A DNA stretch of 33,640 nt from a virus: the IMG/VR virus record IMGVR_UViG_3300021389_000084, positions 1-33,640 of that record; one strand, written 5' to 3'. A program made the translations under genes and the position numbers. Below the pieces are notes generated by a model, which saw only the letters and a program-made list of their open reading frames with translations, searched no databases and was not told where the DNA came from. Of this stretch, positions 1 to 33,640 are shown one piece after another (positions within the stretch are counted from its first letter, which is position 1; each line of letters begins with the position of its first letter).

Positions 1-1
1 A

Positions 2-157
2 ATGAATAAATTTCAATTTGGATTAATGGAAACTTTAAGCACTGGCCCACTACTAGGATTTGCTTACTATCCATATGATGATGAAAGTCAATTTTCTGAA
101 TTAAATGTTTATTTAGTTTTATTTGGTTTACATTTTAGATTTTATAGTTATGAGTGA
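2..157 (+). CDS. Small hypothetical protein (51 aa), possibly 5'-truncated
   Basis: An open frame begins with ATG at position 2 and ends at TGA 155-157. The product is aromatic-rich (many F and Y) with an acidic centre (YYPYDDESQF) and no recognisable domain. Its end overlaps the ATG of the holin-like gene by 8 nt, which suggests translational coupling and supports it being real. Because the ATG lies at the window edge, the true start could be further upstream. Function unknown; position beside a holin makes a late or lysis-module gene likely, but this is only inference. Confidence 0.5.
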   Translation: MNKFQFGLMETLSTGPLLGFAYYPYDDESQFSELNVYLVLFGLHFRFYSYE

Positions 158-608
158 TAAAAAGAAATTCAAAGAAACAACAGTTGGTAAATTATTATTT
201 GGTGCTGCATCAATGATTAATCCAACATTAGGAAAAGTTTTAAATGGTGTTAGCTCCCCACAAGAAGCATTAGCACAAATTGGTAAGGCAAAAATATCTA
301 ATGAAGATAAGATTAGATTACAGCAGTTAATTTATGACCAACAAAATAAAGAGATTGAATCTATTACTAGTAGATGGAAAGCTGATTCAATTAGTGATTC
401 ATGGCTTTCAAAGAATGTCCGACCACTTGTTTTAGTTTGGTGTATTGTAGTTTTTTCTTTAGCTGGTATATTAGACAGTATTGAAAGTGTGCCATTTCAT
501 ATAGGTGAAACTTGGAATGATACATTTGAAAAGGTTATGATGGCAGTTGTGTTAGCATACTTTGGTGGTAGAACAACAGAAAAAGCAACAAGTATATTTA
601 AAAAATAA
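150..608 (+). CDS. Holin-like protein (3TM gene-transfer-agent holin family)
   Basis: A 152-residue protein resembling the 'Holin of 3TMs, for gene-transfer release' family. The family signature is visible in the middle: a TSRWKADSISDSWLSKNVRP block followed by a hydrophobic segment (PLVLVWCIVVFSLAGIL) and then a second hydrophobic stretch ending in YFGGRTTEK. The N-terminal part is basic, then amphipathic, with a charged helix (KISNEDKIRLQQLIYDQQNK) before the signature. Its expected role is permeabilising the inner membrane at lysis. I chose ATG 150 over an upstream TTG at 123 because ATG is used almost everywhere here and because it gives a short overlap with the preceding gene. No endolysin is next to it. 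Family assignment is fairly secure; the lytic role is inferred from the family. Confidence 0.75.
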   Translation: MSDKKKFKETTVGKLLFGAASMINPTLGKVLNGVSSPQEALAQIGKAKISNEDKIRLQQLIYDQQNKEIESITSRWKADSISDSWLSKNVRPLVLVWCIVVFSLAGILDSIESVPFHIGETWNDTFEKVMMAVVLAYFGGRTTEKATSIFKK

Positions 609-739
609 TGGCAAAAAATATAGTTCAAATATATAGAGCTAAACAAAAAAAGAAGCGACCAGGCATACACTCAAAAAATGCATCAAAAGGTCAAAAAGGT
701 TACAAAAAAAAGTATCGAGGTCAAGGGAAACAAAGGTAA
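608..739 (+). CDS. Very small basic protein (43 aa) with RPGIHSK...YRGQG motif
   Basis: ATG overlaps the last base of the holin stop (TAATG). The product is strongly basic (K/R rich) and Gly-containing, with a KKRPGIHSK segment and a C-terminal KKYRGQGKQR. I recall similar short 'RPGIHAK...YRGQG' peptides in AT-rich phage genomes, but no function is known to me. The charge suggests nucleic-acid or membrane-surface binding; this is speculation. The tight coupling to the holin gene and the clean start and stop support expression. Confidence 0.6.
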   Translation: MAKNIVQIYRAKQKKKRPGIHSKNASKGQKGYKKKYRGQGKQR

Positions 740-750
740 TCGAAATTGCT

Positions 751-758
751 TAAATTTG
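751..758 (+). promoter_or_regulatory. Bacteroidetes-type -7 element before the tail fibre gene
   Basis: TAAATTTG fits TAnnTTTG, followed by TAAAAAACA, and lies 13 nt before the fibre ATG in the short gap after the 43-aa gene. No clear TTG was found about 20 nt upstream, so this rests on the -7 box and its recurrence in the window. Confidence 0.5.
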
Positions 759-771
759 TAAAAAACATTTT

Positions 772-3700
772 ATGGCAACATCATATACTGGTTTAAGGGT
801 TCAAGATACTTATAATGCAATAATCAAAATTGGAGACAATTCAAACTTAACTGGAACTCCAAAACTTTTAAGTGATGGTTTAGGTAACGATTCACCTTTA
901 TATTTATCTGGCACTAGATTAGGTATTGGTATTTCACCAGCTTATCAATTTCATACAAGTGGGAATGCTAAAATTGGTGGTAATTTAATTGTATCTGGTA
1001 ACCTTACAGTTAATGGTACACTTACATATTTAAATGTACAAGATTTAGCAGTTGAAGATCCAATAATAAAACTAGCAAAAGATAATACAGCTAACACTTT
1101 AGATATTGGTTTGTTTGGTAAATATGTAGCAACTGGTACAAAATACAAAGGGTTTTTCAATGATGCTAGTGATGATAAGTTTAAGCTATTTATAGGCACT
1201 ACTGTTGAGCCAACAACAACTGTTGATACATCAGCTACTGGATATACAGTTGGAACTCTAGTAGCTAATTTAGAGGGCAATGCAGACACCTCAACTGGTG
1301 TTTTAATAACTGCTGATAATACTGATACATCTAGAAGAATGGTTTTTACTGAATCTAATAATACTACTGATACAGATGGTAGGTTGTTTAAAGATAGTGC
1401 TAGTAATTTTTATTATAATCCAAGCAGTAATAGATTAACTTTAGTAAATTTAACTGGAACTACTGGAACTTTTTCTGGCTTATTAAAAGCAGATACATTA
1501 GAATTAACAAGTGGTGCTGACCATTTAACAATTACAGAATCATCTGGAGATTGGACAATTAATAATTCACAACAAAATAATGGTATAAAAATATATGATG
1601 GTACTGGTGGTATTGATTTAATTTATAATTCAAATGCTAAATTTACTGTTGACTCAGCTGGTGTAAAAGTAAATAGTAATTATAATTTCGCTGTTGATAC
1701 AGATACATTATATGTAGATTCTACAAACGAAATTGTTGGTATAAACAGCACTGGGAACACAGATTATAAATTATATGTAAATGGTAAAATAGCCACTAAT
1801 AATTATGTTATTGCTGGTTTAGGAAATGGTGGTGTGGCATTTACTCACAATGATGGTTATGGGAATGCTAATGTTACATTTAATCATGTTTCTGGTACAC
1901 CTGAGCAAGATGGTAGTTCTGGTCGTATTGTAGTTACAACTGATGGCACTACTGCTAAAATGACTTTTGAATTAAAAGATGATGTAACAAGTGGGGTTGC
2001 AGTTGATACACCACAAATAATGGAACTTTACTCGAGTTCTGTTGTATCAAATGTGCAAACAAAAGTTAGAGCAACAGCTGGTGGTATATTATCATTACAA
2101 AGAAATGATACAAGTATTATAGATGGCAATCCTTTAGGCAGATTAGTGTTTTCTGGTGATGACCCAACAGATGGTACTTTCAATAGTGGTGCTGAAATTA
2201 GAGGTGAGGCAGCTGGTACATGGAGTACAAATAATTATCCATCAGAATTACAATTTTATACAAAAACAACTGATACAGATGAACTTGCATTAAAACTTGA
2301 TAGCTCACAAAATGCTGAGTTTAGAGGTGATATATTAATTTCCAAAGATGATCCTAAATTAACATTTTTAGATAGTACAGTAAATACTGACCCTAGTGGA
2401 CAAATATTATTTTCTGAATTAAGTGGACATAGAAACTTTGATATAAATTATAATGGCACAGATGACAGATTAGAATTTAGAGGAAAAGTCGGTGAAACTG
2501 AAGATACTGACTTAATGTATATAAATAGAGATTCAACTGATACTGTTGAGATTCTTGGTGGTTTGACTGGAACTACTGCAACTTTTACTGGTCAAGTAAC
2601 TATTCCAGAAACACCAACAGCAGATGCTCATGCAGCATCTAAAAAATATGTTGATGATAATAGTGGTGATCCTGACCAAACTTTAGCAGAGGTTTTAGCA
2701 ACTGGAAACACATCTGGTTCTAATGACTTAAAAATGAGTGATGGTCATATTTATTTCTATGAAGATAAACAAGCAAGATTTTTATCCTCAAATACTGTTA
2801 CAGATATTGGATTAAGAATACAACATAATGGTAGTAATTCATTTATTGATAGTGAAATTGGCAATTTGTATTTAAGGGCAGAAGAATCTAACAAAAGTAT
2901 TTCATTACAAGCAGATGATGGTTCTGGTGGCAATGCAGAATATATAGAAATTAATGGTACTGATGAGAGAATTTATGTAAATAGATTAATGAGATTTGCA
3001 GATGATGTACAATTACGTTTAGGTGAAAATAATGACATAAGATTATACCATAACTCAACAAGTGGAAACAACAATATAGAAAATCATACTGGTAGTTTAT
3101 ATATAACAAATTATACTGATGATGAAGATATTATATTTAGAAGTGATGATGGAGGTGGTGATGTCGCAGAATATTTTAGAGTTGATGGTAGTGAACAAAG
3201 AGTTGTTTATGGAAGGTCAGCACAAATGGCTGATAACGTTACTTTATTTTTTGGCAATGATGATGATACTTTTATAAAATATGATTCTACTGCATTAAAA
3301 ACATTATTTGTTGGTGATACAGATTTTACTGGTTTATTCACTATGAAAAAAACGAGTACAGCTGCATCACAAACTATTTTAAAAATACATAATACTGGTG
3401 ATAATGGTTCACAGCAAGACATAATTTTATCTAATACTTTTGACAGAGATGTAGGTATTAAGTTTCAAACATTAGGTGGTTATCATCATTTATGGCAAGA
3501 TTCTAATGGTGATGATTCTCTTATTATAAGTGCTGCTGGAATTGGTGGTGCAGATATAACAATGGAGTTTTATCAAAACCATAATGTCGAAATTCCAAAT
3601 GGTAAATTAATCGCTAATAGTAATTTTGAAGCAAATGGTACTGTCGATTTAAATGTAATGTCTGACCACGAATCAGAAGGATCAATACAAATTGGAAGAT

Positions 3701-6700
3701 ATGATGCTAATACATCAAGATATCATTTAATTAAAAATTATGTTTCATCTACACAAGCTAGTAATTATATAAAGTTTTCATTACATAATGGAACTGAAAA
3801 TAGTACAACAGATGTTTTAAGTTTATTTGGAGATGGTGATATTAATGTTCTTGGTGATGTAGATGCTGGTAGTTTAATTAGCAGAAATACCCTAGCTGTT
3901 ACTGGTATATCTACATTTACATCAAGAGTTGATATGACTGGTACAAGTGGTTGGAGTTCACCTAGTTATTTTTATGCATCATATACTCATACTACTGGTA
4001 TGAGAATGGTAGGTAATGAATCTCAAATTGATATTGTATCACAAGATTTAGGAGAACACGCAAGTTCTATTTTATTAAGAGGTGCTAATCAAGGTTTTGG
4101 GTTAACAAATAGTAATACAAATAACAGATTAGAACTTAAATATTTTGTGGCAGATGATGATGGGTTTACAATACATGGTAGTGGAACAAATGTAAGTACA
4201 TTAACAAATGTTGTTTTTTTTAATTCTAATGGTACTGTTGATTTTAAAGATGATGTAGATGTAGATGGCAATTTAACCGTAGATGGAAGTACAACAAGTG
4301 GCAATATAACAGTAAGTCAAAGTGGGACACCACAAGTTATTTTAAATGATACTGGCAATGCTGGAGGTGGAGGTGCATCTGGTAAAATTATATTTAAAAA
4401 TACTGCTGGAAATGCTATTGGTTTGGGTTATACTGGAGATAATACAGCTACATCTAATCTTATTATTTCAACAGATGCTGGAAGTACTTATGGTGGTTAT
4501 TTAGGTTTAGATGCTGCTGCTGCTGCTGACCCATCTAATATAATACTTGATCCTAAAACAAATGTCATTTCTACTAAACCAGTTAGATCATACAATGTAT
4601 TTATAGCAGATGATATTGATGTAACTAATGCAACTCCAGCTACAGATGAATTAAGAGCTAGTGGTTATGGTATTATTGGAAGCAGAGGTTTATTTTATAT
4701 AACAAACGCACAATCAGGTGGTTCTGTCCAAATTGGAAATGGTACATCTCATAATGCTGACCCAACTGCTTTATTTAGTGGAAGCACAATTACACATAAA
4801 AGAGACACAGTTATTGAGGGTGATTTAACTCTAACTAAAGCACAAATAACAACTAATATAGGTACAACATCTCATTTATATATTTCACCAGATGCTACTA
4901 CAGATACAACTGGTAAAACATCAATCTTTTTAGGTACATCTACTGTAGATAATTATGGTATATCTTTAAGAGGTGCAAGGTTAGGAACAGATGGCACACC
5001 TACTTTTGAATTAGCAGTACACAATAATTCAGCTAATGGTTCAGTTGCTTTAGAAATTGATCAATTTTTAGGCACACACATAAAAGGCGAATTGTTTATA
5101 GATGATGTAGATAATATTTCATCAACAGCACAAGCAGATAAATTTCTAGTTATGGATACTGGAGATAGTGAAGTAAGATATGCTACATCTTCGCAGTTAG
5201 CTAGTGCAATAAATGCAAATACTGGTGTAGGTGGTGCTGGTTTAATTCCTATATATGAAACATCGAACACCTTTACAACTAATTCAAATTTATATTGGGA
5301 TATTGCTAATGGTCGATTAGGATTAGGCGATACAACACCATCATATAGATTAGATTTAGTTACTGCAACAACCGATACATCGCAATATTCTATGAGAATT
5401 AGTCATAGCAGAAATAATCCTGATAATAATAGTGCTGGTTTGTTTATTGATGCTAATTACTCAGGTACAAAATCAGATGCTACCGATATAATACAAAGAG
5501 GTTTGCATGTTGATTTAGATTCTTCAGCTACTGGTACTGCTACAGATGAACATAGAATATATGGCATACACTCAGATACAAGAAATAGTGGTTTTGCTGA
5601 TGTTGTATATGGAACTTACTCTTTAGCTGAATCTAATTATACTGGTGCTAAAACTGCTACTGTTGGTGGAGTTTATGGTATAGCCACTCACGATGCTAAT
5701 AGTGCAAATGGTGGTGTATCATATTTGTTTGGTGTAAAAGGTATAGCACAAATACAAGATGATGGAGATGTTGATAATGCTTATGGTGGGCAATTTCAAG
5801 TGCTTATAGCAAACAATAGAGATGCTAATGTCGATGTTACAGTAGGAGTTGAAGCAGAAATACAAATAGATGAACAAAGTGCATTAACCTATGGAGATAT
5901 GCATGGGTTTAGAGCCATTATAGATAATAATGAGGCAGCTGTACCAACCTTTGGAAACCAATTTTTATTCAAAGGAGATTATCAAGGAACAAGAGGAGGT
6001 GCTGCTTATGGTATCTATTCTGAGGGTGATAGGCATTATTTTGAAGGAATGGTGTCAATTGGAAATAATAATGTTGGTACTGGATTACCTTTAAATATAC
6101 ATCACGCCACAAATTCACAAGTACGTTTTTCGACAAATGGAAGTGGAACTGGCACATCTGATGGATTCCGAGTTGGTTACAATGGTACTGTTGGTCAATT
6201 ATTTTTATATGAAAATGCTGATATTCGAATAGCAACAAACAACACTCCATTTGCTTATTTTACAAGCGACCAAAGATTGGGAATTGGAATTGAAAATGCA
6301 ACACATACTTTACACGCATATCATGCTACAACTAATGTTATTGGTAAATTTCAAAGTGGTGATAATCAAGCTTGGATAAGTGTTAGAGATGATGGTTATA
6401 CTACTTATGGTGCTTTGTTTGGTTGCGACCACGATAATGGACATGCTATAGTTTTAGCAGATAATGCTGTAAATAAAAGATTAGTTGTAAATAATTCTGG
6501 GCAAGTAGGTATTGGGTTTGACACTTTTACATCTAAATTATCTGTTAATGGTAACATATATACATCTGGTCATCTTTTAGTTGATACTAACAATGATCAA
6601 TATAGAATTGGTGAGGACACTTATACACCTGACCTCACAACTGGTGTTATGGTGCGACCATCAGATGAAGTAAATCCAGCAGCTGGGATGCCAATGTTTA

Positions 6701-8082
6701 CTGTAAGGTCAGGTGGTGGTTCACCTAGATTATTTGTTGAACACGATGGAACAACTGGTACAAGTAATAATGAGTTTACAATTGGTGCTTCAGGTACAAG
6801 AGATAATGGAACTATTTTATTAAGAACACTTGCAACATCTTATTTTGGCAATAATTTAAAAGTAGGAGCAACTGGTGATACAAGTGCAAGATTAGAAATA
6901 CAGAAAGCACAAATTACAACTAATTATGATACTACATCATTTTTAAGATTACATCCTAGTGATACAACAAATAATGGTGGTTATACTAATATGTTTTTTG
7001 GTTCTTCGACAGTTGACAATTATGGTATTTCAATGGGTGCTGATAGGTCCGGAACATCTGGTCAGGCAAATTTTGTGATACGAAACCATAATAATAGTGC
7101 TACTGGAAATATGGTGTTTAAAGTAGATTTAGCCGGGAATGTCATTGTTTCTGGTCAAACAGTAAATCATATAAAAACAAATACATCAGATGGCTCAGAC
7201 AACAAAGGTATGGTGATAGATTCTGCTGGTGGTGATGGCTCATCTTCAAGAGGTGCATATATTTCAATGTATGGAAACGAACACGCATCTTTAGCTGGTG
7301 ATATGTATATAACTGCTGGGAATACATCTGGTGCTGAATTAAGATTAAATGCAGTACATTCAGGGGGTACTGTTACAACTTATGCTGGTGGTAGTTTAAG
7401 ACATACAGTTAGTTTAACAGAAACATCAATTGCTAATTACTTAGAAGTTACAAATACCATAGCGACTGAAAATACTATGGGAACTGCTGGTGAATGGAAT
7501 GCTGCTAGAATTAGAGTTGAAGCAACTAATACAGTTGATACGACTGGGTTTACTGGAATTAGGTTTGCTACAAGTACAGCAGACAACTATGGTTGGTCAA
7601 TGGGTGCTAATAGAGTTGGTAGTGGATTAGGTGATTTTAGAATTTATGAACACAGAGGTGCTTCTACTGGTTTTCATAGAGTTACAATTAAAAATGATAC
7701 TGGTTATGTTGGTATAAAAGATTCAACACCTAGTTACCATATTGATGTAAATGGTACTATAAGAGCAACTGGTGATGTTATTGCTTACTCAGATAGGAGA
7801 GTAAAAGACAATATAGAAACTATTGAAAATGGTTTAGAAAAGGTAACAAAATTAAGAGGTGTAAGTTATACTAGAAACGATATAGAAGATGATAGTACTA
7901 AAATTGGTGTAATAGCACAAGAAGTTTTAGAAGTGTTGCCAGAAGTTGTTAAACAAGATGATAAAGGTAAATATTCTGTATCTTATGGCAATATGGCTGG
8001 TTTGTTTATTGAAGCAATAAAAGATTTAAAAGCAGAAATAAATGAGTTAAAAGCAGAAATAAAAGAGTTAAAAAGTAAATAA
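772..8082 (+). CDS. Giant tail fibre/tip protein with C-terminal S74 intramolecular chaperone
   Basis: A 2436-residue beta-rich protein dominated by N, T, G, S and D, with many short repeats typical of trimeric phage fibres. The N-terminus (about residues 45-85) has the LGIGISPAYQ/LIVSGNLTVNG pattern of fibre head-binding regions; an AASKKYVDDN motif common in fibre proteins sits near residue 620. Three related modules of about 80 residues occur near residues 1355, 2045 and 2245. The C-terminus is a peptidase S74/endosialidase-type chaperone: YSDRRVKDNI with the presumed catalytic Ser2340 and Lys2345, then IGVIAQEVLEVLPEVV, then a heptad coiled coil (LKAEINELKAEIKELKSK). In this family the chaperone trimerises the fibre and cleaves itself off just before the Ser. 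The gene takes over a fifth of the window. It is very likely the receptor-recognising fibre. Confidence 0.9.
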   Translation: MATSYTGLRVQDTYNAIIKIGDNSNLTGTPKLLSDGLGNDSPLYLSGTRLGIGISPAYQFHTSGNAKIGGNLIVSGNLTVNGTLTYLNVQDLAVEDPIIKLAKDNTANTLDIGLFGKYVATGTKYKGFFNDASDDKFKLFIGTTVEPTTTVDTSATGYTVGTLVANLEGNADTSTGVLITADNTDTSRRMVFTESNNTTDTDGRLFKDSASNFYYNPSSNRLTLVNLTGTTGTFSGLLKADTLELTSGADHLTITESSGDWTINNSQQNNGIKIYDGTGGIDLIYNSNAKFTVDSAGVKVNSNYNFAVDTDTLYVDSTNEIVGINSTGNTDYKLYVNGKIATNNYVIAGLGNGGVAFTHNDGYGNANVTFNHVSGTPEQDGSSGRIVVTTDGTTAKMTFELKDDVTSGVAVDTPQIMELYSSSVVSNVQTKVRATAGGILSLQRNDTSIIDGNPLGRLVFSGDDPTDGTFNSGAEIRGEAAGTWSTNNYPSELQFYTKTTDTDELALKLDSSQNAEFRGDILISKDDPKLTFLDSTVNTDPSGQILFSELSGHRNFDINYNGTDDRLEFRGKVGETEDTDLMYINRDSTDTVEILGGLTGTTATFTGQVTIPETPTADAHAASKKYVDDNSGDPDQTLAEVLATGNTSGSNDLKMSDGHIYFYEDKQARFLSSNTVTDIGLRIQHNGSNSFIDSEIGNLYLRAEESNKSISLQADDGSGGNAEYIEINGTDERIYVNRLMRFADDVQLRLGENNDIRLYHNSTSGNNNIENHTGSLYITNYTDDEDIIFRSDDGGGDVAEYFRVDGSEQRVVYGRSAQMADNVTLFFGNDDDTFIKYDSTALKTLFVGDTDFTGLFTMKKTSTAASQTILKIHNTGDNGSQQDIILSNTFDRDVGIKFQTLGGYHHLWQDSNGDDSLIISAAGIGGADITMEFYQNHNVEIPNGKLIANSNFEANGTVDLNVMSDHESEGSIQIGRYDANTSRYHLIKNYVSSTQASNYIKFSLHNGTENSTTDVLSLFGDGDINVLGDVDAGSLISRNTLAVTGISTFTSRVDMTGTSGWSSPSYFYASYTHTTGMRMVGNESQIDIVSQDLGEHASSILLRGANQGFGLTNSNTNNRLELKYFVADDDGFTIHGSGTNVSTLTNVVFFNSNGTVDFKDDVDVDGNLTVDGSTTSGNITVSQSGTPQVILNDTGNAGGGGASGKIIFKNTAGNAIGLGYTGDNTATSNLIISTDAGSTYGGYLGLDAAAAADPSNIILDPKTNVISTKPVRSYNVFIADDIDVTNATPATDELRASGYGIIGSRGLFYITNAQSGGSVQIGNGTSHNADPTALFSGSTITHKRDTVIEGDLTLTKAQITTNIGTTSHLYISPDATTDTTGKTSIFLGTSTVDNYGISLRGARLGTDGTPTFELAVHNNSANGSVALEIDQFLGTHIKGELFIDDVDNISSTAQADKFLVMDTGDSEVRYATSSQLASAINANTGVGGAGLIPIYETSNTFTTNSNLYWDIANGRLGLGDTTPSYRLDLVTATTDTSQYSMRISHSRNNPDNNSAGLFIDANYSGTKSDATDIIQRGLHVDLDSSATGTATDEHRIYGIHSDTRNSGFADVVYGTYSLAESNYTGAKTATVGGVYGIATHDANSANGGVSYLFGVKGIAQIQDDGDVDNAYGGQFQVLIANNRDANVDVTVGVEAEIQIDEQSALTYGDMHGFRAIIDNNEAAVPTFGNQFLFKGDYQGTRGGAAYGIYSEGDRHYFEGMVSIGNNNVGTGLPLNIHHATNSQVRFSTNGSGTGTSDGFRVGYNGTVGQLFLYENADIRIATNNTPFAYFTSDQRLGIGIENATHTLHAYHATTNVIGKFQSGDNQAWISVRDDGYTTYGALFGCDHDNGHAIVLADNAVNKRLVVNNSGQVGIGFDTFTSKLSVNGNIYTSGHLLVDTNNDQYRIGEDTYTPDLTTGVMVRPSDEVNPAAGMPMFTVRSGGGSPRLFVEHDGTTGTSNNEFTIGASGTRDNGTILLRTLATSYFGNNLKVGATGDTSARLEIQKAQITTNYDTTSFLRLHPSDTTNNGGYTNMFFGSSTVDNYGISMGADRSGTSGQANFVIRNHNNSATGNMVFKVDLAGNVIVSGQTVNHIKTNTSDGSDNKGMVIDSAGGDGSSSRGAYISMYGNEHASLAGDMYITAGNTSGAELRLNAVHSGGTVTTYAGGSLRHTVSLTETSIANYLEVTNTIATENTMGTAGEWNAARIRVEATNTVDTTGFTGIRFATSTADNYGWSMGANRVGSGLGDFRIYEHRGASTGFHRVTIKNDTGYVGIKDSTPSYHIDVNGTIRATGDVIAYSDRRVKDNIETIENGLEKVTKLRGVSYTRNDIEDDSTKIGVIAQEVLEVLPEVVKQDDKGKYSVSYGNMAGLFIEAIKDLKAEINELKAEIKELKSK
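4825..7745 (+). repeat. Three diverged copies of an ~80-residue module inside the fibre gene
   Basis: Copy 1 begins near 4834 (KAQITTNIGTTSHL...STVDNYGISLRG), copy 2 near 6904 (KAQITTNYDTTSFL...STVDNYGISMGA) and copy 3 near 7500 (TNTVDTTGFTGI...STADNYGWSMGA). Each ends in a segment resembling HNNSA.G and a beta strand. They are also similar at DNA level (AAAGCACAAAT.ACAACTAAT in copies 1 and 2). The copies are separated, so this is ancient duplication or recombination between fibre segments and not a tandem array. Confidence 0.7.
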
Positions 8083-8642
8083 TGGCAGTACCTACTTATG
8101 ATGAATTGCAAGATCCTGGATTATCAATGCTAGGAATAGCTAGAGAAAGATATTACAACAGCTATACATCTACATCTACTCCAACATCACCTATACATTT
8201 AAGTGATTTATCAAGATTGACTGGTGGCAATTCAAGTGGCTCTGGAGTGAGTTACCCAGCAGTTAATTTATTAAACACACAATCAGCTAATTTTTTTAGA
8301 AATAGGCGACCAGATGGAAATGACCCACAAAAAATGTCTGAGTTTTTTGGCTATAATCAAGATTTACAAAGGCGAGAAGTTAGGTTTGCTTACAGTAATG
8401 TAAATGGATCAACAGCTTGTGGTTTTTTAATGTCAAGTACAATTTATTGGCACGATGGCAGTAATACACTACCAGAGGAAGGTGATAAAATATACACATC
8501 TGAAACTGGAACAACTGTCGCTGCTGCTGGTTATTATCATTTATTTGATCCATCAAGTGGAATATCTACATTTACTTATGCTGAAGTTATTGGTGGTGGT
8601 GGTGGTTTTGCTGGAACTGTTTCTGGAGTTGACTTTTGTTAA
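8082..8642 (+). CDS. Putative tail-tip-associated protein (186 aa)
   Basis: The start overlaps the fibre stop by one base (TAATGGCA). The product begins MAVPTYDELQ and is rich in S, T, G and Y, with a glycine run (VIGGGGGFAG) near the C-terminus encoded by a GGT repeat at about 8591-8605, and ends in Cys. No enzymatic motif is visible. Position directly after the fibre and before other tail genes suggests a virion tail-tip or fibre-accessory protein, as small G-rich proteins downstream of fibres often are. Family not recognised; function inferred from context only. Confidence 0.55.
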   Translation: MAVPTYDELQDPGLSMLGIARERYYNSYTSTSTPTSPIHLSDLSRLTGGNSSGSGVSYPAVNLLNTQSANFFRNRRPDGNDPQKMSEFFGYNQDLQRREVRFAYSNVNGSTACGFLMSSTIYWHDGSNTLPEEGDKIYTSETGTTVAAAGYYHLFDPSSGISTFTYAEVIGGGGGFAGTVSGVDFC

Positions 8643-8660
8643 AAATTATTATTAAATTTG
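8629..8660 (+). promoter_or_regulatory. Promoter: TTG-N21-TAAATTTG before the 108-aa gene
   Basis: TTG at 8629-8631 and TAAATTTG at 8653-8660 are separated by 21 nt, close to the Bacteroidetes -33/-7 consensus. The -7 box ends 12 nt before the ATG at 8673, leaving a very short A-rich leader. Confidence 0.6.
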
Positions 8661-8672
8661 TAAAAAAAAATT

Positions 8673-8999
8673 ATGGCAAATACTTATCAATGGCAAATTT
8701 CACAATTAGATGCTAAAATACATCAATACGAACAAGACAATGTAATTTATAATATACATTGGAGATTAATTGGTAGTGATGATTCTGACCCACCTTATAG
8801 AAGTTCACAAATAGGTGTTTGTGGTGTTAAGTATGTAGAGGGTGAGCCATTTATTCCTTATGCAGATTTAACTAAAGAAAATGTTATTGGATGGCTTGAA
8901 TCTAGTTTAGATGTCGAAAGTTTAAAACAAGAAATTGACAATAAAATAGAATTACAAAAAAATCCAGTTGATGAACATTTATATCCAAACTGGGAATAA
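8673..8999 (+). CDS. Small tail-region protein (DUF7936-like), 108 aa
   Basis: The pattern YQWQISQLDAKI...VIYNIHWRL.G, then G..GV.YVEGEPFIPYADLTKENVIGWLESSL, then KQEIDNKIELQKNP, matches a widespread small phage protein family that I know as DUF7936-type: a beta-rich N-terminal half followed by a helical tail. Members lie in tail-fibre regions and have no assigned activity. Here the gene has its own promoter and lies between fibre and tail-tube genes, consistent with a virion or assembly role. The family match is from memory of the pattern; the function remains unknown. Confidence 0.65.
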   Translation: MANTYQWQISQLDAKIHQYEQDNVIYNIHWRLIGSDDSDPPYRSSQIGVCGVKYVEGEPFIPYADLTKENVIGWLESSLDVESLKQEIDNKIELQKNPVDEHLYPNWE

Positions 9000-9017
9000 T
9001 AATTAAATAAATATATA

Positions 9018-9257
9018 ATGAGCAAACTAGAAGAAAAAGAGTTACAAGAACTTAAAGAAACTTTAAACAAACCAAATCAAATTCTTATTGAAATAGGTGC
9101 AAGAGTGGTTGCATATAATTCAATTGATGATCTTGTTAATTTGCACAAAGAATCAATTAAAGAGCAACAAGAAAAAATGAAAGAGATTGAAGATAAGCAT
9201 GGCAAAGGTTCTTTAAATATTGATACTGGCGAAATCACTCCTTTAGAAGAAGAATAA
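9018..9257 (+). CDS. Small charged coiled-coil protein (79 aa), tail region
   Basis: The product is mostly E, K, L, Q and I. The N-terminal helix (residues 1-20) and a second helix around residues 40-62 (LHKESIKEQQEKMKEIEDKH) look like coiled coils; the C-terminal end is KGSLNIDTGEITPLEEE. There is no known domain. It lies 1 nt before the first tail-tube gene, so it is probably co-translated with it. Possible roles are assembly factor or tail completion; I cannot choose between them. Confidence 0.6.
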   Translation: MSKLEEKELQELKETLNKPNQILIEIGARVVAYNSIDDLVNLHKESIKEQQEKMKEIEDKHGKGSLNIDTGEITPLEEE

Positions 9258-9258
9258 G

Positions 9259-9726
9259 ATGGCACTTATTAATGCCACTAGCTTTCTGTTATTAAAAGAT
9301 ACAACAGTTGTAGGGCATTCTAAAAGCACTAGCTTTAACATTAATGTAGATTTACCAGATGCTACAACTAAAGAAAGTTTAGGATGGGCAGAGGTTATAC
9401 CAGGTGTTAAATCTGGAACAATTAGTTGTGAATGTTTAACTGATTATTCAGATACATTAAATTTTGAGCAGTTAGCCGATATGGTGCTAACTAAAGAAAA
9501 GGCAACTTTTGTTTTTAAAGACAATGTAAATCCTAAATTAATAGTTAGAGGCGAGGGGTTTATTAACTCAGTTGATGAGACAGCTGAGTTTGAAACTGCT
9601 AATAGTTTTAATCTTGAAATAAACCTTACTGGTGTATTTACAATAACTGATCCTAGTGAGGGAAGAACTTGGGAAAACATCTTTGAAAAGTGGGAAGATA
9701 TATCAGATAACTGGGAAGATGTATAA
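9259..9726 (+). CDS. Major tail (tube) protein paralogue 1
   Basis: A 155-residue protein of the phage major tail protein 2 / TP901-1 tail-tube type. The characteristic segment is visible: LPDATTKESLGWAEVIPGVKSGTISCECL, meaning 'T.K.S.GW.EV.PG.KSGTIS', near residues 31-60, followed by beta strands and FINSVDETAEFETANSFNLEINLTG. It forms, or helps form, the hexameric tail tube. The C-terminus carries an acidic WENIFEKWEDISDNWEDV extension with three Trp at regular spacing, missing from the second paralogue. Compared with the second copy (9776-10204) the order of strands is the same, so the pair arose by duplication. Confidence 0.75.
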   Translation: MALINATSFLLLKDTTVVGHSKSTSFNINVDLPDATTKESLGWAEVIPGVKSGTISCECLTDYSDTLNFEQLADMVLTKEKATFVFKDNVNPKLIVRGEGFINSVDETAEFETANSFNLEINLTGVFTITDPSEGRTWENIFEKWEDISDNWEDV

Positions 9727-9738
9727 TTTTTTTATTTG

Positions 9739-9746
9739 TATATTTG
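9739..9746 (+). promoter_or_regulatory. -7 element TATATTTG before the second tail-tube gene
   Basis: TATATTTG matches TAnnTTTG exactly. It lies in the 49-nt gap between the two tail-tube genes, 29 nt before the ATG at 9776. It would allow separate, high expression of the second tube protein. Confidence 0.5.
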
Positions 9747-9775
9747 TGTAAGATTAATAATTAAAAAATATATAA

Positions 9776-10204
9776 ATGGCTACAACAGGCGTATTTAATG
9801 GAACAGATTTACTACTTAAATTAACAGATGGATCATCAATAGCAACATCTACTACTATTGGACACTCAACATCTTGTACTCTTACACTATCAAATGATTT
9901 GCCTGAGGCAACTACAAAAGATAGCAATGGATTTCAAGAAGTTATCGCTGGTGTTAAAAGTGGTGAGATTTCTTTTGAGGGATTAATTGCTTATGATGAC
10001 AATGCAAATCCAGTTGATTTTGCTGATATTTTAATTGCTAGAACTGCTGTATCATGGGAATTTGGAACTGCTGAAACTGGCGATGCTGTGTACTCTGGAT
10101 CTGGGTTTTTAAGTTCAGTTGAAATGAGTGCTGAAATGGAATCTCCAGCAACTTATAGTGGTTCAATTACTGTAAATGGTGCAATTACTAAAACAACTAA
10201 TTAA
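9776..10204 (+). CDS. Major tail (tube) protein paralogue 2
   Basis: A 142-residue protein with the same tail-tube signature as the gene before it: LPEATTKDSNGFQEVIAGVKSGEISFEGL (near residues 40-70), then FLSSVEMSAEMESPATYSGSITVNGAI at the end. It lacks the Trp-rich acidic tail of paralogue 1. It has its own -7 box and is followed by a stable hairpin, an arrangement expected for a heavily expressed virion protein. It is likely the main tube subunit, with the other a minor or decorated variant, but this could be the reverse. Assignment to the tail-tube family is fairly secure. Confidence 0.8.
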   Translation: MATTGVFNGTDLLLKLTDGSSIATSTTIGHSTSCTLTLSNDLPEATTKDSNGFQEVIAGVKSGEISFEGLIAYDDNANPVDFADILIARTAVSWEFGTAETGDAVYSGSGFLSSVEMSAEMESPATYSGSITVNGAITKTTN

Positions 10205-10230
10205 TAGTTAGTAATTCTAATAAAAATAAA

Positions 10231-10260
10231 AGGGGTATGGATTGAGGAAACTATACCCCT
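10231..10260 (+). other. Hairpin without U-tract between tail tube and chaperone genes
   Basis: AGGGGTAT (10231-10238) pairs perfectly with ATACCCCT (10253-10260) around a 14-nt loop. The left arm context (AAAATAAAAGGGGTA) resembles the capsid terminator at 31947, but here no T-run follows. It may be a weak terminator, an RNA-processing site or a 3'-end stabiliser that lowers expression of the chaperone relative to the tube protein. Confidence 0.55.
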
Positions 10261-10274
10261 ATAAATATATAAAT

Positions 10275-10661
10275 ATGGCAAACAAAAAAAGAGGTTACTA
10301 TACCTTAAAAATAGGTGGGAAAATGCGAACTATGCATTTTTCAATGAATTTCTGGGCAAACTTTACCGAACAACTTGATGTGCCACTTGATAAAATAGGT
10401 GATGTTTTTAATGGTGGTATATCTATCAAAGGTATTATTGCACTTATATATTCTGGTTTATTAGCTAATGATCAAGAGCAAGGCAATGAGATTGATTATA
10501 ATCAATATAAGGTTGGAATGTGGTTAGAAGATTTTGATGCTGAAAAACTAAATGATATTGTTACATCAATGATGGAATCAAGAATATTAGGCAATGATTT
10601 AAACATGGGTGTTACAAGAAATATTAAAAAAACTACTAAACCTACAAAAGAGGGAAAGTAA
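10275..10661 (+). CDS. Tail assembly chaperone, short form (gpG-like)
   Basis: A 128-residue protein starting MANKKRGYYTLKIGGKMRTM; I chose ATG 10275 over a TTG at 10242 that would fall inside the hairpin. It is small, helical in its second half, and lies between the tail tube and tape measure genes, the invariant position of gpG/gpGT-type chaperones in siphoviruses. The last four codons are GAG GGA AAG TAA, containing the slippery heptamer G GGA AAG. Ribosomes that do not slip stop at TAA 10659-10661 and make this form. It would coat the tape measure during tail assembly and not remain in the virion. Role is inferred from position plus the frameshift. Confidence 0.8.
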   Translation: MANKKRGYYTLKIGGKMRTMHFSMNFWANFTEQLDVPLDKIGDVFNGGISIKGIIALIYSGLLANDQEQGNEIDYNQYKVGMWLEDFDAEKLNDIVTSMMESRILGNDLNMGVTRNIKKTTKPTKEGK

Positions 10662-10990
10662 GTTCCCAGCTGACTTGGGATAGTTTATTAGATTTTTATA
10701 TTGGTCAAGCTGGGATTACACCAGATGTTTTTTGGAAAAATACTTGGAAAGAAAATCATCTAATGGGCGAATCACACATGATAAAAAGCAATGTAGCTTG
10801 GGAGCAAACAAGATATTTAGCTGCTATGCTTTACAATGTAAATTGTAATAAAAAAGGTCAAATGATTACACCTGATAAATTATTCCCTTTGCCTCAAGAT
10901 GTTTATTTAGGTAGGGGAAAACCTAAGTCAACTAAAGAACAATTTTTAAAATTTAAAAACAAAGTAATGAAAAGTAAGCTACCAAAATAG
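10275..10990 (+). CDS. Tail assembly chaperone, -1 frameshifted long form (gpGT-like)
   Basis: Slippage by -1 at 10652-10658 joins residue 128 of the short form to a frame that is open without a stop from 10658 to TAG 10990, adding 110 residues (about 238 total). The extension begins VSSQLTWDSLLDFYIGQ and contains WEQTRYLAAMLYNVN and LFPLPQD, a pattern typical of T-domain extensions ('aWe.tR..a..l.n', 'p.d...Lp.D'). The extension would recruit tail-tube subunits to the chaperone-coated tape measure. An internal ATG at 10763 could give a separate 75-aa product, but the 35 upstream codons of open, similarly composed frame favour the fusion. Confidence 0.8.
10652..10680 (+). promoter_or_regulatory. 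Programmed -1 ribosomal frameshift signal
   Basis: The heptamer GGGAAAG (10652-10658) is read G GGA AAG in the zero frame, directly before the UAA stop; it is the same heptamer as lambda G/GT. Five nucleotides later TCCCAG (10664-10669) pairs with TTGGGA (10675-10680), a 6-bp stem with one G-U and a CTGAC loop, a plausible stimulatory hairpin. Confidence 0.85.
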
Positions 10991-11007
10991 GTGGCTTATT
11001 TTTTTTG
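10976..11007 (+). terminator. Rho-independent terminator after the tail chaperone
   Basis: AAGCTACC (10976-10983) pairs with GGTGGCTT (10990-10997), 8 bp with one G-U and loop AAAATA, followed by ATTTTTTTTG. The stem overlaps the chaperone stop codon. It separates the chaperone from the tape measure, which has its own promoter immediately after. Confidence 0.8.
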
Positions 11008-11015
11008 TATTTTTA
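11008..11015 (+). promoter_or_regulatory. -7-like element before the tape measure gene
   Basis: TATTTTTA lies 14 nt before the ATG at 11030, directly after the terminator. The 20-nt string TTTTGTATTTTTACATAAAA here recurs exactly before the portal gene (27411-27430 region), arguing for a shared promoter cassette. Confidence 0.5.
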
Positions 11016-11029
11016 CATAAAAATAATTC

Positions 11030-13456
11030 ATGGCAAAGTTAAGATTAGATTTACAGCTAACTGGGTTTAAACAAGCACAAGGTAAACTAAAACAATTTGG
11101 CAACAACATTAAAAGTGTTGGTGCTAGTATGCAAAGATTTAGTTTGCCATTAGCACTTGCTGGTGGAGCTGCAATAAAGATGGGAGCTGACTTTGACAAG
11201 TCAATGACTAAAATAAAATCTTTAGTTGGTTTAACTGGTGATCAAGTTGACAAGATGGGTAAACAAGCCAGAGAAATGGCTAAAAATACTGGCATTAGTA
11301 GTCAACAAGCTGGTGATGCCTTATTCTATATAACATCGGCTGGTTTAGAGGGTGCTGAGGCAATGAGTGTTTTAGATGCATCTTTAAAAGCTAGTGCATC
11401 TGGTTTAGGTGATGTATCGCAAGTTGCTGATTTAGCAACATCTGCAATGAATGCTTATGGATCGGATACACTTTCAGCATCAGATGCAACCGATGTTTTA
11501 ACTGCTGCTGTTAGAGAGGGTAAATTAAATAGTGAAGATCTTGCATCTTCAATGGGACAAGTATTGCCAGTAGCATCTAATATGGGTGTTAGCTTTAATG
11601 AGGTTGGTGCTGCAATGGCTGCAATGTCAAGAACTGGTACTAATGCTGCTCAAGGTGCAACACAATTAAATAGTATTTTATCTGGTTTATTAAAACCTAC
11701 TAAACAAGCAGAGGAAGCTCTTGAAAAAATGGGATTGTCTAGTGGTGGTTTAAAACAACAAATAAAAGATGAGGGATTGCTAAGTGTTTTAGACACTTTA
11801 AAAACAAACTTTGATAAAAATAGTGATGCTGCTGCTCAAGTGTTTCCAAACATTAGAGCATTAAGAGGGGTTTTAGATTTAACTGGTGCTAGTGCTGCAA
11901 CAACAAGAGAAATATTTGATGAATTAAATGCATCTCAAGGTGCAACAAAAAAAGCATTTGATGAGACATCACAAAGTGCTAGTTTCAAATTAAAAAAGGC
12001 ACTAAATGGTGCTAAAGAATCTTTTGCTGAGATGGGATCTGTTTTACTTACAGCATTACTACCAGCAATCCAAAAAATTACTGGTGTTATATCTAATTTA
12101 TTTAAATCATTTACAAATTTAGATGCATCAACACAAAACATAATACTAGGTGTTGGAGCTTTAGTTATTGCATTGCCAACATTACTTAGTTTATTTGGAA
12201 CTTTAGTAAGTGTTGTTGGTACTTTAATTTCTCCAATAGGTGCTATTGCTGCTGCTTTAGCTGGTATTGCATATATAATTGCTACTAACTGGGCAGAGGT
12301 TGCACCAGTTTTAGTTGGTTTATACAATAGGTTTGTTGACTTATATAATTCAACAACATTACTTAGAGTTGTTATTGGTGGTTTGAAATCTGTATTTAGT
12401 AGTGTATTTATCTTTGCCAAATCACAAATAGATTTATTGACAAATGCATTTTCTACTATGTGGAAACTTATTAAGGAGTTTTCTGAAAAGGGAATGGATG
12501 GTAGTTTTAAACAAATTTTAAAAGATGGTTTTGCTGAGGGCGAAAGAATAAGTGAAGAAGCTGGAACAGAAATAGCCGATACATTTGCTAAAGATTATAA
12601 AGAGGCATTAGATAGTCAGCTTAGTTATGCAACAGTTGATAGTTTAAATACAGCACTTAGTGATGGTGCTACATTTATAAAAGGTAAATTACAAAATGTT
12701 TTAAGTGGTATGGGTATCTCAGCACCTGGTGGTGATGGTGGCGATACTAAAGAACCCCCAAAAAAACTAGGTGGTTTAGGTGTTGACATGAGTATGGTTA
12801 AAGATCCTGCGACTTTATTAGCAGAGGGTATGGCAGCTAACAAACCAGCTTTAGATGCTGGTTTAAATGCTATTGGAGCAACACTTACAGCAAACTTACT
12901 TTTACAACAAGAAAAAATGGCAAAGTTTAAAGAAATTGGATTACAAATGGGTGATTCTATTAAAGGCACTTTTGCTAGTATGGGACAAAGTATAGCACAA
13001 GGTTTAGGAGCTGGAGAAAGTGCTTTAGGTACTTTTGCTGGTGTTCTTATAGAAACTGCAATGACTGCAATTGGTGCATCACTTGCCACAACAATGGGTT
13101 TTGGTGCTGAATCTGCTGGTGCAACTGCTAAGTCATTCGGACCACTAGCTGCTTTTGTTTTACCAGCTTTACTTGCTGGTGCTGCTGTTGCTGTTAAAGG
13201 TGCTTTTGGTAAAATTAAAAAACCTAAAGAATTTGCAAAGGGTGGTATTGTAAGCACACCGACAATGGGTGTCTTCGGAGAATATCCAGGAGCTAGAGCT
13301 AACCCTGAGGTAGTAGCTCCTTTAGATAAACTTAAAAGCATGATAGGCGACAGAGGTTCATCGCAAGTACAAGTTGGTGGCTCATTTACTGTTAAAGGAC
13401 AAGATTTAGTTGTAGCATTACAAAGGGCAAATAAAAACAGAGATAGGATATTATAA
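11030..13456 (+). CDS. Tail tape measure protein
   Basis: An 808-residue TP901-family tape measure. After an N-terminal ...LGFKQAQGKLKQFGNNIKSV-like helical start, residues ~50-300 carry the conserved core: FDKSMTKIKSLVGLTGDQV, ALFYITSAGLEGAEAM, LATSAMNAYG, LTAAVREGKLNSEDLASSMG and NIRALRGVLDLTG. Hydrophobic segments between about residues 340 and 440 (for example ILGVGALVIALPTLLSLFG) may insert into the host membrane during DNA ejection. A second Ala/Gly-rich hydrophobic stretch lies near residues 660-730, followed by the common C-terminal motif GGIVSTPTMGVFGE.PGARANPE. Using the usual rule of about 1.5 Å per residue, the tail would be roughly 120 nm long. No lysozyme or peptidase domain was seen. 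The stop overlaps the next start by one base. Confidence 0.9.
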   Translation: MAKLRLDLQLTGFKQAQGKLKQFGNNIKSVGASMQRFSLPLALAGGAAIKMGADFDKSMTKIKSLVGLTGDQVDKMGKQAREMAKNTGISSQQAGDALFYITSAGLEGAEAMSVLDASLKASASGLGDVSQVADLATSAMNAYGSDTLSASDATDVLTAAVREGKLNSEDLASSMGQVLPVASNMGVSFNEVGAAMAAMSRTGTNAAQGATQLNSILSGLLKPTKQAEEALEKMGLSSGGLKQQIKDEGLLSVLDTLKTNFDKNSDAAAQVFPNIRALRGVLDLTGASAATTREIFDELNASQGATKKAFDETSQSASFKLKKALNGAKESFAEMGSVLLTALLPAIQKITGVISNLFKSFTNLDASTQNIILGVGALVIALPTLLSLFGTLVSVVGTLISPIGAIAAALAGIAYIIATNWAEVAPVLVGLYNRFVDLYNSTTLLRVVIGGLKSVFSSVFIFAKSQIDLLTNAFSTMWKLIKEFSEKGMDGSFKQILKDGFAEGERISEEAGTEIADTFAKDYKEALDSQLSYATVDSLNTALSDGATFIKGKLQNVLSGMGISAPGGDGGDTKEPPKKLGGLGVDMSMVKDPATLLAEGMAANKPALDAGLNAIGATLTANLLLQQEKMAKFKEIGLQMGDSIKGTFASMGQSIAQGLGAGESALGTFAGVLIETAMTAIGASLATTMGFGAESAGATAKSFGPLAAFVLPALLAGAAVAVKGAFGKIKKPKEFAKGGIVSTPTMGVFGEYPGARANPEVVAPLDKLKSMIGDRGSSQVQVGGSFTVKGQDLVVALQRANKNRDRIL

Positions 13457-15462
13457 TGGCATATGGTGTTAAATACAGATTAGAATTTTCTGATGATTTA
13501 GAAAATGGTAAAAAAATTGAAATTTGGAAAGATGGATATACTGGAACTGTATATGATTTAGTAGGTGCTGCTGAGCCATGTATTATAACTTGGCAAGGAG
13601 ATGATAATTTTTATGAGCCAATAAGAGGATCAGAATGTAAAATAAATTTATTTGAAACTGATGACACTAATTATGATGATTTTTATGAATCAGATGAGAG
13701 AGAATATCAAGTTAAAGTTTTTTATAAAGATACTAGCAACAATTATCAATTATTTTGGATAGGTTGGTTAGTAACCGATTCATTTAGAGAAGCAGTCACT
13801 ACTAAACCATTCCCCATTACTTTAACAGCTTTAGATGGCTTAGGAACATTAAGTGGTTTTGATATGCCATTAGATACATCTAGTTCATCTATACAAACTG
13901 GTAGATGGTGGATATATAATTGTTTAAACAATATTGGTTTAGAATTAGATATTTATATAAGCCAAGATATTTTTATAAGAAATCCAAGCTCAACATTATA
14001 TACAATTTATGATATAATGAATATAACACCATATAATTTACAAAAAGAAAAATTAGATATAAATAATGCAAAACATATTTTAGAGCAAATACTTAAAATA
14101 ACAAATGCAAGGATATTTCAATCATTTGGTAAGTGGTATATAATTAATAATTCAAGTTATAGTGGTCAAGCTGTAAAAGATGCAAGTGCAACAACAGCAC
14201 AAGGTGGTACTGTGCCAACTGGAATCAGAGCATCAGAAGCATCTAGTTTGGTTACAAATGGAACTGAGCTGCCTAAATTTGTTGTATATAATTATAATGG
14301 TGTATATCAATCAACATCAAATATCGATGTATTGTATAAGCTCCCAACTAATTTAACACCTTTAGATAATAGCTTGACTAAAGAATATTTGCGACCATTA
14401 AAAAGGTTTAATATAACACATCAAGTATCTCAATATTTAAAAACAAATTTTACTGTTTTACAAAATAGTGGTTTTGAAAATGGTTTAGCTAATTGGTCAA
14501 CCTATACATCTACAAGCACAACATCACCTGGTGCTTTGTCAAGTGAATTTTCTAAACAAGGAAATAATAGTTTTAAAAATGATCAAACACAAACAAGTAC
14601 AAACACTAGAAAAACATTATCATATAGTCAAGGTTATGGAGCAACTAATAATCCAAATAGAGGTCATACTTTAAAAATTAATACATATTTTGAAAGCACA
14701 TCATCATATTCATCAACAACTGAATTTAGTTTTAGGTGGCAAGTTAGAATTGAAGATGAATCACCTATACCCCCAACTGATCCAACATATTATTGGAATA
14801 ATAGTTCTGAAAGCTGGACAACTACTGCAACTATAAATACTCAAGTTGCTGATCATGCAGATGCTTGGGAAGAATTTAGTTTTGATCTAGGCAGTTTTCC
14901 TTATACTGGTACATTATATATTGACTTGTATGAACCAAGAACATCTGTTAGTGGTCATTTAGAAGCTATATATTATGATAATATTACTATGAATATGGAT
15001 ATAAAAGATGGTGATAAAAGAACTCCACTTTTTGCTGAAATTGATGGTTTCCAATATTCAAGAATTAAATCATCAAGTGGTGATACTGGTGTTTTAGAAT
15101 TGACTGATTTACAATTATCTAGTAATGATTATAGAAATACAAACATATTTCAAGCTATACGACCAAGAGATGATAATGCAAATTTTGTAAAATCACTTGA
15201 ACAAATTATTAGCCAACAAGTTATAAATGATTATAGAACTAACTCTATAAGATATGAGGGTAAGTTATATAATTTAGAAAATAAACCTATGGGTTTACAT
15301 AATAAAATATGGATTGATTTTGGTGCTACTGTTTTAAGAGAAGATGTTAGTTGCATATTAGATTCAATGACTTATAATGTAAAACGAAACACATATGAAG
15401 TTATAATGCACATACCAAATCAAGATGATGATCAAGCTAGTACATTCAAAGTAAAATTTTAA
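13456..15462 (+). CDS. Tail-tip/baseplate protein with central carbohydrate-binding-like insert (668 aa)
   Basis: Directly follows the tape measure (TAATGG overlap), the usual place of distal-tail and tail-associated proteins. Residues ~1-210 are beta-rich and include YRLEFSDD, KIEIWKDGYTG and a WQGDDNFYEPIRGSE segment, resembling baseplate hub-type proteins of Bacteroidetes phages. Residues ~337-511 look like a jelly-roll carbohydrate-binding module: it begins NSGFENGLANWSTY, has Trp- and Tyr-rich strands and ends IYYDNITMNMD, the typical start and end of CBM4/9-like folds. After it the protein returns to a beta-rich domain ending in NRYEVIMHIP-like strands. It is likely a virion hub carrying a glycan-binding insert. 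I do not recognise an exact family, so confidence in the domain calls is moderate. Confidence 0.7.
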   Translation: MAYGVKYRLEFSDDLENGKKIEIWKDGYTGTVYDLVGAAEPCIITWQGDDNFYEPIRGSECKINLFETDDTNYDDFYESDEREYQVKVFYKDTSNNYQLFWIGWLVTDSFREAVTTKPFPITLTALDGLGTLSGFDMPLDTSSSSIQTGRWWIYNCLNNIGLELDIYISQDIFIRNPSSTLYTIYDIMNITPYNLQKEKLDINNAKHILEQILKITNARIFQSFGKWYIINNSSYSGQAVKDASATTAQGGTVPTGIRASEASSLVTNGTELPKFVVYNYNGVYQSTSNIDVLYKLPTNLTPLDNSLTKEYLRPLKRFNITHQVSQYLKTNFTVLQNSGFENGLANWSTYTSTSTTSPGALSSEFSKQGNNSFKNDQTQTSTNTRKTLSYSQGYGATNNPNRGHTLKINTYFESTSSYSSTTEFSFRWQVRIEDESPIPPTDPTYYWNNSSESWTTTATINTQVADHADAWEEFSFDLGSFPYTGTLYIDLYEPRTSVSGHLEAIYYDNITMNMDIKDGDKRTPLFAEIDGFQYSRIKSSSGDTGVLELTDLQLSSNDYRNTNIFQAIRPRDDNANFVKSLEQIISQQVINDYRTNSIRYEGKLYNLENKPMGLHNKIWIDFGATVLREDVSCILDSMTYNVKRNTYEVIMHIPNQDDDQASTFKVKF

Positions 15463-15488
15463 ACTTTTTTCTTTTCCTTGTTTGCTGC

Positions 15489-15528
15489 GAAACCCCTTTA
15501 GTGCCTAACACTTTAGGGGTTTCATTTT
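15489..15528 (+). terminator. Terminator ending the tail operon
   Basis: GAAACCCCTTTAGTG (15489-15503) and CACTTTAGGGGTTTC (15509-15523) form a long stem with a 2-bp T/T internal mismatch and loop CCTAA, followed by ATTTTG. It closes the structural tail unit before the early-type genes. Confidence 0.8.
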
Positions 15529-15570
15529 GTAAATAAATTAAAATAATTCTTTTTTTTAAAAATATTTTTT

Positions 15571-15578
15571 TATTTTTG
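15571..15578 (+). promoter_or_regulatory. -7 element TATTTTTG before the HTH gene
   Basis: Exact TAnnTTTG match 15 nt before ATG 15594, after the tail terminator. This is likely the start of the early transcript. No good -33 TTG was found in the poly-T stretch upstream. Confidence 0.6.
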
Positions 15579-15593
15579 TATAAAAATTTATAT

Positions 15594-15779
15594 ATGATAT
15601 TTGAAATTCATTTTAGGAATGAGCTTAAACGACTAGGTTTAAAGCGATACCAAATCTGTACAATTTTAGGTTGTACAATGCCAACATTGAAAAGCAAGAT
15701 AGAGAATCCAGGTCGGCTTACTGTTGATGACATTACTAAACTAAAAAATTCTGGATTTGATGTAAATCGTTTAATTTAA
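15594..15779 (+). CDS. Small helix-turn-helix DNA-binding protein (61 aa)
   Basis: Starts MIFEIHFRNELKRLGLKR; the ATG at 15594 is preferred over a TTG at 15576 because the TTG lies inside the promoter -7 box. Residues ~17-50 read as an XRE/Cro-like HTH: KRYQICTILGCTMPTLKSKI, with the 'Y-I-LG-T--TL---' spacing, then LTVDDITKLKNSGFDV. At 61 residues it is Cro-sized. As first gene after the tail terminator and first of the replication operon it probably regulates early transcription. No CI-type repressor or divergent promoter is present, so a lysogeny switch is not supported. Confidence 0.7.
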   Translation: MIFEIHFRNELKRLGLKRYQICTILGCTMPTLKSKIENPGRLTVDDITKLKNSGFDVNRLI

Positions 15780-15791
15780 TACTTTTAATTT

Positions 15792-16280
15792 ATGAAATCA
15801 GTAAACATTAAGGGAAAAGAATATATTACAGTCAACGAAAGATTAATATTCTTTAGATCCCAGCCACAATATAAAGGGTGGCGAATATCTGAGGAAGTTG
15901 TTTCCTTAGATGACAAAGAGGGGTTATTTAAAGTAACCATAATAAATCCAGATGGATTTGAAATGGCAGTTGCTCATGCTCAAGAATATAGAGATTCAAG
16001 CTATATTAATAAAACATCATTTGTTGAAAATGGTTTTACTAGTGCTTTAGGTAGGGCATTAGGTTACTTGGGTATTGGTATTGATACTGCTATTGCATCA
16101 GCTGATGAGGTTCAAACAGCTGTAAACAATCAACCAAAAGATGACAGATCCTGGTTGAATGAAACTCAATTAATTGCAACACTTAAAGGCACAAAAGAAC
16201 AAGCTGAAAAGGTGGTTGCTAATTATAAGATGAAAAAAGAATATAGAACCAAAATAAATAATCAATTTAATTTAAAATAA
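15792..16280 (+). CDS. Putative ssDNA-annealing recombination protein (Rad52/ERF-like), 162 aa
   Basis: The N-terminal half reads ERLIFFRSQPQYKGWRISEEVVSL and later AVAHAQEYRDSSYINKTSFVENGFTSALGRALGYLGIGID, a motif common in short phage recombination proteins whose 'T-A-GRAL--LGIG' stretch resembles the 'dA-KRA---LGIG' motif of Rad52/ERF annealing proteins. The C-terminal third is charged and helical. It is followed by an SSB-like gene and, three genes on, a RecE-like exonuclease: together a complete annealing-type recombination module. Family membership is inferred from motif and neighbours; the alternative is an uncharacterised replication accessory protein. Confidence 0.6.
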   Translation: MKSVNIKGKEYITVNERLIFFRSQPQYKGWRISEEVVSLDDKEGLFKVTIINPDGFEMAVAHAQEYRDSSYINKTSFVENGFTSALGRALGYLGIGIDTAIASADEVQTAVNNQPKDDRSWLNETQLIATLKGTKEQAEKVVANYKMKKEYRTKINNQFNLK

Positions 16281-16284
16281 TAAT

Positions 16285-16548
16285 ATGGAAGCAAATGAAA
16301 AAATTTTTACAGAGGGTTTAATTGTCAAAAGAAATGACAATGCACCTGATTTTGTAATTGGTAACCTTAGTGTAAAGGTTGATGAGTTCAAACCTTTTTT
16401 AGACAAACACACTAAAAATGGTTGGGTTAATATAGATTTAAAAAGATCTCAATCTGGTAAATACTATGGTGAGATAAATACTTGGCAACCTAAACAAGAA
16501 ACAAAAGCTAGTGAACCCAGTCAAGCTAGTAATGATTTGCCATTCTAA
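16285..16548 (+). CDS. SSB-like protein (87 aa) with DLPF C-terminal tip
   Basis: A compact beta-rich N-terminal part (FTEGLIVKRNDNAPDFVIGN then GWVNIDLKRSQSGKYYGEIN) could form a small OB-type fold. It is followed by a flexible Q/E/S-rich linker and the terminal tip ASNDLPF. Bacterial SSB proteins end in a similar acidic D-D-L/I-P-F tip that recruits replication and repair proteins. It is 4 nt after the putative annealing protein, as is common in phage recombination modules. It is shorter than cellular SSB (about 170 aa). The tip is the strongest evidence; the OB fold is inference. Confidence 0.6.
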   Translation: MEANEKIFTEGLIVKRNDNAPDFVIGNLSVKVDEFKPFLDKHTKNGWVNIDLKRSQSGKYYGEINTWQPKQETKASEPSQASNDLPF

Positions 16549-16559
16549 ATTTAATTATT

Positions 16560-16739
16560 GTGGCATTTAAAAGTAATACACAACCCATTGAGGGTGAAAC
16601 ATTTGATCATTTTAGAACTAAATCTAAACAGATCAATAGTGCAATACATCTTTTAGTCAAGTACAATTATAAAGTCATTGACTTAGAAAATAATTGGATT
16701 GGAAAAGACAATATTGAGAAACTAGATATTCCTTTATAA
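16560..16739 (+). CDS. Small hypothetical protein (59 aa), GTG start
   Basis: Open from GTG 16560 (preceded by ATT) to TAA 16737-16739. The sequence begins MAFKSNTQPIEGETFDHFRT and contains helices ending in LENNWIGKDNIEKLDIPL. No domain is recognised. It sits 11 nt after the SSB-like gene and before a terminator, so it is probably the last gene of the first early transcript. The GTG start is inferred because no ATG lies near the beginning of the frame. Confidence 0.5.
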   Translation: MAFKSNTQPIEGETFDHFRTKSKQINSAIHLLVKYNYKVIDLENNWIGKDNIEKLDIPL

Positions 16740-16766
16740 TACTGGCAAACAAAGGGAATTTGAAAG

Positions 16767-16795
16767 GGCAAGATTAATTTCTTGCCTTTTTTTTT
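16767..16795 (+). terminator. Terminator after the SSB/59-aa genes
   Basis: GGCAAGA (16767-16773) pairs with TCTTGCC (16780-16786) around TTAATT, followed by nine T. The interval 16740-16858 otherwise contains only A/T-rich sequence and the next -7-like box. Confidence 0.85.
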
Positions 16796-16839
16796 ATAAT
16801 TAATTTGAATTATTAAAAATATTTTTTTAAATTTAAAAC

Positions 16840-16847
16840 TAATTTTA
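16840..16847 (+). promoter_or_regulatory. Weak -7-like element before the 71-aa gene
   Basis: TAATTTTA (last G replaced by A) lies 11 nt before ATG 16859. Very A/T-rich surroundings make chance likely, but it follows a strong terminator, so a promoter is needed somewhere here. Confidence 0.35.
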
Positions 16848-16858
16848 AAATTTATGAT

Positions 16859-17074
16859 ATGAAAGTTAATAAAGTTTACAAAGTTTATCGACCAATGAGA
16901 GTTTGGTTTAGGGATATGTCAAAATTATTTAATGATATTTTTAATCCAGGTCAATCAACAAATTGGTATATAATAGTACCAGAAAAAGTAGAAACTAAAA
17001 AAGAAAAAAAGAAAATTATTGCTAACATTAAAAAAACAGCAGAACAAAGAATAAAAGTTTATGAAAGTAATTAA
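16859..17074 (+). CDS. Small basic hypothetical protein (71 aa)
   Basis: MKVNKVYKVYRPMRVWFRDM at the N-terminus, then a lysine-rich helix (VETKKEKKKIIANIKKTAEQ). Strong positive charge suggests DNA or RNA contact, but no family is recognised. An ATG at 16854 is followed at once by a stop, so 16859 is the start. Its 3' end overlaps the exonuclease gene by 14 nt, implying coupled translation. Confidence 0.6.
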   Translation: MKVNKVYKVYRPMRVWFRDMSKLFNDIFNPGQSTNWYIIVPEKVETKKEKKKIIANIKKTAEQRIKVYESN

Positions 17075-17816
17075 AGATAGTAACGATCAATACCATTCGC
17101 ATAGTAGCATAAGTGCAAGTGGTTTAAAAACGATATATAAGAAATCTGTATATCATTTAATCAATCAAAAGTTTAAAGAAACTCCAGCAATGGCATTAGG
17201 CACTGCTGTTCATCAAGCATTATTAGAGCCACATGATTTTGATGATATTTATCATGTCATAGAAAAAATTAATAAAAGAACTAAAGCTGGAAAAGAGGAA
17301 TATGAAAAGCAATTAAAATTAGCTGATGGCAAAATTATTTTAGAATCTGATTCATATGAAATAATTAAATCTATTCTTGGCAATTTTAGACAACATGAGT
17401 TAGCTCAGAAATATTGTAAAGGTGAAATTGAATTATCTCACTATACTCAATATGAGGGTATTGATGTTAGGGTGCGACCAGATTGTATAAATAGAATATC
17501 TAATTTTATTAGTGATGTTAAAACTTGCCAAGACAATTCACCAGAAGCATTTAAAAGAGATATTTACAAGTGGGCATATCATCTACAAGCTGCATTTTAT
17601 ATGGATATGTGTGGTATTGATACTTTTAAATTTATAGCAGTTACAACAACTCATCCCTATACAGTTGAGGTTTATACTTTAAGTGATGAAATTATTGAGT
17701 TTGGCAGAAATGCATATAAACAAGCATTTTCAAAAAGGAAACTTTATTTAGAATCTGGTATTATGCCAGGTTATCATTGGTATAAATACGACAAAGATGG
17801 ATCATATATATTATAA
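17061..17816 (+). CDS. RecE-like PD-(D/E)XK exonuclease (DUF3799-type)
   Basis: A 251-residue protein with the layout of phage exodeoxyribonuclease VIII-like enzymes: ISASGLKTIYKKSVYHL (substrate entry helix, residues ~17-33), AMALGTAVHQALLEP with His51, then the catalytic strand set VRVRPDCIN (Asp141), ISDVKTC (Asp152, Lys154) and a WAYHLQAAFYMD helix with Gln176. These are the D, D-x-K and Q/Y positions of the lambda-exonuclease/RecB-like fold. It would resect dsDNA ends to give the single strand used by the annealing protein and SSB-like protein upstream. A 20-nt overlap links it to the following gene. Confidence 0.85.
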   Translation: MKVIKDSNDQYHSHSSISASGLKTIYKKSVYHLINQKFKETPAMALGTAVHQALLEPHDFDDIYHVIEKINKRTKAGKEEYEKQLKLADGKIILESDSYEIIKSILGNFRQHELAQKYCKGEIELSHYTQYEGIDVRVRPDCINRISNFISDVKTCQDNSPEAFKRDIYKWAYHLQAAFYMDMCGIDTFKFIAVTTTHPYTVEVYTLSDEIIEFGRNAYKQAFSKRKLYLESGIMPGYHWYKYDKDGSYIL

Positions 17817-18270
17817 TACTAAAGTGGAAAAATACAAAGAGATAGTTGAAAAACACACTAATTTAAAAATAGATAAACTTACTAGGGAGTTTGATTATGT
17901 TTTTGCTAGATCTTGTTATTATTATTTATGTAGAAAATTTGGTGAGATGAGCTTTGCAAAAATTGGCAAATCGGTTAACAAGAATCATGCAACTGTTATG
18001 CATAGTTTGAGAGAATTGCCTTATATTATTAAGCATGATATAGTTAGGAATAATTTATATAATAAAATTGTGAAAGAGGCAAAAAAAAATCATATTGAAA
18101 CAGAGAATGGTAAATCAATTGAAAAGCTAGTAAGTGATCATAATTTTTATTTATTGCAATGTGAACATTTAAAAACTAGATTACAACAACTAGATAGAAA
18201 GTATAAAAAAATCTTTCAAGAGAATCAAGAAATGAAACGAGTTATTTACATAATGGCTGATACTGACTAA
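17797..18270 (+). CDS. DnaA domain IV-like DNA-binding protein with coiled-coil tail (157 aa)
   Basis: Residues ~37-75 read ARSCYYYLCRKFGEMSFAKI then GKSVNKNHATVMHSLRELP. This is the helix-turn-helix and 'H-(S/A)TV-H' signature of the C-terminal DNA-binding domain of DnaA, which contacts DnaA boxes; no AAA+ domain is present. Residues ~105-150 form a coiled coil (LQCEHLKTRLQQLDRKYKKI...). It may mark the phage origin or compete with host DnaA. ATG 17797 overlaps the exonuclease by 20 nt; GTG 17824 is a possible later start. Domain similarity is clear; the role is inferred. Confidence 0.75.
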   Translation: MDHIYYNTKVEKYKEIVEKHTNLKIDKLTREFDYVFARSCYYYLCRKFGEMSFAKIGKSVNKNHATVMHSLRELPYIIKHDIVRNNLYNKIVKEAKKNHIETENGKSIEKLVSDHNFYLLQCEHLKTRLQQLDRKYKKIFQENQEMKRVIYIMADTD

Positions 18271-18278
18271 ATATTTTT

Positions 18279-18286
18279 TAATTTTG
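18279..18286 (+). promoter_or_regulatory. -7 element TAATTTTG before the VRR-NUC gene
   Basis: Exact TAnnTTTG match followed by TAAAAAAAC, 12 nt before ATG 18299, in the only gap between the DnaA-like and nuclease genes. Confidence 0.55.
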
Positions 18287-18298
18287 TAAAAAAACTTT

Positions 18299-18670
18299 AT
18301 GAAAAGGAATCCATTTGCTAAGTATTTAGGTAAGGAAGATGTATTGCAAAATCAAGTTATGAGATATATAGGTTTAAAATATCCAAAAGCTCTTTACACT
18401 CATGTAGCAAACGAGGGTAAACGAACACCCTTTGAACAATACAAAATGAAATACTTAGGCACAAAACCTGGCATTCCTGACATAATGATTTTTGATCCAA
18501 ACAATACAAAGAATGGTTTAGCTATTGAATTAAAAGCTGGTTATAACAAACCTACTGAAAATCAAAGAAAGTGGCTTAAATCGCTTGAAAACAACAATTG
18601 GGTGGCTGTTTGGAGTAATAATTTAGATGAATGCATTGAAATTATAGATAAATATTTTAACAACAAATAA
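18299..18670 (+). CDS. VRR-NUC domain nuclease (123 aa)
   Basis: A single-domain PD-(D/E)XK nuclease. Visible family pattern: QNQVMRYIGLKYP, THVANEGKR, KYLGTKPGIPDIMIFDP (catalytic Asp in 'GIPDI'), GLAIELKAGYNKPTENQ (E-x-K) and WLKSLENNNWVAVWSNNLDE. Stand-alone VRR-NUC proteins are typical of phages and are thought to cut branched structures such as Holliday junctions. It would resolve recombination or replication intermediates before packaging. Its stop overlaps the next gene by one base. Confidence 0.85.
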   Translation: MKRNPFAKYLGKEDVLQNQVMRYIGLKYPKALYTHVANEGKRTPFEQYKMKYLGTKPGIPDIMIFDPNNTKNGLAIELKAGYNKPTENQRKWLKSLENNNWVAVWSNNLDECIEIIDKYFNNK

Positions 18671-18921
18671 TGGCTAGATCAAAAAAAATATATTTTGAGG
18701 AAGAAAATCAAAAGGTAAGATGGACACAATCTAGCTCAGATGGGTTTAAATATGATTACAAGTTTATAGGGGTTGCAAGTGAAGCTGAGTTCGATCTTTT
18801 AATGGAGCTGCTTTGGTTTATGTATGAAGATGGCGATATAACTTACAATCAATTTTTTGACACTTTTAGAGAGCTAAAAACATTTTGTGATGGAATTAAA
18901 GGTTTGGTTGACAAACAATAA
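18670..18921 (+). CDS. Small acidic hypothetical protein (83 aa)
   Basis: Starts in a TAATGG overlap with the nuclease gene. The product is MARSKKIYFEEENQ..., with an aromatic, helical and acidic C-terminal half (LMELLWFMYEDGDITYNQFF). No known domain is seen. It sits between two replication-type genes, so a replication accessory role is possible but unproven. Confidence 0.6.
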   Translation: MARSKKIYFEEENQKVRWTQSSSDGFKYDYKFIGVASEAEFDLLMELLWFMYEDGDITYNQFFDTFRELKTFCDGIKGLVDKQ

Positions 18922-18926
18922 TTTTA
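18919..18926 (+). promoter_or_regulatory. Weak -7-like element before the DnaD-like gene
   Basis: TAATTTTA overlaps the preceding stop codon and lies 18 nt before ATG 18945. It deviates from the consensus at the last base. Confidence 0.3.
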
Positions 18927-18944
18927 TTACTTAGCGACTTATTT

Positions 18945-19790
18945 ATGAAATACAATAAGATTTTAAAACCTAAAAAGTTTGACAACTTTACTATTATACC
19001 TAGCTACATATTTAGGGATAAAGGCATTTCAGTTGGTGCTACTGGTTTGTATGCTTATCTATTTTCTCACACAGCTGAACAAGAAATAACAATACAATTT
19101 ATTTGTGGGCATTTTAAAGAGGGCAGAGATGCAATAGCTGCCAAAATAAATGAACTAATTAAACAAGGTTATTTAGAACGAGTAAAGGTAAAAGATAAAG
19201 GCAAATTCAAAGGTTACAATTATATATTAAAAGCTAATCGTAAGCGAGTTAATCGAGATCGATTAAAACCGAAGTCGGAAAATCCTAAACAAAGTAATAT
19301 TATATATAATAATAACATAAAGAGTAATATTACACAAACTGAGAAAATGCAAAAAGCATTCCCTCATTTTGTTGCTTTATTTGATTCTAGGTATCATCCA
19401 AAAACTGATGCACAAATAAAAAAATGGAAAGTGTGTTTAGATAGGTGTGTTCGCATTGATAAATATAGTTTAGATGAAATTTATTTAGCTGTTAAAAATG
19501 CTAGACAAAGTGAATTTTGGAAAAATAATTTTCTGACATTAACTAAAATTAGAAACCATGATAAAAATGGTATTATGTATATACACAGATTTATTGAAAA
19601 CAATAAAAAATACAATAAGCCAAAATGTTTCTATAAAATAAAAGGTATACAAGAATATAAATTATATAATGATCCTGATGGCTCTGAAAGATTAGGTGCT
19701 ATTACTAAATACAATAAACTCAATGAATTTAATTTATCACAATTTCTAAATAAAGATGAGATTGCAGAACTAAAAAACTTTATAAGATGA
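18945..19790 (+). CDS. Replisome organiser/DnaD-like replication initiation protein
   Basis: A 281-residue protein. Residues ~14-90 fit the winged-helix N-terminus of phage replication initiators: FTIIPSYIFRDKGISVGATG (the 'N-x-(I/L)-x-D--LS--A-GLY' pattern), LFSHTAEQEITI, FKEGRDAIAAKINELIKQGY then LERVKVKDKGKFKGYNYI. A polar linker with N- and R-rich stretches follows. The C-terminal half (residues ~125-280) is helical and basic, with WKVCLDRCVRIDKYSLDEIY and FWKNNFLTLTKIRNHDKNGI, resembling DnaD-type domains. It would bind the origin and load the primase-helicase two genes downstream. No origin iterons are obvious inside the gene. It overlaps the next gene by 4 nt. Confidence 0.75.
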   Translation: MKYNKILKPKKFDNFTIIPSYIFRDKGISVGATGLYAYLFSHTAEQEITIQFICGHFKEGRDAIAAKINELIKQGYLERVKVKDKGKFKGYNYILKANRKRVNRDRLKPKSENPKQSNIIYNNNIKSNITQTEKMQKAFPHFVALFDSRYHPKTDAQIKKWKVCLDRCVRIDKYSLDEIYLAVKNARQSEFWKNNFLTLTKIRNHDKNGIMYIHRFIENNKKYNKPKCFYKIKGIQEYKLYNDPDGSERLGAITKYNKLNEFNLSQFLNKDEIAELKNFIR

Positions 19791-20632
19791 AATTAGTCAA
19801 TTGTCTTAGTGGTGGCAAAACATCTAGTTACATAGCAGCTAATTATAAATCAGATCATAATGTTTTTGCTTTAGTTAGAACAAATGATGTTAAATGTATT
19901 TTTCCTGACAAAAAAACAAGACAAATAGTTTCTGATAAATTAGGTTTAGAGTTTATAGGTACACTTGAAGATGATATGATTATTTATACAATGCTTGATC
20001 TTGAACAATATATAGGTAAAAAAATTGATTGGGTAACTGGTAAAACATTTGAAAAGGTTTTAGATAGTGCTGGAACTTTGCCAGATCCATTAAGAAGATT
20101 TTGTACAACACAAATGAAACTTGTTCCAATGTTTAAATGGTGGCAAAGAAATATTAATAAACCAGCTAAATTTAATTTAGGTTTCAGAGCTAATGAAAAA
20201 AGGAGAGCTAAAAGAACTTTAGAAAAAACAAATAAAAATGGTTTGTTAGAAATGAAAGCCATTATTGGTAAACGTAAAACACAAAATAAATGGGGTTTAA
20301 TAGAATGGCAAAAACCAGTATTTCCATTAATAAAAGACAATGTGTTTAAAGATACAATTGTTGAGTTTTGGAAAAATAAACCAGTAAGATTTGCATGGAT
20401 GAATAATTGTGTTGGTTGTTTTCATAAACACCCATTACTTATAAAAAAAATGCATAATAAACATCCTAATAAAATTGAATGGTTTGCATCTAAAGAAAAA
20501 ATTAAACATGAAAAGGATGTTTGGTATAAATCAAAAAATTTATCATTTAGTGATATAATAAAATGGGACAATCAAATTGAGTTGTTTGACAATGAATTTA
20601 ATGAATGTGATTCTGGTTATTGTGGGTTATGA
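19787..20632 (+). CDS. PP-loop ATPase of the PAPS-reductase family (281 aa)
   Basis: The PP-loop LSGGKTS is at residues 7-13. The family's second motif, RRFCTTQMKLVPM (residues 103-115, with Cys106), matches the 'R-CT---K--P' of PAPS reductase/DndC-like enzymes. Further cysteines at 208 and 211 (NNCVGCFHKH) and 274 and 279 (ECDSGYCGL, at the extreme C-terminus) could bind a metal or an Fe-S cluster with Cys106. Family members activate a substrate with ATP, often for sulfur transfer; in phages the target is usually unknown and may be DNA or tRNA. A 4-nt overlap (ATGA) joins it to a nuclease-like gene. It is not a full Dnd system: no DndD/E partner is visible. Confidence 0.8.
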   Translation: MKLVNCLSGGKTSSYIAANYKSDHNVFALVRTNDVKCIFPDKKTRQIVSDKLGLEFIGTLEDDMIIYTMLDLEQYIGKKIDWVTGKTFEKVLDSAGTLPDPLRRFCTTQMKLVPMFKWWQRNINKPAKFNLGFRANEKRRAKRTLEKTNKNGLLEMKAIIGKRKTQNKWGLIEWQKPVFPLIKDNVFKDTIVEFWKNKPVRFAWMNNCVGCFHKHPLLIKKMHNKHPNKIEWFASKEKIKHEKDVWYKSKNLSFSDIIKWDNQIELFDNEFNECDSGYCGL

Positions 20633-21138
20633 AAATAGGTAAAATATACACTCTTGATAAATATGAACAAGCCATTGTAAAGCTATCAGCTGAGCAAAGG
20701 CATAATAACAAAATCAAAACTGGTTGGGATGGCTCTAAAACAGTAAATTCTAAATCAGATCTTGAATTAAATATAGTTGGGTTTGGTGGTGAGTTTATAT
20801 TTGCAAGGGAAAATAATTTATATCCAGATTTTAAAATACATAATACTAGCAAAGTTTTAAAAACAGATGATTACGATGCAACCTGGTTAGGACATTCTGT
20901 TGATGTAAAAGTTAATAGAAAAGATCATCCACTTATGATTCCAGAATATGCAAATACTGATTGTAAAATATTTGCCTTGTTCACTTGTAAATATCCTAAC
21001 TATACTTTTGAGGGTTTTAGTTTAAACAATATTGTTTTTCAAGATTGTAATAAAAAAATGACTAGGGTTAAATCCTATGTTATTGAAAAAAGTAATCTAT
21101 TAACAAAAAAAGAACTATTATTTTTATTAAATATTTAA
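20629..21138 (+). CDS. Putative PD-(D/E)XK-like protein coupled to the PP-loop ATPase (169 aa)
   Basis: ATG 20629 overlaps the stop of the ATPase (ATGA), favoured over a GTG 9 nt upstream. The middle region has the residues expected of a restriction-endonuclease fold: Glu55 (GFGGEFIFA), Asp83 (DYDATW) and Asp92-Val-Lys94 (SVDVKVN), with strands between. The C-terminal half is mixed, with CKIFALFTCKYPNYTFEGF. I do not recognise the exact family, so nuclease activity is inference from this E...D...D-x-K arrangement. The coupling suggests that it works with, or cleaves DNA marked by, the ATPase product. The alternative is a structural DNA-binding protein that has lost catalysis. Confidence 0.55.
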   Translation: MKIGKIYTLDKYEQAIVKLSAEQRHNNKIKTGWDGSKTVNSKSDLELNIVGFGGEFIFARENNLYPDFKIHNTSKVLKTDDYDATWLGHSVDVKVNRKDHPLMIPEYANTDCKIFALFTCKYPNYTFEGFSLNNIVFQDCNKKMTRVKSYVIEKSNLLTKKELLFLLNI

Positions 21139-21148
21139 AATTAATTTT

Positions 21149-21156
21149 TATATTTA
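21149..21156 (+). promoter_or_regulatory. -7-like element before the primase-helicase gene
   Basis: TATATTTA (final G to A) lies 16 nt before ATG 21173 in the short A/T-rich gap after the nuclease-like gene. Confidence 0.35.
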
Positions 21157-21172
21157 AAGAAATTTTTTATTT

Positions 21173-22858
21173 ATGATTCACTATAATGACTTGTTGGCTC
21201 TTGGTATTAACCTTAAAAGATCAAGTGGATCTGTAAAAACCAAATGTCCAAAATGCTCACATACAAGAAAAAATAAATCGGATGATTGTTTATCGGTAAA
21301 TATTGATCAGGGTTTGTATAATTGTCATCATTGTGGATGGGGTGGTAATGTAGGTGTTAAGTTTAAGAAAAAAGTTGAGTATGTTTTACCACCTAAAGTC
21401 AATTCCAACATTGCCGAAAGAGTAATTAAATGGTTTGGCAATAGAGGCATAACTGAGCCAACTTTAATTCATTGGAAAATTGGTGAATCATTAGAATTTA
21501 TGCCACAAGTTCAAGCTAAACGTAGATGTATAAATTTTAATTATTACAGAAATAATGAAATTGTAAATGTAAAATATAGAGATGGGGAAAAGAATTTTAA
21601 ATTAGTTTCTGGAGCTGAGCTTATATTTTATGGCATAGATAATATTAAAGAACTAGATAGATGCTATATAGTTGAGGGCGAAATGGATGCATTAAGTTTA
21701 CATGAAGCTGGGTTGTATAGTGTTTGTTCAGTTCCTAATGGTGCTAGTAAAGGTTCACAAAAATTAGAATACTTAGATAATTGCTATCAATATTTTAAAG
21801 ATAAAAAAGAGATAATACTTTGTACAGATAATGATGATGCTGGATTGCAACTTAGAAATGAACTTGCTAGAAGATTTGGAAAATATAGATGTAAATATGT
21901 TGAGTTTGGTGATTATAAAGATGCCAATGAGGTTTTAATTGAAAAGGGAGCTGAGACACTTAGAAATATAATTAAACAAGCTAAAGATTTTCCATTAGAG
22001 GGTGTACTTAATTTAGATAATATTTGGCAAGATGTTTTAAATTATAATGAAAATGGGATTACTAATTATTCAATAGGTTTACCAGGATCTGATAATTATT
22101 TTAAAATGGCATTTGGTGAGTGGACAGTTGTTAGTGGTATTCCAAATAGTGGTAAATCAGATATATTAGATCAAATACTTTGTAATATATCACTAGAACA
22201 TGATTTTAGATGTGCAATGTTTTCTCCTGAGAGTTTTCCTTATGAGGGACATATAAAAAGAATAGCTAATAAATTAAATCAAAAGAATTGTAATAGTGAA
22301 GATCTAAACAATACTAAAGATTTTATTGAAGATCATTTTTTTTGGATTAAGATTGATTTAGAAAACTTAACATTAAAAGGCATTTTAAATGCATTTAGGG
22401 AGCTTGTATTTCAAAAAGGTATAAATGTATGTGTTATTGATCCCTGGAATATGTTAGATCACTCAGCTCAAAGAGATCATAGTTATATTGGAAAAATACT
22501 AAGTCAAATAACACAATTTTGTCAACAAACAAATACTCATTTATTTTTAGTGGCACATCCTAGAAAAATTGAAAGTGAGGGTGGTGTATATAAAAAACCT
22601 ACTCTTTATGATATTTCTGGTAGTGCTGACTTTTTTAATAAAGCATATAATGGTTTAATTGCTTATAGATGCATAGGGCAAAGAACTAAATATAAAAGTG
22701 ATGTCGTTAGAGTTCATGTGGAAAAGGTAAAAAGAAAAGAGAATGGACAATTAGGTGATTTTGAGATAGCTCCAGATTTTGAAAATGGGGGTATATATAA
22801 AGAGATATTTCAAGGCGAAAAGAAAATACAAGTAATAAAAGATAATGTGCCATTTTAA
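21173..22858 (+). CDS. T7 gp4-like bifunctional primase-helicase
   Basis: A 561-residue protein with all expected parts. The zinc ribbon has Cys25, Cys28, Cys51 and Cys54 (CPKC...CHHC). The TOPRIM primase core has CYIVEGEMDALSLHEAG (Glu168) and CTDNDDAG (Asp219/Asp221). The RecA-like helicase has Walker A SGIPNSGKS (321-329), ...ICVIDPWN-type Walker B (VIDPW, Asp423) and a LFLVAHPRK motif (H4-like). It would synthesise primers and unwind the fork. The last residues are DNVPF, similar to the SSB-like protein tip upstream; this may be coincidence or a shared protein-binding tip. No phage DNA polymerase is visible, so host polymerase is probably used. Confidence 0.9.
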   Translation: MIHYNDLLALGINLKRSSGSVKTKCPKCSHTRKNKSDDCLSVNIDQGLYNCHHCGWGGNVGVKFKKKVEYVLPPKVNSNIAERVIKWFGNRGITEPTLIHWKIGESLEFMPQVQAKRRCINFNYYRNNEIVNVKYRDGEKNFKLVSGAELIFYGIDNIKELDRCYIVEGEMDALSLHEAGLYSVCSVPNGASKGSQKLEYLDNCYQYFKDKKEIILCTDNDDAGLQLRNELARRFGKYRCKYVEFGDYKDANEVLIEKGAETLRNIIKQAKDFPLEGVLNLDNIWQDVLNYNENGITNYSIGLPGSDNYFKMAFGEWTVVSGIPNSGKSDILDQILCNISLEHDFRCAMFSPESFPYEGHIKRIANKLNQKNCNSEDLNNTKDFIEDHFFWIKIDLENLTLKGILNAFRELVFQKGINVCVIDPWNMLDHSAQRDHSYIGKILSQITQFCQQTNTHLFLVAHPRKIESEGGVYKKPTLYDISGSADFFNKAYNGLIAYRCIGQRTKYKSDVVRVHVEKVKRKENGQLGDFEIAPDFENGGIYKEIFQGEKKIQVIKDNVPF

Positions 22859-22867
22859 ATAATTAAT

Positions 22868-23521
22868 ATGAAGATTTTAAATTTATACGCTTGTCTTGGT
22901 GGCAACCGATACAAGTGGGGTAATGAACATGAAATTACAGCTGTTGAGTGGGATCCTGAACTTGCTAGATTATATCAAGAGAGATTTCCTAATGACAAAG
23001 TTGTTGTAGATGATGCTCACCAATATTTGCTTAAAAATTATAAAGAATTTGATTTTATATGGAGTTCACCACCTTGTCCAACACATTCAAGAGCTAGGGG
23101 TTGGAATACTAAATTAGAAACAAAATATCCAGACATGAAATTATATGAAGAAATAATTTTATTGGAAACTGTTTCTAAAGGTGAAAATCCTAGATTCAAT
23201 GGCAAATATGTAGTAGAAAATGTAATTCCTTATTATCAACCATTAATTCCAGCACATAAAAGAAATAGACATTTGTATTGGACAAATTTTAATTTACCTA
23301 ATATATTAAGTAAAAGAAAAAATCCAGAGTTAGGTCATGTAAAAAAAGAATTAGATGAATTATGTCTATTTCATGATTATGATTTTAGGAAATATAAAGG
23401 CAAACAAAGTATTGTCAAAGTAGCTAGAAATCTTGTAGATTACGAAGCTGGTAAAACAATTTTAGATACTGTAATGGGTATAAGACACAAAAATGATATA
23501 ACACAAGTTGAATTATTTTAA
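22868..23521 (+). CDS. Solitary C5-cytosine DNA methyltransferase (217 aa)
   Basis: Short DNA cytosine methylase. Motif I is NLYACLGGNRYKWG (a variant of F.GxGG), acidic residue in VEWDPELARLY (motif II), motif IV SSPPCPTHS with catalytic Cys70, motif VI VVENVIPYY (Glu117) and a motif VIII-like KRNRHLYW. It lacks a large target-recognition domain, so specificity is hard to predict. No cognate restriction enzyme is adjacent, so it probably protects phage DNA or makes the base that a later modification acts on. It sits 9 nt after the primase-helicase and belongs to the modification group. Confidence 0.9.
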   Translation: MKILNLYACLGGNRYKWGNEHEITAVEWDPELARLYQERFPNDKVVVDDAHQYLLKNYKEFDFIWSSPPCPTHSRARGWNTKLETKYPDMKLYEEIILLETVSKGENPRFNGKYVVENVIPYYQPLIPAHKRNRHLYWTNFNLPNILSKRKNPELGHVKKELDELCLFHDYDFRKYKGKQSIVKVARNLVDYEAGKTILDTVMGIRHKNDITQVELF

Positions 23522-23553
23522 CATAAATTAACATAAAATAACATAAAAATAAC
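23520..23553 (+). repeat. Three AACATAAA repeats with 10-bp phasing
   Basis: AACATAAA occurs at 23520-23527, 23530-23537 and 23540-23547, with a partial fourth copy AACATG at 23551. Spacing of 10, 10 and 11 bp puts them on one face of the helix. They fill the whole gap between the methylase stop and the next ATG. Confidence 0.6.
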
Positions 23554-23892
23554 ATGAATCAAAAAGAATTTATTGAAACTAAAAAATATATACTTGAAAA
23601 AGCATTCGATATAATGAATGCTAAACAACCAGAATACACAAACAAAAGTATTGATGTATTACATAACTTTAAATCAACTGCCGAAAGTATTGGAATAACA
23701 CCTATGGAAGTTTGGGCAGTATTTTTTAATAAGCATATACAAGCTATTTTAAGCCATGCTGGTGATCCACATATGCATCAAGCTGAGCCAATAGATAGTC
23801 GCTATGCAGATGCTTTAAATTATCTATTCTTAGGGTTTGCAATGCTAGTTGATGATGCTAATAAAAAAGACATAATATCTGGTACAGAATGA
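23554..23892 (+). CDS. NTP-pyrophosphohydrolase-like/nucleotide-modification-associated protein (112 aa)
   Basis: All-helical small protein: KKYILEKAFDIMNAKQPEYT, then VLHNFKSTAESIGITPMEVW, FNKHIQAILSHAGDP and a C-terminal SRYADALNYLFLGFAML. The 'Y.DALNYL.L' ending and the helical order resemble DUF1599/nucleotide-modification-associated and MazG-like all-alpha NTP-PPases of phages. Such enzymes adjust nucleotide pools in phages with modified DNA. It lies between the methylase and the ParB/Mom genes, supporting that context. Metal-binding E-x-x-E motifs are not clear, so the activity is uncertain. Confidence 0.55.
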   Translation: MNQKEFIETKKYILEKAFDIMNAKQPEYTNKSIDVLHNFKSTAESIGITPMEVWAVFFNKHIQAILSHAGDPHMHQAEPIDSRYADALNYLFLGFAMLVDDANKKDIISGTE

Positions 23893-24113
23893 ATAAATAC
23901 TTAAAAGCAAAATCCTGGTGTTTAGAAAACAATATAAAAATCTATATTGTACCTATAAGGTTTAAAAAAGAATGTTATGTTGAGATTGATAATAATGGTC
24001 AAATAACAAGATCACCTCATACATATGAGAATCAAAGCATTGCATCTAGCAAAATTTGGGATTTAAACTTATATTTGTATAACAAACACAGTGAAAATGA
24101 TAGAGAAAATTAG
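23889..24113 (+). CDS. Small hypothetical protein (74 aa)
   Basis: ATGA overlap with the gene before and a 17-nt overlap with the ParB-like gene after. The sequence has a mixed charge (AKSWCLENNIKIYIVPIRFK) and an asparagine-rich end. No domain recognised. The double overlap indicates coupled translation in the modification group. Confidence 0.6.
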   Translation: MNKYLKAKSWCLENNIKIYIVPIRFKKECYVEIDNNGQITRSPHTYENQSIASSKIWDLNLYLYNKHSENDREN

Positions 24114-24690
24114 TATAAAAAAATTAAAGCCAAATCCTAATAATCCAAGATATATTAGAGATGGTAAGTTTAAAAAATTAGTAAAATCTATTAAAGAATT
24201 TCCAGAAATGTTAGAAAAGCGACCTATTGTTGTTGATGAAAATTTAGTCGTTTTAGGTGGAAATATGAGATTAAAAGCGTGTCAATCAGCTGGTTTATTT
24301 GAGGTTTGGATTGATAAAGCAATTGGTTGGACAGAAAAACAAAAGCAAGAGTTCATTATTAAAGACAATGTTGGTTTTGGAGATTGGGATTTTGATTTAT
24401 TGGCTAATGAATGGAATACAAAATTAGTAGATGAATGGGGTTTAAATTTACCAGAGTTTATTGATCCAGATGACTTAGGAACTGATTTTGATTTACCAGA
24501 TGGAGACAAAGAGCCATTTCAACAGCAAACGTTTACAGTTGCAGACAATCAAGCTGAATTAATTAAAAATGCAATAACTGATATAAAAAAAACTGAAGAG
24601 TTTAAATATGTTGAAACTTTTGGAAATGAAAATAGCAATGGTAATGCATTATATTTATTAGTATCTCAATGGGCAGAGCAAAAGAAATAA
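24097..24690 (+). CDS. ParB-like domain protein (197 aa)
   Basis: Start MIEKISIKKLKPNPNNPRYI; ATG 24097 is chosen over GTG 24091. Residues ~1-60 show the ParB/Srx-like fold signature: ISIKKLKPNPNNPR (strand and 'N-N-R'), IRDGKFKKLVKSIKEFP helix, KRPIVVDENLVVLGGNMRLK ('GG-MR' motif). The C-terminal part is acidic and Trp-containing. Phage ParB-like proteins often neighbour DNA-modification genes and may cut or modify DNA rather than partition it; no ParA is present. It overlaps the Mom-like gene by 22 nt, so the two are likely made together. Confidence 0.8.
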   Translation: MIEKISIKKLKPNPNNPRYIRDGKFKKLVKSIKEFPEMLEKRPIVVDENLVVLGGNMRLKACQSAGLFEVWIDKAIGWTEKQKQEFIIKDNVGFGDWDFDLLANEWNTKLVDEWGLNLPEFIDPDDLGTDFDLPDGDKEPFQQQTFTVADNQAELIKNAITDIKKTEEFKYVETFGNENSNGNALYLLVSQWAEQKK

Positions 24691-25340
24691 TTGTTAAAAT
24701 AATTAAAAGCAACATTGCTAATGAATTTGTCAAAAAAAATCATTATTCTGGCAAAATAGTTTCGATGTCACAAATACATTTTGGATGTTTTTTAGACAAA
24801 AAATTGCATGGAGTTATGTCTTTTGGTCCACCAATGGATAAAAGAAATGTTTTAAATCTAGTTGAAACTGTAAATAAATCAATAAATCAAAAGTGGAATG
24901 AAATGCTTGAATTGAATAGAATGGCTTTTGATGATTATTTACCTAAAAATTCTGAAAGCAGATGTATTTCAATAGCATTTAAATTAATTAAAAAAAATGC
25001 ACCTCAAATAAAATGGATTTTATCTTATTCAGACGCAACTCAATGTGGAGATGGTACTATTTATAGAGCAAGTGGTTTTAAATTAACAAACATTAATAAA
25101 AATGGTACTATATATAAGTTAGCTAATGGAGAGATTGTTGCAAAGAGAGGTGATTCTAAATATAATTTTGAAGGTGCAAAAAAATTAAAAGGATTTCAGA
25201 ACAGATATATTTATCTTTTAGATAAATCTTGTAAAATTAAAGTTGATATATTACCTTTTAGTGAAATTGATAAAAAAGGAGCTGGAATGTATAAAGGAGA
25301 AAAAATATCTTTAGAAAAAAGAAAAAACATGCGTGATTAG
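24669..25340 (+). CDS. Mom-like DNA-modification GNAT protein (223 aa)
   Basis: Resembles the phage Mu Mom family of adenine-modifying acyltransferase-like proteins. Visible motifs: ANEFVKKNHYSGKIV (His-Tyr), IHFGCFLDKKLHGVMSFGPP (GNAT strands), MLELNRMAFDDYLPKNSESR ('ELNRM...D..P.NS.S') and IKWILSYSDATQCGDGTIYR then ASGFKL ('SYSD...G.IY.A.GF'). In Mu, Mom turns adenine into a carbamoylmethyl form, protecting DNA from restriction. Here its companions are a ParB-like protein, a C5 methylase and a nucleotide-pool-like protein. The product is not determinable from the sequence. Start 24669 gives a 22-nt overlap with the ParB-like gene; the 3' end overlaps a structured RNA element. Confidence 0.7.
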   Translation: MGRAKEIIVKIIKSNIANEFVKKNHYSGKIVSMSQIHFGCFLDKKLHGVMSFGPPMDKRNVLNLVETVNKSINQKWNEMLELNRMAFDDYLPKNSESRCISIAFKLIKKNAPQIKWILSYSDATQCGDGTIYRASGFKLTNINKNGTIYKLANGEIVAKRGDSKYNFEGAKKLKGFQNRYIYLLDKSCKIKVDILPFSEIDKKGAGMYKGEKISLEKRKNMRD

Positions 25341-25401
25341 CATATACAGTAATGTGCCTAGCAATCCAGCTAGGAAAAGGGGTGCAATTCCACCATCACG
25401 C
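25331..25401 (+). ncRNA. Cloverleaf-forming (tRNA-like) RNA element
   Basis: A 7-bp perfect terminal helix GCGTGAT (25331-25337) / ATCACGC (25395-25401) closes three hairpins: GCAT/ATGT (25340-25343/25352-25355, 8-nt loop), CCTAGC/GCTAGG (25357-25362/25369-25374, 6-nt loop) and GGTG/CACC (25381-25384/25391-25394). The helices follow with tRNA-like spacing: TA after helix 1, G after helix 2, AAAAGG before helix 4 and no gap before the closing strand. Length is 71 nt. However, no normal 7-nt anticodon loop with U33 and no canonical T-arm are present, and CCA is not encoded, so I do not call a functional tRNA. The 5' strand overlaps the stop codon region of the Mom-like gene. Confidence 0.5.
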
Positions 25402-25423
25402 TCTAATTAACTTAAAAAAAATT

Positions 25424-25454
25424 TTGTTTTTTAAAATATTCTTTTATATATTTG
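25424..25454 (+). promoter_or_regulatory. Consensus Bacteroidetes promoter TTG-N20-TATATTTG
   Basis: TTG (25424-25426) and TATATTTG (25447-25454) are exactly 20 nt apart, the best -33/-7 match in the window. The -7 box ends 24 nt before ATG 25479. Confidence 0.75.
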
Positions 25455-25478
25455 TAATAAATTTAAAACATTACAATT

Positions 25479-25766
25479 ATGAATTACGTTAATCTTGAAA
25501 ATCCAGCTTACTTAGAAGCAAAATCATTATCTAAATTATGGGAATCATACTCAGAAAATTGTCCGAGAGAAGATATTTTTGAAGTAGGATTTAATTCAAA
25601 TTCTGGATATGTTTATATAGCACTAGAAACTAATATAACACTTGTAAGCTCTTTTGGGCAAGATGTTGAATATCTTGTTACTGATTTTGAAACTGGTGAA
25701 GAAACTTTTTTTGAAACTATTGAAGAAGCATATTATAAATTAGATAAAATTGAAGAACAATATTAA
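25479..25766 (+). CDS. Small highly acidic protein (95 aa), monocistronic
   Basis: Twenty acidic against about five basic residues. Sequence features: LWESYSENCPREDIFEVGFN, GYVYIALETNITLVSSFGQD, VEYLVTDFETGEETFFETIE. It reads as alternating strands and helices with no known motif. It has its own strong promoter and is followed by a structured terminator, so it is transcribed alone between the replication and packaging blocks. Charge and size resemble DNA-mimic or inhibitor proteins (anti-restriction, anti-CRISPR), and the location among modification genes fits; this is inference only. I recall similar short proteins in flavobacterial mobile elements but cannot name a function. Confidence 0.65.
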   Translation: MNYVNLENPAYLEAKSLSKLWESYSENCPREDIFEVGFNSNSGYVYIALETNITLVSSFGQDVEYLVTDFETGEETFFETIEEAYYKLDKIEEQY

Positions 25767-25768
25767 AA

Positions 25769-25807
25769 CCTAATATAAAAAGCCAGGTGGGAGCTATTGG
25801 CATTAGG
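25769..25807 (+). other. Bulged RNA hairpin upstream of the terminator
   Basis: CCTAAT (25769-25774) pairs with ATTAGG (25802-25807), and GCCA (25782-25785) with TGGC (25798-25801), leaving a 7-nt 5' bulge (ATAAAAA) and a 12-nt loop GGTGGGAGCTAT. The two helices stack without a gap on the 3' side. The element follows the acidic gene at once and may be a 3'-end processing or stability element. Confidence 0.5.
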
Positions 25808-25812
25808 TAATT

Positions 25813-25865
25813 AAAAGGGTTATTCGCCTACAGTGATTCACAGTTTAGAATTTCCCTTTTTTTTT
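25813..25865 (+). terminator. Long terminator after the acidic gene, before the terminase genes
   Basis: AAAAGGG (25813-25819) and CCCTTTT (25854-25860) pair, extended inside by ATTC/GAAT across a TT/TT internal loop and capped by a hairpin GTG-ATT-CAC; nine T follow (25857-25865). The rod is near-symmetrical and may work on both strands. Confidence 0.7.
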
Positions 25866-25868
25866 ATG

Positions 25869-25876
25869 TAATTTTG
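25869..25876 (+). promoter_or_regulatory. -7 element TAATTTTG four nt before the small terminase ATG
   Basis: Exact TAnnTTTG. It ends only 4 nt before ATG 25881, so the expected transcription start falls at or within the start codon: a leaderless or near-leaderless mRNA is predicted. Confidence 0.5.
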
Positions 25877-25880
25877 TTAA

Positions 25881-26240
25881 ATGGCAAATAGACAAGTTTC
25901 GACACATAAAAAAAGATTAATGCTCAAAGCATTGGAAAAAAGTTTATCAGTTGTTACAACAGCTTGTAAGCAAGTAGGCATTGATAGACAAACACATTAT
26001 AACTGGCTTAAAAAAGATGCTAAGTATGCAGCTGAGGTTAAATCAATTGAGGATATAACATTAGATTTTGCTGAAAGCCAATTACATAAGCAAATACAAG
26101 AGGGGAATACAACTGCAACAATATTCCTATTAAAAACAAAAGGGAAAAAAAGAGGTTATGTTGAAAGGCAAGAAATACAACATGATAGCTCTATTGAAAG
26201 CAAACTAATTGAATGGACACCAGCCAAAGACAAAAAGTAA
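25881..26240 (+). CDS. terS: Terminase small subunit
   Basis: A 119-residue protein with an N-terminal HTH: MANRQVSTHKKRLMLKALEK, then VVTTACKQVGIDRQTHYNWL with 'A-K-VGI-R-T-Y-WL' typical of phage small terminases and transposase-like HTHs. The middle helix is an oligomerisation region (LDFAESQLHKQIQEGNTTAT then IFLLKTKGKKRGYVE), a common small-terminase segment. It recognises the packaging site and feeds DNA to the large subunit, which overlaps it by 28 nt. The packaging site may lie in this gene or in the structured region just upstream. Confidence 0.85.
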   Translation: MANRQVSTHKKRLMLKALEKSLSVVTTACKQVGIDRQTHYNWLKKDAKYAAEVKSIEDITLDFAESQLHKQIQEGNTTATIFLLKTKGKKRGYVERQEIQHDSSIESKLIEWTPAKDKK

Positions 26241-27394
26241 CTGAGTATTGCAACAAACAATTTTATGAAGCTGTAAATACCAATGCCAGATTAAATATAT
26301 GGCAAGGAGGTACTAGATCTGGTAAATCCTGGAGCTTGATGCAATACTGTTTGTATTTAATGACTACCGAAAAGAAGCCACTAACAATAAGCATAGTCAG
26401 AAAAACACTCCCAGCATTAAAAAGATCTGTTTTAAGAGATTTTTTACATATATCAAAAGAGTTAGGTATATACTGGAATGGCATACATAATAAATCCGAA
26501 AACACATTTGAGTTTAATGGGCATACTTTAGAGATGTTTAGTGCTGATGATGCACAAAAGATTAGGGGATCTGCTAGAGATATATTATGGATTAATGAGG
26601 GCAATGAATTATTTTTTGAAGATTATCAACAATTAGTAATGCGAACTAGAAAAAAAATATTAATTGATTTTAACCCATCAGATCCAGTACATTATCTTTA
26701 TGACTTAGCCGAAAGGGATGATGCTAACTTATTTATCTCAACATACAAAGACAATAAGTTTTTGCCCAAAGAATTAATTGATGAGATTGAAAGGATAAGG
26801 GAAAGAGATCCAGATTATTGGCGAGTATATGGTGAGGGACAAAGAGCAGTATTTAGTGAAAAGCAAATATTTAAAAACTGGAATTATATTCCATATTCAG
26901 ATTTTCCACAAATAGATGATGAGGTGCTTGGATGTGATTTTGGATTTAGCCAGGATAATCTAGCTATTGTAAAAGTTGGTAGGCATAATGATAAATTATA
27001 CATACATGAATTAATGTATAAAAAAGGAATGACAAACAGAGATATTGCAGAATTTATTAAAGAACAAAAGCTAAATGATATGTTAATGTATTGTGATAGT
27101 GCTGAGCCAAAAAGTATTGAGGAGCTAAGGCAAATGTCAGTATGGGCAAAACCAGCTGTAAAAGGTCAAGGTAGTATTAATGCTGGTATTTCATTGTTAA
27201 AAGAATTTGATATATATGTTAGCGAGGAATCAATGAATATTTTAAAAGAACAACAATCATATATTTATGATGAGCTAAAAGATGGCACAATAATTAACAA
27301 ACCAAAAGCAAACCAACAAGATCACTTGTTAGATAGCATTCGTTATTGTGTTTATTCAAGGTGGCGAAATCGTAATGACTTTTTTGTTGTATAA
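26213..27394 (+). CDS. terL: Terminase large subunit (PBSX-type)
   Basis: A 393-residue packaging motor. ATPase: Walker A GGTRSGKS (residues 32-39), ILWINEGNEL Walker B with catalytic Glu129, and IDFNPSDP coupling motif near 151-158. Nuclease (RNase H-like): GCDFGFSQDNLAI (Asp242), LMYCDSAEPKSIEELR (Asp295) and QQDHLLDSIRYCV (Asp370/Asp374). Length fits the Terminase_3/TIGR01547 group, which tends toward headful or cos packaging and cannot be settled here. Start ATG 26213 lies in the last codons of the small subunit. A -7 cassette follows before the portal gene. Confidence 0.95.
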   Translation: MDTSQRQKVTEYCNKQFYEAVNTNARLNIWQGGTRSGKSWSLMQYCLYLMTTEKKPLTISIVRKTLPALKRSVLRDFLHISKELGIYWNGIHNKSENTFEFNGHTLEMFSADDAQKIRGSARDILWINEGNELFFEDYQQLVMRTRKKILIDFNPSDPVHYLYDLAERDDANLFISTYKDNKFLPKELIDEIERIRERDPDYWRVYGEGQRAVFSEKQIFKNWNYIPYSDFPQIDDEVLGCDFGFSQDNLAIVKVGRHNDKLYIHELMYKKGMTNRDIAEFIKEQKLNDMLMYCDSAEPKSIEELRQMSVWAKPAVKGQGSINAGISLLKEFDIYVSEESMNILKEQQSYIYDELKDGTIINKPKANQQDHLLDSIRYCVYSRWRNRNDFFVV

Positions 27395-27414
27395 TAAAAG
27401 AATTTATTATTTTG

Positions 27415-27422
27415 TATTTTTA
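27415..27422 (+). promoter_or_regulatory. -7-like element before the portal gene
   Basis: TATTTTTA inside TTTTGTATTTTTACATAAAA, identical over 20 nt to the sequence before the tape measure gene; 17 nt before ATG 27440. Confidence 0.5.
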
Positions 27423-27439
27423 CATAAAATTTTATTTTA

Positions 27440-29173
27440 ATGGCATCATTCTTTGACCGATTCAGAAACCTATTGACCAAAAATGCTCAACAAACAGCAC
27501 AAGAATATAACAAAGCTATTTATAACTGGCTAGGAGAAAGCATAGTTTGGAATCCAGAAAACGACACAACTTACATTAATGAGGGATACAGAAAAAATGC
27601 AACTGTATATTCACTAATCAACATTATAGCAAAAGCAGCATCATCAATACCATTTCAAGTTTATGAAAAGGTAAATGATAATGATTATAAAAGATATAAA
27701 GCAATGAATAGTGGCACACTAGATTCTGGTGTTATGCACAAAGCAAATTATCTAAAAAAGAAAGCATTAGTTGAATTAGAAGATACAGAATTACACAAAC
27801 TCTTAGATCGACCAAACCCAGCTCAATCTTATGCATCTTGGATTACTGAAATTATAGCTTTTGGCAAATTAACTGGTAACAGATACATTTATGGTATTGC
27901 TCCAGAAACTGGCAATGGTGCTGGTAAATACAAAGAGTTGTATGTTATGCCTAGCCAATTAATTGAAATTATATCTGGTGGCATTATGCAGCCAGTAAAA
28001 GAATATGCTATTGAGTATAATGGGCAATATAAAATACCAGCTGATCAAATATGCCATATAAAAGATTTTAATCCTTACTTTGATGGATCTGGTTCACACC
28101 TTTATGGTCAATCACCTCTTAGAGCTGGTTTAAGATCAATGACAACAAATAATGAAGCTGTACAAACTGGGGTTAAATATTTACAAAACCAAACAGCTAG
28201 GGGTGTGTTAATGAGTGATGAGGGTGATTTAAATGAGGTTCAAGCACAACAATTAAAAGACAAGTTTAGAAAAAACTTTCAAGGTGCTGAAAATGCTGGT
28301 GATATAATTATAACTCCAAAAAAATTATCTTGGGTAAACTTTGGATTAAATGCAAGTGATGTTAGTTTAATTGAACAATACAATGCATCTATAAAAGATT
28401 TATGCAATATATATTCTGTACCAGCTGTACTTTTAAATAATACAGAAAGCTCAACGTATAATAACGTAAAAGAAGCTAAAAAAGCATTATACCAAAATTG
28501 TGTTATTCCTGAGTTAAATAAAATTGCTGATGAATTAAATAGATGGTTAGCACCTAAATATGGTGAGAAATTATGTATTGAATTTGATTATAGTTCAATA
28601 CCAGAATTACAAGAGGAAACTGAAAAGGTAGTTGATCAAATGGCTAAGGCATGGTGGTTAACTCCAAACGAAAAAAGAGCTGCAATGAGTTTTGGAGCTG
28701 ATGAGGAAAACCCAATATTAGATGACTATTATATCCCAGCTAATTTAATTCCAGCATCTGGCAATGATATTGACATTGAAGATCCTCAACCAGCTTTACA
28801 AGAACAAGAGGAAAAAAAAACTAAAGTTGGGAATATAGAAATTAAAGCAACTTACAATGACTATCCACAATCAGCATCTAACAATGCTAAAAGAATGATT
28901 GAATGGAGAGAAAAGCATGGCAGAGATGAAGTTAGAGGTGGAACTGAGGTTGGTTGGAAAAGAGCAAGTCAATTAGCTAATAGAGAAAAATTATCTGAAT
29001 CAACAATAGCTAGAATGGCACAATTTAATAGACACAGAGAAAATGCAACAATAGATCCACAATACAAAGACACCCCCTGGAAAGATAGAGGATATGTAGC
29101 ATGGAACTTATGGGGTGGCACATCTGGTGTAAATTGGGCAATAAAGAAAATCAAACAAATTAGAGATGAGTAA
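27440..29173 (+). CDS. HK97-type portal protein with C-terminal basic domain (577 aa)
   Basis: Residues ~1-440 follow HK97-family portals: NEGYRKNATVYSLINIIAKA, SSIPFQVYE, LHKLLDRPNPAQSYASWITE, KLTGNRYIY, CHIKDFNPYFDGSG, LYGQSPLRAGLRSM, LQNQTARGVLMSDEG, SIKDLCNIYSVPAVLLNNTE and AKALYQNCVIPELNK-like helix, then WLTPNEKRAAMSFG. Residues ~470-577 are an extra domain: NNAKRMIEWREKHGRDEVRG then WKRASQLANREKLS, MAQFNRHREN, PWKDRGYVAWNLWGGTSGVN. This domain is known from other phage head proteins (fused or alone) but is not part of ordinary portals. The portal forms the 12-mer DNA channel at the head vertex. It overlaps the next gene by 8 nt. Confidence 0.9.
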   Translation: MASFFDRFRNLLTKNAQQTAQEYNKAIYNWLGESIVWNPENDTTYINEGYRKNATVYSLINIIAKAASSIPFQVYEKVNDNDYKRYKAMNSGTLDSGVMHKANYLKKKALVELEDTELHKLLDRPNPAQSYASWITEIIAFGKLTGNRYIYGIAPETGNGAGKYKELYVMPSQLIEIISGGIMQPVKEYAIEYNGQYKIPADQICHIKDFNPYFDGSGSHLYGQSPLRAGLRSMTTNNEAVQTGVKYLQNQTARGVLMSDEGDLNEVQAQQLKDKFRKNFQGAENAGDIIITPKKLSWVNFGLNASDVSLIEQYNASIKDLCNIYSVPAVLLNNTESSTYNNVKEAKKALYQNCVIPELNKIADELNRWLAPKYGEKLCIEFDYSSIPELQEETEKVVDQMAKAWWLTPNEKRAAMSFGADEENPILDDYYIPANLIPASGNDIDIEDPQPALQEQEEKKTKVGNIEIKATYNDYPQSASNNAKRMIEWREKHGRDEVRGGTEVGWKRASQLANREKLSESTIARMAQFNRHRENATIDPQYKDTPWKDRGYVAWNLWGGTSGVNWAIKKIKQIRDE

Positions 29174-29999
29174 TGGAAAATGGAGAGATGCTTTTGAAAA
29201 ACAAAGGAGAATAACAGAAAAAAGAAATATCTCAAGATTTACAAGATACTATCAAACTGAATACAATAAAGGTGTTGACAATGTTTTAAATACTGGCAAC
29301 ACTAACTATCAATATTTATTTACTGTTGATTTTTTTGATAAACTATATAATGAGCTGTATCAAGATACATCAATGCATTTTGCTAAATGGTATGCTAGAA
29401 CTTTTGACAAATACATAAAAAAAGGTGTTAGTAGTAAAGAGTATGTAACTCAATGGCAATCTGCATTTGGATTATATGCTAAACAAGTAGCAGCAACAAA
29501 TGTTGTTTTAGTAAGTGGAACTGCAAAAAAAACATTAATTAAAATAACACAAAGATTGTTTGCTGATCCTGAGTTTATGGGTTTAGGTTATGATCAAAAA
29601 GCTAGAATACTTAAAAAACAATTTAAAAAATATTCAAGGTATCAAGCACAAAGATTAGTTAGAACAGAAACTACTAGAGCTGCTAATTATGGAGTTGAGC
29701 AAAGTGCCTTAACTGTTTTTCCTGGTGAAAACTTAATTAAAGAATGGTCAACATCATTAGATGGTAGGGAGAGAGATTGGCATGGTATTGCCAATGGACA
29801 AAAGGTAAAACACAAAGATTCTTTTATTGTTGGTGGTGAAGCTATGATGCGACCAGGTGAGGGTTCAGCTAGGAATGTTGTAAATTGTAGATGCTCAGCT
29901 ATTTATTATCCAGATCAAACAAACCAACCTAGCTCATCAAGTAATCTACTATTTAATATTGGTGCTGGTTTAGCAATCAACGAGCTAACAAAGGATTAA
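29166..29999 (+). CDS. Phage Mu F-like minor head protein
   Basis: A 277-residue protein. The N-terminal half is helical and basic (FEKQRRITEKRNISRFTRYY). The C-terminal half carries the Mu F domain signature: YSRYQAQRLVRTETTRAANY, then IKEWSTSLDGRERDWHGIAN, VGGEAMMRPGEGSARNVVNC and RCSAIYY, with conserved 'R-E-T-R', 'T-LD-R-R--H' and 'N-VNCRC'. These proteins sit in the procapsid and help head assembly. Its position, directly after the portal and before the protease, is typical. An Asn/Ser-rich tail ends in a short hydrophobic stretch. Confidence 0.9.
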   Translation: MSNGKWRDAFEKQRRITEKRNISRFTRYYQTEYNKGVDNVLNTGNTNYQYLFTVDFFDKLYNELYQDTSMHFAKWYARTFDKYIKKGVSSKEYVTQWQSAFGLYAKQVAATNVVLVSGTAKKTLIKITQRLFADPEFMGLGYDQKARILKKQFKKYSRYQAQRLVRTETTRAANYGVEQSALTVFPGENLIKEWSTSLDGRERDWHGIANGQKVKHKDSFIVGGEAMMRPGEGSARNVVNCRCSAIYYPDQTNQPSSSSNLLFNIGAGLAINELTKD

Positions 30000-30011
30000 A
30001 AATTATTTTAG

Positions 30012-30019
30012 TAATTTTA
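30012..30019 (+). promoter_or_regulatory. -7-like element before the prohead protease
   Basis: TAATTTTA followed by CAAAAAAT, 16 nt before ATG 30036 and 10 nt before ATG 30030. One mismatch to TAnnTTTG. Confidence 0.4.
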
Positions 30020-30035
30020 CAAAAAATATATGTAT

Positions 30036-30716
30036 ATGGAATTTATTTATAAAGCAGCTCCTCTAGGCGACATTATTTCTGATTTTGATGAAAAGAATGG
30101 TATCGTAAAAGGTTATGGTTCTTATTTTGATAATAAAGATAGCGACCAAGACATTATTAGAAAAGGAGCATATCAAAAGACAATACAAGAAAATGGTTCA
30201 AGAGTTAAGTATTTATATCAACATGATATGATGCAACCAATAGGTAAAATGAAAGAGTTATATGAAGATGACAAAGGTTTAGTATTTGTTGCCGAAGTAC
30301 CTAAAACACAACTTGGAACTGATGTTATTGAGCTTATGAAAGCTGGTGTGATTACTGAAAACTCTGTTGGTATTATGCCAATAGTTAAAGAACAAAAAGG
30401 TGATTACAGAGAAATAAAGGAAGTTAAACTATATGAAATTAGTGCTGTTACTTTAGCAGCAAATGATCAAGCTAAGATATTAGATGTTAAAGGCACAACT
30501 AATATTGATCAGATTTACAAAAGATATGATAATATCTGTAAATTAATTAGAAAAGGCAATATTTCAGATGATATGGGATATGCTTTAGAATCCGAAATTA
30601 TCAAACTCAAAACATATTTCATTAATGCTACTCAGCCAGTTGAGGAAACTACTGAGCCAGTTGAAGTCAAGCATGAGATTGATGTTTATAAATACTTGTT
30701 AAATAATCTTAAATAA
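30036..30716 (+). CDS. HK97-type prohead protease
   Basis: Caudovirus prohead serine protease fold. Visible: GIVKGYGSYFDNKDSDQD, YLYQHDMMQPIGKM with catalytic His63 (QHD) and ITENSVGIMPIV with catalytic Ser110, then EIKEVKLYEISAVTLAANDQ ('YEISAVTLAANDQA', a strong family tag). Two ATGs, 30030 and 30036, are in frame; I prefer 30036 because it leaves a leader consistent with the -7 box, but the difference is two residues. It cleaves the capsid N-terminal delta domain. The capsid gene follows 11 nt after its stop. Confidence 0.9.
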   Translation: MEFIYKAAPLGDIISDFDEKNGIVKGYGSYFDNKDSDQDIIRKGAYQKTIQENGSRVKYLYQHDMMQPIGKMKELYEDDKGLVFVAEVPKTQLGTDVIELMKAGVITENSVGIMPIVKEQKGDYREIKEVKLYEISAVTLAANDQAKILDVKGTTNIDQIYKRYDNICKLIRKGNISDDMGYALESEIIKLKTYFINATQPVEETTEPVEVKHEIDVYKYLLNNLK

Positions 30717-30727
30717 TTCTTACTAAA

Positions 30728-31927
30728 ATGGAAGAAAATGTAAAAAAACAGCTTGACCAGATTGGGGATCTTATAGATGCTAAATTGGAAAAAGCTCATG
30801 GACAAGCACTAGAAAGTGCTACTGGTAAGGCAGATGAAATGCTTAAAAGCGAAATTTCTAACCTTGCTAACAAATTTAATGAGAGATTAGATCAAATGGA
30901 AGTTGCTAACAAGAAAAATCTTGAAGCAAAAGCTAATGAAAATCTAACTTTCAAAGGTGGCTTAATTAAGTCAATAAATGATGGTGCTATTGAAAACCTT
31001 GTAAAAGGGAACTCAAGATCTGCATCTTTTGAAGTTAAAGCTGACATGACTGTTGGTGCTGACTTTACTGGGGAAGTTATCCCAGCTGATAGAGTTGCTG
31101 GATACAAATATGATCCAACTCGACCAGTTCACATTAGACAATTAATCCCACAAGGATCAACTAGCTCTGATGTTATTAGATTCGTAAAAGAATCAGGATA
31201 TTCAAATGGTGCTGCAACTGCTGCTGAGGGAGCTACATTAGCACAATCTGATTTTGATATGACTGCATCTGACAGCAATGTTAGAAAAATTGGAACATAC
31301 TTTAGAATTTCAGAAGAAATGTTAGCAGACACTCCACAGCTTACTAGCTATATTTCAGCTAGAGCACCAGAAAAATTATTAAATGTTGAGGATACTCAAG
31401 TTTTATCTGGAAATGGATCTGCACCAAATTTATCTGGTATTATTACAGATGCTGCTGATTTTGATGTATCATCTGGTGGTGCATTTTATCAGTCAGTAGA
31501 TGCTGCTAATGAGTTTGATGTACTTGTTGCATCTTTAAACCAATTAGCTTTATCTAACTACCAAGCTAGTTACATACTATTACACCCAACAGATTTCCAC
31601 AAAATCTTATTATTAAAAGATACTCAAAACAATTATCTTAAAGATCAAGTGTATTCTGGGTTACAACCTAACTTTATGGGAGTGCCAGTTATAATCAATA
31701 ATGCGATTTCAGCTGGATCATTCTTATGTGGAAACTTTAACGTAGGTACACAACTTTGGATAAGAGACAACGTAAATGTTGAGTTCTTTAGAGAAGATGG
31801 AACAAACGTAAGAGATGGTTTCGTAACTGTAAGAGTAAGCGAAAGAATAGCATTGACAAACTACTTGCCAAATGCATTCGTAAATGGTTCATTCTCAACT
31901 GCAAAAGCAGCTTTAGAAACACCATAA
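30728..31927 (+). CDS. HK97-fold major capsid protein
   Basis: A 399-residue protein. Residues ~1-100 are a coiled-coil delta domain (KKQLDQIGDLIDAKLEKAHG... and NLANKFNERLDQMEVANKKN), presumably removed by the protease near residue 100. The mature part has the fold markers ADRVAGYKYDPTRPVHIRQL, SGYSNGAATAAEGATLAQSD, RKIGTYFRISEEMLADTPQL then GNGSAPNLSGI, NYQASYILLHPTDFHKILLL and the C-terminal IRDNVNVEFFREDGTNVRDG with VRVSERIALTNYLPNAFV. Order and spacing match the family. A strong terminator immediately follows, as expected for the most abundant virion protein. Confidence 0.95.
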   Translation: MEENVKKQLDQIGDLIDAKLEKAHGQALESATGKADEMLKSEISNLANKFNERLDQMEVANKKNLEAKANENLTFKGGLIKSINDGAIENLVKGNSRSASFEVKADMTVGADFTGEVIPADRVAGYKYDPTRPVHIRQLIPQGSTSSDVIRFVKESGYSNGAATAAEGATLAQSDFDMTASDSNVRKIGTYFRISEEMLADTPQLTSYISARAPEKLLNVEDTQVLSGNGSAPNLSGIITDAADFDVSSGGAFYQSVDAANEFDVLVASLNQLALSNYQASYILLHPTDFHKILLLKDTQNNYLKDQVYSGLQPNFMGVPVIINNAISAGSFLCGNFNVGTQLWIRDNVNVEFFREDGTNVRDGFVTVRVSERIALTNYLPNAFVNGSFSTAKAALETP

Positions 31928-31946
31928 TAATTGCTTTTATTATAAT

Positions 31947-31974
31947 AAAAGGGGTATTTATTACCCCTTTTTTT
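31947..31974 (+). terminator. Strong terminator after the capsid gene
   Basis: AAAAGGGGTA (31947-31956) pairs perfectly with TACCCCTTTT (31962-31971), loop TTTAT, with the T-run continuing to 31974. The rest of 31928-32038 is plain A/T-rich sequence without a gene. Confidence 0.9.
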
Positions 31975-32038
31975 ATGGGATAAACTCGAATAAATTAAAA
32001 ATAAATGCAAAAAATTCTTTTAAAATCAAAAAAAATTA

Positions 32039-32046
32039 TATATTTG
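32039..32046 (+). promoter_or_regulatory. -7 element TATATTTG opening the accessory gene run
   Basis: Exact TAnnTTTG, 20 nt before ATG 32067, following the capsid terminator. Its -33 region is weak (no TTG seen). Confidence 0.55.
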
Positions 32047-32066
32047 TCCTAACAAAACTTATTACA

Positions 32067-32309
32067 ATGAAAAAATTTATTAAAGAAATTGAAAGAGAAA
32101 ACAAAGAATGGAATGAATCTGTATTCATCCAATTTAGAACAAACAGAGATGATGTAGGTCATATTGCTAAACAATTCCCTAGCTGGAATAATCAAGGCGA
32201 ATGGGTTATAGAGTTTAATTGTAGATGTGTACATATATCTAAAACATTAGATTCAGCTGTTAGAAAATTAGAACAACTTGGTGTAACACAACAAAACTTA
32301 TTTTTTTAA
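32067..32309 (+). CDS. Small hypothetical protein (80 aa)
   Basis: MKKFIKEIERENKEWNESVF then FPSWNNQGEWVIEFNCRCVH and a C-terminal helix ending LGVTQQNLFF. It is a mixed alpha/beta protein without a recognised family. It is first in a run of tiny genes with its own promoter between the capsid terminator and the next terminator. Position in the head region does not imply a virion role because the run looks like accessory cargo. Confidence 0.65.
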   Translation: MKKFIKEIERENKEWNESVFIQFRTNRDDVGHIAKQFPSWNNQGEWVIEFNCRCVHISKTLDSAVRKLEQLGVTQQNLFF

Positions 32310-32311
32310 TT

Positions 32312-32425
32312 ATGTTCGATATGTATAAAAAATTCTTAAAACAAGATCCAGATAACTGGAAGTGGTTAATAGTAATCCATGTGGTGCTATATGGTTTATG
32401 TTTAATTCTAATGATTGATTTATAA
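32312..32425 (+). CDS. Tiny single-span membrane protein (37 aa)
   Basis: MFDMYKKFLKQDPDNWKWLI followed by a hydrophobic stretch (LIVIHVVLYGLCLILMI) and a short end DL. One membrane span with a charged N-terminal part, probably cytoplasmic. It starts 2 nt after the previous stop. No family recognised; tiny membrane proteins of phages include superinfection-exclusion and lysis factors, but neither can be shown here. Confidence 0.55.
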   Translation: MFDMYKKFLKQDPDNWKWLIVIHVVLYGLCLILMIDL

Positions 32426-32427
32426 TT

Positions 32428-32568
32428 ATGAGTGCAAAAGCAAGATTTAATCACACAATAAAAAAAGCAAAAGAGCAAGGCAGATTTGAAAGATCTGAAA
32501 GGCAAAAGCTCAACAACTTATTTGGTATAATGGCAAATGTCCAAAAAGATTTATTTAAAAATGAATAG
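32428..32568 (+). CDS. Tiny basic helical protein (46 aa)
   Basis: MSAKARFNHTIKKAKEQGRF, then ERSERQKLNNLFGIMANVQK. Starts 2 nt after the membrane protein and overlaps the next gene by 8 nt. Positive charge and helical pattern suggest nucleic-acid or protein binding; no family is recognised. Confidence 0.5.
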   Translation: MSAKARFNHTIKKAKEQGRFERSERQKLNNLFGIMANVQKDLFKNE

Positions 32569-32716
32569 AAACTATTTAAAGCACTTTTTAGCAATCCTTT
32601 TGTTCTTTTTAATGTTCAGGGCAATAGAAATGTCAAACGACTTGTTAACAGCTATTATATTGGGTATTTTAGGTATATCAGTATTAACAAACAATAATCA
32701 TGAACAAGGGAGATAA
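32561..32716 (+). CDS. Tiny two-span membrane protein (51 aa)
   Basis: Starts inside the last codons of the gene before. Hydrophobic segments HFLAILLFFLMF and LLTAIILGILGISVL are separated by RAIEMSND, giving two probable spans, with a polar tail NNNHEQGR. The next gene's ATG lies within its last codons. It could be a pinholin-like or exclusion protein; no family recognised. Confidence 0.55.
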   Translation: MNRNYLKHFLAILLFFLMFRAIEMSNDLLTAIILGILGISVLTNNNHEQGR

Positions 32717-32861
32717 TAAATTAGTCATTTTAGACACCGACACAATAATAGCTAGTTCTATTGAAAGGAAAGCATGGGATAATTTACCAGCTATAAAAAA
32801 ATTAATGGTATTCAAACATATGGATGCTATAAGACAAATAATACAATCACACCCATTGTAA
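32700..32861 (+). CDS. Tiny hypothetical protein (53 aa)
   Basis: MNKGDNKLVILDTDTIIASS, then IERKAWDNLPAIKKLMVFKH and MDAIRQIIQSHPL. It overlaps the previous gene by 17 nt and ends before a terminator. Amphipathic helices are likely; no domain recognised. Confidence 0.5.
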   Translation: MNKGDNKLVILDTDTIIASSIERKAWDNLPAIKKLMVFKHMDAIRQIIQSHPL

Positions 32862-32904
32862 TTATATAGTTTTTGTTTTGTTTTAAATCGTGATTGTGAA
32901 AAAG

Positions 32905-32933
32905 CCAGTTGTTAATTCAGCTGGTTTTTTTTT
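32905..32933 (+). terminator. Terminator closing the small-gene run
   Basis: CCAGTTG (32905-32911) pairs with CAGCTGG (32918-32924), 7 bp with one G-U, loop TTAATT, followed by nine T. Confidence 0.8.
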
Positions 32934-32940
32934 ATTTTTA
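32933..32940 (+). promoter_or_regulatory. -7-like element four nt before the nuclease ATG
   Basis: TATTTTTA starts in the terminator T-run and ends 4 nt before ATG 32945, the same short spacing as before the small terminase, so a leaderless transcript is possible. Confidence 0.4.
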
Positions 32941-32944
32941 GTAA

Positions 32945-33319
32945 ATGACACATAACCAAAAAGGGTGCTTTGCTGAATATCACTTTGCAGCAACTGCCAT
33001 TTCTTTAGGTTACAATGTTTCTACTCCATTAGCAAACTCAAGCTATTACGACTGCATACTTGAAAAGGATGGCAAAATGTTTAAAATCCAGGTTAAGTAT
33101 TTAGGAAAAGATAGGTTAAGGCGAGGCAATAGTATGCAAATAACTCTTAGGCGAACTGGTTTACCATCTTATGAAAAAAAGTATGTTGACTATTTTGCTT
33201 TATGGGATGAGCATAATAATGGCTTTTTTATAATACCAAACTTAGGGCAAACTAGCTTAAAGATTAACATTAATGGTAAGTATAAAAATAATTTCAATAA
33301 CTTTGCATTGATTTCATAA
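32945..33319 (+). CDS. PD-(D/E)XK nuclease (group I intron endonuclease-like), 124 aa
   Basis: Catalytic layout visible: Glu11 in GCFAEYHFAATAISLGYNVS, Asp36 in SSYYDCILEKDG and Gln49-Val-Lys51 in FKIQVKYLG. This is the E...D...(E/Q)-x-K pattern of the PDDEXK_5-type group, which includes the I-Ssp6803I-like homing and Holliday-junction-type nucleases. The C-terminal half (RRTGLPSYEKKYVDYFALWD) resembles the family's 'Y..VD.F.l.d...' segment. It stands alone between two terminators, with its own promoter, inside the head gene block. Likely a free-standing mobile or junction-cleaving enzyme; no intron was seen. Confidence 0.8.
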   Translation: MTHNQKGCFAEYHFAATAISLGYNVSTPLANSSYYDCILEKDGKMFKIQVKYLGKDRLRRGNSMQITLRRTGLPSYEKKYVDYFALWDEHNNGFFIIPNLGQTSLKININGKYKNNFNNFALIS

Positions 33320-33329
33320 ATAAGTTAAG

Positions 33330-33365
33330 GTGCTGCTACTTAAAAACTAGTGGCACTTTTTTTTT
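33330..33365 (+). terminator. Terminator after the nuclease
   Basis: GTGCTGCTA (33330-33338) pairs with TAGTGGCAC (33348-33356), 9 bp with two G-U, loop CTTAAAAAC, followed by nine T. Confidence 0.8.
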
Positions 33366-33372
33366 ATCTTTA
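33365..33372 (+). promoter_or_regulatory. -7-like element TATCTTTA before the 69-aa gene
   Basis: TATCTTTA followed by CATAAAAATA, 16 nt before ATG 33389. The TTTACATAAAA core matches the sequences before the tape measure and portal genes. Confidence 0.45.
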
Positions 33373-33388
33373 CATAAAAATATTAATT

Positions 33389-33598
33389 ATGAAAATTAAA
33401 TTATTAACTCAAATCAAAAAAGGTGGTCAAATTTATAAGGATGGTGATATTTTAGATATTGAAGATCACAAAATTGACAAATGGATCAAAATGGGTTGGG
33501 GTGAATTAATCGACAAAAAGGAAAAGAAAATAAAAAAAGAAACTAAGGAACTAAAGATTGATTCTAAACAAACTAAAGATGAGACAAATAAAGATTAA
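33389..33598 (+). CDS. Small connector-region protein (69 aa)
   Basis: MKIKLLTQIKKGGQIYKDGD, ILDIEDHKIDKWIKMGWGEL, then a lysine/glutamate-rich tail. The first 45 residues look like a small SH3-like barrel ('G--Y--GDI-----KIDKWI--GW'), a common tiny gene downstream of capsids in Bacteroidetes phages. ATG 33389 is chosen over GTG 33350, which lies in the terminator. Function unknown. It overlaps the next gene start. Confidence 0.65.
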   Translation: MKIKLLTQIKKGGQIYKDGDILDIEDHKIDKWIKMGWGELIDKKEKKIKKETKELKIDSKQTKDETNKD

Positions 33599-33640
33599 TT
33601 CCACTACTGGATCTGAGATTGTATTAACTGCTACTGCAAA
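33579..33640 (+). CDS. Start of a connector-type gene, cut by the window end
   Basis: An open frame begins with ATG 33579 (MRQIKINSTTGSEIVLTATA) and runs to the last base without a stop. Its start overlaps the previous gene by 20 nt. Position after capsid fits a head-tail connector (gp6-like) gene, but only 20 residues are visible. Confidence 0.5.
   Translation, partial: MRQIKINSTTGSEIVLTATA

Follow-up and report, generated by a model that had tools for sequence, protein, structure and literature searches.

Mom enzymes chemically disguise DNA by forming N6-carbamoylmethyladenine, the added group of which is derived from glycine, and to our knowledge no donor of that group has been established since the first description of the modified base. 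A CoA-linked donor, glycyl-CoA, has been suggested (PMC7824862). The stretch of viral DNA analysed here, termed the window (33,640 nt; positions 1 to 33,640 of IMG/VR virus record IMGVR_UViG_3300021389_000084), carries a mom-like gene whose stop codon overlaps a cloverleaf-shaped RNA, and the question raised by this locus is what such an RNA does at the end of a DNA modification gene.

The mom gene and the overlapping RNA

The features of the locus are as follows.

24669..25340, + strand: mom-like DNA modification gene, 223 aa (Pfam Mom, 160 bits); its stop codon overlaps the RNA, and the two share 10 bases
25331..25402, + strand: tRNA-Gly-like RNA, predicted to be non-decoding, from the acceptor stem to discriminator base U73 (R1 covariance-model match of 77.9 bits, the single match in the window; 52 homologues)
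25331..25337, + strand: 5' strand of the acceptor stem, GCGTGAT, with G1, C2 and G3 invariant (alignment columns and pair counts)
25340..25355, + strand: D arm, with a 4-bp stem (25340-25343/25352-25355) and the D loop ATACAGTA, which lacks G18G19
25357..25374, + strand: anticodon-like arm, with a 6-bp stem (25357-25362/25369-25374) that includes a C32-G pair and has two-sided changes at 6/6 pairs
25379..25394, + strand: T arm, GGGG-TGCAATT-CC[A]CC, with an invariant unpaired A25392
25395..25402, + strand: 3' strand of the acceptor stem, ATCACGC, followed by U73 (alignment and pair counts)

The window Mom is an intact member of the Mom family. Its AlphaFold2 model (mean pLDDT 88) has the phage Mu Mom structure 8bv8 as its top fold match, followed by GNAT acetyltransferases, and S124 of Mu Mom corresponds to S97 of the window protein, a residue that is invariant (40/40). 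The 8bv8 entry is named methylcarbamoylase, and its S124 alanine mutant is described as inactive. Upstream of mom are a PAPS-reductase-like gene (19787-20632) and a ParB/sulfiredoxin-like gene (24091-24690); the latter, also found ahead of mom in Psychrobacter phage Y8A, may form part of the modification module. Another structured stretch of non-coding sequence (25767-25875, MFE z of -2.2) separates a small ORF from the gene for the terminase small subunit and ends in a T-run; it is conserved at 95-97% in loci L001-L003 only, and L004 has just its terminator-like half. No similarity between the window and named phages was detected in a DNA similarity search.

A preliminary description of this DNA had recognised the overlap between the RNA and the mom stop codon, and also T8-A9, which are seen directly after the acceptor helix at 25338-25339. 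In the T stem, G25379 and G25380 pair with C25393 and C25394, and G25381 and G25382 pair with C25390 and C25391, leaving A25392 bulged. The anticodon-like loop of the window, AAUCCA, contains C35 and C36 and lacks the standard 7-nt arrangement with U33; the loop measures 8 nt, or 6 nt if the stem is counted as 6 bp. The bases following U73 are CTA, so CCA is not encoded. The 25331-25401 segment folds with an MFE of -23.9 kcal/mol (z = -3.7), the second-lowest value among 909 sampled 71-nt stretches of the same strand. Cloverleaf geometry in a single sequence is not decisive: chance produces it often in so AT-rich a window, and a loose scan for nested 7+4+6 helices returned 23 places in the window versus about 9 per Markov-shuffled window.

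Standard tools alone would miss the element. ARAGORN called no tRNA in the window, and Rfam at its gathering thresholds returned no match for the element; under permissive settings the sole tRNA-related Rfam match was the tymovirus tRNA-like element (RF00233), at 19.4 bits against a threshold of 40. The two RNAs are alike in the D and T arms, through which this weak match arises, but the phage RNA has an ordinary covarying acceptor helix with no 3' pseudoknot, and glycine rather than valine identity.

Conservation and covariation in related phages

Viral contigs were scanned with the window Mom protein, which yielded 80 loci, or 81 with the window itself. When the bases after mom were read in each, a tRNA-like element was found beside mom in 81/81, a count that does not represent 81 independent events as the loci are related by descent. 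In all 80 relatives the acceptor ends are GCG...CGC with T as the next base, and a TCC-type anticodon loop is present in nearly all. The R1 covariance model likewise gave one strong match per locus in 81/81 and nothing comparable elsewhere in those loci. Except where the element is within the ORF or where mom is tandemly duplicated, it and the stop codon of mom overlap or are no more than about 30 bases apart. It is wholly contained in the mom reading frame in 8/80 loci (L023, L024, L056, L062 and others), and in L051 and L060, which have tandem copies of mom, a single RNA follows the second copy.

These loci contain 52 distinct element sequences, with a mean identity of 63% and a lowest identity of 40%. 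Across their alignment, 99.2% of stem cells are paired under the bulged-A structure and 17 of the 21 pairs show two-sided changes, with a covariation score of 0.836 compared to 0.257 after shuffling and at most 0.177 when the structure was slid. Compensatory changes in the four stems, which the preliminary description had named as the check on its cloverleaf, are thus present; it is these covarying stems in the relatives, and not the geometry of one sequence, that make the cloverleaf certain. The RNA is real, and is a member of a conserved RNA family found beside mom in hundreds of related phages. The four helices originally drawn measured 7, 4, 6 and 4 bp, and the 7-, 4- and 6-bp helices stand as placed. 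The T stem has been redrawn: its GGTG/CACC pairing (25381-25384 with 25391-25394) is found in 76% of cells and a standard unbulged T stem in 58.8%, versus 98.6% for the stem with the bulged A, and the first two models were rejected. The complete set of invariant columns (n = 52) is G1, C2, G3, G10, C35, C36, the bulged A, C70, G71, C72 and U73.

Orientation and expression

Among the 52 distinct sequences the strand of the element with respect to mom is split 26:26, which excludes a cis-acting mRNA element. Copies on the strand opposite mom need a promoter of their own, and the Bacteroidota promoter motif TAnnTTTG is present no more than 40 nt upstream in 12 of the 26 minus-strand copies versus 2.4% of background windows (P = 2e-13, an optimistic value as kin sequences contribute to the count of 12). 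The motif is located 12-20 nt before G1, one copy having a second motif at 27, and many of the remaining minus-strand copies have GTATATTGT in its place. The mom transcript can serve as the precursor of copies on the mom strand, that of the window included. Just 3' of the window RNA and before the next small ORF, at about 25420-25460, the sequence resembles a promoter of the Bacteroidota type (TTTTG, then TATATTTG), pointing to a host among the Bacteroidota for the window phage.

Glycine identity and decoding features

The identity elements recognised by bacterial glycyl-tRNA synthetase are G1-C72, C2-G71, G3-C70, U73, C35 and C36. All of these are invariant in 52/52 sequences, and by sequence the invariant columns, once G10 and the bulged A are set aside, appear to be exactly this set.

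As controls, 19 distinct genomic tRNA-Gly genes were taken from bacteria carrying related mom genes. In every one the T stem is canonical and the 7-nt loop carries U33 (both 19/19), and the bulged A occurs in 0/19. Among the phage elements, by contrast, at least 4 of the 5 canonical T-stem pairs are found in 0/52 and the bulged-A stem in 52/52; the anticodon loop is 8 nt long in 27/52, and U33 is kept in 2 of the 25 seven-nucleotide loops. The T-stem region at 49-65/51-63 is read by EF-Tu, and the equivalent positions are paired in 1/52 (49-65) and 0/52 (51-63) of the elements. G18G19, lost in the window, has a counterpart in the GG kept in the D loop of 31/52 relatives. A Watson-Crick 32-38 pair was discarded as a diagnostic by itself, since U32-A38 occurs in 13/19 of the host tRNA-Gly genes, though C-G occurs in 0/19.

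The original view that this is a cloverleaf and yet not a normal tRNA, with anticodon-like and T-like arms unfit for a functional tRNA, is borne out by these comparisons. The suggestion of a degenerate tRNA is not: selection on the element is strong across many phages, and it keeps the bases expected for glycine charging. It is like canonical bacterial tRNA-Gly(UCC) in its acceptor ends, U73, C35 C36 and overall cloverleaf, and unlike it in the T stem, position 33, loop length and, in some members, the D arm. The element retains the bases expected for glycine charging and has lost features needed for decoding.

Distribution among Mom clades

A second set of loci was fetched with a Mom 52% identical to that of the window (Psychrobacter phage vB_PmaS_Y8A type). 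The model identified the element in 65 of 75 new loci, and 5 more were recognised by eye, one of them cut at a contig end. Psychrobacter phage Y8A itself has two tandem copies beside mom (L083, 2162-2299), which encode CCA and have next to no D arm, and ARAGORN found none in this locus. Versions of about 65 nt with almost no D arm also occur in L101, L105, L110, L125, L168, L176 and L344, and several of these RNAs encode CCA. Beside Moms of the Salinibacter phage B2_17 type, which are about 25% identical to the window Mom, the element was found at 21/28 loci plus 2 by eye, and the B2_17 copy has the same bulged A. Bacterial contigs of several phyla with window-clade Moms, prophages included, carry it in 25/35 cases plus 1; the bulged A is present in 18 of 24 distinct elements from these contigs, and some Firmicutes copies have another base bulged or a normal T stem. 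An odder tRNA-like remnant with CCA follows mom in a Tenericutes contig (L313, after 3738), apparently with no normal anticodon arm.

The RNA is absent near Mu-type Moms, including that of Mu (0/32), and near Polaribacter P12002L-type Moms (0/74, one ordinary tRNA-Met only); proteobacterial Mu-like genomic Moms have ordinary tRNAs only. Within the window clade, L117, L121, L131, L142, L171 and some Firmicutes contigs lack the element. A linked tRNA is therefore not essential for every Mom, and Moms with no linked RNA may use the Gly-tRNA of the host. A quick Mom tree, the deep branches of which are weak, places the RNA mainly in two clades; both are well supported, but their relative order is not.

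With one exception, the element is the sole model match in phage records that carry Mom and measure no more than ~50 kb. A 155-kb phage has ten matches, the best of which is the bulged RNA beside (upstream of) mom; the other nine are elsewhere, clustered at 124-139 kb. Model matches in L086 (tRNA-Trp), L096, L243 (tRNA-Met) and most of L345-L385 were set aside as ordinary tRNAs with normal T stems.

Alternative explanations

The strongest evidence consists of the covariation, the invariant set, the presence in two deep Mom clades and the 26:26 orientation. It could be argued that the RNA acts on Mom with no donation of glycine, as a cofactor, guide or regulator, either by binding and activating Mom or by an RNase P cut across the stop codon that gates the mom mRNA. 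The linkage to Mom is consistent with this, as is the overlap with the mom stop codon in the window and many relatives and the placement wholly inside the ORF at the eight loci noted above. Where the RNA lies inside the ORF, tRNA end-processing would cut the mom mRNA, and it is possible that Mom and RNA levels are coupled through an in-ORF or overlapping RNA gene. A regulator would leave unexplained the invariance of exactly the glycine identity bases and U73, the CCA encoded in some copies and the equal use of both strands, and we regard this explanation as unlikely.

A normal phage gene for tRNA-Gly, helping with decoding and changed by drift in the window phage, is a very improbable reading of the element. 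ARAGORN does report a tRNA-Gly, or a tRNA whose loop is odd, in 21 of the 80 relatives, and the Salinibacter phage B2_17 copy is annotated as tRNA-Gly, but the canonical T stem and U33 that are universal in the host genes are absent or nearly so here, the strong covariation excludes drift, and the strict neighbour is mom and not a tRNA cluster. Similarly little weight is given to a decoy against host defences directed at tRNA-Gly, such as the toxSAS enzyme FaRel2: tRNA-Gly is named as a target, and FaRel2 is described as reading its acceptor stem (PMC11559606), and the phage RNA does keep the acceptor stem and U73, but the near-exclusive linkage to mom, the conserved C35 C36 and the bulged A are left unexplained. 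A remnant of a packaging site, origin or attachment site, which the location directly ahead of the window's terminase genes might recall, has a negligible probability given the covarying RNA stems, the copies on either strand, those after duplicated mom in L051 and L060 and that upstream of mom in L203. The placement between modification and packaging genes given in the preliminary description holds for the window, but the conserved partner is mom and not the packaging genes. Because the charging bases are kept, selection is strong and either strand is used, readings of the element as a relic in decay, a site for packaging, an origin or a signal acting in cis on the mRNA are rejected.

Proposed role and comparison with known systems

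The element is, with high probability, a phage-encoded derivative of tRNA-Gly that operates outside translation as the private glycine donor of Mom. This reading best explains an RNA that is co-conserved with mom, keeps the glycine-charging bases, has lost decoding features and is paired with a GNAT-fold enzyme. It is likely, with slightly less assurance, that this is a tRNA dedicated to DNA modification, its charged form being the substrate of Mom, and that momylation is an aminoacyl-tRNA-dependent modification of DNA bases. What the comparative data show is the family, its architecture, its association with mom and its promoter motifs; glycylation, escape from EF-Tu and delivery of the group to DNA are inferred.

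The pathway we envisage would begin with transcription of the RNA together with mom, or from its own promoter on the other strand, followed by trimming, with CCA either encoded or added. Charging by the host glycyl-tRNA synthetase is proposed because G1-C72, C2-G71, G3-C70, U73, C35 and C36 are kept, and poor or no use by EF-Tu and the ribosome given a T stem disrupted at 49-65/51-63 and an anticodon loop that is 8 nt long or has no U33. The FemX/FemA/FemB aminoacyl-tRNA transferases are GNAT-related, and Mom, with its GNAT fold, could in the manner of FemX-type enzymes move the glycyl group from the RNA onto adenine N6 of DNA. Attack of the glycyl amine on C6, presumably an intramolecular rearrangement, would then give N6-carbamoylmethyladenine, a route put forward on chemical grounds only, and the modified phage DNA would resist host nucleases.

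A precedent exists in the non-proteinogenic tRNA-Gly of S. aureus, which serves cell-wall synthesis, is altered at 49-65, 51-63 and G18G19, and with these weakened EF-Tu determinants feeds the FemX/FemA/FemB aminoacyl-tRNA transferases (PMC4052509). The phage RNA is similarly weakened, but differs in having a T stem with a bulged A and an anticodon arm with no normal 7-nt decoding loop; it is encoded in phage genomes next to mom, with DNA in place of peptidoglycan as the presumed acceptor. The window Mom is homologous to that of phage Mu (PF25680, PDB 8bv8), with the same fold and the conserved serine, but no tRNA gene adjoins Mu-type mom, and for Mu a CoA ester has been suggested as the donor. 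Our literature search, which covered few subscription journals and no preprints, found no paper joining Mom with a tRNA, so prior publication is possible. The parts, namely Mom enzymes and a tRNA-Gly kept from translation for cell-wall synthesis, are known, and their combination appears to be new in the literature covered.

A co-conserved, apparently non-decoding tRNA with glycine identity points to glycyl-tRNA as the donor for Mom, and makes the question of that donor directly testable. If this is true, it is a DNA modification that depends on a tRNA, and the RNAs form a class overlooked by tRNA finders and Rfam. The RNA would also be a marker by which momylating phages can be found, and may perhaps provide a general reason for the odd single tRNAs carried by some phages.
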